The position numbers and the translations under genes were made by a program. Shown here piece after piece: positions 1 through 64,000 of a DNA stretch of 64,000 nt. This DNA is from Bacteroidales bacterium (GTDB lineage Bacteria > Bacteroidota > Bacteroidia > Bacteroidales > UBA1402): positions 744,001 to 808,000 of the forward strand of contig JAJFTH010000003.1 of the NCBI GenBank assembly GCA_021373135.1, read 5' to 3'. Below the pieces are notes generated by a model that saw nothing but the letters and a program-made list of their open reading frames with translations, made no database searches and was not told the origin of the DNA. Positions within the stretch are counted from its first letter, which is position 1, and each line of letters begins with the position of its first letter.

Positions 1-779
1 GATATGCCGTAACGGGCTGCTTCCATCTTGACCATTTCAAACGCCTGATAAACGGAAGTCTTGGTGAAATCGGTCAGGTTCATGGATACCTGGACCATGT
101 TTTTTCCCTGGAGGTTTACCCCCATGGCCTTGCAAAAACGAAGGCCGCCGCCGATGAAGCGGACCTTTCTGGCAATGGCCTTGGCTATTTCCAGATCTGT
201 TGAATGAAGGTTGACGTTGTAGGCTATCAAATAATTTCTTGCACCGATAATGGTGGCACCTGCCGTCGGATGGGGGGTATCCGGCCCAAAGTCGGGTTTC
301 CAGAGCGGACTTTTCATTTTTTCGGTCAATCCTTCAAATTGTCCTTTCCGTACTTCCGCCAGATTTTCCCTGTGAGGGGCACTGGCAGCTTTTTCGTAAA
401 GATACATGGGCAGCATGAATTTTTCTGCGGCTTCTTTCGCCACTTCTTTTGCCAGATTGATGGCTTCATCCATGGTCATGTTGCTGACAGGGATGAAAGG
501 CACGACATCCGCTGCTCCCATGCGCGGGTGCTGGCCTTGATGTTTTGTCAGGTCAATTTCGCGGACTGCCGTACCGATGGCTTCCACCATGGCGGATTTC
601 ATGGCTTCCGGAGATCCTATGGCTGTAATGACCATTCTGTTGTGGTCGACATCATTGCTGTAATCAAGTAATTTCACTCCGGTTTTACCCCGAAAGCAAT
701 CTATGATTTTTTCCATTTTTTCGGTGTTCCTGCCTTCGCTGAAGTTGGGAACACATTCTACAATTTGATTGGTTGTCAT
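1..779 (-). CDS. ftcD: Glutamate formimidoyltransferase, C-terminus beyond window
   Basis: The reverse strand reads from an ATG at 779 with the family start MTTNQIVECVPNFSEGR, followed by DYSNDVDHNRMVIT and GQHPRMGAADVVPFIPV. These are the N-terminal formiminotransferase hallmarks; His and Arg in the HPRMGAADVVPF segment belong to the substrate site. The enzyme moves the formimino group of N-formimino-glutamate to tetrahydrofolate in cytoplasmic histidine degradation. About 259 codons are present and the 3' end lies outside the window, so I cannot tell whether a cyclodeaminase domain is fused. The start is set by the conserved N-terminus and by a perfect inverted repeat directly upstream. Identity is secure from sequence motifs. 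Confidence 0.93.
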   Translation of the reverse strand, partial: MTTNQIVECVPNFSEGRNTEKMEKIIDCFRGKTGVKLLDYSNDVDHNRMVITAIGSPEAMKSAMVEAIGTAVREIDLTKHQGQHPRMGAADVVPFIPVSNMTMDEAINLAKEVAKEAAEKFMLPMYLYEKAASAPHRENLAEVRKGQFEGLTEKMKSPLWKPDFGPDTPHPTAGATIIGARNYLIAYNVNLHSTDLEIAKAIARKVRFIGGGLRFCKAMGVNLQGKNMVQVSMNLTDFTKTSVYQAFEMVKMEAARYGI

Positions 780-780
780 T

Positions 781-814
781 TGTAAAGTTTTGTTCTTAAA
801 ACTTTACAAAAATA
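781..814 (-). promoter_or_regulatory. Perfect 11-bp inverted repeat over the ftcD promoter
   Basis: TGTAAAGTTTT at 781-791 and AAAACTTTACA at 798-808 form a perfect inverted repeat with a 6-nt spacer, ending 1 nt before the ftcD start codon. On the minus strand TATTTTTG (814-807) matches the Bacteroides -7 consensus TAnnTTTG and overlaps the outer arm. The repeat could be an operator covering the transcription start or, if transcribed, a hairpin against the start codon. No clear -33 element is seen. Confidence 0.55.
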
Positions 815-1029
815 CATTTTTTTAAGTATGAATGGTCCGATGGATACTATTCTGTTTCCATTTATTATCTGATAATATGTGAATTAAGGTAAAATAATTT
901 TGAAAAGTCCTGCTGATTTAGTAAATTGGGCATCATTCCAGCAACCGGATTCCTATAGAAATCCGAGAATAGCCTTTCTAATCAGGTTTCGGTTTATACC
1001 CTTTGACCAATTAACTACATTTTATTCGA

Positions 1030-3207
1030 ATGAGATTATTTATTATTGCAAATAGACTACCTCTGAAAGTATATAAAACAGAAGATAATCATTTTGAATA
1101 TATTCGGAGTGAAGGTGGTCTTGCGACTGGGTTGGATTCTCTATCCACAACAATGGAAAAGCATTGGATAGGGTGGCCTGGCATTTATTTGGAGGATGAA
1201 GCAGAAAAAAAAGAGGTGACGGAGTATATGGAGTCCCAGAATCTTCATCCGGTGTTTCTTACAGAAGAACAGATCCAGAACTATTATGAGGGATACAGTA
1301 ACAATATCCTGTGGCCCCTCTGCCATTATTTTTATTCTTTTGTGGAGTATGAAACATCCAACTGGAAAGCTTATAAGGAAGTTAATAATATTTTTGGGGC
1401 AGTAACCGCGGCATTTCTTCAACCAGGAGATATTGTTTGGATACAGGATTATCAGCTGATGCTCTTGCCAAAGATCATTCGTGATTCTTCAGATGGAGTC
1501 AGTATCGGTTATTTCCATCACATACCTTTTCCTTCTTACGAGTTGTTCCGTGTTTTACCCGAACGTGCAGAAATATTGAATGGTTTGTTGGGTGCTGATT
1601 TGATAGCCTTTCATACGCACGATTACATGCGACATTTTATAAGTACGGCGGAACGTGTTTTGGATCTCCAGTTTATTTTGGACCAGGTGATGATAGGAAA
1701 TAGGGTGGCTCATGTAGATGTTTTCCCGATGGGCATCAACTATGACCTTTATCATGATGCAATTTTGAATCCTGTTGTTCAGGAAAAAGCCAGGACGCTT
1801 AAAGAAAATTTCGGCAAGCACAAGTTGATGCTATCGGTAGATCGTTTGGATTATAGCAAAGGCATCATTCACCGTCTGAAAGGCTTTGCTCAATTTTTGG
1901 AACGCCATGCAGAATACAGGAACAAAATATCACTTGTCATGGTGGTAGTCCCTTCGCGCGGAAATGTGGAACGTTATGCTTATTTGAAGACGAAGATTGA
2001 TGAGACGATTGGAGCTATTAATGGACAGTATTCAACCATCAATTGGACTCCAATTTATTATTTTTATCATTGTTTTGACTTTGAAGAATTGACTGCTATG
2101 TATCATATTGCCGATATAGCTTTGGTTACTCCGCTTAGAGATGGTATGAACTTAGTAGCCAAAGAATATGTCGCAACCAAGCGGGATAAACCCGGAGTAT
2201 TGATTCTCAGCGAAATGGCCGGTGCTGCCATTGAACTGAACAGGGCTATCATTATCAATCCGAATAATTTGGATATGATTGAGTTTGCTATTTTGGATGC
2301 GCTTGAAATGAGTCTGGAAGAACAGTATATGAATATGGAGAAGATGCAGAAGGTTATTTCCAGACAAACAGTTCAACGCTGGGCCGAAGGTTTTGTCAGT
2401 CAATTGGAACAAATATGTCAGAAGAATCTTGAAAACGACAAGAAGCGGATTGATAGTTCCTTGAGCAAAAAAATTTTGAAAGTATATCAAAAGGCTGAAA
2501 ATCGTTTGTTTATTCTTGACTATGATGGAACATTATCTCCGTTGAAGAATAAACCGGAAGATGCTTATCCTACACCGGATATTCTGAATGTGCTTAAAGA
2601 ATTGACATCTGATTCGCGTAACAAAGTGGTGATTAACAGTGGAAGAGACCTTCATACCTTAGAAACCTGGCTTGGAAATCTCCCGCTTGACATGGCGGCC
2701 GAACATGGGGCTTCTTACAAAGAGAATGGGGTATGGCATAAAAAAGGCAATCCTTCTTCCTGGGATGAGGATCTCATGCAATTGTTGTTGACTTTCATTG
2801 ATAAAACACCGGGGGCTAGTCTGGAGATAAAGGATACCGCATTGGTTTGGCATTACCGTAAGGTCGACGAATGGTTGGCGTCACTTCGTGAACAACAGCT
2901 TGTAAATGCGTTGATTGCACCGTGTGCCCATCTGAAGTTGCAGATTATGAGGGGTAATAAGATTGTTGAAATAAAATCTCCTAAATATACGAAAGGAGCT
3001 GAAGCAAAAAGGCTATTACAAAAGGATAAGTACGATTTTATACTGGCCATGGGCGATGATACGACCGATGAGGATACCTTCAGGGCATTGCCTCGCAGTG
3101 CCTTTACCGTCAAAATAGGCTCCATTTCCAATGTAGCCAGGTATTATTTGCTGACGCAGTCGGAAACGTTGCCTTTCTTGAAGTTTTTGATGGGGCTTAA
3201 GGTTTGA
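1030..3207 (+). CDS. Bifunctional trehalose-6-phosphate synthase/phosphatase
   Basis: 725 aa. The N-terminal GT20 domain (about residues 1-465) has RLFIIANRLP at the start, VDRLDYSKGI near 270 and RDGMNLVAKEYVA near 370, which bind the nucleotide sugar and glucose-6-phosphate. The C-terminal HAD phosphatase domain starts with DYDGT at 497-501, the catalytic aspartate motif, and ends with GDDTTDED. Together they make trehalose-6-phosphate from UDP-glucose and remove the phosphate, giving trehalose in the cytoplasm. Such fusions are normal in Bacteroidota. The last 11 bp overlap the end of the convergent GH15 gene. The 250 bp before the start are AT-rich; a loose -7-like TACCCTTTG lies near 999-1007. 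Confidence 0.95.
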   Translation: MRLFIIANRLPLKVYKTEDNHFEYIRSEGGLATGLDSLSTTMEKHWIGWPGIYLEDEAEKKEVTEYMESQNLHPVFLTEEQIQNYYEGYSNNILWPLCHYFYSFVEYETSNWKAYKEVNNIFGAVTAAFLQPGDIVWIQDYQLMLLPKIIRDSSDGVSIGYFHHIPFPSYELFRVLPERAEILNGLLGADLIAFHTHDYMRHFISTAERVLDLQFILDQVMIGNRVAHVDVFPMGINYDLYHDAILNPVVQEKARTLKENFGKHKLMLSVDRLDYSKGIIHRLKGFAQFLERHAEYRNKISLVMVVVPSRGNVERYAYLKTKIDETIGAINGQYSTINWTPIYYFYHCFDFEELTAMYHIADIALVTPLRDGMNLVAKEYVATKRDKPGVLILSEMAGAAIELNRAIIINPNNLDMIEFAILDALEMSLEEQYMNMEKMQKVISRQTVQRWAEGFVSQLEQICQKNLENDKKRIDSSLSKKILKVYQKAENRLFILDYDGTLSPLKNKPEDAYPTPDILNVLKELTSDSRNKVVINSGRDLHTLETWLGNLPLDMAAEHGASYKENGVWHKKGNPSSWDEDLMQLLLTFIDKTPGASLEIKDTALVWHYRKVDEWLASLREQQLVNALIAPCAHLKLQIMRGNKIVEIKSPKYTKGAEAKRLLQKDKYDFILAMGDDTTDEDTFRALPRSAFTVKIGSISNVARYYLLTQSETLPFLKFLMGLKV

Positions 3208-4993
3208 TAAATTTGGACAATTCCAATTCTTCTCCGAATAACAAGGCTGTATTGATTAGTGCCAAGTGTGAATAAGCTTGAGGAAAGTTTCCGAGTTGCT
3301 CTTTCGAATCAAAATCCAAATCCTCACTAAAAAGTTTCAAGTGGTTGGAATAAGAGAGAAGCTTTTGGAAAAGTTTATAGGCTTCTTCTTTTCTATTGGT
3401 GACAAACAAGGCTCTGACCATCCAGAAAGTACAAATGGTAAAAGCAGAAGTTGGCTTTCCGAAATCATCAGAATTCTTATACCTGTAAAGCAAGCCATTA
3501 TACATCAGATCTTTTTGAATGGCTTTTACTGTCTTGACATATTTTTCGTCGTCTGCAGCCAGGAAGCCGTAAGATTCCATCAAGAGTAGAGAAGAATCCA
3601 AATCATTGTTTTCGTATGTCTGGGAAAAGCTTTGCAACTTATCTTTCCAGCCGTGTTGTATTACATCTTCTTTGATTTTGTTTGCTTCTGTTTGCCACTT
3701 TGTGACATATCCGTCTTCATGAAGTATAGCTGCAATCTTGGTTGCTCTGTTCAAAGCCACCCAACACATCACTTTGGAGCTGACAAAGTGCATTGCTTTA
3801 CCGCGAATTTCCCAAATACCATTGTCCGGTTTTTCCCAATCATCAAAAACAGTTTTTGCAATGTTTTTTGTAACTTCCCACATATCTTCGACTTCGCTCA
3901 AAGTACCTGGAAAATACAAATAATATTGATAAATGACATCCATCAAATAGCCTAAAGAATCGTTTTGTTTTTGGTGATAGGCTGCATTTCCGATACGGAC
4001 AGGTTTGGAACCGGCAAATCCGCTCAGATGATTCAAAGTCTTTTCTGCCAGCACATGTTCTCCCCTAATTCCATACATAATCTGGAAAGTATCGTTTTTG
4101 GATTTCAGGATATTATGGATAAAGCCCAGAAATCTTAGAGCTGCGCCGCGGTGTCCTACCATCAGTAAGGTTTTGATGGACATGGAAGCATCCCGTAGCC
4201 AGCAAAAACGGTAGTCCCAGTTACGGACTTCTCCGATGGTTTCCGGAATACTGGTGGTCAGAGCAGCCAGGACAGCACCTGAATGTTGGTAGGACATAAG
4301 TTTGAGCACCAATATGCTACGTTCGATATAATCATTGAAATGAGTGTATTTTTTAGACCTGTTGGACCAGTCCATCCAATAAACTTTAGTCCGTTGAAAC
4401 TCCAATTCAACTCTGCTTTGGTCAATGGGGATTAGCTTCTGGTTGTAGCTAACCAATAAGAAAGTATCGGCACTAATGGTTAATTCTTCTTGATTCAATA
4501 TTTTTTTCAAATCCAATCCTGAATAGAAATAGATGGTATCCCTGGGATTTTTGTCGGAAATGGTCTTAATAAAGGTAGGACCAACCTTATGAGTCGATTT
4601 CTCTTTTGAATAATTCAAACCGGGGTTGTAGTTTATTTTGAACCGCGGAAATCCTTTGATGAATCGTATAAGTCTGTATAATTCAGGAGGTAGATAATGA
4701 CTGTTGAATGCGTCGATTTTATACCTTGGCATAAAATCCAAAACTTCGAAAGTACCGTCTTCTGATTCAAAAATAGTAGAGAGAATGTTGGTGTGTTCCA
4801 GATATTTCTGGCTGATCTGATAGGAAGAATCGACAATGAAACTCAGACAACCTCCTTTATCTTTATCTATGATTTTTGCAAAGATAGAAGGCGAGTCAAA
4901 ATCAGGAAAACAGAACCAGTCAATGCTAGCTTCTTTTGAGATCAATGCGGCTGAACGTCCGTTCCCTACAGCTCCGTAATCGAGATTATTCAT
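3197..4993 (-). CDS. Glycoside hydrolase family 15 (glucoamylase or trehalase type)
   Basis: 598 aa, no signal peptide, so probably cytoplasmic. The N-terminus DYGAVGNGRSAALISKEASIDW is the family's beta-sandwich start; the (alpha/alpha)6 barrel carries RNWDYRFCWLRDA near 260. The likely general acid is Glu395 in GIWEIRG and the likely base is Glu557 in LFSED, followed by GNFPQAYSH. GH15 enzymes release glucose from alpha-glucosides; some actinobacterial members are trehalases. The tail-to-tail partner makes trehalose, so trehalose or a glycogen-type glucan is the likely substrate, but sequence alone does not decide this. Confidence 0.85.
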   Translation of the reverse strand: MNNLDYGAVGNGRSAALISKEASIDWFCFPDFDSPSIFAKIIDKDKGGCLSFIVDSSYQISQKYLEHTNILSTIFESEDGTFEVLDFMPRYKIDAFNSHYLPPELYRLIRFIKGFPRFKINYNPGLNYSKEKSTHKVGPTFIKTISDKNPRDTIYFYSGLDLKKILNQEELTISADTFLLVSYNQKLIPIDQSRVELEFQRTKVYWMDWSNRSKKYTHFNDYIERSILVLKLMSYQHSGAVLAALTTSIPETIGEVRNWDYRFCWLRDASMSIKTLLMVGHRGAALRFLGFIHNILKSKNDTFQIMYGIRGEHVLAEKTLNHLSGFAGSKPVRIGNAAYHQKQNDSLGYLMDVIYQYYLYFPGTLSEVEDMWEVTKNIAKTVFDDWEKPDNGIWEIRGKAMHFVSSKVMCWVALNRATKIAAILHEDGYVTKWQTEANKIKEDVIQHGWKDKLQSFSQTYENNDLDSSLLLMESYGFLAADDEKYVKTVKAIQKDLMYNGLLYRYKNSDDFGKPTSAFTICTFWMVRALFVTNRKEEAYKLFQKLLSYSNHLKLFSEDLDFDSKEQLGNFPQAYSHLALINTALLFGEELELSKFIKP

Positions 4994-5032
4994 AATGATA
5001 TATTTATTATTGAAACAACTTGATTTTTCGTA

Positions 5033-5056
5033 TATTGGTATACGAATATACCAATA
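5033..5056. promoter_or_regulatory. Perfect 10-bp inverted repeat in a divergent promoter region
   Basis: TATTGGTATA (5033-5042) and TATACCAATA (5047-5056) are separated by CGAA. The repeat sits 40 bp before the GH15 start and 88 bp before the patatin start, in the 150-bp gap between divergent genes. It has the shape of a dimeric regulator's operator. No regulator gene is adjacent. Confidence 0.5.
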
Positions 5057-5095
5057 ATATTTGATTCTTGAAATGAGTGGTTTTGCTAAAAAGCA

Positions 5096-5103
5096 TATCT
5101 TTG
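5096..5103 (+). promoter_or_regulatory. -7 promoter element for the patatin gene
   Basis: TATCTTTG matches the Bacteroides -7 consensus TAnnTTTG exactly and lies 41 bp upstream of the start codon. I see no well-spaced -33 TTTG. Confidence 0.5.
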
Positions 5104-5143
5104 TTTCTTTAAAAATATCAAGAAATAAAAAGTATCAAAAGGA

Positions 5144-6073
5144 ATGAATCAAAGGCAACTTTACATCACCATGTTTCTTTTGATGGCACTCTGGCTAATT
5201 TTGCAGAAAGATGCCTGGATCAGTCCGAATAAAGAACGGAAAGCGCAAGATTCCGAACAAATCCTGCTCCGAAAAGGACCTTCCGTTCAGGATGCGATTC
5301 GGAATAAGTCGGGGAAAAAATATGCACTGGGTATTGCTTTGAGCGGAGGAGGTATTAAATGTCTCTGTCATGTTGGTGTTTTGAAGGCTATGGAGGAAGA
5401 AGGCCTCAAGCCGGATGTGATTTCCGGTGTCAGTGCCGGTGCGGTGGTGGGTGCACTGTATGCAGACGGTTATTCGCCGGACTCCATCCTTTCCATTTTT
5501 AAAAATATCAAGTATTCTGATTTTTTTCGTTTGGAAATGCCTGATGGTGGTCTTTTTACTTTGACCGGTTTTAAGGAATTTTTGGATACGATACTTCGTG
5601 CCAAGACTTTTGAAGAATTGAAAATACCTTTGAGGGTTGTAGTTACCGATATTGATGCAGGGAAAAGCGTGGTTTTCGATCGGGGGCCTTTGGTTGATGC
5701 ACTGGTGGCAACCTGCTCCGTCCCTGTCCTTTTTAGTCCGTATAATATTGATGGTGTCAATTATGTGGACGGAGGTGTTCTTCAGAATCTACCGGCTTCG
5801 GTCATCAGAACAGAATGTAAGTATTTGATTGGAGTCAGTTTGGGGCCTTTAAAGGCTGACCCTTATGAAAAGTCGATTGCAAATGTTGCGCTTCGTTCGT
5901 ATAAATTCATTTTCAGATCCAATGCAAATTATGATAAAGGACTTTGTGATATGGTTATAGAGCCTTCGGCCATTTCTAAATACAATGGCGGAGACGTCAA
6001 TCGTGCCCATGAGATTTTCAATATTGGCTACCAAGAAGCGAAGAAGATGCTTCAGCTTGACAAAAAGAGATAA
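5144..6073 (+). CDS. Patatin-like phospholipase, membrane-anchored (RssA type)
   Basis: 309 aa. A hydrophobic segment at residues 7-21 is probably an N-terminal membrane anchor. The patatin domain starts near residue 60 with LALSGGG-type oxyanion loop (GIALSGGGIKCLCHVGVL), then GVSAG with nucleophile Ser97, and DGG with Asp209 (YVDGGVLQNLP) completing the Ser-Asp dyad. The family hydrolyses acyl esters of phospholipids; the physiological lipid here is unknown. The gene stands alone between the divergent GH15 gene and the convergent aspC, with an exact -7 element upstream. Confidence 0.9.
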   Translation: MNQRQLYITMFLLMALWLILQKDAWISPNKERKAQDSEQILLRKGPSVQDAIRNKSGKKYALGIALSGGGIKCLCHVGVLKAMEEEGLKPDVISGVSAGAVVGALYADGYSPDSILSIFKNIKYSDFFRLEMPDGGLFTLTGFKEFLDTILRAKTFEELKIPLRVVVTDIDAGKSVVFDRGPLVDALVATCSVPVLFSPYNIDGVNYVDGGVLQNLPASVIRTECKYLIGVSLGPLKADPYEKSIANVALRSYKFIFRSNANYDKGLCDMVIEPSAISKYNGGDVNRAHEIFNIGYQEAKKMLQLDKKR

Positions 6074-6081
6074 AGAATGTT

Positions 6082-7275
6082 TTATGCCAGTTTCTCCAGT
6101 GTTTCCTTTACCCGTCTCATGGCTTCGATGATGTTCTCATCCGAAGTGGCGTAAGAGAAACGAAGACAATTCGGAGCACCGAAAGCGGCACCACCGACAG
6201 ATGCTACATGACCTTCTTCCAAAAGATACATGGCCATGTCTCCTGCATTTTCAATTTTTCTGCCTTCGAAAGACTTTCCGAAGTAGGAGTCGCATTCCGG
6301 GAAAATATAAAAGGCTCCTTCGGGTTTGGTCGTTTTCAATCCCGGTATTTCCTGTGCCAGACGCACAATCAAGTCACGACGACGTTGAAAAGCGACACGC
6401 ATCTCTTCCACCGGTTTTTGGGTGCCAGTATAAGCTGCTTCTGCCGCTTTTTGGGAGATAGAGGAAGGCCCTGATGTGTATTGTCCCTGTAACTTACTGC
6501 AAGCTGAAGCAATCCATTGAGGTGCTGCAATCCAACCGAGACGCCAACCTGTCATGGCATAAGCTTTGGAAACGCCGTTGATGACGACCACACGGTCGCG
6601 GATGCTCTCAAATTCAGCGATGCTGACATGTTTTCCTACATAATTGATGTGCTCATAGATTTCGTCTGAAAGTATGATGATGTTGGGGTATTTGGCCAAA
6701 ACGTCGGCAAGACCCTTCATCTCTTCTTTGCTGTACACACTTCCGGTCGGATTGGAAGGGGAGCACAAGATCAGGGCTTTTGTTTTAGGAGTGATGGCTG
6801 CTTCCAGTTGAACGGGAGTGATTTTAAAATTCTGATCAATGCCGGCACTAATGACCACATTTGTACCTTCGGCCAATTTGACCATCTCTACGTAACTTAC
6901 CCAATAAGGTGCAGGGACGATGACTTCATCTCCAGGACCGATAATGCTCAGCAGAACATTGCAGACAGATTGTTTGGCACCATTGGAGCAAACTATTTGT
7001 TCCGGTTTATAGTCTAATCCGTTTTCTTCCTTCAGTTTGGCTACGATGGCTTTGCGTAATGCAGGATAGCCCGGGACCGGGGAATAAAACGAAAAATTGC
7101 CGTCAACAGCCTGTTTGGCAGCTTCTTTGATGTGATTGGGCGTAAAGAAATCAGGTTCTCCCACACTCATGTTAATGACATCAATACCTTGAGCTTTCAA
7201 TTCATTGCTCTTTTGAGACATGGCTAAAGTCTCAGATGGCGAAAGGCTCGCTAAGCGTCCGGAAACAGGATTCAT
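6082..7275 (-). CDS. aspC: Aspartate aminotransferase (class I, subgroup Ib)
   Basis: 397 aa, full length. The N-terminus has SVGEPDF, then NPTG near 176, the PLP-stacking region SDEIYEHINY, and the Schiff-base lysine K237 in NGVSKAYAMTGWRLGW. The C-terminus contains the substrate carboxylate-binding arginine in LRFSYAT. It interconverts aspartate and 2-oxoglutarate with oxaloacetate and glutamate in the cytoplasm. A promoter element lies 35 bp upstream, so it is probably transcribed independently of the GH43-like gene 111 bp upstream. Substrate breadth (aspartate versus prephenate in some Ib enzymes) is not settled by sequence. Confidence 0.93.
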   Translation of the reverse strand: MNPVSGRLASLSPSETLAMSQKSNELKAQGIDVINMSVGEPDFFTPNHIKEAAKQAVDGNFSFYSPVPGYPALRKAIVAKLKEENGLDYKPEQIVCSNGAKQSVCNVLLSIIGPGDEVIVPAPYWVSYVEMVKLAEGTNVVISAGIDQNFKITPVQLEAAITPKTKALILCSPSNPTGSVYSKEEMKGLADVLAKYPNIIILSDEIYEHINYVGKHVSIAEFESIRDRVVVINGVSKAYAMTGWRLGWIAAPQWIASACSKLQGQYTSGPSSISQKAAEAAYTGTQKPVEEMRVAFQRRRDLIVRLAQEIPGLKTTKPEGAFYIFPECDSYFGKSFEGRKIENAGDMAMYLLEEGHVASVGGAAFGAPNCLRFSYATSDENIIEAMRRVKETLEKLA

Positions 7276-7309
7276 ACGTTTAATTCATTTTTTGTGAAAA
7301 ATCAGCGGA

Positions 7310-7317
7310 CAAAGATA
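7310..7317 (-). promoter_or_regulatory. -7 promoter element for aspC
   Basis: The minus strand reads TATCTTTG, an exact TAnnTTTG match, 35 bp before the aspC start. The -33 region is not convincing. Confidence 0.5.
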
Positions 7318-7386
7318 TTAAAAAGTCATAATATTACCTTCTTGACCTGACAAAATTATCAATAATGTCTGATTTTAATTACTATT

Positions 7387-8382
7387 CTACTTCTTTTCCA
7401 AATGCTGCAGTTTGATTAACGTGTTGTTGTCTATTTTGAAAACATTGCCGTTTTTTGCTCCCGCAGGAAAGCGAAGCATGTCCGTAATATTCTCCCATTC
7501 CGGCTTTCTGATATTTTTGCACCGTGCACCGCCAGAATGGTTTTCATTGTAAATATCCCAATAAACATAGGTATAATCACCAATTTGTATGGCTGAAGGT
7601 CCTTCTGCCCATTTTTTTCCACTGATAGGAACGGATACTGTTGTAGGAAACTGTTTGATGTTACCGGAAACGGCATAGCGTATATTTTTTTCAACAGGTA
7701 CTTCAGTCTCGTTTTTCAAAAACAGGTAATAAAGACCTCTTTTTTGGAAGATACAGGCATCTGTGACGCTGAATTTTGGATCATAGAACAGTTTTGTATC
7801 GGTAAAAGTTTTGAAGTCACGCGTCGTTGTGTAATATAACCGGTGATTGTTGCCTTCTTCTTTATTTGCAGTTTCGGAGAAATGGCCCGGTATCGTCGAG
7901 GACCAAATGATATAAAATGTTTTTGAACTTTTTTTGTAAAAAAGTTCCGGGGCCCGGGTGTCTTTTACTGCAGGCTCTTTGGCCATGACCGGTATCTCAT
8001 TTTGTTCAGACCAATTGATCAGATCTTTGGATGATGCGTATCCAATGTTGTTTTCGTTCAAGCCTGTGGTCCAGACCAGATGAAAGGTACCTTTTGCATC
8101 TTGGACGATACTTGGGTTACGCATCTGTTTGGATTTTCCAACCATCGGCTTCAGGAAAGACTGTCCATTGTTGAGTGTCTTCCAGATAATGCCATCAAAG
8201 CTGTACATCAAATGCAGGCCATCTTCCCCGTTTCCGGTAAAATAGCTGAATAAATAGGCTGGTGACTCTTTCGTAAGGATAGAAAAAAAACTTTTTCCTT
8301 TTTTCCCCGGATTTTCGGCCAATATATTTCCTGCAATCAGAATAAAGGAAATCAATAAGAATTTAATGTGTTTGAAAGTCAT
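7387..8382 (-). CDS. GH43-like five-bladed beta-propeller glycosidase, secreted
   Basis: 331 aa with a signal peptide (residues 1-22, ending NILA). The body shows propeller repeats: LHLMYSFDGIIWKTL, MRNPSIVQDAKGTFHLVWTT, IGYASSKDLINWSEQ and DTRAPELFYKKSSKTFYIIWSS. This is the GH43/GH117-type fold of arabinan- and xylan-acting enzymes. RNPS and RAPE carry plausible catalytic acids, but I cannot assign the triad confidently. It would act in the periplasm or at the surface on an unidentified glycan. It starts 17 bp after the ribBA stop and probably belongs to the same transcript. Confidence 0.72.
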   Translation of the reverse strand: MTFKHIKFLLISFILIAGNILAENPGKKGKSFFSILTKESPAYLFSYFTGNGEDGLHLMYSFDGIIWKTLNNGQSFLKPMVGKSKQMRNPSIVQDAKGTFHLVWTTGLNENNIGYASSKDLINWSEQNEIPVMAKEPAVKDTRAPELFYKKSSKTFYIIWSSTIPGHFSETANKEEGNNHRLYYTTTRDFKTFTDTKLFYDPKFSVTDACIFQKRGLYYLFLKNETEVPVEKNIRYAVSGNIKQFPTTVSVPISGKKWAEGPSAIQIGDYTYVYWDIYNENHSGGARCKNIRKPEWENITDMLRFPAGAKNGNVFKIDNNTLIKLQHLEKK

Positions 8383-8399
8383 AACAAATGGATGTTAGA

Positions 8400-9614
8400 T
8401 TAAAGTATATTTTTAAGATTATGTCCCATGCGTTCCTTTTTGGTCCTCATATAGGCTTCATTATATTGGTTTGTCGGTATTTCTATGGGCACAATTTCGG
8501 TGATGGTTAACCCATAGGCTTCAAGACCAATGCGTTTCACCGGATTGTTTGTCATCAGACGCATGTTTCGAACGCCGATTTTTTGCAATATTTGTGCTCC
8601 AACGCCATAATCGCGTTCATCTGCGTCAAAACCAAGATGTAAGTTGGCATCGACTGTATCAAGCCCTTGTTCCTGCAGTTTGTACGCTTTGATTTTGTTC
8701 ATCAGACCGATACCTCTTCCTTCCTGATTCATGTAGACCAGCACACCTTTTCCTTCCTTTTCGATGGCCTCCATGGCCTTGTGAAGCTGTTCTCCGCATT
8801 CGCAGCGCATAGACCCGAAGATGTCACCTGTCATGCAGGAAGAGTGAACGCGAACCAGTATGGATTCGTCTTTTTCCCAAGTGCCTTTTACCAGAGCGAT
8901 GTGTTCCAATCCATTGGTGAGTTGGGTGAAAGGAATCAAATGGAAATGGCCGTATTTGGTGGGCATCTGGACCATAGGGCCCCTTTCGACCAAAGATTCT
9001 TGTTTCAAACGATAAGCAATCAGATCTTTGATGGTGATTATTTTCAGATTGAACTTTTTGGCGATTTCTATGAGTTGAGGCATTCTTGCCATCGAGCCGT
9101 CTTCATTCATGATTTCAATCAGCGTTCCTGCAGGATTCAGCCCTGCCAGACGACAGAGATCAATAGCCGCTTCCGTATGTCCTGCTCTTCGTAAGACACC
9201 TTTGGCTTTGGCATATAAAGGGTTGATATGTCCGGGACGTCCGAAGTCTTCAGGTTTGGTCCTTGGGTCTGCCAGTGCACGGATGGTTGCTGCTCTGTCA
9301 TGAGCGGAGACACCGGTGGTGCAGCCTTCCAGTAAATCCACCGTCACAGTGAACGGCGTTCCAAGCAAGGATGTATTGTTGGAAACCTGTCTTTCCAGGT
9401 CTAATTCCATGCAACGTTCTTCGGTAATGGGTGCACAGAGGACACCTCGTCCCCACGTAATCATGAAGTTTACTTTCTCAGGGGTGATCAGCTCAGAGGC
9501 TGTGATAAAATCCCCTTCATTCTCACGATCTTCATCGTCGACAGCAATGACGATATGTCCTTTTGCAATATCTTCAATCGCTTCTTCTATGCTATTTAAT
9601 TTGAATGGGACCAT
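8400..9614 (-). CDS. ribBA: Bifunctional DHBP synthase / GTP cyclohydrolase II
   Basis: 404 aa. RibB domain (about 1-200): [13 protein letters not shown]-type metal site (here [12 protein letters not shown]) and [10 protein letters not shown], converting ribulose-5-phosphate to 3,4-dihydroxy-2-butanone-4-phosphate. RibA domain (about 207-404): zinc cysteines in [15 protein letters not shown] and the GTP site [10 protein letters not shown], opening GTP to the pyrimidine precursor. Both are the first committed steps of riboflavin synthesis. The start overlaps the last 23 bp of the upstream permease gene, so the two are probably translationally coupled. No FMN riboswitch is seen, as expected inside an operon. 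Confidence 0.95.
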
Positions 9615-11145
9615 GTGATCTATTTTTAGATTTGTGAAATCTTAATTTTATAAACCGAATCAAATATTTCGGATACAGATATTTTTTAAAAAACATCATG
9701 TATGCTTCACTGTTGAAAATGGCTGAATCGTTTACGGCTTTATAGGTGAGAAAAAAACCGAGCGGGAGCAATGCTGCAGAACTGATCCAGCCACCCAAAA
9801 CCGGATTCCAGACACCGTCACGTGCAAATTTGTAACCTGTTATATCTATCATATAATAAAAGATAAACAGGAAAATCGAAACGACGGCAGGCATTCCGAT
9901 ACCACCTTTTCGAATAATGGCACCCAACGGGGCACCGATGAAAAAGAAAATCAGGCAGGCAAACGACAAGGTGAATTTTCGGTGAAATTCAATGCTGCTG
10001 CGCCGGAATTGAAAGGTTTCATTAGAAACCGCGATTTGCCGGTATTCCAATTCGTTCCTGATACCGGATACTTTATTTTCCGTATTCTCTACCATGCTTA
10101 AAAGAACTTCTTTTGGAAGGCTGGTGAGCAGACTGTCCATATTCGGGTAAAAAGGTTTCACTAATGATGAGTGAGCGATGGTTTGCGGGGTGGCTAAAAC
10201 ATGCCCTTCCTTTTTGTATCTCCCCATATATTGGGTTTGGGTAAAATATTCTTCTGTCTTTACATCCAAACTATCCAGGATTCCACCTACAGAATCAATG
10301 ATTTGGCTAAGTTCTTTGGTGTTTTTACTGAAATGCATGGACTTGAAATTTGATTCGTCAACTAAGTTGAAGTTTCCGTCAAAGTCCATGATCATTTCTT
10401 TCTTTCGGAAACTTTCACGTCTGTAAGGTATCCCGGCAGAAACATTCTGTTGACTGTTGAAATTGCTGAATCCTTCTCCTTCGTGTAATGTGAAAACAAG
10501 CTGTTTTTTATCGTTTGTGAAACGTAACTCCCCGTATTTTGCGAGCGTAACCGCTGCATTGTTGTAACCATTTGAGAAATCATAAATCATGATGTCTCTC
10601 ATTTGTTTTTTTTCAGGGTCTTGTTTCTTTACATAAAGGGTTATTCCCGGAATTTCTGAATAAAAAGCACCTTCAGGTATGGATAGTTCAGGAGATTTCT
10701 GTTTGAATGAAGCCAATAAGGTCGCCAATTTGACCTGAACGACAGGCATCGCTTTATCTTGAAAATAAAAGGCACCTACACAGATACCGATCATTAAGAC
10801 AAACAAAGGTTTCATGATGTGAAACAAGGAGATGCCTGCAGCTTTCATCGCCAGCAGTTCCAGCCGTTCACCGAAATTCCCGAATGTCATCAGTGAAGCC
10901 AGCAAGACAGCCAAAGGAAGAGACATTGGCACCAAAGATAATGCTGAATACCAATAGAATTCAGCAAAAGTTCCAAAATCGATCCCTTTTCCTACAATCT
11001 GGTCAACATATTTCCATAACATCTGCATGACCAGTATAAAATTACTGATCATGAAGGTCATGAAGAAGACCGGCAAAAAACTTTGGAGAACAAAGGTGTA
11101 AAGTCTTTTTATGCGAAACATCGACCGTGGTTTTTGAACACGCAA
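9592..11145 (-). CDS. LptF/LptG-family lipopolysaccharide export permease
   Basis: 517 aa. Hydrophobic segments near residues 15-42, 50-72 and 95-122, then a long periplasmic beta-jellyroll region, then three C-terminal membrane segments (about 395-465). This is the YjgP/YjgQ architecture, longer than the 360-aa Proteobacterial proteins, as usual in Bacteroidota. LptF/G with LptB moves LPS from the inner membrane to the periplasmic bridge. Whether this copy is LptF or LptG cannot be told. It follows the START-like gene by 45 bp and overlaps ribBA by 23 bp. Confidence 0.88.
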
Positions 11146-11190
11146 AAGTAGTTGAAAAAACCTAAAAGAGCATGGTCTCTCAGTTTTTTT

Positions 11191-11571
11191 TCACATACCG
11201 GATCGACGGGCAAGTGTTTCAATCTGGGAATTCCACAATCCCATGCTGCCCTTTTTGTCCGAAGAATCGGCAAAATCAGTTACACTCAAGGTGATTGCAC
11301 CTGTCAATTCGGAATAGTCTATCTGAAATTCAAAATAAGTATCATCCGGATCTTCTTCCCAGTGAAAGCGAATGGATGTACCTGCATTCATGGAAACCAA
11401 ATCGGCCTTTTGACTGGCGTTTTCCCATTTGAAAGTGAAGACATTATCGTTTTGTTCAACATCTTCAGCAAACCATTCTGAAAGCCCGGAAGGTGTACTG
11501 ATCAATTTCCACAACACTGCTGTTGATCCATTTTTCAGAACATAATCAATCTTATATGGAGTTTTCTTCAT
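11191..11571 (-). CDS. START-like (SRPBCC) domain protein
   Basis: 126 aa from the ATG at 11,571 (MKKTPYKIDYVLKNGS). A longer reading upstream would run through the tRNA-Met gene and is not credible. The sequence has the Bet v1/START layout: PSGLSEWFAEDV, FTFKWENA, IRFHWEEDPDDTYFEFQID and a C-terminal helix ending in an aromatic/charged stretch. The fold binds hydrophobic ligands; no ligand is known here. It is the first gene of the minus-strand group with the permease and ribBA. An imperfect -7 (TTACTTTG) lies about 20 bp upstream. Confidence 0.82.
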   Translation of the reverse strand: MKKTPYKIDYVLKNGSTAVLWKLISTPSGLSEWFAEDVEQNDNVFTFKWENASQKADLVSMNAGTSIRFHWEEDPDDTYFEFQIDYSELTGAITLSVTDFADSSDKKGSMGLWNSQIETLARRSGM

Positions 11572-11668
11572 GTTTCTGATTTTTTGCACAAAGTAATACT
11601 TTTTTTTTAGATTAAGGTCATTTTGTATAGTCCATTTTATACATCGTCGGAAAAAATGAAATTGGAAA

Positions 11669-11699
11669 TTTGCGAATAATGGGAAAAACAGTATCTTTG
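11669..11699 (+). promoter_or_regulatory. Promoter of tRNA-Met
   Basis: TTTG (11,669-11,672), a 19-nt spacer and TATCTTTG (11,692-11,699) match the Bacteroides primary-sigma promoter in both boxes and in spacing. The tRNA begins 20 bp downstream of the -7 box. Confidence 0.85.
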
Positions 11700-11718
11700 T
11701 CGCGCTTTTGAAAAAGAT

Positions 11719-11792
11719 GGCGAGATAGCTCAGCTGGTTAGAGCGCATGATTCATAATCATGAGGTCCCCGGTTCAATCCCGGGTCTCGCTA
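11719..11792 (+). tRNA. tRNA-Met(CAU), integration site
   Basis: All four arms pair: acceptor GGCGAGA/TCTCGCT (first pair a G-U wobble), D stem GCTC/GAGC, anticodon stem CATGA/TCATG with loop TTCATAA, T stem CCCGG/CCGGG. Discriminator A; CCA is not encoded. The anticodon is CAU; the stem set suits elongator Met, though a lysidine-modified Ile tRNA cannot be fully excluded. Its 3' two thirds are repeated at 21,436, marking an integrated element. Confidence 0.95.
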
Positions 11793-11793
11793 C
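11745..11793 (+). repeat. attL: 49-bp tRNA-Met repeat
   Basis: Bases 11,745-11,793 are identical to 21,436-21,484, from the anticodon stem to one base past the discriminator. Flanking bases differ at both ends, so 49 bp is the exact extent. The complete tRNA is kept on this side. Confidence 0.95.
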
Positions 11794-11805
11794 TTATTAA
11801 CAGTC

Positions 11806-11840
11806 AGGCACTTATGATGCAAGCTCATAAGTGCCTTTTT
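11806..11840 (+). terminator. Rho-independent terminator after tRNA-Met
   Basis: AGGCACTTATGA (11,806-11,817) pairs perfectly with TCATAAGTGCCT (11,825-11,836) around a 7-nt loop, followed by TTTT CTTT. It lies inside the element, 13 bp past the tRNA, so the element supplies the terminator for the host tRNA. Confidence 0.85.
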
Positions 11841-11846
11841 CTTTGT

Positions 11847-11870
11847 GGTGAAATCAGGGTGAAATCACAG
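11847..11870 (+). repeat. Left arm-type repeat (tandem GGTGAAATCA)
   Basis: Two GGTGAAATCA units at 11,847-11,856 and 11,858-11,867, one base apart, followed by CAG. The same 24-bp arrangement with one mismatch occurs at 21,293-21,316 in the same orientation. Position just inside each end suggests integrase or excisionase arm-binding sites. Confidence 0.6.
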
Positions 11871-12167
11871 TTCGGGTAATGAGGCTTTTTGTGCAGACTC
11901 TTGCCATGTATTTTGCCACTTATCTATAGCCGCCATATACTTCTATTAACATTACACTTTTGTTATATTCTGACAATTTAAGATCAAACTGGCAAGACTT
12001 TAGAAAAACCAGCCTAAAATATTCCAAAAACCCCTTTACACTTCTGTAATTCCCTGCATTTTTCAGTCCAGACTCAGAACAATGCGTTCCATAATGGAAA
12101 AAAACAACCATGCACAGCATCACTATTGCAAACTCTTTTTATCGAACGCATTAAAAAGAGGGAGTTC
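11871..12167. other. Left-end region without a confident gene
   Basis: The stretch holds only short readings. One minus-strand frame (11,936-11,865) encodes a 23-aa peptide starting MAAIDKWQNTW; it may be a remnant or a microprotein. CTCTTTTT (12,133-12,140) pairs with AAAAAGAG (12,153-12,160), a possible weak terminator just past the small membrane-protein gene. Confidence 0.4.
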
Positions 12168-12347
12168 CTACTTATCATTGTCCCGGTCGTTTTTCCAAAT
12201 CTTTACTATTAGCCAAATGTAGGCGGCTATTATTCCACAAACTGAAATAAAAATGAGAATATGCCCTGCCGTTTCGTTATTTAAAGCCAAAAAGAAAAGG
12301 CTAAAATATGCCACAATAGATAAAATTATTATTTTAGACTTTTTCAT
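12168..12347 (-). CDS. Small two-helix membrane protein
   Basis: 59 aa from the ATG at 12,347 (a GTG one codon upstream is possible). Two hydrophobic segments (about residues 6-22 and 29-47) are joined by a short loop and followed by a charged tail (KIWKNDRDNDK). Size and topology fit a holin-like or immunity-type membrane protein, but there is no family match I recognise. It lies 24 bp after the 114-aa gene in the same direction. Confidence 0.5.
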   Translation of the reverse strand: MKKSKIIILSIVAYFSLFFLALNNETAGHILIFISVCGIIAAYIWLIVKIWKNDRDNDK

Positions 12348-12371
12348 CACGTCATTACTATACTTTTATAG

Positions 12372-12716
12372 TTATTTTGTTTTATTGCAAAATATGGATA
12401 TTGGTGGCGTTCTCAGGTCATATCTGTTAAAATAGATTATGGTGTCTTTTTTGTTGATTTGGCTTGCAACTACTATACCATCAAAAGTTTCTACTTCATT
12501 TTTCACAGTAATATCATCGCATTGTAAAATTTTAATATTTCTCGATGGAATTAATATTTCATATTCTGAAATAATTCTGGGTGTGGTAGATAAATAGCAC
12601 ACACATTCTGATTCAAGAATTATTTCTGTTTTAAAGTCAGGCATTGCATTTGTGCCAGTTTGAGTTCCTCTTTTTACAGTTAAGTGATGTGGAAATTTGT
12701 GATTTGATTTTGCCAT
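12372..12716 (-). CDS. Hypothetical protein, possibly phage head-closure-like
   Basis: 114 aa, no signal peptide, no membrane segment. The start KFPHHLTVKRGTQTG, the middle ISEYEILIPSR...DDITVKN and the end FDGIVVASQINKKDTIIYFNRYD follow the pattern of small phage head-tail connector proteins (PH-x-ITV, a 'YxVxLP' strand, a 'GDxIxV' turn, then a terminal strand). The resemblance is by pattern only and weak. If correct it would be the one structural protein in the element. It is followed by the small membrane protein. Confidence 0.45.
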   Translation of the reverse strand: MAKSNHKFPHHLTVKRGTQTGTNAMPDFKTEIILESECVCYLSTTPRIISEYEILIPSRNIKILQCDDITVKNEVETFDGIVVASQINKKDTIIYFNRYDLRTPPISIFCNKTK

Positions 12717-12869
12717 GATTTTAGGATTAAAAATAATTAATAAAAGAAAATAGAATTATAGTCTCTTTTTTCTAATTTTTATAAAAAATCAACAATCAGT
12801 TGGAAATGAGAAATCGCAATAATGTATTTTTCAGAGAACAAGAATCCAACCAAATCAGATGCAATTTAA

Positions 12870-12926
12870 TAACAGGGGGCACGCCCCTAAGACCAGAAAA
12901 CAGCTTGGCAGGGAATCGCATTCCAA
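12870..12926. other. GC-rich hairpin island in an AT-rich gap
   Basis: The 244-bp gap 12,717-12,960 is very AT-rich except here. AGGGG (12,874-12,878) and CCCCT (12,884-12,888) form a hairpin, and GGAAT-CGC-ATTCC (12,912-12,924) forms a second. Such islands in mobile elements can be transfer origins, packaging sites or small RNAs. Nothing here decides which. Confidence 0.4.
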
Positions 12927-12960
12927 CATTTTTTTTATTTTATTAACCATAAACGAGCAA

Positions 12961-13773
12961 CTAATATTTAACATCATATTTACGATTGGTGTGTTCCCAA
13001 AACAAATAATGAAAGAGCCTATTTGAATAAAGACTATCTCTTTTCGTTAGAGTGGGTTTTAGAGCTTCGTATGTCGATCCTATTTCTTCAGTATATTTAT
13101 TTAATTGAACATTTGTGATTACTCCATTTGTCTTTAAACGTAAATATTTATATGAATTCCGACATGAAGATTCAAGAATTTTAATTTTTTCAAAATCATC
13201 TATAATACTTTTTTCTTTTGATAACGATACAATATAAAACTGAAAATTGAGAATATTATGAGGATGAACATCAAAACTATCAGGATTATAAATAAAGTTA
13301 TTTTTAATATCTCTTAGCATAAATCCGTCAAAATAAACAGTATCGCCTATTTCTAATTGCTTGAGTTGGTTATAAATATATGAAGAGTCTACTTCTTTTT
13401 TTGAATAAATATCCTCTTCATGGTTAAAAGATATGTTACAATTTCCCTTAAGTCCTAATTCGATATTTACTTTTAAAAGAATATGACCATCAGGGCTTTC
13501 TACCGGTATTTCGATACTTGATATTACTCCTCTCCAATTGTGGAATAATCTGCATGAATCAACAATGTTTTTTAGACTTTTATCATATTGATCAAGAGCA
13601 TCTTTTGCTTTGACTTCATTTTCATTGAAAATCAAATAGTAATTGTTGTTTATGTAACTTATCATTCGCTCTTCCTGAGGCTCAAGAATTAGAACTTCCT
13701 TTTTTTGTTTAATAGAATTACACGCAATAAACAAAAAAACAATTGAAATTACCACAAGTGAAGTTTTTTTCAT
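12961..13773 (-). CDS. Putative lipoprotein, unknown function
   Basis: 270 aa. The N-terminus MKKTSLVVISIVFLFIACNS is a lipoprotein signal with the acylated Cys at 18, so the protein should be membrane-anchored, probably at the outer membrane. The mature part is Asn/Lys/Asp-rich with no motif I recognise; LEIGDTVYFDGFMLRD suggests an OB-like beta turn. Codon use is AT-rich like the rest of the element. It is cargo rather than core machinery. Separate from its neighbours by about 130 bp and 240 bp. Confidence 0.72.
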   Translation of the reverse strand: MKKTSLVVISIVFLFIACNSIKQKKEVLILEPQEERMISYINNNYYLIFNENEVKAKDALDQYDKSLKNIVDSCRLFHNWRGVISSIEIPVESPDGHILLKVNIELGLKGNCNISFNHEEDIYSKKEVDSSYIYNQLKQLEIGDTVYFDGFMLRDIKNNFIYNPDSFDVHPHNILNFQFYIVSLSKEKSIIDDFEKIKILESSCRNSYKYLRLKTNGVITNVQLNKYTEEIGSTYEALKPTLTKRDSLYSNRLFHYLFWEHTNRKYDVKY

Positions 13774-13902
13774 AGCATTTACTTTTTACAATATATAATA
13801 AAAATAAACCACTTGCCACTTGCAGACATATTCCAAACAAAAAGTCAAGTAACATTCTTAAGTGATTAATTGTTAAATGTTTGTATAGTTTATAACACCT
13901 AT

Positions 13903-14379
13903 TTAAAAACTATTTGATAGAGTTTTAATAGCCTGTCCCGGATTAAGGCTTGTAATTGTGTTTTTCACCATGGTTTCTCCATCAATAGTAATAAGAGTAT
14001 TTTTTCCAGCGGTGAGATAAAATACCGATACTGCATATTTCCTTACATTTGAAGACAAATCATAATAATTGGATTCAGGGGGTAACATTTTGAATGAAAA
14101 TTTCACCTTGACAATATCGCTTGTAACTTCGATTTTTTTCGACAATCCGCCGCCAGAAGAAACTGGGTCTAAATTATCCGTCCTGACAACCTCATCGCTA
14201 CTATTGTAACAAAATACGACAATTTCGTATAAGCTACCGTTTAAATAAGTATCGAACGAAGTCGTTAAAATATCTGTGTTGTTTACAATTTGGTAAGTAG
14301 TTGGAGTCTCTTCTACCTTTGAGCAACCGCATAATAATGTTAAAACAATGGCAAGATTTAATAGTAACTTCGTTTTCAT
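13903..14379 (-). CDS. Putative lipoprotein, unknown function
   Basis: 158 aa. Signal MKTKLLLNLAIVLTLLCGC places the lipid Cys at residue 19. The mature part (about 140 aa) looks all-beta: YQIVNNTDILTTSFDTYLNGSLYEIVVFCYNSS and KYAVSVFYLTAGKNTLITIDGETMV, similar in style to immunoglobulin-like or transthyretin-like surface domains. No specific family is recognised. It lies 84 bp downstream of the LRR protein gene on the same strand and may be co-transcribed with it. Confidence 0.72.
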   Translation of the reverse strand: MKTKLLLNLAIVLTLLCGCSKVEETPTTYQIVNNTDILTTSFDTYLNGSLYEIVVFCYNSSDEVVRTDNLDPVSSGGGLSKKIEVTSDIVKVKFSFKMLPPESNYYDLSSNVRKYAVSVFYLTAGKNTLITIDGETMVKNTITSLNPGQAIKTLSNSF

Positions 14380-14463
14380 GATTAATATGTATTTAGATTT
14401 TATATAATGTCTCGAGTAAATTGGGCTTTTAAATTGCTTCTTATTTTTTACTTATTTTCATAT

Positions 14464-15570
14464 TCACCTCTTTACTATTTTTATTTTGTGCACACTATTT
14501 CCTGAGGTTAATATTGCAATATAAACGCCCTTAGGGAGTATTCCCACTGATACATATTCGTTTGCAGTGATTTGCTTTGTGAGTAATATTTTACCGCCAA
14601 AATCCGTTAATGTTAGATTACTCGTCGCTTCCAAACCATCAATATAGAAACCATCTGTCACAGGATTTGGATAAAGATTTATAACATTTTTTTTCATATT
14701 GATTATACCGGTGACTGGTAATTGTCCTTCAATAAAAATAATAAAATCACCCCAACCAGGGGCAACTTCGTAAGCACTTTTTGAGCCTGTAGGGAGATAC
14801 AAGGAACAAGTGCGTGTATCAACAGAGCCAAAAACACCAGAGCCTAAGACTACCGGAGTAATTGCATATACATATATAGAAGTAAGTTCATCGCAAAGTC
14901 CAAAAGCATAATCTCCTATTGAAGTAACAGAATTGCCAATGGATAAGCTGACAAGACTACTGCAACCAGAAAAAGCATAAATACCTATTGACGTAACAGA
15001 ATTGGGAATGGTTAAGCTAGTAAGTCCTGTGCAATTCCAAAAAGCGTAATTTCCTATTGAAGTAACAGAATTGCCAATGGATAAGCTGACAAGTCCACTG
15101 CAAAACTCAAAAGCATCACTTCCTATTGTAGTAACCGAATTGGGAATGGTTACGCTTGAAAGTTTCATGCATTCAAAGAAAGCCATATTACCTATTGAAA
15201 GTAGGGTGGTTGGCAGTTTAATAGACGTTAATTTAGTGTTACTTGCGCCCCAGTTTTTATGAAATGAATACTCGGGCATTTCAAATGGTGGATAATTTGT
15301 AGAGGTAGATGTCCCCAGTGTTCCAATATACGGCATAATAATTGTCGAACTAATATCCAAAACGGAAAGATTACTTATTTGGTCTCGGATGCATTTTATA
15401 TCTCTTGCATCAATAAAGCCCGTTACTGTTAAATTTGTGATTGTGCTTTTTTCAGATGACGTTAGCTGTGTACTTAATCCTCCAGCAGAAACATTAACCG
15501 TTTTAGATACCTGAGCATTCAAAAAGAATGCAAATAATAGGCTTGTGGTAAGCAAAAATATTTTTTTCAT
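14464..15570 (-). CDS. BspA-type leucine-rich repeat protein with T9SS sorting domain
   Basis: 368 aa. Signal peptide 1-19 (MKKIFLLTTSLLFAFFLNAQ). Residues about 110-235 hold 23-aa LRR_5 repeats of the form SLSIGNSVTSIGxYAFxxC, visible in DNA as imperfect 69-bp repeats (about 14,905-15,190). The C-terminal 75 residues (NLYPNPVTDGFYIDG ... GVYIAILTSGNS ... KIKIVKR) are a type A type IX secretion sorting domain. The protein should be exported and attached to the host surface; BspA relatives bind fibronectin, fibrinogen or other bacteria. It is carried by the mobile element but depends on the host's secretion system. Confidence 0.9.
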   Translation of the reverse strand: MKKIFLLTTSLLFAFFLNAQVSKTVNVSAGGLSTQLTSSEKSTITNLTVTGFIDARDIKCIRDQISNLSVLDISSTIIMPYIGTLGTSTSTNYPPFEMPEYSFHKNWGASNTKLTSIKLPTTLLSIGNMAFFECMKLSSVTIPNSVTTIGSDAFEFCSGLVSLSIGNSVTSIGNYAFWNCTGLTSLTIPNSVTSIGIYAFSGCSSLVSLSIGNSVTSIGDYAFGLCDELTSIYVYAITPVVLGSGVFGSVDTRTCSLYLPTGSKSAYEVAPGWGDFIIFIEGQLPVTGIINMKKNVINLYPNPVTDGFYIDGLEATSNLTLTDFGGKILLTKQITANEYVSVGILPKGVYIAILTSGNSVHKIKIVKR

Positions 15571-15607
15571 GGTTATATATTTAGGTTGGATCTATTTGTG
15601 TCAATCT

Positions 15608-15817
15608 TTAAAAATCTGGATGTTCTTTCGCATGATCTTCTATTGCGCTAAGGTCGTCTCGTTGCTCCTTGCTTACTTGATACTGTACCTGTTATCCGTT
15701 ACCCTCTTTCTTGGAATATTCACCATAACTTTCAGAAGAGGTTTTGCCACCACAACTATATAAGCAAGAAATGGTAAATATAACAATATTAAAATACATA
15801 TTCCTTTTCATCTCCAT
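15608..15817 (-). pseudogene. Short lipoprotein gene with an in-frame stop
   Basis: Reading from ATG 15,817 (or 15,811): signal MKRNMYFNIVIFTISCLYSC with lipobox-like LYSC, then a hydrophilic tail to TAA at 15,694-15,692 (41 aa). The same frame then stays open for 27 more polar codons to TAA at 15,608. Either the product is a 41-aa lipopeptide or a 69-aa gene has been broken by one nonsense change. It is divergent from the XRE gene and faces the shared operators. Confidence 0.5.
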
Positions 15818-15844
15818 AAGTTTTGTAGCTTATTAAATTTGAAA

Positions 15845-15906
15845 TATCATTTGTGATAACCAGACTACAAATGTATAACTATTTCTTTGTTATCAATAAT
15901 GATAAC
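15845..15906. promoter_or_regulatory. Two TATCA-N4-TGATA operators between divergent genes
   Basis: TATCA-TTTG-TGATA at 15,845-15,858 and TATCA-ATAA-TGATA inside GTTATCAATAATGATAAC at 15,889-15,906. The two sites share half-sites and spacer length and lie 46 bp apart; the second ends 8 bp before the XRE start codon. This is the layout of a repressor that controls itself and a divergent gene. Confidence 0.7.
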
Positions 15907-15914
15907 GATAGAAA

Positions 15915-16136
15915 ATGAATGAAATCCAGTTATATATAAAAGTTGGGCATAAGATTAGGAAAGTAAGGGAAGGGGAAAATATATCCCAGCAGGAATTAGC
16001 TGACAGGTGCAATTTTGAAAAATCTAATATGTCGAGAATTGAAGCAGGAAGAACAAATTTAACTTTAAAAACTTTATACACCATTAGCAAAGCCTTGTCT
16101 ATTCCAATAAAAGATTTTTTTAATTTTGAAGAATAG
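15915..16136 (+). CDS. XRE-family transcriptional regulator
   Basis: 73 aa, a single Cro/CI-type helix-turn-helix: IRKVREGENISQQELADRCNFEKSNMSRIEAGRTNLTLKTLYTISKALSIP, with recognition helix around residues 33-45. There is no C-terminal cleavage or oligomerisation domain. It is the only plus-strand gene in the element and faces a pair of matching palindromes, so it is probably an autoregulated repressor controlling the leftward cargo genes. Confidence 0.88.
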   Translation: MNEIQLYIKVGHKIRKVREGENISQQELADRCNFEKSNMSRIEAGRTNLTLKTLYTISKALSIPIKDFFNFEE

Positions 16137-16270
16137 CTTAACTACATGGGAAAGGCAATTTATGACATGGTGTCAGTACTATCTCTTTCTTGGTTTATAT
16201 TTAATATTGTCAGAGGGTTAGTTCTGAAATCTAAATTGTCAGTAAATTCCCGCCTTTTTTGCCATTTATG

Positions 16271-16540
16271 TTAATAATACTTCCAGGCTAGGGGGTTGGT
16301 ATAGGGGTAGTCTATAAACTGATTTTTTAGCGCTCGTATATAATTAGCCACACGCCAGTCATTGAAAAATAGGCTGACCTTCGGAGGCAGAGATGAGGCC
16401 GAGCAACGAGGTTTATATATAGTTTCATAACTTTTTTTCTGAGTAAATCCACAGAAAAACCACAGAAACACAACGCACCGATCTCTTTCTGGCAGTGTCT
16501 CACATTTGAATTTCGACGGGTTTTCTAATTTCTTTGTCAT
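16271..16540 (-). CDS. Terminase small subunit-like DNA-binding protein
   Basis: 89 aa. The stretch KKSYETIYKPRCSASSLPPKVSLFFNDWRVANYIRALK follows the small-terminase pattern of Y-x-x-A/I, SA, a sector of small residues, then 'F-x-x-x-x-V-x-x-YI-x-x-L' (split here at 20 residues or fewer: SYETIYKPRCSASS; FFNDWRVANYIRALK). The preceding LPERDRCVVFLWFFCG would be the first helix of the HTH. In phages such proteins recognise the packaging site; phage-inducible islands carry their own copy to divert packaging. It begins 45 bp after the primase stop on the same strand. The assignment is by pattern and needs a profile search. Confidence 0.5.
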   Translation of the reverse strand: MTKKLENPSKFKCETLPERDRCVVFLWFFCGFTQKKSYETIYKPRCSASSLPPKVSLFFNDWRVANYIRALKNQFIDYPYTNPLAWKYY

Positions 16541-16585
16541 AAATTTTTAGTTTAATATGTTTTAAGAAGGCAAGACTTGAATGGG

Positions 16586-17704
16586 TTAAGTCTTGCCCTC
16601 TTTTTTACTTGTAGTAAATTTATAGTCTGATTTAATAAACCTGTCTCGTCCCTGTAAAATCCAATTCAGAATCCCTGAGTATTCCTTCTCCATTTTAATA
16701 TGGAGTTGCTTGTCTTGATCCTCTTCGGCAATAGTGATGTCAAAGGAGACAATAATCAACCTCATAGAAAAGCCATAGGTTGAATCTACGGTTACGGGAA
16801 GCTCATTTGAGATACATATCATTACGGGAATGTCTGCTGCCTCAAACGGTCTACCATAAATCCTACGTGCAAGAGTTGGCTCCCCGCTTACAATGGTTTT
16901 AGATCTGGAACTTGAAAATTCTTTTTTCCCCGCATCGGAGCAATAATTTAGTAGCTTGCCATCACATTCGGCCAAAGCATACATACCCTCTGATGTAGTT
17001 GAGGCTAAATGAGATATGTCAAAATTTGTCACGTTTTGTCTGCCCAAAATTCCGCATATCGTTTCGTAAACTACACTCTTACCGTTAGCCCCACCACCAT
17101 ATAAATATAGTATCTTTTCTAATTTGGTTGTGTGTCGGTTTATAAATATGCAGCCTAAATACTCCTGTAATACCATACGGGATTCAACATCAGGCAAGAC
17201 TTGATTCAGGAAAGACATCCATAGCGGACACTCAGCCCCCTTGTCGTAATTATACGGAAGTCCATAGGTGCAATCCAAGTCAGGACTTAATTTCAAAGTC
17301 TTTCCTGATTCGACATCAAGAGCACAGTTTTTAAAAGATATTATTGCTCGCTTTGGGTTAAGGGATTTATGTTGTATCCTTCTCTTGGTCATCTGTATAA
17401 GCCTGGATTCTCTTTTGAAAATATCAGCAGGAGTTAACCCCATTCCACGGACTAGTATTTCCGCTGCGGTGTCCATCTCCTTTTCGCCAAGTTCCACCCA
17501 AAATCCAGATTCCGGATTCCACCAGAAATCAACGCCCTTGTGGGTTGCGAGATTAGATTCAGATACTGCGGATTCTATTAACAACCCTATAGCCCCACAT
17601 CGATCATCTTTATCCCTAATAGCCAGAGCCTTAGCCATTAGTGCCGCCGGAATATGACCGGATATTTCTTCTGCTATTTTTTTTGGTCTATCCGTCATAT
17701 TCAT
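16586..17704 (-). CDS. P4/D5-type SF3 helicase of a primase
   Basis: 372 aa. The N-terminal part (about 40-150) fits the D5_N/primase-associated domain: WWNPESGFWVELGE. The helicase domain has Walker A GGGANGKS near 203-210, followed by SEGMYALAECDGKLLNYCSDAGKKEF (motif B and sensor region) and ICISNELPV (motif C). It is shorter than P4 alpha and lacks a visible primase catalytic domain, so it probably unwinds the origin. It lies downstream of repA with 223 bp between that hold nested repeats. Confidence 0.85.
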   Translation of the reverse strand: MNMTDRPKKIAEEISGHIPAALMAKALAIRDKDDRCGAIGLLIESAVSESNLATHKGVDFWWNPESGFWVELGEKEMDTAAEILVRGMGLTPADIFKRESRLIQMTKRRIQHKSLNPKRAIISFKNCALDVESGKTLKLSPDLDCTYGLPYNYDKGAECPLWMSFLNQVLPDVESRMVLQEYLGCIFINRHTTKLEKILYLYGGGANGKSVVYETICGILGRQNVTNFDISHLASTTSEGMYALAECDGKLLNYCSDAGKKEFSSSRSKTIVSGEPTLARRIYGRPFEAADIPVMICISNELPVTVDSTYGFSMRLIIVSFDITIAEEDQDKQLHIKMEKEYSGILNWILQGRDRFIKSDYKFTTSKKEGKT

Positions 17705-17865
17705 GGCTCTAATTCTTTTCTGACTTCATTAGATGTAATAAGCTTTAATTCAAAGTTTTGCATAATTATATGTTTTAAGTTGTTTGCAAAATCGTGTGAA
17801 CAACGACCTTTTTTCAAAGATAACAATTATTGTTATTAATTAGTAACCTTGCTTTTTATCTCTAC

Positions 17866-17981
17866 TTCGGTACTTTGGTACTTTGGTAAAGGTATATCTC
17901 AGATATACCGTACCGAAGCAGCCCCGTTTAGTTTGGTTCGGTATTTACCGAACTACCGAACTGATTACCGAACTGATTACC
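17866..17981. repeat. TTCGGTA/TACCGAA cluster, candidate replication origin
   Basis: The heptamer TTCGGTA occurs six times in either orientation: 17,866, 17,911, 17,937, 17,946, 17,954 and 17,966. TTCGGTA-TT-TACCGAA (17,937-17,952) is a palindrome, GGTATATC-TCA-GATATACC (17,891-17,909) is a perfect hairpin nested inside TTCGGTAC/GTACCGAA (17,866-17,917), and GGTACTTT is repeated in tandem at 17,869-17,885. Half of the cluster lies in the 3' end of repA, encoding GNQFGNQFG. Confidence 0.6.
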
Positions 17982-19160
17982 ATAGTCAAACGGAATGGAT
18001 GAATCGCCCTGGATCATACTATATAAGGTTAAGTTGGAATGTTTTACCTCTGCTTTAACCCAACCCTTTTGCTGATAAAAAGTCGGAAAATCCCTTGAAG
18101 GCTTATCTGACACATCAAATTTGGTCTGAACAAGATGCTCGAACTGATTTCTGGAAAATTTGCAGCCAAAAGGCTTGAAAATTTCCTTCAAGAATTCCTT
18201 ATGGATGCTGTCATCATAGGATTGAGGAACCTTTGGAACCTTAGCACAAGTCTTGCCACTTATAAGTTTATCAAAGTCCACCCTGTTGCCTGTATCAGAG
18301 AAGCAAAAGTTTTCATCCATTTTAAGGACATACGAGGAAGTTTTGGCTTCGGCAGGCAAGTAGTTACCTTTTACAATGCAAAGATGCCTCTGACTGGGGT
18401 TGATTTTATCCTGACGAAGTTCGATTACCAAACGGGCTTTAGCTTCAATACCCTGAGATCCGATTGAATTGTTTTTAGATGGTGCTAAATCTTCAGTACG
18501 TTTTCCAGTGTGGTGTAAAAAACAAACCGAACATTTATGTCTTACAGCCAACTGACTATATTGGTTAAGAAATGGACGAACCTGACTGTTTTGGTTTAGG
18601 TCTTTATCATTAAATACATCTCCAAGCGAATCCACTATGACCAAATCTGCGGGATTTGCAGTTAGAGCCTCATCAAGGGTATTTACAAGGTCAGATGTAT
18701 CGAAAATGAACTGGATATTTTCAGCTTCTTCCTGTGTCATCAACATTGTGTCATTCTGTTTATTTAAAAGGAAAGCAATAGCCATTTCATCATCCTCGGA
18801 AGATACAACAAGACATCTCTTGTGTTTGCCATTATAAGCATGGTTAAGGAATGGTTTTCCACAAGCCACACTCATACCCATTTGACGCAAAAGCATTGAT
18901 TTTCCAGTGTCAGAAGCTCCTACAAGCATACTTATGCCAACCATAGGAATCAGTTTATCAAAAAGCATCGGTATTTCGGACACTTTTAGATTCAGTAAAT
19001 CTTTACCTGAGTAAAGTTTAGAATTTGACGAACAAATATTTTTTTTAATGTTAAAATCGCTTGTGGATGTAATAATATCAATTACCTTTGTCGAAGCTGT
19101 TAAGGATGCGACATTTGGAAATGTTGAGATAGGATTTTGTGGAAAATTTGTCTCTAACAT
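17928..19160 (-). CDS. RepA-type RecA-fold replicative ATPase (AAA_25)
   Basis: 410 aa from the ATG at 19,160, which shares its A with the TGA of the upstream gene (a TTG one codon earlier is possible). Walker A GASDTGKS and Walker B LVIVDSLGDVF are clear; FLHHTGK and the 'SSEDDE' strand belong to the hexameric helicase family related to plasmid RSF1010 RepA. The C-terminal 130 residues are specific to this element and end in a GNQFGNQFG repeat made by the origin-like DNA. It probably unwinds or loads at the adjacent origin with the SF3 helicase. Confidence 0.85.
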   Translation of the reverse strand: MLETNFPQNPISTFPNVASLTASTKVIDIITSTSDFNIKKNICSSNSKLYSGKDLLNLKVSEIPMLFDKLIPMVGISMLVGASDTGKSMLLRQMGMSVACGKPFLNHAYNGKHKRCLVVSSEDDEMAIAFLLNKQNDTMLMTQEEAENIQFIFDTSDLVNTLDEALTANPADLVIVDSLGDVFNDKDLNQNSQVRPFLNQYSQLAVRHKCSVCFLHHTGKRTEDLAPSKNNSIGSQGIEAKARLVIELRQDKINPSQRHLCIVKGNYLPAEAKTSSYVLKMDENFCFSDTGNRVDFDKLISGKTCAKVPKVPQSYDDSIHKEFLKEIFKPFGCKFSRNQFEHLVQTKFDVSDKPSRDFPTFYQQKGWVKAEVKHSNLTLYSMIQGDSSIPFDYGNQFGNQFGSSVNTEPN

Positions 19161-19465
19161 CAATTAATCTCCTTATATTTTAATGATTTGGTTACTTCGT
19201 CTGAAAATGCAAACAGTTTGCCACCTGTAAAGTAAACTGGGAAAATGTTTTTATTACGAAGTTTTTGAGCCGTAGATGGTGCGATGCCAAGATACGATGC
19301 TATTCCTCTGATTCCTTTAAGTTTAATTCTTTCTTGGGTTTGAGTTTCTTGTTGAGGCTGTTGATATTGTGATTGTAGTTTCTTTGAAACTGCATCTGCA
19401 AGGGTATCAATGAAGTAGTTCAGCATTTCTGACGGATTAAAATCCTTTTGGTAGGTATTTGTCAT
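19160..19465 (-). CDS. Small HTH protein, DUF3853-like
   Basis: 101 aa. A Gln-rich linker (QQPQQETQTQ) separates an N-terminal helix from a winged-HTH of the excisionase/MerR type: GIRGIASYLGIAPSTAQKLRNKNIFPVYFTGGKLFAF. The family is common in Bacteroidota integrated elements directly before repA. Probable role is regulation, excision or loading. Its stop overlaps the repA start (TGATG), and its own start overlaps the previous gene by 4 bp, so the three are translationally coupled. Confidence 0.8.
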   Translation of the reverse strand: MTNTYQKDFNPSEMLNYFIDTLADAVSKKLQSQYQQPQQETQTQERIKLKGIRGIASYLGIAPSTAQKLRNKNIFPVYFTGGKLFAFSDEVTKSLKYKEIN

Positions 19466-19704
19466 TCTTCAGGGATATTTAGTCCAAGTCGTTTTCTGAC
19501 TAATTCAATGTCAAAAATTAACTTTCTACCAGTTCCTGGTTGCATGTAACAACCAGAAAGTTTTTCATTTTTGATTTTTTGTCCAGTCGGATGACTGACT
19601 CTCAAAAATGCGCATAAGCCTGATAATCCATAGATATACCGATTTGAGATAAGTAAACCCTGCGAGGCGCATTCATTAAAATTAATAATTTCTTTTTCCA
19701 TCAT
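19462..19704 (-). CDS. Small HTH protein, DUF3853-like
   Basis: 80 aa, homologous in layout to the next gene: YGLSGLCAFLRVSHPTGQKIKNEKLSGCYMQPGTGRKLIFDI is a winged-HTH with the turn at S-H-P-T-G. The two probably arose by duplication. It is the first gene of the replication operon and stands 41 bp from an exact two-box promoter. Candidate excisionase or repressor of the operon; sequence does not tell which. Confidence 0.8.
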   Translation of the reverse strand: MMEKEIINFNECASQGLLISNRYIYGLSGLCAFLRVSHPTGQKIKNEKLSGCYMQPGTGRKLIFDIELVRKRLGLNIPEE

Positions 19705-19744
19705 TTTTTTTAGATTAAACTATAGACGTATTAACTAATATTAA

Positions 19745-19775
19745 CAAAGATAGTTAAAAAATGTGAATATGCAAA
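19745..19775 (-). promoter_or_regulatory. Promoter of the element's replication operon
   Basis: On the minus strand TTTG (19,775-19,772), a 19-nt spacer and TATCTTTG (19,752-19,745) match the Bacteroides promoter exactly. It reads into the HTH-HTH-repA-primase genes. Confidence 0.8.
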
Positions 19776-19949
19776 ACTTTTTGAGAGAAAAATTCATTAA
19801 AAAGAGAAATTAATTTACATGACAAAAAATCTTTTGTTAATATTTGACGGTTTTAGGGGCTTTGATTATAGCATATATTTTTTCACAAATAAGCCCCAAT
19901 TGTTAGTCGAGGCTTAAAAAAAATCAAATAGGGGAGAACTTGCCTTCTT

Positions 19950-21278
19950 TTATTTAGGAGTGGCAAGAAGCAAGGAATTAAATTTGAAAATTTCTTCACG
20001 TGAGAAGTCCCCGATATACCCGCCTGTTACATTTTTTGTAGTGTGTCCCATAGCTTGTGATATGTATTTCTCAGGTACTAATTTGGAGTGAGCGAGGTTT
20101 GTGGCAAAGGAATGACGCGCCCAAGTCATTGAGATTTTGACGGGTAGTTCTAAACTTTTGCAAACAACCTCCAAGCGATCTTTTATATTGCTGTTTTCTT
20201 GTGAGATGAGTTTTTTTATTTTAACCTCGTCTTTTTCATTGCCTAAAATTTTAGGAAAAACCCGCTTTCCCTCTTCGGGTTTAGCTGCATATTTCTTTAA
20301 TATTTTATTCAGTTCTGGGTTAATGGGGATTATAACCTCAATATCTTCGTCGGTAGTGGCAGCGGTCTTTTTGCGTATAAATTTAAGCTCAGTCTCGCCA
20401 CTTTCAAAGTAGTGCTTATTATAGATCAATAAGGCCATATCAGCAAGGTTGAGGCCGTTACCAAGATAACTGAACATCCAGTAATTAATCGCTTCGTGTT
20501 TGGCCGCTTTGGTTGCTTTTGACCAATTTTCAGGTGCGGTAAAGTTCAATAGTTTTTTGATGGTTGGAATATCAATGTGTTCATCTCTTCGGCTCTTGCC
20601 CTTTTGAATGACGATTTTATTCTTGTCGCCTCTTTTTTTATCTTTTCCAAATGGGTATTGAGTCGCCTTGATGTACCCCTCCTGAATACATTCATTGATT
20701 GCAACTCGGCAGGCTCTCATATATATGCCTGTTGTGGTATTGCTTAACCCGTCTGCTTTCATCTTGTCAATCCATTTCTGAATTAAGGGTGTGTCAATAC
20801 GGTTAAAAGCGATATTGGTGCCTAAATACTTTGTAAATGAGTTTAGTGCGCCTGTATAACTATTTGCGGTTCCGATTCTGTCTTCTTTTATAAGGCTGTT
20901 GATTATTCCCTGCCAAACGTCTGAAAAATTACCCTTACTCTTGCCTGTCAATTCTAATTTTAGTTTTTCCAAGGTGAACTCGTCTTTACCCTGAAGCTTT
21001 AGTATGGATGTCTTTACCTTATTATATATGGCAAGCTGCATTTCTTTTTCCTTGTATAATTCCCCGCCTCTATTTGTTCCTTTTCCAGTCGCCTTAGAAA
21101 GTTTATCCCATCCATCAGGAATAGTACATCTAAATCCGGTGCGATAGTATATAGTTCTTCTGTTTTGATTGATGCGAACTGCAACTGGAAGATTTTCTTC
21201 TCCTTTTCGCGTGTCAAGTGTTAAAGCTATAAATACGGTTTCCAGTTTTTCGGAAATAATCGGAAGGATTGCTTTCAT
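19950..21278 (-). CDS. Tyrosine recombinase (integrase) of the tRNA-Met element
   Basis: 442 aa. N-terminal arm-binding domain (about 10-115), core-binding SAM-like domain (115-215), catalytic domain from about 235. Catalytic residues visible: Lys303/304 (FIRKKT), Arg388 (TWARHSFAT), His412 (MGHTT) and nucleophile Tyr421 (GGYIG). The position normally held by the first Arg is Asn274 (FSYLGNGLNLAD). It lies beside attR, as usual for a tRNA-specific integrase, and one arm-type repeat is 15 bp upstream of its start, so it may repress itself. The 245 bp after its stop contain a GGGGCTT/AAGCCCC repeat and the replication promoter. Confidence 0.95.
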   Translation of the reverse strand: MKAILPIISEKLETVFIALTLDTRKGEENLPVAVRINQNRRTIYYRTGFRCTIPDGWDKLSKATGKGTNRGGELYKEKEMQLAIYNKVKTSILKLQGKDEFTLEKLKLELTGKSKGNFSDVWQGIINSLIKEDRIGTANSYTGALNSFTKYLGTNIAFNRIDTPLIQKWIDKMKADGLSNTTTGIYMRACRVAINECIQEGYIKATQYPFGKDKKRGDKNKIVIQKGKSRRDEHIDIPTIKKLLNFTAPENWSKATKAAKHEAINYWMFSYLGNGLNLADMALLIYNKHYFESGETELKFIRKKTAATTDEDIEVIIPINPELNKILKKYAAKPEEGKRVFPKILGNEKDEVKIKKLISQENSNIKDRLEVVCKSLELPVKISMTWARHSFATNLAHSKLVPEKYISQAMGHTTKNVTGGYIGDFSREEIFKFNSLLLATPK

Positions 21279-21292
21279 CGTTTTATTAGTTT

Positions 21293-21316
21293 GGTGAAAT
21301 CAAGGTGAAATCACAG
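21293..21316 (+). repeat. Right arm-type repeat (tandem GGTGAAATCA)
   Basis: GGTGAAATCA at 21,293-21,302 and 21,304-21,313, then CAG. Matches the left copy with one change in the linker base. It lies between the integrase start and attR. Confidence 0.6.
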
Positions 21317-21435
21317 ATTTATAATGGGATAAAACTACATAAAACAAAACATATATGCAAATGATTAATAATAAATATATTAGAATATTTTAAAGGTGTA
21401 ATTCATTACAGGATATTACAGGATAAAACGGTTCT

Positions 21436-21484
21436 GCATGATTCATAATCATGAGGTCCCCGGTTCAATCCCGGGTCTCGCTAC
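21436..21484 (+). repeat. attR: 49-bp tRNA-Met 3' fragment
   Basis: Identical to 11,745-11,793. It lacks the 5' 26 bases of the tRNA, so it is a fragment and not a second gene. It marks the right end of the element. Confidence 0.95.
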
Positions 21485-21545
21485 AAGAAAAGACCAAACA
21501 CCTAAAAGAAGTACATGAATCCACTCCGGAAAGTCTTGCCAAAAA

Positions 21546-22151
21546 CTACTTCATCTTTATAAAAGTATCCGTTTTTGAGAACCCATCATTGTCAATATAA
21601 TCATGAAACTGTTTCCTGGTGAAATCTATTTGGTACGTAGTTGTATCTATGGGTGATTCGTTGATTTTCTCCAACGTTTCCAGTTCCTCTTTTGTAGAAA
21701 TGGATCCAATGGTCAGTAAGCCTTTCTGCAGTTTTAACTTCTGCACATACCATGAATTTTTATCATATCTGGAATTTAGGAAATAATAGCCTTTGTATTT
21801 TTTCATTACATTGTCTTCAGAGAAACTGAAAATTGTATCTATATCGACAATATGTTCAACGACTGAGTCACCTTCCAGTCTGTATTTTTTCCTTTCCTCT
21901 GTTGTCATATTTTCCCAATCAAGGCTACCTCTCAACTGCTTAACGTCATAATCATATTTGAGAATGATTCTTTCCCGGTCGATTGTCAGGCTTGTAATTC
22001 CATCTTTACAAATGTAATGGCCAATCAATTTCCTGGGAATGACAGTCAGACTGTCGATACCTTTGGGCTGAGGTTGGTTGAAAGTCACTACAGGTCCGCC
22101 ACAGCCAATCAGTGCAAGAAATAATACCGGAATTAACAATATTCGTTTCAT
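21546..22151 (-). CDS. Putative lipoprotein, unknown function
   Basis: 201 aa. Signal MKRILLIPVLFLALIGCG puts the lipid Cys at 17. The mature protein has short beta-rich stretches (LIGHYICKDGITSLTIDRERIILKY; KGYYFLNSRYDKNSWYVQKL) suggesting a small barrel or lipocalin-like fold, but no family is recognised. It lies just outside the right end of the integrated element, so it belongs to the chromosome, 67 bp after pabC on the same strand. Confidence 0.75.
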   Translation of the reverse strand: MKRILLIPVLFLALIGCGGPVVTFNQPQPKGIDSLTVIPRKLIGHYICKDGITSLTIDRERIILKYDYDVKQLRGSLDWENMTTEERKKYRLEGDSVVEHIVDIDTIFSFSEDNVMKKYKGYYFLNSRYDKNSWYVQKLKLQKGLLTIGSISTKEELETLEKINESPIDTTTYQIDFTRKQFHDYIDNDGFSKTDTFIKMK

Positions 22152-22218
22152 AATGACACTATTTTAAGTTAAATGCCTGAAAAAAACAGAATGAAAAGTG
22201 CTGTAAATTTTGTATTGA

Positions 22219-22809
22219 TTAATAAAATATGGAAACCAAAGATGTAGTCTCAAAATCCAGCATGGCATTGATGGGCTTTGCTGCAGTGAAGTTCTTTAAT
22301 TCAGAAGGGCTTATCTTCGCTTCAGTTATAATGCCCTCGGCTAGTAAACGTTGCCTTTGTGTTCCGTTCAGTAAAAAAGTATCAGGAGTCATCCACTTTT
22401 TCCCGTCAAAAAAAACAATGTTTGAATAAGATGTATCTGTAATGTGGTCATCCCTGACAATCAGAATATCGTCAGCATAGCCTTTCATGGTCATTAAGCG
22501 ATCAAAAGCAAAGCGATTCTCATACTTGTAGGCATATGCTATATCATTGCCTTCCACCAACTGCAAAGTGCTCACATTTTTTGGTGTATAAAGTTGAAAT
22601 TCAACTGCCTCTATCTGTTTTCCGTAAAGTACGCGACATTTGTAAACATCGTTCAGCAAAGAATCCGGCACTGCAATAAGTTGCTCCAGATCCACCTCTT
22701 CGTTAATTCCGAACAATTGATTTCTGGTCTCATTGAATCGTTTGTTGTGCCATTCAATGTTTTGTAATTTTCTGTTCTGAAGCTTAATGCTTTCTACTAA
22801 ACGGTACAT
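22219..22809 (-). CDS. pabC: Aminodeoxychorismate lyase (class IV aminotransferase fold)
   Basis: 196 aa, on the short side for the family (about 230-290). The class IV signature is present: IVRDDHITDTSYSNIVFFDGKKWMTP with the PLP-contacting Glu/Thr-Ser-Asn segment, and LLNGTQRQRLLAEG. The Schiff-base lysine is probably in KCRVLYGK or in AYKYENR; I cannot fix it. It releases pyruvate from aminodeoxychorismate to give 4-aminobenzoate for folate. The gene overlaps pabB by 26 bp, which supports the role. Confidence 0.8.
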   Translation of the reverse strand: MYRLVESIKLQNRKLQNIEWHNKRFNETRNQLFGINEEVDLEQLIAVPDSLLNDVYKCRVLYGKQIEAVEFQLYTPKNVSTLQLVEGNDIAYAYKYENRFAFDRLMTMKGYADDILIVRDDHITDTSYSNIVFFDGKKWMTPDTFLLNGTQRQRLLAEGIITEAKISPSELKNFTAAKPINAMLDFETTSLVSIFY

Positions 22810-23770
22810 ATATTTTTTTTAGCATTTCATCGTATTCGTCATCCAGATTACTGAAAGCTGTAATACCTCCACCACTTTTATAAACCAGGCCCTGAGCTGT
22901 TTTCTCTATAAATCGAATCATGACAGCACTATCCAGGCTTTGACCGTCAAAAACTCCAAAAGCGCCTGTATAGAAGCCTCTATCATATGTTTCGGCATTC
23001 AGAATAATTTCAACAGTCTTGTTTTTGGGAGCACCGGTAATGGATCCTGCAGGCAAAAGTTTAAAAAGGATATCCCCGATTTCAGCATTGTAATTTTTTG
23101 GCAGCGTTCCGGAAATTTCAGAACTCACTTGCAGTAACTTGCCACTGTCTGTTGTCAGTTCATCAACATAGCGAAATCTTACAACTTGCACATTTTCCGC
23201 AACCATACTTAGGTCGTTACGGATCAAGTCAACGATGGTGCAATGCTCTGCCTTTTCCTTTGGGTTGTTCATGATCGTTTCACAGGCATTGGGTAAAGTG
23301 GCATCGATGGTTCCTTTCATGGGGAACGAAGATATAACTCCTTTTTCTATCCGAAGAAAAGTTTCAGGAGAAAATACCACAAACTGATCCTTGTACAACA
23401 GTTTATACTTTGCTTCCGCTTTTTGAAATATTTGTCTTAAATCACAGTTTAAATGTATTGGCGTTTCACAGGTCAGGTTTACCAGAAAGCTATTGCCCTT
23501 CTTTATTTCTGAGACGACCTGATTGAATTGAGTTGCATAAGCATATTTTGAATAACCATCATGCGAAATCGACACCTCTTCACTAAAATCAGGCGATTGG
23601 GTTTTCTTGACCGAATAATGTTCCATTTCAAACTGAATCTCAGCAGAATCAATCTCATCCAATGGCAAAACGAGGTTATTATGTTGTTTGAAATCAATCA
23701 TAAAGAAAAAAGGACGTTGCTCTTTTCCGAGTTCATTCATTAAAATATTGGTCTTTTCCTTATTCGACAT
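22784..23770 (-). CDS. pabB: Aminodeoxychorismate synthase component I
   Basis: 328 aa from the ATG at 23,770 (MSNKEKTNILMNELG). An upstream in-frame extension of 51 codons has no family resemblance and is left out. Chorismate-binding motifs: GNSFLVNLTCETP, FPMKGTI, EHCTIVDLIRNDLSMV, and LLPAGSITGAPKNKTVEII. It aminates chorismate with ammonia from a PabA-type glutaminase, which is not in this window. It is the first gene of a pabB-pabC pair. Confidence 0.9.
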   Translation of the reverse strand: MSNKEKTNILMNELGKEQRPFFFMIDFKQHNNLVLPLDEIDSAEIQFEMEHYSVKKTQSPDFSEEVSISHDGYSKYAYATQFNQVVSEIKKGNSFLVNLTCETPIHLNCDLRQIFQKAEAKYKLLYKDQFVVFSPETFLRIEKGVISSFPMKGTIDATLPNACETIMNNPKEKAEHCTIVDLIRNDLSMVAENVQVVRFRYVDELTTDSGKLLQVSSEISGTLPKNYNAEIGDILFKLLPAGSITGAPKNKTVEIILNAETYDRGFYTGAFGVFDGQSLDSAVMIRFIEKTAQGLVYKSGGGITAFSNLDDEYDEMLKKIYVPFSRKH

Positions 23771-23950
23771 TTTTTCTATGTTTTGATTTGCGAAAATAAT
23801 ATAATTCTGCCAAAGTCTCCAATCACAGGACTGCATAAACGAAAAATAATCTGTGACAATCTGTTGGTTGTGGCTATGAAATACCCAGATACAGTTCAGA
23901 AAATATTTTGAAGTTGCTGCCAATACAAAACCGGTAGAATAGGCAAGGTA

Positions 23951-24086
23951 TTCATTGCGTATGATCTTTTCAAAAATGCTTCTGTAGAATCATTCAACGC
24001 AAAAATTAAAACTTTTAGAGCTATATATAGAGATGGTCAGGAATATCAGTTTCATCCTTTACAGATTAACGAAAATTTATGCATAG
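23951..24086 (+). pseudogene. C-terminal remnant of an IS transposase
   Basis: One frame reads FKNASVESFNAKIKTFRAIYRDG; after a frameshift the next frame reads NISFILYRLTKIYA and stops at 24,084-24,086. This is the C-terminal end of Bacteroidota ISL3/ISAon1-type transposases (…ASAESFNAKIKAFR…FFLFRLTKIYA). Nothing of the rest of the transposase is visible, so this is a scar. Confidence 0.7.
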
Positions 24087-24142
24087 TCCACATGTTTTTC
24101 ATTTGATCCTTTATTGGTTCGACAATCCCAATTAATTTATTT

Positions 24143-24166
24143 CAGCCTTTAAAGAAAGGCTGTTTT
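24143..24166 (+). terminator. Hairpin with T-run after the transposase remnant
   Basis: CAGCCTTT (24,143-24,150) and AAAGGCTG (24,155-24,162) pair around AAAG and are followed by TTTT. It has terminator form and may be the old end of the insertion sequence; it isolates the methyltransferase gene from upstream reading. Confidence 0.55.
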
Positions 24167-24243
24167 CAAGTTATTTTCTATCTTTACTTTTTAATCGGGA
24201 AAATCCCGTCAATTCGTTTGTTGAACAAAATTAATATCATGTT

Positions 24244-24822
24244 ATGCATAAAGAATCGTTTGAAATAATGCGATACATTGTTGATACCTATTTAGATAAA
24301 AACAAGAAATTAGAAATACTGGATGTCGGTAGTTATGACGTAAATGGATCTTATAAGTCCTTGTTTCAAAACCCAAATTGGAGTTATTGCGGACTTGATA
24401 TTGTAGAAGGGCCTAATGTTGATATTGTTTCAAAAGGTTTATATGATTTTGGTCTGGATAAACAATTTGATGTAGTGATATCCGGCAACTGCTTGGAACA
24501 CGTCGAAGCTCCCTGGAAATGGATTCAGGAGGTTCATCAAATAGTAAAAAAAGGAGGTTTGGTATGCATTATCACCCCATTTTCAGTACCCGAGCACAGA
24601 TATCCCATAGATTGCTGGAGAATTCTACCGGATGGCTATAGATACTTATTGGAAAAAGAAAGTGATTTTACTATACTGGAAACGAGATTTAATATATCCA
24701 AGGCTCGTTATAAATTTAGAAATAAGAAACTGACAAACAGATTTGCACCCAAATGGCTCCGGAAATATTATTTCAAAAAAGTAAATATTGATGATGTTTT
24801 TGTAGTGGCTACGAAAAATTAG
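24244..24822 (+). CDS. Class I SAM-dependent methyltransferase
   Basis: 192 aa. Motif I ILDVGSYDVNGSY, the acidic loop YCGLDIVEG, and motif IV FDVVISGNCLEHVEAPW (post-I and C-H-E-H form as in Methyltransf_11). The substrate is not indicated; the KYKFRNKKLTNRFAPKWLRKYYFKK basic C-terminus is unusual. Neighbours do not form an obvious pathway, though the family is often linked to cell-surface glycan or lipid modification. It lies right after an IS scar and terminator, so it may have been acquired. Confidence 0.82.
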   Translation: MHKESFEIMRYIVDTYLDKNKKLEILDVGSYDVNGSYKSLFQNPNWSYCGLDIVEGPNVDIVSKGLYDFGLDKQFDVVISGNCLEHVEAPWKWIQEVHQIVKKGGLVCIITPFSVPEHRYPIDCWRILPDGYRYLLEKESDFTILETRFNISKARYKFRNKKLTNRFAPKWLRKYYFKKVNIDDVFVVATKN

Positions 24823-24957
24823 ATTCGAACGGATAACATTCATAATCATATCATGTCCTAAGATTAGGCAGGCATTACATTGTCGTTGATTGCTCAGATT
24901 GTGCCTTAAATCACAAATATTATTCATAAATTTATCCGAATTTCAAACGCATGAAAG

Positions 24958-26256
24958 ATGGAGGGTAATAGCAATTTGATTCAAGAGGAGAAAAAATTCT
25001 GGTATCCGCTTGATAATGCAGCAAAAATTTTTCCTGCCATAACAACCGATGAAGTCACTTCTGTGTTTCGGATTTCTGCAAACCTAAAGCAGAAAATAAA
25101 CATCAAATGTCTTTTTAAAGCAGTTCGTTCTATCGAGTCGCGTTTCCCGTACTATAAAGTAAGTTTAAAAGAAGGTTTTTTCTGGTACTATTTCGAATCG
25201 ACCGAATTTTTAACCCCTATTGAAGTTGATGATCAGATTCCTTGCCGTAGTTTTCTCCATGGCGTTAACCTTTTCAGAATTCTGGCCCGTAACAATCAAC
25301 TAAGTGTTGAATTCTCCCACTTATTGGCTGATGGCGGAGGTGCCTTTGAGTATTTTACGACGTTGTTGGTCAGTTATCTTGAACTGACGGGGGTTGAAAT
25401 ACCGTCAACCTTTAACTATATCAAACCGGATGAAAAGCCGAATCCGGAAGAGTTTGAAGATGCCTATAACCGCTATTTTCAAGAGCATATTCCGGCTTCG
25501 GTAAAACGCCCCAAGGCATTCCATTTGCCATTCGCACTTAGAGATGTACCCCGTTTCGAGGTGCTTTATGCAATCATTTCTTCCTCCGAAATAAAGGAAA
25601 AAGCCAAAGAAAAAGGGGTCAACATTACCGTATATCTCACGGCAGTTTACTTCTCCATACTTCAGGATATTTATGAAAGTTTGCCCCTTGGCAGCAAATA
25701 CAGGAAACACAAAAAGCTGAGCATTGAAGTTCCTATCAACCTTCGGAAAATGTATCCGACGGCAACTATGCGAAATTTTTCATTATTTGTCATGCCTGAA
25801 ATAGACCTGAGATTGGGACATTATTCATTCGATGAAATGGTGAAAACAGTTTACCATCAAATGCGGTTGGAAACAGATAAAAAGCTTGTGAACAAGATCC
25901 TTGCCCTGAACGTTGGAAGTGAACGCAAGCTCCTGATCAGAAGTATTCCTCTTTTTGTGAAGAGCTTTGTTCTGAAAATCAGTTCTTACGCATTGGGAAG
26001 CAGTCAATATAGCGGGGTGATTACAAATTTGGGAGAAATACATTTTCCGGAACAAATAGCGGAACAAATTGAATGTCTGACAGTCATCCCACCACCTCCG
26101 AATAAACTGATAAAAGCAGGATGTGGTATGATTAGCTTCAACGATCAGCTTGCAATATGTTTCGGCAGTATAGCAAAAACGAAAGAACTCGAAAAGAGGT
26201 TCGTTCAATTTCTTGTAAAAGAAGGAATTCATGTTAGAATAACAACCAATAAATGA
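24958..26256 (+). CDS. Condensation/acyltransferase-like protein (alcohol acetyltransferase family)
   Basis: 432 aa. Contains the HxxxDGxG active-site motif: SHLLADGGGAFEYF near residue 120, with His as general base, and a second conserved patch IEVPINLRKMYPTATMRNFSLF near 260, both typical of BAHD/condensation-type and alcohol O-acetyltransferases. No signal peptide. It likely joins an acyl-CoA to an alcohol or amine; the substrate is unknown. It is followed after 6 bp by a zinc-ribbon membrane protein, a pairing seen in other Firmicutes and Bacteroidota, which suggests a membrane complex. Confidence 0.75.
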   Translation: MEGNSNLIQEEKKFWYPLDNAAKIFPAITTDEVTSVFRISANLKQKINIKCLFKAVRSIESRFPYYKVSLKEGFFWYYFESTEFLTPIEVDDQIPCRSFLHGVNLFRILARNNQLSVEFSHLLADGGGAFEYFTTLLVSYLELTGVEIPSTFNYIKPDEKPNPEEFEDAYNRYFQEHIPASVKRPKAFHLPFALRDVPRFEVLYAIISSSEIKEKAKEKGVNITVYLTAVYFSILQDIYESLPLGSKYRKHKKLSIEVPINLRKMYPTATMRNFSLFVMPEIDLRLGHYSFDEMVKTVYHQMRLETDKKLVNKILALNVGSERKLLIRSIPLFVKSFVLKISSYALGSSQYSGVITNLGEIHFPEQIAEQIECLTVIPPPPNKLIKAGCGMISFNDQLAICFGSIAKTKELEKRFVQFLVKEGIHVRITTNK

Positions 26257-26262
26257 TTGAAT

Positions 26263-26985
26263 ATGAATGTTTGTAATTATTGCGGAGTAGAACTGGATGT
26301 TGAAATGAATTACTGTCCGTTATGCGGACATGAAAGCAATACACCGGTGGTTACGGGTAGTAAGGTGACCAACAAAGAGTCGAAAGAGACCAGAACTAAA
26401 GTCTATGATTTTGAAGAACTGACTCAACTCCAAAAACGGAAAATCGTTTGGGAATTGGCTGCGATAGTACTGGTATCCGGTGTTGTTGCTTCGTTTATCA
26501 TTGACCTGTTTATCAATAAGCAAGTTACTTGGTCGAAATACACGATTACCATAGGGTTGGTCCTTTTGATAAACACGTCGCTGATCATCTTTATGCAAAG
26601 ACGTTTTTTTCTACTTTTATCCGGCTGTTTTATCAGCACATCTTTATTGCTGGTATTGCTCGATCTGTTTAATCTAAACCTTGATTGGGGATTAAGCTTG
26701 GGAATCCCCATCATTTTTTTTCTTTACATCGTGTTATTCTTCTTATCCATCTTGATACGGAAATCGAGGCAAAAAGGAATAAATATTATCGCCTATTCCT
26801 TAATAGCTGCAGGAATTCTCTGTTTGTGTATCGAAGGCATCATATCGTTGCACCTGTATAACCTGCTGAAATTCCAATGGAGCGTTATTGTGCTGGTATC
26901 GGTTATACCGGTTTCCGCCATTCTCCTTTATATTCATTATCGGTTGAAAAGGGTAACCAATCTGAAAAAGTTTTTTCACATTTAG
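26263..26985 (+). CDS. Zinc-ribbon membrane protein (DUF6320-like)
   Basis: 240 aa from the ATG at 26,263; a TTG two codons upstream is less likely. The N-terminus CNYCGVELDVEMNYCPLCG is a four-cysteine zinc ribbon. A linker of about 40 polar residues leads to six hydrophobic segments between about residue 60 and 235. There is no catalytic motif. The close coupling to the acyltransferase-like gene suggests the ribbon docks that enzyme or its product at the inner membrane. Function is not known. Confidence 0.72.
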   Translation: MNVCNYCGVELDVEMNYCPLCGHESNTPVVTGSKVTNKESKETRTKVYDFEELTQLQKRKIVWELAAIVLVSGVVASFIIDLFINKQVTWSKYTITIGLVLLINTSLIIFMQRRFFLLLSGCFISTSLLLVLLDLFNLNLDWGLSLGIPIIFFLYIVLFFLSILIRKSRQKGINIIAYSLIAAGILCLCIEGIISLHLYNLLKFQWSVIVLVSVIPVSAILLYIHYRLKRVTNLKKFFHI

Positions 26986-27122
26986 AAAGGCAAAAAGAAA
27001 ATCAAGAACCAATCTCAGATTGATTCTCGATTATTTTTGAGTTAACAGGTGAACAATATTGTCCTTTTATACGTACATTCATGCACAATTAACAAATCGT
27101 ATAACTATATATTTAAAAATCA

Positions 27123-28313
27123 ATGTATCAGGATTATAAGTTATATCTGCAAGATGAACTTTTCCATATTGAGGAGGCCGGTTTGTCTAAAAAAGAACGA
27201 ATAATTGTTTCACCACAGGGTGCTTTGATCAAAGTCATCGGTGGTAAAGAAGTGATTAACTTTTGTGCCAACAATTACCTTGGTTTGTCTAATGATTCTC
27301 GATTGATCGAGGCAGCCAAAAATGCGTTGGATACTCGTGGTTTTGGAATGTCATCGGTACGGTTTATTTGTGGAACGCAAGATCTGCACAAGAAACTGGA
27401 AGCATCGATAGCCAAATTTTTCGGAACGGAAGACACCATCTTATATGCTGCGTGTTTTGATGCCAATGGTGGTGTTTTTGAGCCACTTTTAAGTGAGAAG
27501 GATGCCATTATTTCCGATGCGCTGAATCATGCATCGATTATTGACGGGGTACGGCTTTGCAAAGCTCAGCGATACCGGTATGCCAATGCCGACATGAAAG
27601 ATTTGGAAAATCAATTGATAGCTGCTCAGGCTCAACGTTTTCGTCTGATTGTGACCGATGGCGTTTTTTCGATGGATGGGAATGTGGCTCCTTTGGATAA
27701 AATTTACGAGTTGGCCGAAAAATACCATGCCATGGTGATGGTTGATGAATCTCACTCGGCAGGAGTGGTCGGTAAAACCGGACGTGGGGTGACCGAACGT
27801 TTCAATTTGCGCGGTAAAATCGAAATCCTTACCGGAACGCTCGGTAAAGCCTTTGGTGGAGCGATCGGAGGTTTTACAACCGGTAAAAAGGAAATCATCG
27901 ACCTGCTTCGTCAACGTTCCCGTCCTTATTTGTTTTCGAATTCCATACCTCCTATGGTTGCGGCAGCGGGAATCCGTATGTTCGAAATCATGAATGAAAC
28001 CAATGATCTGCAGGATAAACTGCACAAAAACACGGCTTACTTTGTGGAACGCATGATTGCTGCCGGATTCGACATCAAACCGACCGAATCCGCTATTTGT
28101 GCCGTGATGCTTTACGATGCGAGGCTTTCTCAGGAAATGGCGACACGGTTGCTTGATGAAGGCATTTACGTTACTGGTTTTTATTACCCTGTCGTACCCA
28201 AAGGACAGGCACGGATACGTGTCCAGATTTCAGCTGCTCACGAAACAGCGCATTTGGATAAATGTATTACAGCATTTACAAAAGTGGCCAGAGAACTGGC
28301 TATTATCAAATGA
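27123..28313 (+). CDS. kbl: Glycine C-acetyltransferase (2-amino-3-ketobutyrate CoA ligase)
   Basis: 396 aa, full length. Alpha-oxoamine synthase family: [39 protein letters not shown] and the PLP lysine K242 in [10 protein letters not shown]. It splits 2-amino-3-oxobutyrate with CoA into glycine and acetyl-CoA. The tdh gene starts 19 bp downstream and makes its substrate, so the two form the threonine-to-glycine pathway. The promoter is unclear; TATATTTA at about 27,109 is one mismatch from a -7 box. Confidence 0.95.
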
Positions 28314-28332
28314 AAATTTATTGAATGGAACG

Positions 28333-29361
28333 ATGAAAGCCCTCGTTAAACTTTGTCCTGAAAAAGGGATTTGGATGGAAGATATCCCCATGCCGCACAT
28401 GGGGATCAATGATGTATTGATAAAAATCAAGAAAACAGCTATTTGCGGCACCGATTTGCATATATATAAATGGGATGAATGGTCACAACAAACCATCAAG
28501 ACGCCGATGACCATCGGTCATGAATATGTAGGTGAAATTGTAGATAAAGGCCATGGCGTAAGAAATATAAAGATTGGCGACCGTGTAACAGGCGAAGGTC
28601 ATATTGCCTGCGGACATTGCCGTAATTGCCGCCGCGGCAAACTGCATGTGTGTGAAAATTCAGTAGGAGTGGGTGTGAACCGTGACGGTGCTTTCGCTGA
28701 ATATCTGTCCTTACCTGCTGAGAATGTGGTGCATCTTGATCCTCGTATTTCCGACGAAGTTGCCTCCATTATGGATCCGTTCGGTAATGCGACACATACA
28801 GCTTTATCGTTCCCGTTGATCGGTGAAGATATTTTGATTACGGGTGCAGGTCTCATCGGTATTATGGCAACCGGTATTTGTCGCTTTGCCGGAGCACGTA
28901 ATATCGTAGTGACCGACTTAAGCGATTATCGCTTGGACATTGCCAAAAAAATGGGCGCAACGGTCACTGTTAATCCAACAAAAGGTGAAACTGTTGAAGA
29001 AGTAAGGAAAGAGCTGCATTTGCGTGGTTTTGACATTGGTCTCGAAATGTCCGGAGCACCTGCTGCTTTTCGGAATATGATTGACAACATGTACAACGGA
29101 TCTAAAGTAGCTCTTTTAGGCATATTGCCGAATTCGACCATGGTTGATTGGAATAAGATCATTTTTAAAGCACTTACCTTGAAAGGTATTTATGGTCGCG
29201 AAATGTGGGAAACATGGTATAAGATGGAACAAATGCTTATAACCGGATTGGATTTGTCGCCGGTAATTACCCATCGTTTCGAAATAGATGATTTCCAAAA
29301 AGGGTTTGACGTGATGGAAAGCGGTCAATGCGGAAAAGTGATCCTGAATTGGATAAAATAA
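28333..29361 (+). CDS. tdh: L-threonine 3-dehydrogenase
   Basis: 342 aa from the ATG at 28,333 ([12 protein letters not shown]). A longer in-frame reading would overlap kbl by nearly 200 bp and does not match the family. Medium-chain zinc dehydrogenase: catalytic zinc site with CGTDLHIY and GHEYVGE, structural zinc cysteines [15 protein letters not shown], and the NAD fold [11 protein letters not shown]. It oxidises threonine to 2-amino-3-oxobutyrate with NAD+, which Kbl then cleaves. The convergent gene starts 41 bp beyond. Confidence 0.95.
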
Positions 29362-29402
29362 AAAATAGTTGAATATATAGGACCTTCATCATGATGGAAT
29401 GA

Positions 29403-30005
29403 TTATGGTGCCATATATACTTTCGGCATTTTTACGAGTCGTTTGCAACCGGGAAAACCTTTTTCAATCAATGTGTTGAGTCTGTTCACCTCCTCCTTGT
29501 TGCCGTCACGTATCCCGCAGTTCCAGAGCTCCAGCAGCGGGCTTTTGTCGAGCAGGCTGTTCATGAGTTGCTCCATGGTCGGGGCAGCTTTTAGTCGGCT
29601 ATATGCTTCGTAAGTATAGCTCAGGAAAGCAACGTTGGCTTCTATGCCACGGTTGTCCAGAAAATATCCGTTGTCCAGGAGTGTAGGGTATGCCAGCTTT
29701 CCCCCATAATAGACATCTGTCGGATCGGGATAGGTGATGATTTTTGTCTTTTCTGCATTCATGATAACAGGGACGTATTGTGAATAATCCTTTGTGGTCT
29801 TGTAAATCAGAATGGGAGCCAGGGCTGCAACCGATGTGGTGTTGGTTGCGGCGACAGGTGGTATGGTTTTGGTTACAGCGACAGGCTTGAGAACATCTTG
29901 CCTGATTGGAATGTTTTCGGCTGTTTCCTTGCTGCTATGACAATCGGCAAACACTGGTATTGTCAGAATGGTGATTAGAAAAATGGAAACTTTCGTGCAT
30001 TTCAT
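29403..30005 (-). CDS. Secreted protein coupled to a C10 protease, unknown function
   Basis: 200 aa. Residues 1-20 form a signal peptide (MKCTKVSIFLITILTIPVFA); the Cys after it lacks a lipobox because Asp stands at -1, so cleavage by signal peptidase I is more likely. A Pro/Ala/Thr-rich linker (about 35-65) is followed by a compact domain with TYPDPTDVYYGGKLAYPTLLDNGYFLDNR-type content and a helical end. It begins 3 bp after the C10 protease stop. In streptococci and Bacteroides, C10 proteases are paired with downstream inhibitors, so an inhibitor role is possible but not shown by homology. Confidence 0.7.
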   Translation of the reverse strand: MKCTKVSIFLITILTIPVFADCHSSKETAENIPIRQDVLKPVAVTKTIPPVAATNTTSVAALAPILIYKTTKDYSQYVPVIMNAEKTKIITYPDPTDVYYGGKLAYPTLLDNGYFLDNRGIEANVAFLSYTYEAYSRLKAAPTMEQLMNSLLDKSPLLELWNCGIRDGNKEEVNRLNTLIEKGFPGCKRLVKMPKVYMAP

Positions 30006-30008
30006 GGA

Positions 30009-32567
30009 TTATTCTTTGATGAATCTTTCTGTTTTTGTCCACTTATCCGTTTCAATGTTCAGGAAGTAGATACCCTTTTCAAGGGAGCTGACAGGAATGG
30101 CAAAACTGTTTTGCACACTCAAGACTAACCGTCCGAAAAGGTCTGTAACCTGTGCATTTCGGATTGTTTCGGCTGAAGATATGAACAAGATGTCCTTTAC
30201 CGGATTGGGGTAAATAATCATGTCAGGTTCTTTTTCCTGTTCTCGTTCAGAGAGATGAAAAAAGAACGGCGTTGAGAATTGGATAAAATCACCTGATGGC
30301 AACTCATAGAAGACAGCCATGGCGTAGTTTGCTGAATCCAATTCCAAAGTAGCCTTCATGGTGATGTCCTGCGTACCGGTTGAGTCGATATAGGCTGTTA
30401 CCGGACCTATGACATCCAGACCTACGCCCAAAGTGTCCGAGCAAACGAGGGCATATATATTGGAATCGAAATATCCGCCTGTATTCTGGACGGAGAAAGA
30501 GATGGTGAATTCTTCGTCCTTGTAAATATTGTTTTGCGAGAGGGAAAGGCTTTTGGTCAGAATCAGATTAGGTGATGACGATTCGGATTTGATGGTAACA
30601 GCTATCGGTATGTTCTCAACAGAATTAATTCTCTTGAAATCCCCTGTCGAAAAAGTGTTTGTACTATCGTACACGGCAACAGCATAGTAGGAACCCGGGA
30701 TGCAGTCGATGTTATCTCCGAAGGTCACGGTTTTAGTCTCTCCTGCAGCGATGCATAAGCCTCCTGAGCTGATGTATTGTTTGACGGACGGATTGGTTGC
30801 CGAATAGAGTAAGACTCCGACATTCGAGTAGAAATCAGCACCGGTGTTGCTCACCTCTATCGTGAAATTGGCCATCTTGCCCTTATATATAGTTTTAGGA
30901 GGCTGGATGGCTTTGGCCATGTTGAGGATGGGGCTTGTGATTGGTTTTGTTATGGTTGCGACCAGACCTTCTGTTTCACTGTTGGAAATGGTGACATCCA
31001 CGTAATTCTTCAATGTGTATGTTTCTTTGAGGGGCGACCAGGATAAAAGATTGGATATATTTTTACCGGATGGGCAATAAATCAGGCGAAGATTGTAAAC
31101 ACCTGGTTCAATGCCGGCCAAAGAGATTTTATTGAAAGTCTCTTCATAACTTCCGTAATAGTAGGGGCAACCATCTACAAATGACGTATCCATCACTTGC
31201 TGAAGAGTCCCGTTTTGGTATAATCCAAGGCCTAAATAACCCTTGAGAACATTTAATCCGGTATTTAAAAAGCCAAAAGACAGGTCTGTCGTTTCTGAAG
31301 AAGTTTTCAGCCTGGATTTGCTTGAGCTTAGTCCTTGCGAAAATACGGCTATCTTCCAATCAACATCTTTGGTGATGGTATCCGGTTTTTGTATTCCTCC
31401 GATGAAACCTTGTTCTTGGTAGAAGCCGCTTGCAATACCACCGGAACCGGACGTGAACGGGTCCAATGTACTTAATTCATAATATCCGTTTGCGGCTCCT
31501 CCCCAGCCCCAGTTCATATGAAAGAACTCATTCCCGTCGTATCCGTCGCAAACGAAAGCATGTCCCGAATAATCTTTGGTGGAACCTCTATAAAGAACAG
31601 GTCTTGATGCATCCAACTCTTTTTTCAGTAAGGTTTTCCATTCTGAATCTGTGTAATAATTCCTGTATAACAGATCAATGTCAGGGTCATATCCGAAATT
31701 ATTAATGAGACCGGAGGCTGCGTCGCTGTCGTAAGCACTGCTTCCGCCATTATTGGCGATGTCATAATCCATCATGGCTGAAGTTCCGCAATGGAACATC
31801 AAGGTTGCTATTGCCGTATCTTGTCTTGGAGTTGATCCACCTGTGTAAGAATCCAACATCTGATCCCAATCATAGGTGGTTTTGCTGAAATTGACCGTGA
31901 TCGTATCCCGATAACTGGGTTTGTATTTGATACTGCCAATACCTGTAACCGGCCATTGATAATACTTCATGATTTGAGCCATGGCTGTGGCTATACAGCC
32001 CGTTACTGTCCTTTCCTTAGTTTTGGAGTCGTACGGACAAAGTATATTATAAGGATCGGTTTGGTTCCATTTGATTTTACCCAGTAAGGGTGCGACGGTT
32101 TTTGCAGAACGCAGGGTGACATTATTCGAAGTAGTTGTTGTAACTGTTTGGATGGAACCTCTTTTCATGGCGTAGGAGATTTCCGATTGATAGAAGTCAA
32201 GCCATTTCTTTAAATTGGCCGGCATGTTGTCGGCAGAAAAAGAGCCTTCATCGGAGTATGCCAAAATGCTTTTCGTCCCGTCATCACCGGAAACGATGAC
32301 AAAACCATGATCGTTTCCTACATTGAATACATAGAAATAGGTGGGGGTATTGATGTCGGCAGACCTTAGGAGTGAAGAGCTGTCTTTGCGCGAATAGACC
32401 AATTCAAAATTCAATTCCGAAGTCGAACGCAACAAGGATTTGCATTGTTGGTTGTAAAATTGTTGAGCTTTCTCGAGCGCTTCCGTTTCGTCGATTTGTG
32501 CAGCAAAGGCCATTGCCGGTAATATTGCCAACAAAATCGAAAGAAAAATATGTTGAAGTTTGTTCAT
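30009..32567 (-). CDS. C10 family cysteine protease (streptopain type) with T9SS domain
   Basis: 852 aa from the ATG at 32,567 (MNKLQHIFLSILLAILPAMA), a signal peptide. An upstream ATG at 32,597 falls in the promoter -7 box and is rejected. A propeptide (about 25-160) precedes the protease: nucleophile Cys191 in TVTGCIATAMAQ and His336 in SGHAFVCDGYD, then FHMNWGWGGAANGYY. Two or three CARDB/Ig-like repeats (about 540-760) follow, and the C-terminus IIYPNPVKDILFIS ... KGIYFLNI is a type A sorting domain. It should be exported by type IX secretion and degrade proteins outside the cell. Confidence 0.93.
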   Translation of the reverse strand: MNKLQHIFLSILLAILPAMAFAAQIDETEALEKAQQFYNQQCKSLLRSTSELNFELVYSRKDSSSLLRSADINTPTYFYVFNVGNDHGFVIVSGDDGTKSILAYSDEGSFSADNMPANLKKWLDFYQSEISYAMKRGSIQTVTTTTSNNVTLRSAKTVAPLLGKIKWNQTDPYNILCPYDSKTKERTVTGCIATAMAQIMKYYQWPVTGIGSIKYKPSYRDTITVNFSKTTYDWDQMLDSYTGGSTPRQDTAIATLMFHCGTSAMMDYDIANNGGSSAYDSDAASGLINNFGYDPDIDLLYRNYYTDSEWKTLLKKELDASRPVLYRGSTKDYSGHAFVCDGYDGNEFFHMNWGWGGAANGYYELSTLDPFTSGSGGIASGFYQEQGFIGGIQKPDTITKDVDWKIAVFSQGLSSSKSRLKTSSETTDLSFGFLNTGLNVLKGYLGLGLYQNGTLQQVMDTSFVDGCPYYYGSYEETFNKISLAGIEPGVYNLRLIYCPSGKNISNLLSWSPLKETYTLKNYVDVTISNSETEGLVATITKPITSPILNMAKAIQPPKTIYKGKMANFTIEVSNTGADFYSNVGVLLYSATNPSVKQYISSGGLCIAAGETKTVTFGDNIDCIPGSYYAVAVYDSTNTFSTGDFKRINSVENIPIAVTIKSESSSPNLILTKSLSLSQNNIYKDEEFTISFSVQNTGGYFDSNIYALVCSDTLGVGLDVIGPVTAYIDSTGTQDITMKATLELDSANYAMAVFYELPSGDFIQFSTPFFFHLSEREQEKEPDMIIYPNPVKDILFISSAETIRNAQVTDLFGRLVLSVQNSFAIPVSSLEKGIYFLNIETDKWTKTERFIKE

Positions 32568-32594
32568 GTTGAAAGGTGGGCTTTTATTGATTTG

Positions 32595-32602
32595 CAAACA
32601 TA
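32595..32602 (-). promoter_or_regulatory. -7 element of the C10 protease gene
   Basis: The minus strand reads TATGTTTG, an exact TAnnTTTG match, 27 bp upstream of the chosen start codon. Its position excludes translation from the ATG at 32,597. Confidence 0.6.
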
Positions 32603-32683
32603 GAAAAAAAATACGGAAAAAGGCCTTATTCTTTTGTCCATAGCCATTAATTCCGAATTTGTTTTTAAATTCGTAGTCAGATT

Positions 32684-33724
32684 ATGGAACACATCTTATT
32701 TCCACCGGAATGGTTCCCTCAGTCAGCCATTCAACTGACTTGGCCACATGAAGGAACGGATTGGGCAGATATGCTTGATGAGGTGACTCCTTGTTTTGTG
32801 GATATTGCCAAAGAAATCCTGAAACAGGAGAATCTGATCATTGTTTGTGCAGATGCAAATGCTGTCCGTACGCAATTGGGAGACATTCATGAAGACCGGT
32901 TGTTTTTGTATGAACTGCCGTCCAATGATACCTGGGCTCGGGATTATGGAGGGATTTCCGTTTTTGTGAACGGGGCACCTGTCTTGTATGACTTTACCTT
33001 CAATGCCTGGGGGATGAAATATCCTTCAAACCTGGACAACCAATTGACTTTTTCGCTTTATGGTGAACATGCTTTTAACCAAGAGGTCGAATATCTCAAT
33101 CAGATGCCTTTCGTGCTGGAAGGCGGAAGTGTAGAGTCTGATGGAGAAGGAACTTTGCTTACAACAGCAGAATGTCTGCTTTCGGTAAACAGAAATGATT
33201 ACCTGAGTGAAGAGGAGATTGAGACCTTTCTAATTGAACATTTCGGGTTGAAACGTGTCCTTTGGTTGAGGCACGGATATCTGGCTGGTGATGATACGGA
33301 CAGCCATATTGATACCTTAGCTAGGTTCTGTGATGCTCAGACCATCGCTTATGTCGCTCCTGGAGAAGAGGAGGATGAACATACGGAAGAACTTCGGATG
33401 ATGGAGGAGGAATTGCGCGCTTTCCGTACTATCAGCGGAGAACCCTATCGTCTGATAGAGCTCCCGATGGCTGATGCTGTTTTTTATAAGGAGGAACGTC
33501 TGCCTGCCACTTATGCCAATTTCCTGATCATCAACGGAGCAGTATTGTTGCCCTTTTATGGTTCACCCAAAGATGAACTGGCCAAATTAAAACTTCAGGA
33601 GGCTTTTCCCGACCGGAAAATAGTAGGCATCAATTGCCTGCCTTTGATCCGCCAGCACGGATCGTTGCATTGCCTGACCATGCAGTTTCCAAAAGGTTTT
33701 GTTCCTGAAACACCGGAATTATAA
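32684..33724 (+). CDS. aguA: Agmatine deiminase / peptidyl-arginine deiminase family
   Basis: 346 aa, no signal peptide. Motifs of the guanidino-modifying fold: PSNDTWARDYGGISVF, LEGGSVESDGEGTLLTTAECLL, LAGDDTDSHIDTLARF and the nucleophile Cys330 in RQHGSLHCLTMQFP. It hydrolyses agmatine to N-carbamoyl-putrescine and ammonia in polyamine synthesis from arginine. The usual partner, N-carbamoylputrescine amidase, is not in the window. The last 6 bp overlap the convergent TolC-family gene. Confidence 0.9.
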   Translation: MEHILFPPEWFPQSAIQLTWPHEGTDWADMLDEVTPCFVDIAKEILKQENLIIVCADANAVRTQLGDIHEDRLFLYELPSNDTWARDYGGISVFVNGAPVLYDFTFNAWGMKYPSNLDNQLTFSLYGEHAFNQEVEYLNQMPFVLEGGSVESDGEGTLLTTAECLLSVNRNDYLSEEEIETFLIEHFGLKRVLWLRHGYLAGDDTDSHIDTLARFCDAQTIAYVAPGEEEDEHTEELRMMEEELRAFRTISGEPYRLIELPMADAVFYKEERLPATYANFLIINGAVLLPFYGSPKDELAKLKLQEAFPDRKIVGINCLPLIRQHGSLHCLTMQFPKGFVPETPEL

Positions 33725-35065
33725 GTGTAGAGGTTCTCCTTTGTAGAAATCTAAAATTTTGATGCTGAATAAATAATTGTATTTGGCCTGAAGTTGGTTG
33801 GATCTGGCAGAAGCCAGGTTCATCTTTGCTTCATTGAATTCATAAATGGTAGACCTGCCGTTATTGAATTTTTCTTCCGCAAAACGATAAGCTTCTTCCG
33901 TATTCAGTACGGCTTCCGTTGAGGCTTGATATTTTTCCGAAGCGGTTTGTGCATTGAACCAGGCTTGTTGTATTTCCTTATAAAGCGTCTTTTTGGTATT
34001 GTCTAATTCCAGTTTGGCGTTTTCGACATCAAATTGTGACAGTTTAATATTGTTGCGGGTGTCGAAACGGTTAAAGATGGGGACACTCAGGCTAAGCCCA
34101 AAGGCTGTACCGGCATTGATGTCGATTTGTTTGGAAAAGCTGACTTTGGATGCTGTTTGGGCAACCGGATCAATCGATTGCATGTCCGGATAATATCTGT
34201 TGGAGTAGGAGCCCCAGAGTGAGAGTTTTGGGTACAAAGCTCCTTTCGACACTTTTAAACTGTTTTCGTTGCTTTTCAGGCGAAATTCAGAAGCCTTGAC
34301 CGTGGATTTGTTGGTAACGGCGTAGTTGAAAACTTCATCAGCGGGTTGAATCATCGGAGTCAATGCTTGCATATCGATGGAGGGGGTCACAATGTCAAAG
34401 TCCGACCATTCCTTTAAATCCAGTAATTGTGAAAGGTCAAGCAAGGAAAGCTGAAGATTGCTCAGGCTTTCGGTAGCACTGAGCTTATCTTTGGCCAATT
34501 GAGCGCGTGCTTCAAAAACCTGTCCTTCAGGGATCTTACCGAGGGAAGCCATACTTTCATAACGGGTTACTTGTGTTTGACTCAGTTTTATCTGTTCAAG
34601 CGCAACCTGATATAGTTCCTTATTGAGCAAGACTTGCAGGTAAGCAGATGCGATGTTGACGGAAATGTTCTCCTTGGCTTTTTTCAGGTCTTCCAAAGAG
34701 GCTTGCAGGTTGTATTTTTGTACTTCGATCGAATTCTTAATCTGAAAACCGCTGAAAAGGGGTAAAGAGGAATTCAGCCCGACCGAATAGATGCTCGTGT
34801 TTTTGTTTTCGTAGGTGTTCTCGCTGTTCAGGGACTGGCCAAAATTTAAGGATCCTGACCCTGATCCCGACAAATCGGGCAGTCTTTGGTTTTTGGCCTG
34901 TTGATGCTTGATTTCCTGTGATTTTGTATTCAACTCGGAAGATTTGATGGTAATATTGTTTTTCAATGCGTATTCAATGCATTGTTCCAATGACCACTTT
35001 TGCTGGGCTTGAATCGTCCCGGTAGCAAGGATGAGGGAAAAGACGGCAATGATATATTTTTTCAT
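33719..35065 (-). CDS. TolC-family outer membrane efflux protein
   Basis: 448 aa from the ATG at 35,065 (MKKYIIAVFSLILATGTIQA, signal peptide); an upstream 33-codon extension has no signal or homology. The mature sequence has the two OEP repeats with long helices: WSLEQCIEYALKNN at the start and NAKLELDNTKKTLYKEIQQAWFNAQTASEKYQ in the second half. It forms the trimeric outer membrane duct. It is the last gene of the minus-strand efflux operon, 58 bp after the membrane fusion protein. Confidence 0.9.
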   Translation of the reverse strand: MKKYIIAVFSLILATGTIQAQQKWSLEQCIEYALKNNITIKSSELNTKSQEIKHQQAKNQRLPDLSGSGSGSLNFGQSLNSENTYENKNTSIYSVGLNSSLPLFSGFQIKNSIEVQKYNLQASLEDLKKAKENISVNIASAYLQVLLNKELYQVALEQIKLSQTQVTRYESMASLGKIPEGQVFEARAQLAKDKLSATESLSNLQLSLLDLSQLLDLKEWSDFDIVTPSIDMQALTPMIQPADEVFNYAVTNKSTVKASEFRLKSNENSLKVSKGALYPKLSLWGSYSNRYYPDMQSIDPVAQTASKVSFSKQIDINAGTAFGLSLSVPIFNRFDTRNNIKLSQFDVENAKLELDNTKKTLYKEIQQAWFNAQTASEKYQASTEAVLNTEEAYRFAEEKFNNGRSTIYEFNEAKMNLASARSNQLQAKYNYLFSIKILDFYKGEPLHL

Positions 35066-35123
35066 AGGACGGATATTTTTGTAAAATAGGATAAACGCTA
35101 CAAATGTTGTGAAGTTGAATCTT

Positions 35124-36236
35124 TTATTTCTTCTTTTTGGCCTTGGGGTCGATGGCTGCACCACGAAGTTTTTCGCCTTTCTTCAGGCCGCTTTTCACTT
35201 CAATGTTGATGCCGTCCGAAAGTCCTGTGGTGATGATTCTTTTAACGAAGGTCTGCGGATCTTTGGTCTTGAGTATTTGTACGGTGGCTGTATCCTTGTT
35301 GAATTCAATGACACTTTCCGGAATCATGATGACATCTTTCGCGCTGCTCAGCACCACTTCTGCATTGGCACTGTATCCGGATCTGACAAAGACGTTGCTG
35401 GGAATTTTGGCTGCGGCCTTGATCTCAAACATGATGGCTCCGCTTTCTTCCGTGCCTTTTGGGGAAATGTATTCCAGATTGGCATCGAATTTCCGGTCGT
35501 TCAGGGCACCGATGCTCAATTTCAAAGGCATGCCTTTTCGGATTTTACCGACTTCGGTTTCATCTACTTTTCCGATAAACAACATGTCGTTCATATTGGC
35601 GATGGTTGCGATGGTGGTGCCTTCGTTGAAACTGTTGGTCTGGATGACAGAATTTCCGACCTTGACGGGTATGTTCAGGATCATTCCGTCTATGGTTGAA
35701 CGGATCAATGTATTGCTCTCTGCTCCGGACTTTTTGGTGATTCCATTTTTGATCAAATCCAGATTGTCTTTGGCTGACTCATATTCTTCTTTGGCCGATT
35801 TCAGGCTTACTGTGGTCTTTTCATATTCTTCTTTTGAAATGACTTCTTTTTCAAACAAGTCCTTTTGGCGTTTAAAGTCCGTTTCTGCTTGTTTCAGGTT
35901 GATATTGGCAACGTTGACTCTTGATTGGGCGGAGTTCAGACTGACCATGTCCGGAATCACTTTGATCCTGGCGATGATTTCGTTCTTTTTGACGGCTTGT
36001 CCGGCTTCTTTGTAAATTTCCTCGATGATACCGGCTATCTGAGGCTTGATCTGTATTTCATTACGGGCTTCTACTTTGCCTGTGGCAACAGCTTTCTTTT
36101 CAATATCACCTTTGGTGACTGTCACAATTTCATATTTAACCTCAATCGGGCGGGATTTTTTCCATAAGAAGACAAAGGTTCCAACGACGAGTGCTGCCAG
36201 TGCAACGAATCCGAGAATTTTGAAATACTTTTTCAT
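35124..36236 (-). CDS. Membrane fusion protein (MacA/HlyD family)
   Basis: 370 aa. One N-terminal membrane helix (about 6-24), then a lipoyl half (RNEIQIKPQIAGIIEEIYKEAGQAVKKNEIIARI), a coiled-coil hairpin (about 105-175), the second lipoyl half (RSTIDGMILNIPVKVGNSV) and a beta-barrel domain. It links the MacB-type permeases in the inner membrane to the TolC-family protein. The gene lies between the second permease gene (26 bp) and the TolC-family gene. Transported substrate is unknown. Confidence 0.9.
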   Translation of the reverse strand: MKKYFKILGFVALAALVVGTFVFLWKKSRPIEVKYEIVTVTKGDIEKKAVATGKVEARNEIQIKPQIAGIIEEIYKEAGQAVKKNEIIARIKVIPDMVSLNSAQSRVNVANINLKQAETDFKRQKDLFEKEVISKEEYEKTTVSLKSAKEEYESAKDNLDLIKNGITKKSGAESNTLIRSTIDGMILNIPVKVGNSVIQTNSFNEGTTIATIANMNDMLFIGKVDETEVGKIRKGMPLKLSIGALNDRKFDANLEYISPKGTEESGAIMFEIKAAAKIPSNVFVRSGYSANAEVVLSSAKDVIMIPESVIEFNKDTATVQILKTKDPQTFVKRIITTGLSDGINIEVKSGLKKGEKLRGAAIDPKAKKKK

Positions 36237-36262
36237 TTGTGCGTTTTTATAGATTGTTAAAA

Positions 36263-37522
36263 TTATTCTTCACTTAAAGCTTCTATCGGTTTGATTTGCA
36301 TGGCTCTCCAAGCCGGTAGCAATCCTGCCAGCAAACCGACGACGATAAGCACGACGGATGCGAGAATGGCTACATCAAATTTGATCATGATGTTTTTGAT
36401 GAATACGCCGCTTTCGGGTGGCAGGTTGTTGATGATATTGTCAAAGAAGGCCAGAATACCCACTCCAAGGCTTAATCCGATAAAGCCGGCGATGGCTGTC
36501 AAAACCAAGCTTTCATTCAGGATTTGCAAGATGATGTCTTTGGGTTTGGCACCCAGTGCTCTTCTGATTCCAATTTCTTTGGTCCTTTCCCTGACGGATA
36601 CCAACATGATGTTGCTGACTCCGATGGCTCCTGCCAAAAGCGTACCCAGTCCGACAATCCAGATGAGTATTCTGATGCCCAGAAATAAATAACTGAACAT
36701 CTTGAAAGTTTCGCTGATGTTGAAACTGCCTACTGCCCTTTCGTCGTTTGGTGCAATTTCGTTTTGAGTTTTCAGTATAGTTTTGATTTCTTCTTCTATA
36801 TAGGAAGCATCCACATTGTCTTTTGCAACGGCCGCCATGAAATGGACGATATCACCTTGATTGTAGGCACTTTGCATGGTCGTGAAAGGCAAAACAACCA
36901 TTTCATCACTGCGTCCGCCAATCTGTATGTTGGTTAATCCAGTCCCTACTCCAATGACGGTATAATAAATACCGTTGCTTCGGATAACTTGGCCAATCGG
37001 ATTCTCTCCTGGTTTGAACAGTGCTTCATAAATGGTTTTACCGATATAGCAGACTTTCCTTTTTTCCTGAATATCCACTTCGTTGATATACCGTCCGAAT
37101 AAAATCTTTTGTTCTTCCACATGTGCATAATCAGGATAGCAGCCTCTTACGCTAAAAGTGCCGGCCACATCACCACGGACAGTGTTGTTTTCGCTACTGC
37201 CTCCAAAAAGCATGGGCGCAAGATATTTAATCTCCGGTACATTGGCTAAAATGACTTTGATATCAGAATTGTGCATATTCCATTCGCGGCCTTTCTTGAA
37301 TCCTTTATAGTTTACTGAAGTCTTGTCTGTGTAGAAAAAGCAGGAGTTGGTGGCAAAGCCCTCAATGTTGCTCATCATCCCGTTCTCGAGGCCATTGCCG
37401 GTGCCAAGAAGGATGGTAAGCATTAGGATTCCCCAGAATACACCGAAGGCGGTAAATATGCTTCTGGTCTTGTTCCTTGTGATGGTCATCCAGATTTCTT
37501 GCCATTTATCTAAGTCAAACAT
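36263..37522 (-). CDS. MacB-type ABC transporter permease (FtsX fold)
   Basis: 419 aa. A first membrane helix (about 20-42) with the start LDKWQEIWMTITRNKTRSIFTAFGVFWGI, a large periplasmic domain (about 45-275) and three C-terminal helices with the coupling motif VRERTKEIGIRRALGAKPKDI. It is the second of two permease paralogues in this operon; together they probably form the heterodimer that works with the ATPase encoded upstream. No ATPase domain is fused, unlike E. coli MacB. Confidence 0.9.
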   Translation of the reverse strand: MFDLDKWQEIWMTITRNKTRSIFTAFGVFWGILMLTILLGTGNGLENGMMSNIEGFATNSCFFYTDKTSVNYKGFKKGREWNMHNSDIKVILANVPEIKYLAPMLFGGSSENNTVRGDVAGTFSVRGCYPDYAHVEEQKILFGRYINEVDIQEKRKVCYIGKTIYEALFKPGENPIGQVIRSNGIYYTVIGVGTGLTNIQIGGRSDEMVVLPFTTMQSAYNQGDIVHFMAAVAKDNVDASYIEEEIKTILKTQNEIAPNDERAVGSFNISETFKMFSYLFLGIRILIWIVGLGTLLAGAIGVSNIMLVSVRERTKEIGIRRALGAKPKDIILQILNESLVLTAIAGFIGLSLGVGILAFFDNIINNLPPESGVFIKNIMIKFDVAILASVVLIVVGLLAGLLPAWRAMQIKPIEALSEE

Positions 37523-37552
37523 GATGTTTTCATTTAAGTGTTTTTCTTCCTC

Positions 37553-38824
37553 TCAATCAGCACGCATAGCTTCAATCGGCTTAATTCTCACTGCTTTTCT
37601 TGCAGGAATGTAACCTGCTATCAATCCGGAAAAAATCAGAATTAGGGTGGCTAATATGGCCGTACTCAGATCAACGGATGGATCCAGGAAAATGGACATG
37701 GACTGACTCCCTTCTTTTCCTCCGCCGGAGCCCATGCTTATGGCTTTGCTGATTAGTTCAAGAAGTCCTACTCCGAATAGCAGCCCTATATAACCGAAGG
37801 TAGTGGTAATCACCACTGATTCCAGCAAAATGGAAAACAGAATATTGCCAGGTGTGGCTCCGAGTGCTTTCTTGATGCCAAATTCGCGGGTCCTTTCCTT
37901 GACCGTAATGACCATGATGTTTCCAACACCGACAATACCGGCAATCAAAGTACAAAGTCCGATGAAAAGGACAAACAGATTGATGGTTGAAAAGATTTTC
38001 ATGGTTTGTACATAATCTGCAGCCTGATTCCACATTCCAATAGCTTGTTCATCATCCGGATCTACAATCAAGACTCTGGATAATGTTTTTTTTAGGTCTT
38101 TTCCGAATTCTTCATTCGCTTCTTTTGTATACAGTCCATTGACTGTTAAGGTGATGTTGTCGATCCAGTCAGCCTTGTTGTATATTTTCTGAGCGGTGGA
38201 AAGGGGAATATAACAATGTCCGCCTTCTTCATTTGAGGTTTTGGTATCTATACCTACGACTTGAAAGGAGATGTTATCGATTTTCACCCATTGGCCCATT
38301 GGCTTTTCTTTTTTAAAAAGATTATCTACTATCTTTTGTGAAAGAACAATGACCTTTCGCTCTTGCTGCATATCAATCTGATTCAGAAATCTGCCGTTTC
38401 CAGGTTCAATTTTGATGTTGCTGATTTTCAGATAATCGGGCATGACTCCTTCCAGACTAAAATTCCCGTATTCATCTTTATAACTAACGACCGGGTTCTT
38501 GAATATGCGTCCGGAGACCTTGTCTACTTGTGGATGGTGCGCCTTGATAATCTCCATTTCGTGATTGGTGAAATGAATTTTTCTTTGTGATTTGAAACCC
38601 TTATAAGGCATGGTGGTCATTCTGCCCCACATCTCGACCGTGTTGGTGGCCCTGTCATTGAAGTTTGAAGATATACCATTTTTGAGTCCGTTTCCGGATC
38701 CGAGCAAAATGATCAGCATAAATATACCCCATGCTACGGCGAAGCCGGTCAGAAAAGTCCGAAGCTTGCTTTCCCGCATGGTCGCGAGAATTTCTTGCAA
38801 AGTGTCGAATTCAAAAAACCTCAT
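37553..38824 (-). CDS. MacB-type ABC transporter permease (FtsX fold)
   Basis: 423 aa from the ATG at 38,824 (MRFFEFDTLQEILATMRESKLRT), which overlaps the ATPase gene by 14 bp; an earlier ATG ten codons upstream is possible. Same layout as its neighbour: one N-terminal helix, a periplasmic domain of about 230 residues, three C-terminal helices and the motif VKERTREFGIKKALGATPGNI. Its periplasmic domain contains a Gly/Ser-rich insertion (GSGGGKEGSQSMS) near the last helices. Confidence 0.9.
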   Translation of the reverse strand: MRFFEFDTLQEILATMRESKLRTFLTGFAVAWGIFMLIILLGSGNGLKNGISSNFNDRATNTVEMWGRMTTMPYKGFKSQRKIHFTNHEMEIIKAHHPQVDKVSGRIFKNPVVSYKDEYGNFSLEGVMPDYLKISNIKIEPGNGRFLNQIDMQQERKVIVLSQKIVDNLFKKEKPMGQWVKIDNISFQVVGIDTKTSNEEGGHCYIPLSTAQKIYNKADWIDNITLTVNGLYTKEANEEFGKDLKKTLSRVLIVDPDDEQAIGMWNQAADYVQTMKIFSTINLFVLFIGLCTLIAGIVGVGNIMVITVKERTREFGIKKALGATPGNILFSILLESVVITTTFGYIGLLFGVGLLELISKAISMGSGGGKEGSQSMSIFLDPSVDLSTAILATLILIFSGLIAGYIPARKAVRIKPIEAMRAD

Positions 38825-39503
38825 AATCAATTTGGTTTTGGCAATCTGATTCAATCATACCGTCCTTTAGGTGAATGATGCGTTTGGTTCTGTCTGCTAC
38901 GGATTTTTCGTGTGTGACAATGACCATGGTGATGCCGCTGACATTGACTTCTGACAATACATCCATGACTTCATCCGTTGTTACACTGTCCAGGGCTCCG
39001 GTCGGCTCGTCAGCCAGAATCACTTTGGGATGTCCGATCAACGCCCTGGCTATGGCAATACGTTGTTTCTGTCCTCCCGACAATTCATTCGGGAAGTGAT
39101 GCCACCAGTCTTTCAATCCCATTCTGTCCAGATATTCCATGGCAAGAGCTTGTCTTTTTTTTCGGGTGACTCCTTGGTAATATAAGGGGAGTGCAACGTT
39201 TTCCAAGGCATTCTTGAATGGAATCAGGTTGAATGACTGGAAAATAAAACCGATCATGTGGTTCCTGTATTCAGCTGAACGGGTTTCACTCAGGTTCTTG
39301 ATCAATGTTCCGTTCAGATAATAATCTCCTGCATTGTAGTCGTCAAGAATTCCAAGAATATTAAGCATCGTTGATTTTCCTGATCCGGATGCTCCCATGA
39401 TGGATACGAATTCTCCTTCCTCTATGTTTAGGTTGATACCTTTTAAGACATGTAAAGGCTGAGCACCCGGATAGGTTTTGTGTATGTTTTCAAAATGGAT
39501 CAT
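38811..39503 (-). CDS. ABC transporter ATP-binding protein (MacB/LolD type)
   Basis: 230 aa. Walker A GASGSGKS (about 36-43), Q-loop FIFQSFNLIP, signature LSGGQKQRIAIARAL, Walker B VILADEPTGALDS and the switch His in VTHE. It powers the two FtsX-type permeases encoded next. The family drives mechanotransmission for export of macrolides, peptides or lipoproteins. 30 bp separate it from the GntR gene. Confidence 0.93.
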   Translation of the reverse strand: MIHFENIHKTYPGAQPLHVLKGINLNIEEGEFVSIMGASGSGKSTMLNILGILDDYNAGDYYLNGTLIKNLSETRSAEYRNHMIGFIFQSFNLIPFKNALENVALPLYYQGVTRKKRQALAMEYLDRMGLKDWWHHFPNELSGGQKQRIAIARALIGHPKVILADEPTGALDSVTTDEVMDVLSEVNVSGITMVIVTHEKSVADRTKRIIHLKDGMIESDCQNQIDYEVF

Positions 39504-39533
39504 TGTCTAAGCTGATAACGTTTTGATAATCGA

Positions 39534-39926
39534 TTATTTATTTGTAAATACAGTGCTTTTAGGGGTCTTCAGAAGATATTCCTGATATTTTTCCATAATT
39601 TCTTCCGGTAGTATCTGGAGCAAAGATATTGTTTTAAAAAAGTTGGGTAATGTGTTTTTTAAGAAATTATCTCTACGAATCTCTAAAATTTTCTTAACAG
39701 CATCTTCTTCTACAAAATACCCCAATCCTCTCTTGTTGAAAATGATATTCTTTTGCTGCAGAAAATCATAAGTGCGGAGTACGGTGTTTGGGTTAACCTG
39801 CAAGGTTATCCCCATTTCACGTACGGATGGAATCTTCTCCTGAGGAGGCCATTCTCCATCCAAAATCTGCTCGCACAATATATCAGCAATTTGCAGATAA
39901 ATGGCTTTGTTTTCGTTGAAGTCCAT
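39534..39926 (-). CDS. GntR-family regulator (YtrA subfamily)
   Basis: 130 aa. N-terminal winged-HTH: AIYLQIADILCEQILDGEWPPQEKIPSVREMGITLQVNPNTVLRTYDFLQ (positions about 9-60), with a short C-terminal helical tail instead of an effector domain, which defines the YtrA group. These repress ABC transporter operons and respond to cell-envelope stress or antibiotics. The gene lies between an ABC-2 type pair upstream and a MacB-type system downstream, so it probably controls the whole operon from the promoter before 41,544. Confidence 0.9.
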   Translation of the reverse strand: MDFNENKAIYLQIADILCEQILDGEWPPQEKIPSVREMGITLQVNPNTVLRTYDFLQQKNIIFNKRGLGYFVEEDAVKKILEIRRDNFLKNTLPNFFKTISLLQILPEEIMEKYQEYLLKTPKSTVFTNK

Positions 39927-39927
39927 A

Positions 39928-40695
39928 TTATATTTCTCTTTTCTTTAATCTGAAATAGGCCGTAATCCAGCATACGAAAGGAATGCAGAATACAATGACT
40001 TTCAACACCTCCTTGAGATTTCCAAGATTTTCCGGTAAATTCAAATCGTTGATGTTGTCAATGTGAATGGTCAGGTTATAATTTGTTGTATCGCTTAAGT
40101 TTGAAAATCCTTCTTCTCCCATCAGATACCACCTGATGATGAGGGCACTGATCAAACTGATGATAAAGCCACAGCAAATGATTGTCAACAAGGTTTTTCC
40201 AAGCGGATTTTTCTTGAAAACGACGGCACCCAGAAAAAACAGGGACTGAACAAACATCAAATCCAGAAAGCCTTCTTTGAGGGTCTCTATAGGAATTACA
40301 AAAGAGTGTTCCTGACCTGTAATGGCATTCCCTACTGAAATGGAGGCAAGGTTTACAAAATAAATGGTCAATGTGTAGACAGCGATGGTGATAATGGATG
40401 AATAGAACCAGGCTGCAAGATATTTTTCACTAATGCTGGCCGGAGTCATATAATAATGTATGCCTGAACTGGTATGCAACAACGCGGAAAAGACATTGGT
40501 ACTGTTGATGATGGTCATTACAGCGACAAACATGCCCAAGAATGCAAGATCAGAAGAGTTGCCGTCGAAATAGTATCTATTGAAATTGATGTAAATGATA
40601 ACCAATGTCAATACTGCCAAGACCAGTCCTTGTTTCTGGGCATTTTGCATCCATATCATTTTAAATTGCTCAAAAAATCGTTTAAATGAGAACAT
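39928..40695 (-). CDS. ABC-2 type membrane protein
   Basis: 255 aa with about six hydrophobic segments (near 22-38, 50-66, 92-116, 145-165, 170-190, 232-250), the last followed by a basic end RLKKREI. No conserved catalytic motif; size and context make it the permease for the ATPase encoded 12 bp upstream. Its stop is 1 bp from the GntR start. Related YtrA-linked permeases act in antibiotic-stress response; the substrate is unknown. Confidence 0.8.
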   Translation of the reverse strand: MFSFKRFFEQFKMIWMQNAQKQGLVLAVLTLVIIYINFNRYYFDGNSSDLAFLGMFVAVMTIINSTNVFSALLHTSSGIHYYMTPASISEKYLAAWFYSSIITIAVYTLTIYFVNLASISVGNAITGQEHSFVIPIETLKEGFLDLMFVQSLFFLGAVVFKKNPLGKTLLTIICCGFIISLISALIIRWYLMGEEGFSNLSDTTNYNLTIHIDNINDLNLPENLGNLKEVLKVIVFCIPFVCWITAYFRLKKREI

Positions 40696-40707
40696 CTGTT
40701 TTTTAAT

Positions 40708-41544
40708 TTAGTGGTTAAACATTTGTTTGATAAGATTGGGGTTCTGAGTGGTCATGTTAAACAAGACCTCCAGGTCGACTTTGCTATCCATTCCATTCAT
40801 GTTTGGTGTGACTGCCAAAAAGCCCCTTGGAGTGAATTCGCTGTAAATGACATCATTTTGGCCTTCCAGTGTCATCAGTGTTTTGAACAAGAGTTTATTG
40901 CAAATCTGTTCAATGGTGTTGTTCAGAAGTATTCTGCTTTCGTCAAGGATGATGACGGTATCGATAAGACTTTCAAGGTCACGGACCTGATGGGTGGAGA
41001 GAATGATGCAGCGGTCATCACTTATCACTTCTGCAGCCAGTTTCCGGAATTGTCCCTTGGAGGGAATATCCAGGCCATTGGTCGGTTCATCCATGATCAG
41101 AATCTTGCATTGTGTGGATAGTGCAAAGCTGATGGCCACTTTCTTGCGTTGCCCGAATGACATTTTTTTCATCTTGTCTTCCGGGTTGATTTCAAATTCT
41201 GTCAGACAGCGTTTGAAAAGTTCATGATCAAATTTGGGGTAAGAGTTTGCGTACATTTTCAAATATCCGTCCACCTGAACATCCGGTAGCCAGATCTCTT
41301 CAGGAAGAAAATAGATTTCTTCAAGCATTTTGACACTCCGTTTTTTTGTGTCGATGCCGAATACCGTACTTGATCCGCTTTGCGGAAATCGCAGGCCTGT
41401 CATCAGTTTCAGGAGGGTTGTTTTTCCAGCCCCGTTTTTACCCAATAAACCGTAAATATGTCCACCTTCTATGGTCAGCGACAAATCCTCAAAGATTTTC
41501 TTTTTCTTTGAGTATGCAAAATTCATATTCTTAAGCTCAATCAT
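40708..41544 (-). CDS. ABC transporter ATP-binding protein
   Basis: 278 aa. Walker A GKNGAGKTT near 35-43, signature MSFGQRKKVAISFAL (an S-F-G-Q variant of the signature), Walker B ILIMDEPTNGLD and switch His STHQ. The C-terminal 70 residues are an accessory domain. It is the first gene of the minus-strand operon that continues through the permease, GntR regulator and the MacB-TolC genes. Upstream 259 bp are shared with purH; ATATCA-AAGAA-TGATAT at 41,695-41,711 is a small palindrome there. Confidence 0.9.
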   Translation of the reverse strand: MIELKNMNFAYSKKKKIFEDLSLTIEGGHIYGLLGKNGAGKTTLLKLMTGLRFPQSGSSTVFGIDTKKRSVKMLEEIYFLPEEIWLPDVQVDGYLKMYANSYPKFDHELFKRCLTEFEINPEDKMKKMSFGQRKKVAISFALSTQCKILIMDEPTNGLDIPSKGQFRKLAAEVISDDRCIILSTHQVRDLESLIDTVIILDESRILLNNTIEQICNKLLFKTLMTLEGQNDVIYSEFTPRGFLAVTPNMNGMDSKVDLEVLFNMTTQNPNLIKQMFNH

Positions 41545-41749
41545 TTTATATTGTTTTGGTGTATTAATGTACTAAGACGCCACAAAGAAAAATGATAATT
41601 CTTGAATCTCCAAATATTTTTAATTTTTTTTATGCAGGGGATTAAAAAAATCGGGATTGAACTAAAATGATTCCTATCCGATGTCTTCATTTTTATATCA
41701 AAGAATGATATTTTAAGAAAAAAGATGTAGTTAAACACGAAGAAATGTG

Positions 41750-41757
41750 TAGCTTTG
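41750..41757 (+). promoter_or_regulatory. -7 element of the purH-mre operon
   Basis: TAGCTTTG matches TAnnTTTG exactly, 46 bp before the purH start. The -33 region is weak. The 259-bp divergent gap otherwise holds AT-rich DNA and one 6-bp palindrome. Confidence 0.5.
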
Positions 41758-41803
41758 CAGGCTATTAGAAACATCTTGCACTGATTCAATCAAATAATAG
41801 TAT

Positions 41804-43327
41804 ATGTCTGCAAACAAAGTTATTAAAACAGCCTTGGTTTCGGTTTACCACAAGGATGGTCTGGATGAAATCCTGACAAAATTACATGAACAAGGAGTAT
41901 CTTTTCTTTCGACAGGAGGGACTCAACATTTTATTGAATCTTTGGGTTTTCCATGCAAAGCGGTCGAAGATTTAACCGGATATCCTTCTATCTTGGGTGG
42001 TCGCGTCAAGACACTGCACCCCAAAGTTTTCGGAGGTATTCTGACCCGCAGGGATATGGAAACAGATCAACAACAATGTGCCGAGTATGAAATTCCGGAA
42101 ATAGATCTTGTCATTGTGGATTTGTATCCGTTTGAACAAACTGTTGCTTCGGGTGCCGAATCAGAAGAAATTATTGAAAAGATCGATATCGGTGGCATCT
42201 CTCTGATACGTGCTGCTGCAAAGAATTTTAAGGATGTGGTGATTGTCGCATCCAAAGCTCAATATGCACCGCTTGCAAATATCATCAACGAAAGAGGTGC
42301 GGAAACGTCCATCGAAGACCGTATGTGGTTTGCAAAGGAAGCATTCGGGGTATCTTCGCTGTATGACTCTGCCATTTTCAATTGGTTTGACGGAGGTGAA
42401 GGCTCTGCTTTCCGCTGTGCTTCTGATCATGCAAAAAGTCTGCGTTATGGCGAAAATCCTCATCAACGCGGTTTTTTCTTTGGTGATCTTGATGATATGT
42501 TTGAGCAATTACAGGGGAAGGAGATTTCCTATAATAACTTGTTGGACATTGACGCTGCTGTTTCATTGATGAATGATTTCAAGGAAACCACATTTGCTAT
42601 TCTCAAGCATAACAATGCATGTGGTCTGGCTTGCAGGCCCACCTTGCTGGAAGCATGGAAAGATGCTTTGGCTTGTGATCCTGTTTCTGCTTACGGCGGT
42701 GTATTGATTACCAACATGGTGATCGATCAAGAAACGGCGGCAGAAATCAACGGATTGTTCTATGAAGTCCTCATCGCTCCGGATTATGATGTGGAAGCTT
42801 TGAAAATATTGACTTCCAAGAAAAAACGCATTATTTTGATTCAGAAAGAACAACCTTCCCAAGATAAACAATTCCGCTCTTTACTCAACGGCGTGTTGGT
42901 ACAAGATAAGGATTTGCATACTGAAACTCCTGAAGAACTGAAAAGTGTCACGGATGTAAAACCGACTGATGCTCAGATAGAGGATTTGTTGTTTGCCAAT
43001 ATTATTGTCAAGCATTCAAAATCGAATGCCATTGTTCTTGCCAAGAACAAACAATTGTGTGCGAGTGGCATTGGACAAACTTCCAGGGTGGATTCTTTAA
43101 AGCAGGCTATAGAGAAAGCCGGCAATTTCAATATGGATCTGAATGGAGCAGTGATGGCTTCGGATGCTTATTTCCCTTTCCCTGATTGTGTGGAAATTGC
43201 AGACAAAGTTGGCATCAAAGCTGTTGTTCATCCTGGAGGATCTATCAGAGATCAGGAATCAGTAGATTATTGTAATCAACATGGTTTGGCGATGGTGATG
43301 ACCGGGTTCAGACATTTTAAACACTAA
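41804..43327 (+). CDS. purH: Bifunctional IMP cyclohydrolase / AICAR formyltransferase
   Basis: 507 aa. The N-terminal MGS-like cyclohydrolase domain has TALVSVYHKDGL, STGGTQHFIESLGF and GGRVKTLHPKVFGGIL; the C-terminal transformylase has RYGENPHQRG, KHNNACGLA (with the catalytic Lys-His) and the end MASDAYFPFPD. It performs the last two steps of purine synthesis. mreB starts 8 bp after its stop, so purine synthesis and cell-shape genes share a transcript, an arrangement seen elsewhere in Bacteroidota. Confidence 0.95.
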   Translation: MSANKVIKTALVSVYHKDGLDEILTKLHEQGVSFLSTGGTQHFIESLGFPCKAVEDLTGYPSILGGRVKTLHPKVFGGILTRRDMETDQQQCAEYEIPEIDLVIVDLYPFEQTVASGAESEEIIEKIDIGGISLIRAAAKNFKDVVIVASKAQYAPLANIINERGAETSIEDRMWFAKEAFGVSSLYDSAIFNWFDGGEGSAFRCASDHAKSLRYGENPHQRGFFFGDLDDMFEQLQGKEISYNNLLDIDAAVSLMNDFKETTFAILKHNNACGLACRPTLLEAWKDALACDPVSAYGGVLITNMVIDQETAAEINGLFYEVLIAPDYDVEALKILTSKKKRIILIQKEQPSQDKQFRSLLNGVLVQDKDLHTETPEELKSVTDVKPTDAQIEDLLFANIIVKHSKSNAIVLAKNKQLCASGIGQTSRVDSLKQAIEKAGNFNMDLNGAVMASDAYFPFPDCVEIADKVGIKAVVHPGGSIRDQESVDYCNQHGLAMVMTGFRHFKH

Positions 43328-43335
43328 TAAAGACT

Positions 43336-44355
43336 ATGGGATTATTTTCTTTCACACAAGAAATCGCCATGGATTTGGGCACGGCGAACACCATTATTAC
43401 CCACAATGACAAGATCGTAGTGGATGAACCCAGTATTGTGGCACTGGATAGTCGCACGAACAAATTGATTGCCGTAGGCGAAAAGGCCCGTCAAATGCAC
43501 GGTAAAACACCTGAGAACATCAAGACTGTCCGCCCCTTGCGCGATGGTGTCATTGCAGATTTTTATGCTGCAGAACAAATGATGCGCGGCTTGATCAGGA
43601 TGGCCAGCCCCCAAAAACGATTATTCTCGCCCAATTTACGTATGGTCATTTGTGTACCATCAGGTTCAACTGAAGTTGAATTGCGTGCAGTACGTGATTC
43701 TGCAGAACATGCAGGCGGCCGTGATGTATATATGCTCTACGAGCCGATGGCTGCTGCCATTGGTATAGGCATTGATGTTGAAGCTCCGGAAGGCAACATG
43801 ATTGTTGATATCGGTGGTGGTACGACTGAAATTGCCATCATATCTTTGGGTGGTATCGTTGCCAATAAGTCCATCCGTATTGCCGGAGATGATTTTACGG
43901 CTGATATTCAGGAGTATATGCGTCGTCAGCACAATCTGAGAGTAGGAGAGAGAACAGCAGAGTTGATTAAGATCAATGTCGGTTCTGCCCTGACGGAATT
44001 GGACAATCCTCCTGAAGATTATATCGTTCATGGACCTAACCAAATGACCGCATTGCCTATGGAAGTTCCGGTTTCTTATCAGGAAATAGCACATTGTCTT
44101 GAAAAATCCATTTCGAAAGTAGAAATGGCTGTTCTGAGTGCTTTGGAACAAACTCCGCCTGAACTATACTCCGATATTGTACGTCGTGGTGTTTATCTGG
44201 CCGGAGGAGGTGCATTGCTCCGTGGATTGGCAAAGCGTTTGAGCGAAAAGATCAATATCCCTTTCAATGTGGCTGAGGATCCTTTGCATGCGGTTGCACG
44301 CGGAACAGGTATTGCTTTGAAGAATGTTGACAGATTCAATTTCCTGATTCGTTAG
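43336..44355 (+). CDS. mreB: Rod-shape actin homologue MreB
   Basis: 339 aa. Actin-fold phosphate loops: MDLGTANTIITHNDKIVVDEPS near residue 12 and IVDIGGGTTEIAIISLGGIV near 155; adenosine loop YLAGGGALLRGLAKRL near 290. It polymerises beneath the inner membrane and positions the RodA/PBP2 wall-synthesis machine with MreC and MreD, encoded next. A strong hairpin follows the stop and may favour MreB over the downstream genes. Confidence 0.96.
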   Translation: MGLFSFTQEIAMDLGTANTIITHNDKIVVDEPSIVALDSRTNKLIAVGEKARQMHGKTPENIKTVRPLRDGVIADFYAAEQMMRGLIRMASPQKRLFSPNLRMVICVPSGSTEVELRAVRDSAEHAGGRDVYMLYEPMAAAIGIGIDVEAPEGNMIVDIGGGTTEIAIISLGGIVANKSIRIAGDDFTADIQEYMRRQHNLRVGERTAELIKINVGSALTELDNPPEDYIVHGPNQMTALPMEVPVSYQEIAHCLEKSISKVEMAVLSALEQTPPELYSDIVRRGVYLAGGGALLRGLAKRLSEKINIPFNVAEDPLHAVARGTGIALKNVDRFNFLIR

Positions 44356-44366
44356 TAAAATCTTTT

Positions 44367-44398
44367 AAATCGTCCGGCTTGATGTCGGGCGATTTGGC
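44367..44398 (+). terminator. Hairpin between mreB and mreC
   Basis: AAATCGTCCG (44,367-44,376) and CGGGCGATTT (44,386-44,395) pair over 10 bp with one G-U, loop of 9 nt, followed by GGCTTTTG. A partial terminator or RNA-stability element inside the operon. Confidence 0.5.
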
Positions 44399-44432
44399 TT
44401 TTGTTTGGAACATCCGAAGAATTACCTGGCGT

Positions 44433-45275
44433 ATGTATAATTTTTTTCGGTTTATTGCGAAATACAGTACAGTTCTGCTATTTATCATATTGCAGTCGTG
44501 TGCACTTTATCTGTTATTCAATCATAACAATTTTCAACAGAGTGCGCTCTTTAGTTCGTCAAACAGGATGAATGGTTTCTTGTTTTCTGTAGAAGAATCA
44601 GTGACCGGCTATTTCCATCTGAGAGATAATAATGAAGCATTGTTGAAGGAAAATGACAAGCTTCAACTCGAAAATGCCCGATTAAAGTCTGCCCTCCTGC
44701 AATATAGAGATACCTCAGGAATTCCTTTGCTGCGGATGAAAGAGGCTGATGAATATAGCCTGATTCCTGGTAGGGTGATCCATAACAATGTGACACATTT
44801 GCATAATTTTTTGACACTCAACATTGGAAAAGAAGATGGCGTGCTTCCTGAAATGGGTGTAGCAAACGCAGATGGAATTGTTGGTGTCGTGAGTCAGGTG
44901 TCTCAACATTATTCTGTAGTTATTCCTGTACTGAATCCTCAGATTGTCCGTTTTAGCTGTAAGTTGAAAAATTCAAACGCATCAGGCTCTCTGGTGTGGG
45001 ATGGCGTAGACAGACGATATGCATACCTGGAAGAAATCCCTCCCTACGTTTCTGTCTCGAAAGGTGACACCGTCGTGACCAGCGGATTTTCTGCGATTTT
45101 TCCTGAAGGAATCATGGTTGGCACTGTTGAGGAATACGAAATAGGTGAGGATGCCAATTACCTAAAGTTGAAAATCAGGTTGGCTGCAAGGTTTGATGCT
45201 TTGTCCAATGTACGTGTCATTCGTTACAAGCTTCGTGAGGAAATCAAAAAAGTAGAAGAGGAGGCTTCATTATGA
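44433..45275 (+). CDS. mreC: Rod-shape-determining protein MreC
   Basis: 280 aa from the ATG at 44,433 (MYNFFRFIAKYSTVLLFIIL); an upstream in-frame start would begin inside the mreB-mreC hairpin. One membrane helix (about 9-28), a coiled coil (about 60-90, NEALLKENDKLQLENARLKSALLQ) and the periplasmic beta-barrel pair: NIGKEDGVLPEMGVANADGIVG and GDTVVTSGFSAIFPEGIMVGTV. It is the periplasmic scaffold that activates PBP2. Confidence 0.94.
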   Translation: MYNFFRFIAKYSTVLLFIILQSCALYLLFNHNNFQQSALFSSSNRMNGFLFSVEESVTGYFHLRDNNEALLKENDKLQLENARLKSALLQYRDTSGIPLLRMKEADEYSLIPGRVIHNNVTHLHNFLTLNIGKEDGVLPEMGVANADGIVGVVSQVSQHYSVVIPVLNPQIVRFSCKLKNSNASGSLVWDGVDRRYAYLEEIPPYVSVSKGDTVVTSGFSAIFPEGIMVGTVEEYEIGEDANYLKLKIRLAARFDALSNVRVIRYKLREEIKKVEEEASL

Positions 45276-45784
45276 TGCGGTTCATCAATCATCTGATCTG
45301 TTTTGTCGGTTTAATAGCTATACAGGTTTTTGTGCTGGACAATGTGCATTTTATGGGGGTATTCCTGCCTTTGATCTATATTTATGCCCTTTTGCGTTTG
45401 CCTGCGGATATGTCCCCGAATATGACCATGATATTGGGTTTCCTTTTAGGTCTTTCTATGGATGTATTCTCAAACACACCAGGTATGCATGCCTTTGCCA
45501 CCACATTGATAGCTGTCATGAGATATCCGGTCTTGCGTTTGTTCGTTTCAAAGGAAGAACTGAGCAATAAGAATGTCAGTGAAAAATCTTTGGGAATGGG
45601 TGCCTTTTGGAAATATACCATCCTGCTTGTTTTTGTGCATCATACCACTTTGTTTATATTGGAATCATTTTCATTTGTAAATTGGTTGTTGCTTCTGGCT
45701 AAAATTCCTTTATGCAGTTTGCTTACCATGCTCTTCATCTTTGCATTAGAGCGCATTAACAGTAGAGAAGATGCAAAGTCTTGA
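45272..45784 (+). CDS. mreD: Rod-shape-determining protein MreD
   Basis: 170 aa, mostly hydrophobic with about five membrane segments. The N-terminus IQVFVLDNVHFMGVFLPLIYIYALLRLP is typical of the Bacteroidota MreD group, and GFLLGLSMDVFSNTPGMHAFA is the conserved middle. It overlaps mreC by 4 bp (ATGA) and mrdA by 14 bp. It links MreC and the RodA/PBP2 complex in the membrane. Confidence 0.93.
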   Translation: MMRFINHLICFVGLIAIQVFVLDNVHFMGVFLPLIYIYALLRLPADMSPNMTMILGFLLGLSMDVFSNTPGMHAFATTLIAVMRYPVLRLFVSKEELSNKNVSEKSLGMGAFWKYTILLVFVHHTTLFILESFSFVNWLLLLAKIPLCSLLTMLFIFALERINSREDAKS

Positions 45785-47621
45785 AAATCTGCGAAGGAAG
45801 AATATCCTAACGTTTATTTTATTAGGTGTATTTGTGGCGTTTGTCTTACGTCTTGCATCATTGCAACTTTTTAATAATGACTATAAGACTTTCGCGGACA
45901 GCAATGCCTTTTTTAAAAAAACAATTTATCCTGCCCGTGGACTGATTTTTGACCGGAATGGAGAATTGATGGTTTACAACAAGCCTTCTTATGATGTGAT
46001 GCTGGTCATGCGTGAAATGATAAACTTTGATACGCTGGACTTTTGCAAGACGGTTGGCATTACTAAACAAGATTTTATCCAACGTATTGAGGAAGTCAAG
46101 GATAGAAGACGCAATCCCGGTTATTCGTCATACACTCCCCAGGTCTTTTTATCTCAGCTTCCGGTGAATACGTATGGTGTGTTGCAGGAAAAACTTTTCC
46201 GGTTTAAAGGTGTTTCTGTACGAAGCAGAACATTGAGGGAATATATGCAACCCGTAGCGGCTCATGCATTGGGTTATGTAGCTGAAGTGAACCGTCGGGA
46301 TATGGATGAGGATCCTTATTACGTCATGGGTGACTATAGTGGCCGGTCTGGTATTGAAAAGCAATATGAAAAAGATTTGCGTGGCATCAAAGGTGTCGAA
46401 GTCTTGCTGCGTGATGCGCATGGACGTGTAAAAGGCCGTTATGATGAAGGTAAACATGATATTAAAGCCATGCCTGGCAAAGATTTAACACTTTCCATCG
46501 ATATGGAACTTCAGAAATATGCAGAAAAGCTCATGGTCAATAAACGAGGTGCTGTCGTTGCCATTGAACCAAAAACAGGAGAAATCCTGGCTTATGTTTC
46601 TGCTCCGACTTATGATCCTGGACTGTTGGTTGGAAGAAACAGGGCTGCGAACTATAAGGCTCTGGAGTCTTCTCCACACAAGATTTTTCTGAATCGTCCC
46701 ATTCAGTCGAATTATCCTCCGGGCTCAACTTTTAAACCTGCCCAGGCACTGGTTCTTTTGCAGGAAGGCATCATTGTTCCAAATACCATTTATAGTTGTT
46801 TCCATGGGTATTATTTTGCACCTGGGCACAAGGTTGGATGCCATACGCATCCTTCGCCCCTTGCATTGGCTCCTGCGATTGCCAATTCTTGTAATGCTTA
46901 TTTTTGTGCCGGGTATCGTGCCATGATGGATAGTCATAAGTATCCCAACATTCAAGAAGCGATGGATACCTGGAAAGATTACATGGTTTCATTGGGTTAC
47001 GGATATAAGTTGGGTGTGGATTTGCCTTATGAGAAAAGAGGAATGATCCCGAACAGCAAATATTACAACAAATGGTATGGGAAGAACGGTTGGCGTGGTG
47101 CGACCATCATATCCAATGCCATCGGTCAAGGTGAAGTGCTGGCAACGCCTATGCAAATTGCCAACCTTTGTGCGACCATTGCCAATAAAGGTTGGTTTTT
47201 TACGCCTCATATAGTGAAAAAGATCAAGGGGGGAGTGTTGGATACTCTTTATACGAAAAGGCATGTCACAATGATTGATTCATCCAACTTTAAACCGGTC
47301 ATCGAAGGTATGTATGAGTCTGTGATGCATGGAACTTCAGTCGGGGTAGCAGTTCCTGGTATCAATGTTTGCGGTAAAACAGGAACAGCACAGAACACCG
47401 GAGGAAAGGATCACTCCATTTTCATGTGTTTTGCCCCCATGGAAAATCCCAGGATCTGTCTGTTGGTCTTTGTGGAAAACGGTGGCTTCGGAGCTTCATG
47501 TGCCGTGCCGATGGCCAGTTTGCTTCTTGAAAAATATTTGACCGGAAAGATTGCCGATAACAGAATCTGGAAAGAAGATATATTGTTGAACCAAAATTTG
47601 ATGCAATTTGTACCGCGATGA
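45771..47621 (+). CDS. mrdA: Penicillin-binding protein 2
   Basis: 616 aa. A single N-terminal membrane anchor (about 12-32), a pedestal/dimerisation region with ARGLIFDRNGELM and the class B transpeptidase: SxxK at 319-322 (PPGSTFKP), the SxN motif in ANSCNAYF, and KTG in CGKTGTAQNTGG. It cross-links peptidoglycan during elongation with RodA. Start overlaps mreD by 14 bp and its end overlaps rodA by 14 bp. Confidence 0.95.
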   Translation: MQSLENLRRKNILTFILLGVFVAFVLRLASLQLFNNDYKTFADSNAFFKKTIYPARGLIFDRNGELMVYNKPSYDVMLVMREMINFDTLDFCKTVGITKQDFIQRIEEVKDRRRNPGYSSYTPQVFLSQLPVNTYGVLQEKLFRFKGVSVRSRTLREYMQPVAAHALGYVAEVNRRDMDEDPYYVMGDYSGRSGIEKQYEKDLRGIKGVEVLLRDAHGRVKGRYDEGKHDIKAMPGKDLTLSIDMELQKYAEKLMVNKRGAVVAIEPKTGEILAYVSAPTYDPGLLVGRNRAANYKALESSPHKIFLNRPIQSNYPPGSTFKPAQALVLLQEGIIVPNTIYSCFHGYYFAPGHKVGCHTHPSPLALAPAIANSCNAYFCAGYRAMMDSHKYPNIQEAMDTWKDYMVSLGYGYKLGVDLPYEKRGMIPNSKYYNKWYGKNGWRGATIISNAIGQGEVLATPMQIANLCATIANKGWFFTPHIVKKIKGGVLDTLYTKRHVTMIDSSNFKPVIEGMYESVMHGTSVGVAVPGINVCGKTGTAQNTGGKDHSIFMCFAPMENPRICLLVFVENGGFGASCAVPMASLLLEKYLTGKIADNRIWKEDILLNQNLMQFVPR

Positions 47622-49068
47622 AAAAATAAGTATCTGGAAGTCGTTGGATTGGTGGACTTTTTCTCTGTATGTTATTTTAGCAGTATTTGGCTGCATCAGC
47701 ATATACGGGGCAAGTTATGATTTCGACCACACCAGTTTTTTTGATATTAGTCAGCGATCCGGAAAACAGATGGTCTGGTTGGGAATGTCGCTTTGTATTG
47801 GGGTCTTGATTTTGCATATTGAAGCCAATAACTTTTTTTCCTGGTCATTCTTTATTTATTTAGCCATGATGGGGGTGTTGCTTCTGACAGTTGTCGTTGC
47901 ACCTGAAATCAAGGGTTCCAGATCCTGGTTGGTTATTGGACCGTTCAGCATACAGCCTGCTGAGTTTGCGAAATTTGCGACCTGTTTAGTTTTGTCGCGT
48001 TTTATGAGTTCTTACAATTTCAACATCAATCATTCCAGAAATGCCATTATCGTTGCCGGTATCATTCTATTGCCGATGATGTTGGTCTTTTTTCAAAATG
48101 AAACGGGAACGGCATTGGTTTTCTTATCTCTGATGATGATGCTTTACAGAGAGGGGATGCCTGGAATCATCTTGTTTTTGATGGTTTGTTTTGCCGGTTT
48201 CTTTTTGATTGGTATACGCTTTGGAGATATTTATTTTTTGACTAATACTTCTTGGGGGCAATTTGCCGTATTGTTGATTACGCTCCTGGTGGTCTGTGGC
48301 ATGTTGCTGATTTATAGAAAAGACCATCAGACTCCAAAAATGTTATTAACCTGGAACTTGGTCTTTCTTGGTGTGGGCGTTCTGGTCAATGTCTTTGGCT
48401 GGTGGATGTTTAACATCTGTTATCTTCAATTGATCTTATTGGCCTTGACCTTTATATATCTGGCTTTTCAGTCCTTGAAGACAAGGAGCGCGGTGTACTT
48501 GTTGATCGGATTTTTTACAATAGCTTCAGCCGGATTCCTTTATTCTACGGATTATGCTTTTGATGAGGTTTTGGAGCCCCATCAACAGATTCGAATCAAA
48601 GTGTTGTTGGGCATGGAGGATGATCCGACCGGTGCCGGATATAATGTCAATCAATCAAAAATTGCCATTGGATCCGGTGGCTTCTTTGGAAAAGGTTTTT
48701 TAAATGGGACTCAGACCAAACTAAAATATGTGCCTGAACAGGATACGGATTTTATTTTTTGTACGGTTGGTGAAGAGCAGGGATTTGTCGGTTCTGTGAT
48801 AGTACTTGGTTTGTACATCGGTCTTTTGCTCCGGTTGATCACTTTGGCCGAACGGCAACAATCGGCTTTTTCAAGAATATACGGATATTGTGTGGTCAGT
48901 ATCCTTTTTTTCCATGTCTTTATCAATATCGGAATGGTGCTGGGGTTGTTGCCTGTCATTGGAATCCCTTTGCCGTTTTTCAGCTATGGCGGGTCTTCCT
49001 TATGGGCTTTTACCATTTTACTTTTTATCTTCTTGCGTCTTGATGCCGACCGGGAGCAACGACGTTGA
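47608..49068 (+). CDS. rodA: Peptidoglycan glycosyltransferase RodA
   Basis: 486 aa. A SEDS protein with about ten membrane segments; key stretches are GSRSWLVIGPFSIQPAEFAKF with the catalytic-loop residues, GTGAGYNVNQSKIAIGSGGFFGKGFLNGTQTKLKYVPEQDTDFIF-type region (first half at TGAGYNVNQSKIAIGSGG) and SYGGSSLW at the end. The only start between the previous in-frame stop and the first helix is TTG at 47,608, inside the mrdA end, so I use it. The last 51 bp overlap the convergent gldH. Confidence 0.93.
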   Translation: MYRDEKISIWKSLDWWTFSLYVILAVFGCISIYGASYDFDHTSFFDISQRSGKQMVWLGMSLCIGVLILHIEANNFFSWSFFIYLAMMGVLLLTVVVAPEIKGSRSWLVIGPFSIQPAEFAKFATCLVLSRFMSSYNFNINHSRNAIIVAGIILLPMMLVFFQNETGTALVFLSLMMMLYREGMPGIILFLMVCFAGFFLIGIRFGDIYFLTNTSWGQFAVLLITLLVVCGMLLIYRKDHQTPKMLLTWNLVFLGVGVLVNVFGWWMFNICYLQLILLALTFIYLAFQSLKTRSAVYLLIGFFTIASAGFLYSTDYAFDEVLEPHQQIRIKVLLGMEDDPTGAGYNVNQSKIAIGSGGFFGKGFLNGTQTKLKYVPEQDTDFIFCTVGEEQGFVGSVIVLGLYIGLLLRLITLAERQQSAFSRIYGYCVVSILFFHVFINIGMVLGLLPVIGIPLPFFSYGGSSLWAFTILLFIFLRLDADREQRR

Positions 49069-49560
49069 ATCTGAAGTCTGCGAATCCCGGATGGGAAACA
49101 GACGAATGCCGATATCTTCGACGCCCACAAGAACTTGATCTCTCAGTCCGTGCTCAATCTTGATCTGGAACCAGCGTTTCTGAGCCGATTTCTTAATTAC
49201 AAGATTCGGAAGCCGATAGGAAACGTGGTACAGAGAGCCCCATCCTTTTCCAAGCCATCGGCCGTTTACTTCCGAAAGTTGCCAATTGATAGAGTCTGAG
49301 CGTGTCTCTCCGTCGGAATTTTTGGTTTGAATATATAGCCAGATGTTCTGATAGGGATAGATGTTTGAGTGGCGGATGTCGATTTCATAGCCTATGTTCT
49401 CAGGTGCAGAGGATGGAATGCTGTCCTGAAAATAGAATGGCTGATCCGTAGCCCAGCCCGAAGAAGGAATAGTCCCGACGTTTTGATAGATGTTCTCATT
49501 TTGACATGAATAGCAAAACAAGGCTATGATGAAAAACGATATGATCTTTTGAATCCTCAT
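49018..49560 (-). CDS. gldH: Gliding-motility lipoprotein GldH
   Basis: 180 aa. Signal MRIQKIISFFIIALFCYSC with the lipid Cys at 19. The mature domain (YQNVGTIPSSGW; IRHSNIYPYQNIWLYIQTK; LGKGWGSLYHVSY) matches GldH, an outer-membrane-associated lipoprotein needed for gliding in flavobacteria and conserved also in non-gliding Bacteroidales, where its role is unclear. The start overlaps the stop of the PSP1-domain gene by 4 bp. The end overlaps rodA by 51 bp on the other strand. Confidence 0.88.
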   Translation of the reverse strand: MRIQKIISFFIIALFCYSCQNENIYQNVGTIPSSGWATDQPFYFQDSIPSSAPENIGYEIDIRHSNIYPYQNIWLYIQTKNSDGETRSDSINWQLSEVNGRWLGKGWGSLYHVSYRLPNLVIKKSAQKRWFQIKIEHGLRDQVLVGVEDIGIRLFPIRDSQTSDSTSLLPVGIKTQEDKK

Positions 49561-50978
49561 GCTTCGTTCTTTGGTGTGTCATTATTTGAAGAAGTCGGCT
49601 TTTGTGGTTTGTCAAAGTGTGGCCTGTTTTGTTGATTTTTATTCCGGTTTTTATTCTTCATGTTTTTTTTATGACCGGCATTCGGATTGGACTGATGGTT
49701 TGCCTCGTCCCTCACAACTTTTTGTTCTTCTGCCTGAATCAGCGTTTCCGGCTTTTTCACCTGAGCTTGTCCCGGCTTCTCTTTTTTCTCCGGTCTGACC
49801 ATCCTGTCTTGCTTTTCAACTCTTTCAGGCTTATCCGAATGCTCTTGCTTTTGCAAATCATTTGTTTTTTCAGGCCTTTCGGGTCTGTGTCGGTTTCTGC
49901 TTTTGCCTGCTTTTTTTGCCCTGTCAAAACGGGTCAACCCATCCTGACTAAGTACATCTCCGAATTCCCTTTTCTGTTCAACTTCTATGACTTCTGAAAG
50001 ATTCTCTACACGGGCACCTCTCTTGTTCAATGCGATAATTTGCTTGGCCCTTTCAACCGGTATGGTTATTGCGTTTGCCAGAAATTCCTTGCTGGTGGAA
50101 TAAGTTAGCTGTCGTTTGAAAATGTCTGCTTTGAACAGGTAATAATTACATTCCCTGGTTTCAAGAATAATATCCTTCGAAGGAATATCTTTTTGTGCCT
50201 CCGCATAGACATCGGTTTCATAGTTTAGGCAACATTTCAGTTTCGCGCATTGGCCGGCCAGTTTTTGCGGGTTTAGGGAAAGGTCCTGATAACGGGCTGT
50301 ACTGGTGGAAACAGAGACAAAATTGGTCATCCAGGAGGAACAGCAAAGTTCTCTGCCGCAAGGGCCTACACCTCCGATTCTTCCTGCTTCTTGTCTGGCA
50401 CCTATCTGCTTCATTTCAATGCGCACGTGAAATGCCTCTGCCAGCACTTTGATCAGTTGTCTGAAGTCAACCCTGTCATCAGCAATATAGTAAAAAATGG
50501 CCTTATTCCCGTCTCCCTGATATTCCACGTCGCCGATTTTCATGTTCAACTTGAGGTCTTCGGCGATTTTACGGGATTTAAGCATGGTGTCATGCTCCAG
50601 TGCTTTGGCTTCTTCGTATTTTTCCAGATCGACAGGTCGGGCTTTGCGATATACCCGGCGCACCTCTTGCTGATCAAAGCGGTAATTGCTTTTTTTCATC
50701 TGCTTCAAAACGAGGGCACCTGTAAGCGTAACTTCTCCGATATCATGTCCCGGACTGGACTCAACGGCAACAAGGTCACCTTTTTCAAGCTCAATCTTGT
50801 TGCTGTTCAGGTAGTAGCCTTTTCGGGTGTTCTTGAACTGAACCTCAACCCAGTCTGTCATCTTTTGTGCCTGGGAAAGATCACAGAGCCAATCGAATGT
50901 GTTGAGTTTTTTTATCTTAAGTCCGCTGCATCCGTTTTTCTTCATGCAGCTGCCGCATATATTTAATTTGTATTCCAT
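49557..50978 (-). CDS. PSP1-domain protein (YaaT/RicT family)
   Basis: 473 aa. N-terminal cysteines CGSCMKKNGCSG, then the PSP1 domain (about 40-290) with a Cys cluster GPCGRELCCSSW and CAKLKCCLNYE, a site for an iron-sulphur cluster in RicT. The last 130 residues are a low-complexity Lys/Asn/Pro/Gln tail (KNMKNKNRNKNQQNRP). In Bacillus the RicT complex stimulates RNA processing; the tail suggests RNA contact here. It lies between holB and gldH on the same strand. Confidence 0.88.
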   Translation of the reverse strand: MEYKLNICGSCMKKNGCSGLKIKKLNTFDWLCDLSQAQKMTDWVEVQFKNTRKGYYLNSNKIELEKGDLVAVESSPGHDIGEVTLTGALVLKQMKKSNYRFDQQEVRRVYRKARPVDLEKYEEAKALEHDTMLKSRKIAEDLKLNMKIGDVEYQGDGNKAIFYYIADDRVDFRQLIKVLAEAFHVRIEMKQIGARQEAGRIGGVGPCGRELCCSSWMTNFVSVSTSTARYQDLSLNPQKLAGQCAKLKCCLNYETDVYAEAQKDIPSKDIILETRECNYYLFKADIFKRQLTYSTSKEFLANAITIPVERAKQIIALNKRGARVENLSEVIEVEQKREFGDVLSQDGLTRFDRAKKAGKSRNRHRPERPEKTNDLQKQEHSDKPERVEKQDRMVRPEKKEKPGQAQVKKPETLIQAEEQKVVRDEANHQSNPNAGHKKNMKNKNRNKNQQNRPHFDKPQKPTSSNNDTPKNEA

Positions 50979-51108
50979 TTGAATCCGTTAAAGTTTCCGG
51001 AGAACCGGTATGTTTTTTTGCTTTTGAGGACCATTGATCCGATTAAAAAAGAACAAGAAATTTTTCCTTCGATCTGTCGTTTCACCTTGATCCAAAAGCT
51101 TTTGCCGA

Positions 51109-51116
51109 CAAAAATA
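51109..51116 (-). promoter_or_regulatory. -7 element upstream of the PSP1-domain gene
   Basis: The minus strand reads TATTTTTG in the 163-bp gap after holB, an exact TAnnTTTG match about 130 bp before the start. Confidence 0.4.
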
Positions 51117-51141
51117 GACGAAAAAGCCGAATGATGCAAAT

Positions 51142-52305
51142 CTATTTTTTGAAGAGCATGATGGACTTCAATGCCAAATCAAAGAAAACGATTTTGGCAT
51201 TCACATTTTGTTCGATATGTTTCTCTGCCAGTTCGAGTTCTTCCATAAAAGAAAGAATGTTCTTGTGATTGATGAATGGCGAAAAATTTTTGGAGAAATC
51301 CATCTCTTCGGGGGTCAGAAAATTGATTTCAGGCTGACCTACATTCATGATGAAATTTTCACGAACCAGACGCTGGGAATAGGAGAGGTAATTCTTCTCT
51401 TGTTCCCTGCCTGCTTTGGCCATTTCTTCCGACCAGATCTTGAGGTCTTTCAAACTTTTTTGTTTGTCAAGTTTCTTATCGGGACTGAAATTGGCAATGG
51501 TGTATGCACCACGCATGCAGCGGATAAACTGTTGCAGATAAAGCCTTTTCTCATCGCCGGACTGAATGTAATCCAGTGCTTTCAACCAGCTTCCTCCGGA
51601 CAGGTGGATGCTGGAATCCAGCTCTGTATCTGACATGTTGAATTTCTCCTGCAGGGCTTTTCGCAGGTCCCCGGCTTCGATGCCTTTTACCCTTACCAAC
51701 TGTGCGCGTGAAAGGATGGTGCTCAAAAGTTGTCCGGGATTTTCTGAAACCAAAAGGAAAACGGTCTTTTCCGGCGGCTCTTCTAATATTTTCAGCAATC
51801 GGTTGGCGCAGACGTCACCCATTTTTTCGGGAAGCCAGATAATCATGACTTTGTATTCGGATTCAAATGCCTTGAAGCTGAGTTTTCGTAAGATTTCATC
51901 TCCTTCGTCTCCGTAAATGACGCCCTGAGAATTTCCGGCTTTGATGAAACTCATCCATTCCTGGTAGCCGAAATATTCCTTTTCTAAAACGAATTCTCGC
52001 CACTGAATCAGAAAATCATCACAAACCCATTTTTTCCCTGAACTGGGTTTGTATATCGGAAAGACAAAATGGGTGTCCGGGTGGATGTACTTATTGAATT
52101 TGTGGCAGGAAGGGCATGTTCCGCAGGCATCTGTCTCTCCACGGTTGGTGCAGCAGATGTATCTGGCATAGGCCAGGGCAAGTTGCAGGGCTCCTGTGCC
52201 TTCTGCTCCGGAGAAAAGCTGCGCATGGGGTATCCGGCCTTCCTGTATGGATTGTATGAGCCTGTCCTTGATTTTTTGCTGGCCGATGATATCGTGAAAA
52301 TACAT
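51142..52305 (-). CDS. holB: DNA polymerase III delta-prime subunit
   Basis: 387 aa. AAA+ clamp-loader fold: IGQQKIKDRLIQSIQEGRIPHAQLFSG, a degenerate Walker A (GAEGTGAL, no lysine, as expected for the delta-prime rigid subunit), zinc cysteines CCTNRGETDACGTCPSC, and the SRC-like element IILSRAQLVRVKG (here TILSRAQLV). It is part of the sliding-clamp loader with the tau and delta subunits encoded elsewhere. It has its own -7 element 40 bp upstream. Confidence 0.9.
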   Translation of the reverse strand: MYFHDIIGQQKIKDRLIQSIQEGRIPHAQLFSGAEGTGALQLALAYARYICCTNRGETDACGTCPSCHKFNKYIHPDTHFVFPIYKPSSGKKWVCDDFLIQWREFVLEKEYFGYQEWMSFIKAGNSQGVIYGDEGDEILRKLSFKAFESEYKVMIIWLPEKMGDVCANRLLKILEEPPEKTVFLLVSENPGQLLSTILSRAQLVRVKGIEAGDLRKALQEKFNMSDTELDSSIHLSGGSWLKALDYIQSGDEKRLYLQQFIRCMRGAYTIANFSPDKKLDKQKSLKDLKIWSEEMAKAGREQEKNYLSYSQRLVRENFIMNVGQPEINFLTPEEMDFSKNFSPFINHKNILSFMEELELAEKHIEQNVNAKIVFFDLALKSIMLFKK

Positions 52306-52344
52306 AGTTACTGTGTGACTGTTTTTGAGCTTTTCTGCTTTTTA

Positions 52345-52352
52345 CAAAGATA
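52345..52352 (-). promoter_or_regulatory. -7 element of holB
   Basis: The minus strand reads TATCTTTG, an exact consensus match, 40 bp before the holB start. No clear -33 box. Confidence 0.5.
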
Positions 52353-52404
52353 GGAAAATTCGTAAAAGGACTTTCGGACTTTCCCTTTTTGTTTGATATT
52401 TTTC

Positions 52405-52435
52405 TTGAGCTTTTTCAAGAAAAGCAGTACATTTG
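52405..52435 (+). promoter_or_regulatory. Promoter of tRNA-Ser
   Basis: TTG (52,405-52,407), a 20-nt spacer and TACATTTG (52,428-52,435) match the Bacteroides promoter form. The tRNA begins 20 bp after the -7 box, as for tRNA-Met. Confidence 0.75.
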
Positions 52436-52454
52436 CGTCCGACCGTCGGATTTA

Positions 52455-52541
52455 GGAGAGTTGGCGGAGTGGTCGATCGTGGCAGACTCGAAATCTGTTG
52501 TACCGCTTGCGGTACCGGGGGTTCGAATCCCTCACTCTCCG
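52455..52541 (+). tRNA. tRNA-Ser(CGA)
   Basis: 87 nt with the long variable arm of tRNA-Ser. Acceptor GGAGAGT/ACTCTCC, anticodon stem CAGA(C)/(A)TCTG with loop carrying CGA, variable stem TACCGC-TTGC-GGTA, T arm GGGGG-TTCGAAT-CCCTC. Discriminator G; CCA is encoded at 52,542-52,544. An integrase gene follows 300 bp downstream, so this tRNA may be the target of an integrated island. Confidence 0.95.
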
Positions 52542-52579
52542 CCAAAAGTCTAAGACAGACGAAAGAAAATCTAAGACAA

Positions 52580-52613
52580 ATCCCGTAAAATCAAGGTTTT
52601 ACGGGATTTTTTG
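52580..52613 (+). terminator. Rho-independent terminator after tRNA-Ser
   Basis: ATCCCGTAAAA (52,580-52,590) pairs perfectly with TTTTACGGGAT (52,597-52,607) around TCAAGG and is followed by TTTTTT-type run. It stops reading from the tRNA into the integrase gene. Confidence 0.85.
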
Positions 52614-52667
52614 TTGTTTGTCACTGACGTCTGAAAGTCAAGAAAAAGACAGAAAACGACAGAGATC

Positions 52668-52716
52668 CGTTACTAAATCGTTACTGAAAATAAGGCCTCA
52701 AAAACAGTAACGATTT
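52668..52716. repeat. CGTTACT repeats upstream of the second integrase
   Basis: CGTTACT at 52,668-52,674 and 52,679-52,685 (11-bp period) and its complement at 52,706-52,712. The second and third copies lie in a perfect 12-bp inverted repeat, AAATCGTTACTG (52,675-52,686) and CAGTAACGATTT (52,705-52,716). Position between attachment site and integrase suggests arm-type binding sites. The rest of 52,614-52,840 shows no gene. Confidence 0.55.
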
Positions 52717-52840
52717 TAGGTGTAAATATCTGATTTGTCGCCTGTTGTCTATTAAGTGTCTGCTCATAAACCAAGTATTAACTATTCCTTTGCAATGGGA
52801 AATCATACGCCTATTGTTTCGGGATTAAAACGAAAGTATT

Positions 52841-54082
52841 ATGAGTAAGAGTACATTTAAGATTCTCTTCTACCTGAGAAAGAATCAGGTAAACAAGGAA
52901 GGCAAGGTCTGTATTATGATTCGTTTATCGGTCAATGGTGACGTCTCCCAGTTTAGTTCCAAGTTGGATCTGGAGGCGGAACTTTGGGATGTAAAACTCG
53001 GGAAAGCTGCCGGAAATAGTCAGAAATCCCGCCAATTAAACAATCTATTGGATGATATTCACACTTCATTGAAGAACCATTATCATGATATAGAAATTCA
53101 TGAGACATCTGTGACAGCAGAGAAAGTGCGTAATGCTTTTCTGGGTTTCTCTACCAAACAATGCACACTTTTGGAACTTTTCAGGAAGCATAATGACGAT
53201 GCCCGCAAATTGGTAGGCATCAACAAGACCGAAGCCACACTCGCCAAGTATGACCGAGCCTATCGTCGTGTGGAAGAATTCATGAAAGCACAGTATAACA
53301 TTACGGACATAGCCTTAAAGGAAATCAACCACATGTTTATAACGGATTTTGGGACCTATTTGCGCACCGTTAGTAAATGTAATGAAAACACAACGGCTAA
53401 ATTTATGCAGACGTTCCGCATGATTATCCTTCTTGCTAAAAATAACGGCTGGATATTCAATGACCCGTTTTCCAATTACAAAATACGGTTAAAACGAGTG
53501 GACAGGGGTTATCTGACGGATCAGGAAATACAGCAAGTCTTGGAAAAGGATTTTGATTCCAAACGTTTGGAACAAGTTCGTGATGTCTTTATCTTTTCCT
53601 GCTTCACAGGTTTGGCTTATATTGATGTAAAACAACTGACCGCAAATAATATTTGTACTTCTTTTGACGGGAAGCAGTGGATCATGACGCACCGTCAGAA
53701 AACCGATACCCCTGTTAATGTCCCTTTGCTGAATATTCCATTAACTATCCTAAAAAAATACGAAGGGGAACTTCCCAAAGGGCAATTGCTTCCGGTGTTA
53801 AGCAATCAAAAGCTCAACTCTTATCTGAAGGAAATTGCCGACTTGTGCGGCATCCAAAAGAATGTAACCTTCCACCTTGCACGCCACACTTTCGCCACGA
53901 CAACCACTCTGTCCAAAGGTGTACCCATCGAAACCGTATCTAAAATGTTAGGGCATACGAATATCCGAACCACCCAAATATATGCCCGCATAACCAATGA
54001 GAAAATTAGCAGGGATATGCAGTTGCTTTCTAGTAAACTGGAAGAGATAGAAAAAGTTGCATTAAATAAACAGTATATATGA
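52841..54082 (+). CDS. Tyrosine recombinase (integrase) of the tRNA-Ser island
   Basis: 413 aa. N-terminal arm-binding domain (about 1-95: FKILFYLRKNQVNKEGKVCIMIRL), SAM-like core-binding domain (105-215), catalytic domain from 222. Visible active-site residues: Lys287 (RQKTD), His345 and Arg348 (FHLARHTFAT), His372 (GHTN) and Tyr381 (QIYARI). The first Arg position reads FTGLAYIDV, lacking Arg as in other Bacteroides conjugative-transposon integrases. The next gene overlaps it by 4 bp. Confidence 0.94.
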   Translation: MSKSTFKILFYLRKNQVNKEGKVCIMIRLSVNGDVSQFSSKLDLEAELWDVKLGKAAGNSQKSRQLNNLLDDIHTSLKNHYHDIEIHETSVTAEKVRNAFLGFSTKQCTLLELFRKHNDDARKLVGINKTEATLAKYDRAYRRVEEFMKAQYNITDIALKEINHMFITDFGTYLRTVSKCNENTTAKFMQTFRMIILLAKNNGWIFNDPFSNYKIRLKRVDRGYLTDQEIQQVLEKDFDSKRLEQVRDVFIFSCFTGLAYIDVKQLTANNICTSFDGKQWIMTHRQKTDTPVNVPLLNIPLTILKKYEGELPKGQLLPVLSNQKLNSYLKEIADLCGIQKNVTFHLARHTFATTTTLSKGVPIETVSKMLGHTNIRTTQIYARITNEKISRDMQLLSSKLEEIEKVALNKQYI

Positions 54083-54477
54083 AACGCGGGACAATAACAA
54101 TCAGGAATGCCAATTCAAAAAGTATTCAAGTTTCCATTGAATTGTCTGAAGATGGAACTGTCTGGATGACAAAGAACGAGATCGCCTCTTTGTTCAATGT
54201 TTATCATTCTTCTGTGGCAGCTAACCTGAAATCGCTCTTTAAATCCGGTGGACTTTTGGAAAATGAGGTGAAAAAAGAATGCCCTCACACCTTGGAGAAC
54301 GGTCAAAAATGCATAGTTGAATATTTCAACCTAGAAGTGATCCTTGCTTTATGTTACCGGATGGACAGTCCTATTTGCACTCTTTTTCGACAATGGGTAG
54401 CAAAACAAGTTTCTACATCTTTTAAAAAACATGCTCAAATAATTGTTCAGTTGGGAACAGCAACAACGATGAGCTGA
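54079..54477 (+). CDS. RhuM-like HTH protein, short form
   Basis: 132 aa. VWMTKNEIASLFNVYHSSVAANLKSLFKSG is an HTH as at the start of RhuM/virulence-associated proteins, and YFNLEVILALCYRMDSPICTLFRQWV resembles their conserved second helix pair. Full RhuM proteins are over 300 aa, so this is either a short relative or a truncated copy. Start overlaps the integrase stop (ATGA), so it is co-translated with it and could act as a recombination directionality factor; this is inference. Confidence 0.65.
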   Translation: MKRGTITIRNANSKSIQVSIELSEDGTVWMTKNEIASLFNVYHSSVAANLKSLFKSGGLLENEVKKECPHTLENGQKCIVEYFNLEVILALCYRMDSPICTLFRQWVAKQVSTSFKKHAQIIVQLGTATTMS

Positions 54478-54533
54478 TTTTCCGGTTTCGAAGCAATTGA
54501 CGCAAATAATTCCAGACCAGACAAACTATTTTA

Positions 54534-54558
54534 CAAAACGTCAAGTTATGTCGTTTTG
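54534..54558. promoter_or_regulatory. Inverted repeat upstream of the WYL gene
   Basis: AAAACGTCA (54,535-54,543) and TGTCGTTTT (54,549-54,557) pair with one mismatch across 5 nt, 36 bp before the WYL start. The half-site AAAACGACA recurs before the next lipoprotein gene, so this is a candidate WYL operator. Confidence 0.55.
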
Positions 54559-54593
54559 GTTCGTTTACTTTACAAAATCTAATATCTCTTACC

Positions 54594-55493
54594 ATGAGAA
54601 CAAAAGATTGCATTTCCCGATGCCTGCACATTGTCCGGAGGTTAAAACGAGGCCAGAAAGCCTCTTTCACAGATATTCAACGCTATCTGAACGAAATGTC
54701 GGCTTTGACCGGAGAAGACTACACGATATCGATCCGCACTTTTCAGCGAGATCTAGACGCCATCCGTGAACTTTTTCTTATCGATATCCGGTATTCCCGG
54801 ATCGAAGGGCTGTATTCTATCAATGATGAGTTTTCCGATGAAATTCAGAGCGAAAGGCTTATGGAATCATTGGAGGTATTTCATTCACTCAAAATGATGA
54901 ACAATCTCAGCGGCATATTTCACTTTGAAGCACGGCCACCCCTCGGAACCGAACATTTAAGCCGAATGATTTTCGCCATCAAAAACAAAAGGATTATCAC
55001 GCTCACCTATAATAAGAACTGGGAAAATCAGTTTACCGAACGCACCCTCCTTCCTTTGTTGCTGAAAGAATTCCGGGGACGTTGGTATGTAGTTGCAAAA
55101 CGAATGGATACCAATGCAATCCGGACATATTCACTTGACCGGGTTGTTGCGTTTAGCATACAAGAAAATCAGGCTTCCCCTCCTACCAATTTAGAGAACT
55201 ATTATTATTACTCTTTTGGCATTTACGTGAAAACAGACCCCAATCCACAGGAGGTCGCTCTGAAGTTTTCACCCGATGCGGGACGGTACATTAAAGAAGC
55301 GGTACTACATCACTCTCAGAAGGTGATAGAAGATAGCGCCGAAGCATTCGTTGTAAAACTATATCTGTCGATCACTTTCGACTTTGTAATGGAAATACTT
55401 GGCTACGGAGAGCTTGTGGAAGTGATCTCGCCGGCAGAACTCCGTAGTCAAGTATCGGATAGACTGAGAAAAGCAGTAGAAAAATACAAATAA
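54594..55493 (+). CDS. WYL-domain transcriptional regulator
   Basis: 299 aa. N-terminal winged-HTH of DeoR type (about 10-80: YTISIRTFQRDLDAIRELFLIDIRYSRIEGLYSI) and a WYL domain (about 120-215): IKNKRIITLTYNK, LLPLLLKEFRGRWYVVAKR with the W-Y-V variant of the WYL triad, and IRTYSLDRV. The C-terminal extension (about 225-299) is the WCX oligomerisation domain. These bind nucleic acid ligands and often control phage-defence genes. Matching repeats before itself and before the next gene suggest autoregulation. Confidence 0.9.
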   Translation: MRTKDCISRCLHIVRRLKRGQKASFTDIQRYLNEMSALTGEDYTISIRTFQRDLDAIRELFLIDIRYSRIEGLYSINDEFSDEIQSERLMESLEVFHSLKMMNNLSGIFHFEARPPLGTEHLSRMIFAIKNKRIITLTYNKNWENQFTERTLLPLLLKEFRGRWYVVAKRMDTNAIRTYSLDRVVAFSIQENQASPPTNLENYYYYSFGIYVKTDPNPQEVALKFSPDAGRYIKEAVLHHSQKVIEDSAEAFVVKLYLSITFDFVMEILGYGELVEVISPAELRSQVSDRLRKAVEKYK

Positions 55494-55522
55494 GTTTTTC
55501 AACGCCGAGTTATGGCGTTTGT

Positions 55523-55565
55523 CATTTGTTGTTTTGTAGCAAACAATTTAATAAAACGACAAATG
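55523..55565. promoter_or_regulatory. 13-bp inverted repeat over the lipoprotein start
   Basis: CATTTGTTGTTTT (55,523-55,535) and AAAACGACAAATG (55,553-55,565) match in 12 of 13 positions across 17 nt; the second arm includes the start ATG. It carries the same AAAACGACA half-site as the WYL promoter. A separate AACGCC/GGCGTT hairpin at 55,501-55,519 follows the WYL stop. Confidence 0.6.
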
Positions 55566-56822
55566 ATGAGAAAAAATTTAATAATAGCCTTTCTGTCGAT
55601 TATTGCTATGGGATGTAGCAAAGAATCGGAACCATCGGAGTTGGAATCCATTCAATTGGACAAGAACAACCTCACTTTACAAATTGGTGCGACGTATCAA
55701 TTTAAAGTGACCAACCAATCCGAAGAAACTCAACAGTCCGATTACATCTGGTCAACAAATAATCCCAACATCCTATCCATAACAGACGATGGTGCAGTCA
55801 AAGCATTATCGGTCGGTGAAGCAAAGGTCATTGTCAAAACTAGTGATTCCAAGTACACAGATACCTGCAGCGTTGTGGTCAGTCCAAAATACGTGGAATC
55901 TTTCACTCTTTCATATCCTTCTGCCGAGTTGGAAGTGAATCAAACCATGACCCTGTCAGCAACCTATACACCGTCGGATGCCACCTATAAGCAATTGAAA
56001 TTCGAGAGTTCCGACACAACTGTTGCCATAGTAAAAGACAGTATTGTTACGGCAAAAGTAGCTGGCAATATAACCATCAAAGCAACAACCATAGATGGCA
56101 GCAATATTTCCCGGTCGTTCCAACTCGTTGTCAAAGAAGTTCCGTTGACCGTCAATGCAACTTCCATCAGTCTTGTATCAACCAACACATTTTCTTTAGT
56201 CGTTTCTCCAAATGCTGATGGATGCACCTATGAATCCGAAAACAGTTATATCGCCTCCGTCTCGTCCGCAGGATTGATAACGGCTAAAAGAGTGGGAAAC
56301 ACGATTGTTCATATTAAAAATGCAAACAAAAATTTAGATGCAACCTGTGAGGTTACGGTTACACCCCAATACAATCTTTTCAGGGAGCCATATCTCGTAT
56401 TCGGAGCAACTCCCGCCACTATCAAAGCGTATGAGAAAAGAGTATTGGCCAGTGAAACGACGACAGGCCTCATTTATACCGGAGAAAATTCCTATCTGGC
56501 ATACCTTATTTATGTTTTTGAGAATTCAGCCTATACAACTTCCGGTTGTTTTGTCCCCACCGCTTATTCAAGTCTTTTAGGTAGTTTTATTGGTGAAAGG
56601 TATGTCTATCTTGGCACTTCCGATGGCTTCATACTTTATCTAAGCACTGATTCAAAAACCATAGCAGCATTAAAGCTTTATTCCACAACCTATTGGATCG
56701 CAATGTTCTATAAAAACACGACAGATGCCAAACTTTCATCGTCTCAGAGTTATAGCATCTTATTAAAAAAGATCGCTCCGATTGCAAAATCCATGAAAGT
56801 CCAAATGCCGGTATTTCGGTAA
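55563..56822 (+). CDS. Surface lipoprotein with BIG_2 Ig-like repeats
   Basis: 419 aa from the ATG at 55,563 (an adjacent ATG follows). Signal MRKNLIIAFLSIIAMGCSK with the lipid Cys; the longer reading upstream has no signal and begins inside the WYL terminator. Three BIG_2-type domains of about 80 residues follow: SIQLDKNNLTLQIGATYQF, ESFTLSYPSAELEVNQTMTL and TSISLVSTNTFSLVVS, each closing with the A-V-S-V/G-x-A-x-I pattern. The C-terminal 120 residues are a distinct domain with no recognised family. Probably surface exposed, under control of the WYL regulator. Confidence 0.82.
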   Translation: MMRKNLIIAFLSIIAMGCSKESEPSELESIQLDKNNLTLQIGATYQFKVTNQSEETQQSDYIWSTNNPNILSITDDGAVKALSVGEAKVIVKTSDSKYTDTCSVVVSPKYVESFTLSYPSAELEVNQTMTLSATYTPSDATYKQLKFESSDTTVAIVKDSIVTAKVAGNITIKATTIDGSNISRSFQLVVKEVPLTVNATSISLVSTNTFSLVVSPNADGCTYESENSYIASVSSAGLITAKRVGNTIVHIKNANKNLDATCEVTVTPQYNLFREPYLVFGATPATIKAYEKRVLASETTTGLIYTGENSYLAYLIYVFENSAYTTSGCFVPTAYSSLLGSFIGERYVYLGTSDGFILYLSTDSKTIAALKLYSTTYWIAMFYKNTTDAKLSSSQSYSILLKKIAPIAKSMKVQMPVFR

Positions 56823-56875
56823 AATCTATATGAAAAGATAAACACAGTTATATTCATTGTAAACTTTAAACCATC

Positions 56876-57238
56876 ATGAAACAAACCAAAAACTTTTCGA
56901 TGCTCTTTCTTTTCTTTCTTGTCTTCTCCGTTAGTTTTTTATCCTGCTCGAAGGACGATGAAGAATATTCTCTGTCAGGGACGACTTGGGAAGATCTTGA
57001 CGGTACCGTTTTAAAAACCATCAAGTTCGATCAGACTACTTGTACATACACCATATCGTCCACGGTGCTCAGCACAAAGACCACACTATCTTATGACTAT
57101 ACCATGGCATATCCCAAAGTTTATATGGATTCACAAACTACAGGGTATGCCGATTTGGAAGGCACAGTCTCGGGTGAAAATATGATCGTTGTAAATACCT
57201 CAAAGAGTACTACAATTGGGACGTTCGTAAAACAGTAA
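56876..57238 (+). CDS. Small lipoprotein, unknown function
   Basis: 120 aa. Signal ending VSFLSCSK, lipid Cys at 24. The mature part LSGTTWEDLDGTVLKTIKFDQTTCTYTISS ... YDYTMAYPKVYMDSQTTGYADLEGTVSGENMIV resembles the small lipocalin-like 'L-x-G-T-W' domains common in Bacteroidota. It lies 53 bp after the BIG_2 lipoprotein on the same strand and is probably in its operon. An imperfect hairpin (57,242-57,268) follows. Confidence 0.75.
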   Translation: MKQTKNFSMLFLFFLVFSVSFLSCSKDDEEYSLSGTTWEDLDGTVLKTIKFDQTTCTYTISSTVLSTKTTLSYDYTMAYPKVYMDSQTTGYADLEGTVSGENMIVVNTSKSTTIGTFVKQ

Positions 57239-57319
57239 ATTGTTGGAATATCAAATATTTCCAACACAAAAAACAGCATCAACCGTTAAGCATTCTTTTC
57301 AACATCTTGCCTTACAGGA

Positions 57320-57687
57320 GTAGTGCCACTCGCCTTCGATGAGCGGATTCAGAAACTGAAAAAGGTTCAACGCGGCTGCAATGTTTTCGTATACTCAATA
57401 TCCAGAAAAAGCCTAAAGAGCTGGATGGTCAGGTGCGTAACAGACTTCGGTACTGCAGCATCTGGAAACTGCGGAAGAAATTCGAACGGCGAAATAAAAG
57501 CTCGACCCTGTTGGGTATCGGCCATGTCTATGGCTGTAGCCGGACACGAATGGGCGAATAGGCTATGACCCACAAATCCCGATCATGATTACTTCTGTCA
57601 CCCTGGATAAGCTTAGAAAACGTGGATACGGGCCGATGCTCGATTGCTATCTAAAAATACGCCATCCCTCTCGATTGGATACAGTAT
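57320..57687 (+). pseudogene. Degraded group II intron reverse transcriptase, C-terminal part
   Basis: Three frames join to the maturase end of group II intron proteins: FDERIQKLKKVQRG, then IQKKPKELDGQVRNRLRYC with IWKLRKK and SRTRMGE, then PQIPIMITSVTLDKLRKRGY and GPMLDCYLKI. A TAG at 57,558 replaces the conserved Trp after MGE/G, and at least two frameshifts separate the pieces. The rest of the protein is absent. The gene is dead; it shows an intron once inserted here. No other gene is seen in 57,239-57,687. Confidence 0.8.
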
Positions 57688-58638
57688 TTAGTCATTCCAT
57701 ATTCTCATTATCTCACTATAATCAGATTTAGTCAAGAAATTCTTATAATTTGTGTTTTCATAAAGTAAATTTTCTACATAGAATTTACTATTAGAAATAT
57801 CATTTTTTTCTTTAAGCATTACATTATCCCAACTTCCTTCACCATAACTATAAATCCAACCAATCTGAATATTTTGTTCACCACTGTAATAACCATCATT
57901 ACTGAGAAATGGTTTTACTCCTAAGACAATTAAACTGTCTAAAAAATGATCTCCATATAGGTCTTGTTTCAAATCATCAACATTAATTAAATCATCAATT
58001 TTCTCTATTTCAAATACTTTTACTAATAAATTTGTTTTTCCAAATATCCTGAAATCAAATTTTAATTTTTCGAAGGGATCACTAATTATTTCAACTTTCA
58101 TTCCCAAGTTTTGCAAGAATTTATACCATTGTTTTTTAAGATTTGACAATTTTTCGGTTGTTACATTTAGTTCTTTAAAATCAGTATTTAATATCTGCTT
58201 ATCTAATTCTCTAACTTTTTTTTCCCATTTTTGTTTTGCTGACTTTATTTGTTTCGGTGTTAAATTTTGAGAAAGCTCCCTCTTAGTATGCGCTTCATCA
58301 TGGTGCTGCAGACACAAAACAACTAAATTGCTTTCTTTATTGCTCATACAGACACTCCATTCTTCAATATGATGAATAATTATGGAACGAGTACTGTCTC
58401 TACAAATACAGCAAGTTCTTCTTGACTTGTTAAATAAGTTATCAACAATTTCTTCTGAAATAGGAGGTCTACTTGAGTCAAATATTTGTTGATATAGATT
58501 TTCATCAATTCCAAGTCTTTTTCGTTTTTCAATAGAACAAGTTGATAAAGAAGTTATTGTATATCCTTCATCAACAATCTTCTTAGCAAGTTTGCTATCA
58601 ATACCTCTTGATATTAATGATTTAATTGTTCTATTCAT
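57688..58638 (-). CDS. HNH endonuclease, unknown system
   Basis: 316 aa. N-terminal helices with helix-hairpin-helix character (LISRGIDSKLAKKIVDEGYTITSLST), then the HNH domain near residues 73-120: zinc cysteines CCIC, catalytic IIHHIEEW, N in ESNLVVLCLQHHDEAH. The C-terminal 170 residues form an alpha/beta domain with no family I recognise. Very AT-rich compared with neighbours and flanked on both sides by group II intron debris. Likely a recently acquired nuclease, possibly for defence. No obvious partner gene. Confidence 0.75.
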   Translation of the reverse strand: MNRTIKSLISRGIDSKLAKKIVDEGYTITSLSTCSIEKRKRLGIDENLYQQIFDSSRPPISEEIVDNLFNKSRRTCCICRDSTRSIIIHHIEEWSVCMSNKESNLVVLCLQHHDEAHTKRELSQNLTPKQIKSAKQKWEKKVRELDKQILNTDFKELNVTTEKLSNLKKQWYKFLQNLGMKVEIISDPFEKLKFDFRIFGKTNLLVKVFEIEKIDDLINVDDLKQDLYGDHFLDSLIVLGVKPFLSNDGYYSGEQNIQIGWIYSYGEGSWDNVMLKEKNDISNSKFYVENLLYENTNYKNFLTKSDYSEIMRIWND

Positions 58639-58799
58639 CTTGATAATTATATACTAAATGGAACACAGCAAACCGTCGCACTTTCAGGCAACTGTGGTTT
58701 ATTGTACGATTGTGCCCTGCATGTGTAGTGCACACCTGTTGAAAGGTCATTAAAAGAGTCAAAAATAAAAATTAAATTTTGAATAAGGGTATATAAATA

Positions 58800-59035
58800 G
58801 GTCTATTTTTCCAGGAGGTGAAAGTCCTTTACGTGCGGGAGTTATTACCCGAAACGTTAGTAAGCCGTAAGCTGGCTTTCTGCGAATGGAGCAGGCCTGC
58901 AATATATAACACTGTATGGGTCTATATTTACGTGGCCTTGTCAATTTCGTGTCCAACCTTCCAGTTTACTTGCAAAAATCAGGTAAGGTGGAATCTCTCA
59001 GGAAATGAAACAGGAGAGTAAAATAGATAGTAATG
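58800..59035 (+). other. Group II intron 5' domain remnant
   Basis: GGAGGTGAAAGTCC at 58,813-58,826 and GTGGAATCT at about 58,989-58,997 are stretches found in domain I of bacterial group II introns, with GTTAGTAAGCC between. No reverse transcriptase follows; the helicase gene starts at 59,110. With the maturase remnant at 57.3 kb it frames the HNH gene. The piece between 58,639 and 58,800 shows no gene; it holds the HNH promoter region. Confidence 0.5.
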
Positions 59036-59109
59036 ATTTTGTATCTTCTTTTCAAAAACTTTACTGATATTTGCATGAATTGTTGATACAACTATCCGGA
59101 ATCAATACC

Positions 59110-62100
59110 ATGCAAATATTTGACAACATAACGAATAAGGTCAAAGATGATCTTTCAAAAACTATTTCCAAGGAAAGTCGCATTTCCATTGCTTCGGCAT
59201 GTTTCTCCATCTATGCCTTCGAAACACTAAAAGAACAATTAAAGGACATCTCCGAGTTGCGCTTCATATTCACCTCACCCACCTTTGTGGCTGAAAAAGC
59301 CAAAAAGGAAAAACGAGAATTTTACATTCCACGCATTAACAGAGAACGAAATTTATACGGCTCAGAGTTTGAGGTAAAGCTTCGGAACGAATTGTCACAA
59401 AAAGCCATCGCCAAAGAATGTGCCGATTGGATCAGACAAAAGGCTCACTTCAAATCAAACGTCACCAATGAGGCCATGAGCGGTTTCATGAACGTACAGG
59501 CCGAAACCGACAATACCTATTTTCCCATGAATGGGTTTACGACCGTTGATCTTGGCTGTGAAAAAGGAAATAACATCTATAACCTCGTTAATAAGTTTGA
59601 TGCTCCATTCAGTGTGGAGTATCTCAAGATTTTCAACACACTCTGGAACGACAAGGAAAAACTAAATGATGTCACGGAACAAATCATTGAGAATATCTCA
59701 ACTGTCTACCGGGAAAACTCACCTGACTTCATCTATTTTGTCACGTTGTACAATATTTTCAATGAGTTTCTGGAAAATATCTCTGAGGACGTGTTACCCA
59801 ACGAACAAACCGGATTCAAATCAAGTGTCATATGGAACAAGCTTTACAACTTCCAACAAGATGCTGCACTCGCCATTATCAACAAACTGGAGAAATTTAA
59901 CGGTTGTATTTTGGCCGATAGCGTCGGTTTAGGCAAAACTTTTACAGCTCTGGCCGTTATTAAATACTACGAAAATCGCAACAGATCGGTCCTTGTCCTT
60001 TGCCCCAAGAAGCTTAACGACAACTGGGTGACCTTTCGAAGTAACCTGCTGAACAACCCCATAGCCAAAGATAGGCTCCGATACGACGTTTTGTACCATA
60101 CAGACCTGTCAAGAGACTCCGGCACGACCAACGGATTGCCCCTTGACCGCATCAATTGGGGCAATTATGACCTGGTTGTAATCGATGAATCACACAATTT
60201 CAGAAATGGAGGTCAGACATACGGAGACGATGAAAAGAAGGAAAACAGATACCTGCGTCTCATGAATAAGGTTATTCGGGATGGAGTGAAGACTAAAGTA
60301 CTTATGCTTTCAGCGACTCCTGTAAATACCCGTTTTTACGACCTTCGCAACCAACTGGCCTTGGCCTATGAGGGTGACTCAGAAAATATAGACGAACTTC
60401 TGGACACCCAAAGGAGCATCGACGATATTTTCAGGGAAGCACAAACTGCTTTCAACAAATGGAGCAAGTTTGAGCCAAAAGATCGTACCACAGATAGACT
60501 CCTTGACATGCTTGACTTTGACTTCTTTGAAGTTCTGGATAGTGTGACCATTGCACGTTCCCGCAAGCAGATTGAAAAATATTACAATATGGAAGCTGTC
60601 GGAAAATTTCCCGAAAGGCTAAAACCCATATCTTTCCGCCCTTCACTGACCAACAAAAAAAATGCCATCAACTACAATGAGATTTACAGTCTCCTGATGC
60701 AATTAAATCTGTCTATTTACACGCCTTCCAACTATATATACCCCAGTCGGACAGAAAAATACGAGAACGTCTATGGTCGGGATATGGGCAATACCTTCTT
60801 TAAACAGTCAGACAGAGAATTGGGTATCAGACGCTTGATAAGCATTAACTTACTCAAACGGATGGAAAGTTCCGTACATTCATTCAAACTCACGACGGAA
60901 CGCATCAAGGAATTGATAGATCACACCATTGAATCCATAGACCATTACGGAAAAGAGGTTTCCCTGATTGATTTAAACGCCATCGATGATTTAGATCCGG
61001 ATGATCAGAACACCGACCTATTCACCGTTGGCAAGAAAGTGAAGATATCCTTGAATGATATGGATACCCTGTCTTGGCACAAGGATCTTGAAGAAGATTC
61101 AAAGTCATTGGAAATGCTGCTGTTGTATGTTAACGACATCACTCCTGTTTACGACAACAAACTCCAGACACTGTTGCAGGAGATTGATCGTAAAATAGAA
61201 CATCCCATCAATGACGGTAACAAGAAAATAATTGTGTTTACAGCATTCTCTGATACGGCGGAATATCTGTATGAGAATATCAGTGCATACGTCAAGGAAA
61301 AATATCAGCTCGATACAGCCATCGTTACCGGTTCATCCGATTCCAGAACAACACGTCCCAAGTTGAAAACAGACCTTAATACTATTTTAACTTGCTTTTC
61401 TCCTATATCAAAAGAAAGAAATTTGGTTATGCCCAACAACTACGAAAACATTGATATACTGGTAGCAACTGATTGTATTTCAGAAGGCCAGAACCTTCAA
61501 GACTGCGATTACCTCATAAACTACGACATACACTGGAATCCAGTAAGGATCATCCAACGTTTCGGACGTATCGATCGCATTGGCAGTCGTAACAAAGAAA
61601 TACAGCTGGTCAATTTCTGGCCGGACATGACCTTAGACGATTACATCAATCTGAAAAACCGGGTAGAGACCCGTATGAAGATAGTAGACCTCAGTGCCGG
61701 TGGTGGAGAAAACCCAATAAGTAGCGACGAAGAAAAGAATGATCTGGAATACCGCAAACAACAGCTGCAACGTTTGATGAATGAAGTTGTGGACATCGAA
61801 GAGATGAACACCGGTATTTCCATCATGGACTTGGGTTTGAATGAATTTCGTCTGGACCTACTGGAATATATGAAAGGCAACCAGGACATTGCTTATACCC
61901 CCTATGGGATGCATGCCATTGTTGGTTCAACCGATATCGCTTCAAAAGGTGTTATCTATGTCTTAAAAAACCTCAGCAACGGTGTGAATGTCTATAGTCA
62001 AAACCGCCTGCACCCGTTCTATATGGTTTACTTGTCCGAAACTGGAGAAGTCGTCTGTAACCACTTATCACCAAAGAAAATGTTGGATTTGATGCGATAC

Positions 62101-62343
62101 CTTTGCAAAGGAAAGTCAGAGCCCATCCGGGAACTCTGCCGATCTTTTAATCAGGAAACCCGTGATGGCCGAAAAATGGATAAATACTCCGACCTATTGG
62201 AAAAAGCCATCCGATCCATTATCCATGTAAAAGATGAAAGTGATATTGACAGCCTGTTTTCTTTGGGTGAAACGACAGCTTTGACCTATAAAATTTCCGG
62301 TCTGGAAGATTTTGAACTGGTTTGTTTTTTGGTGGTACGTTAA
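59110..62343 (+). CDS. PLD-like/SNF2-type helicase
   Basis: 1,077 aa from the ATG at 59,110 (MQIFDNITNKVKDDL); a TTG 13 codons earlier is less likely. N-terminal phospholipase-D-like region (about 1-165) without a visible HxK motif, so probably non-catalytic. SF2 helicase: Walker A ADSVGLGKT (about 269-277), DESH motif near 359-362, LSATPVNT, and helicase C with FTAFSDTAEYLYENI and the arginine-finger motif QRFGRIDRIGSRN. Such proteins act with DUF4391 proteins and type III restriction-modification enzymes in defence islands. The DUF4391 gene follows after 12 bp. Confidence 0.88.
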   Translation: MQIFDNITNKVKDDLSKTISKESRISIASACFSIYAFETLKEQLKDISELRFIFTSPTFVAEKAKKEKREFYIPRINRERNLYGSEFEVKLRNELSQKAIAKECADWIRQKAHFKSNVTNEAMSGFMNVQAETDNTYFPMNGFTTVDLGCEKGNNIYNLVNKFDAPFSVEYLKIFNTLWNDKEKLNDVTEQIIENISTVYRENSPDFIYFVTLYNIFNEFLENISEDVLPNEQTGFKSSVIWNKLYNFQQDAALAIINKLEKFNGCILADSVGLGKTFTALAVIKYYENRNRSVLVLCPKKLNDNWVTFRSNLLNNPIAKDRLRYDVLYHTDLSRDSGTTNGLPLDRINWGNYDLVVIDESHNFRNGGQTYGDDEKKENRYLRLMNKVIRDGVKTKVLMLSATPVNTRFYDLRNQLALAYEGDSENIDELLDTQRSIDDIFREAQTAFNKWSKFEPKDRTTDRLLDMLDFDFFEVLDSVTIARSRKQIEKYYNMEAVGKFPERLKPISFRPSLTNKKNAINYNEIYSLLMQLNLSIYTPSNYIYPSRTEKYENVYGRDMGNTFFKQSDRELGIRRLISINLLKRMESSVHSFKLTTERIKELIDHTIESIDHYGKEVSLIDLNAIDDLDPDDQNTDLFTVGKKVKISLNDMDTLSWHKDLEEDSKSLEMLLLYVNDITPVYDNKLQTLLQEIDRKIEHPINDGNKKIIVFTAFSDTAEYLYENISAYVKEKYQLDTAIVTGSSDSRTTRPKLKTDLNTILTCFSPISKERNLVMPNNYENIDILVATDCISEGQNLQDCDYLINYDIHWNPVRIIQRFGRIDRIGSRNKEIQLVNFWPDMTLDDYINLKNRVETRMKIVDLSAGGGENPISSDEEKNDLEYRKQQLQRLMNEVVDIEEMNTGISIMDLGLNEFRLDLLEYMKGNQDIAYTPYGMHAIVGSTDIASKGVIYVLKNLSNGVNVYSQNRLHPFYMVYLSETGEVVCNHLSPKKMLDLMRYLCKGKSEPIRELCRSFNQETRDGRKMDKYSDLLEKAIRSIIHVKDESDIDSLFSLGETTALTYKISGLEDFELVCFLVVR

Positions 62344-62355
62344 ATTGATTTGACA

Positions 62356-63012
62356 ATGATACATTTTCCGGAGAGTACCAAAGTTGGCTTAAAAATACCC
62401 AAGGAGAAGTTCTACGCCAATATGGAGATGACAGCCGATATGAAGCGTCGCTTCATCAACCTCATCGATCACATCATTTGGCAATACAAGCTCTCCGGTA
62501 CTACCTTAAATGTTGGAAAAGGGTCTATGGTTATTGAGATAGACGTGTTTGGGGTTTATCTAAAAATCAAGGATATCAATACGGCCTTGTTTGACTTTAT
62601 CGAGCAGAACTTTCCAAGACACACGTTATTTATTTTAATCTACGAAGAGGAAGCAAAGCTTCTGGTCAGTTATAAAGAACCAATTACAAACCGCCCGGGT
62701 AAATTCAAGATTTTAGAAAAATTCCAGACTAGCTGGATGCCTATGACTCAGCTTGAACTTACCATTGACGGATTAAACATGGATCAGGTGTATGAATCCT
62801 TGGTCAAACAAATCGGGAAAATCAAAGTAGAACGAGAAAATCCTCTACGCATCGGTCAATCCATTCTGAACCAACAGACCAAAGAGAAGTTACAAAAGCA
62901 AATACTGCTACTTGAAAAGAAGATGCACAACGAGAAACAATTCAATATACAGCTAAAAATTTCAAACGAAATCAAATCACTGGAAAAAGAACTTACAAAA
63001 ATTGGCAAATAA
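62356..63012 (+). CDS. DUF4391-domain protein
   Basis: 218 aa from the ATG at 62,356. Features: the start FPESTKVGLKIPKEKFYAN, IDHIIWQYKLSGTTLNVGKGSMVIEIDVF and the C-terminal coiled coil (about 175-218, QKQILLLEKKMHNEKQFNIQ). DUF4391 proteins accompany SNF2-type helicases in restriction-like systems; biochemical function is unknown. 12 bp after the helicase, so the pair is co-transcribed. It converges on rloB with 76 bp between. Confidence 0.85.
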   Translation: MIHFPESTKVGLKIPKEKFYANMEMTADMKRRFINLIDHIIWQYKLSGTTLNVGKGSMVIEIDVFGVYLKIKDINTALFDFIEQNFPRHTLFILIYEEEAKLLVSYKEPITNRPGKFKILEKFQTSWMPMTQLELTIDGLNMDQVYESLVKQIGKIKVERENPLRIGQSILNQQTKEKLQKQILLLEKKMHNEKQFNIQLKISNEIKSLEKELTKIGK

Positions 63013-63088
63013 GCCCCAGTAGATTATCATTCATATCATATCTGTCAGGTATAAGCAGACAATAGAACTATAAGAAAATGTTTCTTAT

Positions 63089-63754
63089 TTAAATTAGCTT
63101 TTCAACCAATTTATATACGTCAGTACCTATTCTTGAAGGATAATCTTCTTCCGTATTTGCTATTCTTTTTGCATTAACAATTGCATCATAAACCTTAGGC
63201 AAAAACAATCTTGGATCAGGTGTCTTGTTATACCCTCTCCCATTCTTTATACAATTAGCAAGAACCTTATCGATATAATTTTTATTTGCACTAATTTTTT
63301 TGTTTTCAAAAATTGCCCTCTGCTCATCTTCAGAAAAAGAAGACAATGAAGTTAAATGCAGAATAAGCCAGATCTCAAAACAAGGATTGCTCATTGCCAT
63401 AAAAAAATTCTTTTCCTTTTTACAATCCTCAACCAACGCAGAAATATCCAGTCGATGTATCGTTTCCCAATCATCCCGATCTATGATTAGCCAGAATTCA
63501 TCTGTAGACTTAAAGTTATAATCTTTTTTCGCTTGAGACAATAATGATTTTACGCTTATTGGATTACTTCCGGCATTCTTGGGACGTTTTAATGGAATTG
63601 TTTCTATTTGGCCTGAATCATTAAAATATTTTGATTGCCTTAGATCTTCAAAATATTTTTTTTCTGATTTAGTCCCTTCATAAGATAGTACGTAGAATTT
63701 TTCAGCATCAGCAAAACCTCCTCTACGAACTAAAGGGATTGATTCTCTTGGCAT
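63089..63754 (-). CDS. RloB-family protein (TOPRIM-like)
   Basis: 221 aa. N-terminal FYVLSYEGTKSEKKYFEDLR carries the conserved Glu of the EGxxTExxY motif; LIIDRDDW holds the acidic pair; SNPCFEIWLILHL is the RloB hallmark. The arrangement resembles TOPRIM nucleases such as OLD and AbiLii. It is co-transcribed with the RloA-type ATPase, whose stop is 1 bp before its start. Together they look like the AbiL abortive-infection pair. It is encoded against the helicase-DUF4391 genes. Confidence 0.88.
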   Translation of the reverse strand: MPRESIPLVRRGGFADAEKFYVLSYEGTKSEKKYFEDLRQSKYFNDSGQIETIPLKRPKNAGSNPISVKSLLSQAKKDYNFKSTDEFWLIIDRDDWETIHRLDISALVEDCKKEKNFFMAMSNPCFEIWLILHLTSLSSFSEDEQRAIFENKKISANKNYIDKVLANCIKNGRGYNKTPDPRLFLPKVYDAIVNAKRIANTEEDYPSRIGTDVYKLVEKLI

Positions 63755-63755
63755 A

Positions 63756-64000
63756 TTAATTCAGCTTAATAGTTGTCAATTCATATCTATTACCAAAACG
63801 AGGAACGGCTTTGTATCTGCCTAACAAGTAATCTTTTCTTATCTCCTTATCAAATCGAATATTGTAATCCTCCAGTGAATGTAAATGACTTGCTCCATCC
63901 TTATCTTTAACGACAAACCATATCTCATCTATTCTAAATAACTTTTGAGTTAACAAAGAGGATTCGTGACTAGCAACAATTAGTTGGCTATTAATATCTG
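63756..64000 (-). CDS. RloA-type AAA ATPase, C-terminal end only
   Basis: Reading in from 63,998, the C-terminal 80 residues are visible: SQLIVASHESSLL, FRIDEIWFVVKDKDGASHLHSLEDYNIRFDKEIRKDYLLGRYKAVPRF. The 'ASHE' His is the switch after Walker B of an AAA15/ABC-type ATPase, and the end matches RloA/AbiLi proteins. The rest lies beyond the window. Stop codon at 63,758-63,756; the RloB start follows after 1 bp. Confidence 0.85.
   Translation of the reverse strand, partial: DINSQLIVASHESSLLTQKLFRIDEIWFVVKDKDGASHLHSLEDYNIRFDKEIRKDYLLGRYKAVPRFGNRYELTTIKLN

Follow-up and report, generated by a model that had tools for sequence, protein, structure and literature searches.

An integrated island at tRNA-Met

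We analyzed a window of 64,000 nucleotides from a Bacteroidales draft genome (2.65 Mb, 89% complete). It contains an island of ~9.7 kb (about 11745–21435), integrated at a tRNA-Met gene, with the following features:

11719–11793: tRNA-Met gene (ARAGORN)
11745–11793, plus strand: attachment core, 49 bp of the tRNA-Met 3' part, a perfect direct repeat of 21436–21484
11846–11870: 25-bp end repeat TGGTGAAATCARGGTGAAATCACAG, just inside the island end, 96% match to 21292–21316
15915–16136, plus strand: XRE/Cro-type regulator, facing the operon (HTH_3, 1.2e-10)
16271–16540, minus strand: 89-aa ATG open reading frame (ORF) with weak codon signal, candidate TerS DNA-binding-domain protein
16564–16602: terminator-like hairpin (15-bp arms, -21.9 kcal/mol, z -7), covering the helicase stop codon
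16586–17704, minus strand: D5/DUF5906 primase-helicase (DUF5906 5.4e-12, D5_N 2.7e-7, TIGR01613 3e-33)
17928–19163, minus strand: AAA_25 ATPase of the replication module (PF13481, 2.8e-24)
19160–19465, minus strand: second small DUF3853/HTH_17-like protein (PF12964 0.004, HTH_17 0.008)
19462–19704, minus strand: small DUF3853-like HTH protein of excisionase/regulator type (PF12964, 1.8e-4)
19950–21278, minus strand: tyrosine integrase (Pfam Phage_int_SAM_5 8.8e-15, Phage_integrase 2e-4)
21292–21316: second copy of the 25-bp end repeat, just inside the other island end
21436–21484, plus strand: second 49-bp copy of the attachment core, a perfect direct repeat of 11745–11793

Along the minus strand, the integrase is followed by the two DUF3853/HTH genes, the AAA_25 ATPase, the D5/DUF5906 helicase and then the 89-aa ORF. 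The XRE/Cro-type protein is a candidate master regulator of the island, and the 25-bp end repeats are possible arm-binding sites of the integrase. C-terminally, the helicase is ~100 aa shorter than most of its relatives (430–556 aa) and lacks their winged-helix-like domain. No TOPRIM/Zn primase gene follows this helicase; the upstream AAA_25 protein may take over, or the module may be decaying.

The remaining island genes are cargo, namely a BspA-type leucine-rich-repeat protein plus small proteins without assignment. The BspA-type gene (14464–15570) contains 69-bp DNA repeats and encodes a Por secretion (type IX) sorting tail. No capsid, portal, large terminase subunit (TerL), lysis or relaxase family scored above the cutoff in the scanned ORFs of the element, where a sub-threshold holin-like match at 12168–12350 was the sole structural or lytic-type signal. 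Searches for defense and relaxase genes matched only the XRE regulator, by its likeness to defense-linked control proteins.

A small ORF with weak coding signal behind the helicase

The ORF at 16271–16540 had been predicted to encode a small terminase subunit (TerS) in the same operon as the helicase. Its coordinates, ATG start and minus-strand orientation were confirmed, as was its position 45 bp past the stop of the helicase gene, with which it shares its frame; the letters quoted as a small-terminase pattern (YETI, SAS and FFNDWRVANYIRAL) are likewise present in the translation. A common operon, by contrast, is doubtful and not established, because the hairpin at 16564–16602, which has a T-run on the plus strand and a weaker T-tract on the minus strand, spans the stop codon of the helicase and stands between the two. 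An intergenic-repeat origin of the ORF DNA was rejected, the genome having no second copy.

The main rival to a TerS reading, which we regard as a possible but rather unlikely explanation, is that the ORF is noncoding and arose by chance in the convergent gap between the XRE gene (plus strand) and the helicase (minus strand), with the hairpin acting as a terminator and the TerS likeness being coincidental. Several properties of the locus agree with such an origin. Compared with true gene pieces the codon score falls at the 0.5th percentile, and compared with false ORFs at the 63rd. GC content by codon position is flat, an ORF of equal length arose in 41 of 2,000 shuffles (~2%) of the 449-nt gap and the hairpin follows the helicase. 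Direct searches also provided no family matches: there was no Pfam match up to E 10, none in PHROGs or NCBIfam and nothing above chance in comparisons with PDB sequences, phages, plasmids, viral contigs and 295 genomes of the order. The evidence against a chance ORF comes from a related element elsewhere in the Bacteroidales.

A related element carries a recognizable small terminase in the same slot

Relatives of the helicase were gathered from 393 genomes of the order, and the genes following each were inspected. An element in another Bacteroidales genome, termed L072, has relatives of the island's integrase, HTH protein and helicase, and 329 bp past this helicase it carries a gene for a 92-aa protein. 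By its profile matches, the 92-aa product is recognizably a small terminase of the Terminase_2 type (Pfam Terminase_2 2e-4, with 22.4 bits versus a gathering cutoff of 26.1; PHROG_51 3e-6; PHROG_2606 7e-6), and HHalign gave a probability of 95% in comparison with TerS. A lack of sequence relatives beside TerL genes would have counted against the original prediction. One such relative is linked to the 89-aa ORF at one remove: a relative of the L072 protein in phage record MT835606 is encoded directly before TerL (PF04466, 2e-46), but the 89-aa ORF itself showed no direct match to that phage TerS.

The 89-aa ORF aligned with the L072 protein over 61 residues (BLASTP 3e-5 for the pair). The Smith–Waterman score was 50 (z 6.2), and scores at least as high came from two of 10,000 shuffles but from no host frame (544 compared) or other ORF (2,026 compared). 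The p-values against L072 are partly post hoc, since this element was first spotted by eye. When 4,896 ORFs surrounding 94 helicases were ranked, the L072 protein was also the best match of the ORF; because the E value for that set was only 0.22, the support comes from rank and position and not from E alone. In the reverse search through 78 island reading frames, the 89-aa ORF was by a wide margin the best match of the L072 protein (8.6 versus 1.6 bits). A two-row profile built from both proteins recovered only these two above chance in the 393 genomes, with a suggestive match only in L187, and viral contigs contained no further members of the family.

Comparisons with TerS profiles gave graded results. 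A first profile, from which the satellite TerS set was excluded, scored the ORF at 0.4 bits (p about 0.05; ~5% of shuffles), and this result taken alone would lead us to reject the TerS reading. With a profile excluding L072, 30 of 2,000 shuffles and eight of 544 host frames scored as well as the ORF or better (about the 1.5% level). HHalign against TerS without L072 aligned the ORF over its full length and in register, a further point against coincidental likeness, and placed it above all 200 of 200 shuffles by a narrow margin. Judged from these alignments, the resemblance of the ORF to TerS is beyond chance, but only once the relative L072 was found.

The closest element by integrase (L066, E 5e-166), which belongs to the genus of the window, has a longer helicase and a DUF6371/Zn-ribbon primase, and no TerS-like ORF was detected in it. 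Given this pairing of a very similar integrase with a different helicase and primase and no TerS found, replication and packaging modules appear to be swapped behind a common integrase.

Predicted structure of the 89-aa protein

As a single sequence, the ORF was modeled poorly by AlphaFold (pLDDT 43.5). With nine distant TerS rows supplied as an imposed alignment, and with no decoy control, pLDDT was 75.5 and about 90 in the core, with helices at residues 18–30, 34–45, 51–59 and 62–76. The solved structure closest to this model was the DNA-binding domain of SF6 TerS (Z 7.0, 1.9 Å over 57 residues), a second SF6 TerS DNA-binding-domain match reached Z 6.2 and the best non-TerS structure Z 3.8; many of the named best viral structure matches were TerS as well. 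A TerS-like fold had been proposed as a check of the original prediction. The proximity to SF6 TerS agrees with it, but the single-sequence model does not provide it. Because the TerS alignment was imposed and a decoy was lacking, we count the fold test as weak, nonindependent support for a four-helix HTH domain of the TerS type.

A protein of this kind might instead regulate transcription through a sigma-region-4-like or other HTH (for example, in late-gene or copy control) and have no part in packaging. Foldseek alone found no significant match to the model and had sigma region 4 in its first rows, and weak SigF matches occurred in NCBIfam (E 0.054) and PDB (8jzt, E 0.11). E values near 0.1 are, however, expected by chance in these libraries, the refined structural comparison ranked TerS well ahead (Z 7.0 and 6.2, with no other structure above 3.8) and the slot holds TerS in relatives, which leaves a regulator improbable. 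A displaced or decayed C-terminal domain of the window helicase is highly improbable and largely refuted: the helicase stops about 100 aa short of its relatives, and the ORF falls under the missing domain in a global alignment, but the profile of that domain gave the ORF -1.3 bits, a value reached by 666 of 942 scored shuffles, against 123 bits for a true member.

We consider it probable, if by no means assured, that the 89-aa ORF encodes a minimal TerS-type protein, consisting of the DNA-binding domain only, in the encapsidation slot of a satellite-like island. The predicted TerS identity is supported in part, and indirectly, by the alignment to the Terminase_2-type protein in the equivalent slot of L072, but extends in size to the DNA-binding domain only and is without a Pfam match, the Terminase_2 (PF03592) gathering cutoff not being reached. 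The TerS proteins collected here measure about 143–238 aa versus 89 aa for the ORF, which has no oligomerization or TerL-interaction region.

TerS and DUF5681-like genes near related helicases, with no TerL detected

A genome-wide scan added 80 helicase loci, and 89 distinct Bacteroidota loci were counted. TerS or DUF5681-like genes, always on the helicase strand, were present in 19 of the 89, with a Terminase_2 TerS in five and a DUF5681-like protein in 14 (L060, L062, L063, L070, L110, L126, L140, L141, L143, L151, L154, L163, L168 and L172). The DUF5681-like genes lie 0.4–2.5 kb downstream of the helicase, and the TerS genes of L145 and L147 are located about 3.6 kb upstream. The TerL queries used detected no TerL in the related helicase loci, and a 240 kb host control contained no TerS or DUF5681-like matches. 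The position behind the replication genes is thus recurrently occupied, as in PICIs, by a TerS-type gene for which no TerL partner was detected. The phage matches of the DUF5681-like protein, which are weak (E 0.1–0.3), lie directly upstream of TerL, and this protein may define a TerS family that has gone unrecognized and may serve to mark satellites in Bacteroidota.

Comparison with known satellites and terminases

PICIs are organized as int, regulator and replication genes, followed by encapsidation genes with terS (PMC6092414). As in Gram-positive PICIs and SaPIs, the window island combines an integrase, small regulators, a replication module and then TerS-type and accessory genes, with no capsid or TerL gene found. 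Its integrase, replication and regulator genes (including the XRE regulator) occur in the conserved order, attachment sites flank it (49-bp repeats, tRNA-Met) and phage structural or lytic genes were absent among the element ORFs scanned, the one related signal being the sub-threshold holin-like match. The island differs in its AAA_25 and D5/DUF5906 replication genes, its 89-aa TerS candidate, its Bacteroidales host and its size of 9.7 kb, versus about 12–15 kb for PICIs and SaPIs. In part because of this smaller size, we do not claim PICI membership; the locus is nevertheless ordered like a PICI packaging slot and would work like one.

Rpp of E. coli cos-PICIs pairs with the helper TerS and changes the cos site recognized (PMC6739421). 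Like the 89-aa candidate, it is a small HTH protein that is encoded by a satellite and is similar to the DNA-binding domain of TerS. Rpp, however, measures 144–153 aa and has a winged HTH of the lambda TerS/MerR type with its own dimerization helices (PMC6739421), whereas the 89-aa protein is, as modeled, similar to the SF6/Terminase_2 HTH and too short to accommodate dimerization helices. With Terminase_2 proteins (PF03592; for example, SF6 gp1), the ORF shares a predicted helical HTH pattern and the register of the conserved Y..Y, LL/FF and V..YI positions but, unlike them, has neither a C-terminal oligomerization and TerL-binding region nor a Pfam score.

A further parallel is PICMI of Vibrionaceae (PMC10803314), likewise a minimal island with an integrase, an HTH_17/AlpA-type protein, a DUF5906 primase-helicase and no capsid genes. 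As modeled, PICMI requires AlpA and Fis (PMC10803314), whereas the window island gave no Fis match. The text of the PICMI paper does not mention a terminase gene (PMC10803314).

Proposed role in packaging

A full TerS has about 140–200 aa and comprises an oligomerization and TerL-binding region. As the 89-aa ORF has room for the DNA-binding domain only, its best-supported reading is that of an adaptor of packaging specificity, with a logic comparable to Rpp, rather than a full TerS; we infer its expression, DNA binding, partner, packaging function and helper. Infection by a helper phage would trigger excision of the island through the integrase and HTH proteins, and replication would follow through the AAA_25 ATPase and the D5/DUF5906 helicase. 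The 89-aa protein would then bind a candidate packaging site on the island DNA and couple this DNA to the helper terminase, so that the island would be packed into particles of that phage; it could act in place of the helper TerS or, as its size would favor, pair with it in the manner of Rpp from E. coli PICIs. Searches of the host genome (89% complete) found no Terminase_6 or Terminase_3 large subunit (PF03237, PF04466), so any helper would be external.

Firmicutes and Proteobacteria are the groups whose phage satellites are best characterized, and we found no description of phage satellites in Bacteroidota in the literature searched. It is conceivable, and we propose this tentatively, that Bacteroidota harbor satellites of a broad and so far little-described class with D5/DUF5906 helicases at their core, in which packaging would rely on TerS or a DUF5681-like TerS replacement with no TerL and of which the window would present a bare TerS DNA-binding domain that redirects the helper terminase by Rpp-like pairing. 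If the slot is a packaging module, many integrative islands of Bacteroidota without a known transfer route would qualify as candidate satellites whose packaging gene can be tested. Next to Rpp, a TerS reduced to its DNA-binding domain would provide a second, compact case of specificity hijacking.

A 105-aa protein encoded at L212:776-1093 (= L187:776-1093) shares the pattern ALMMWLGMSKVDAYLTAYP...WIADYLDAL. Its gene is located near rpoB/rpoC at a contig end, without satellite context, and the protein may be another, remote member of the small TerS-like family.
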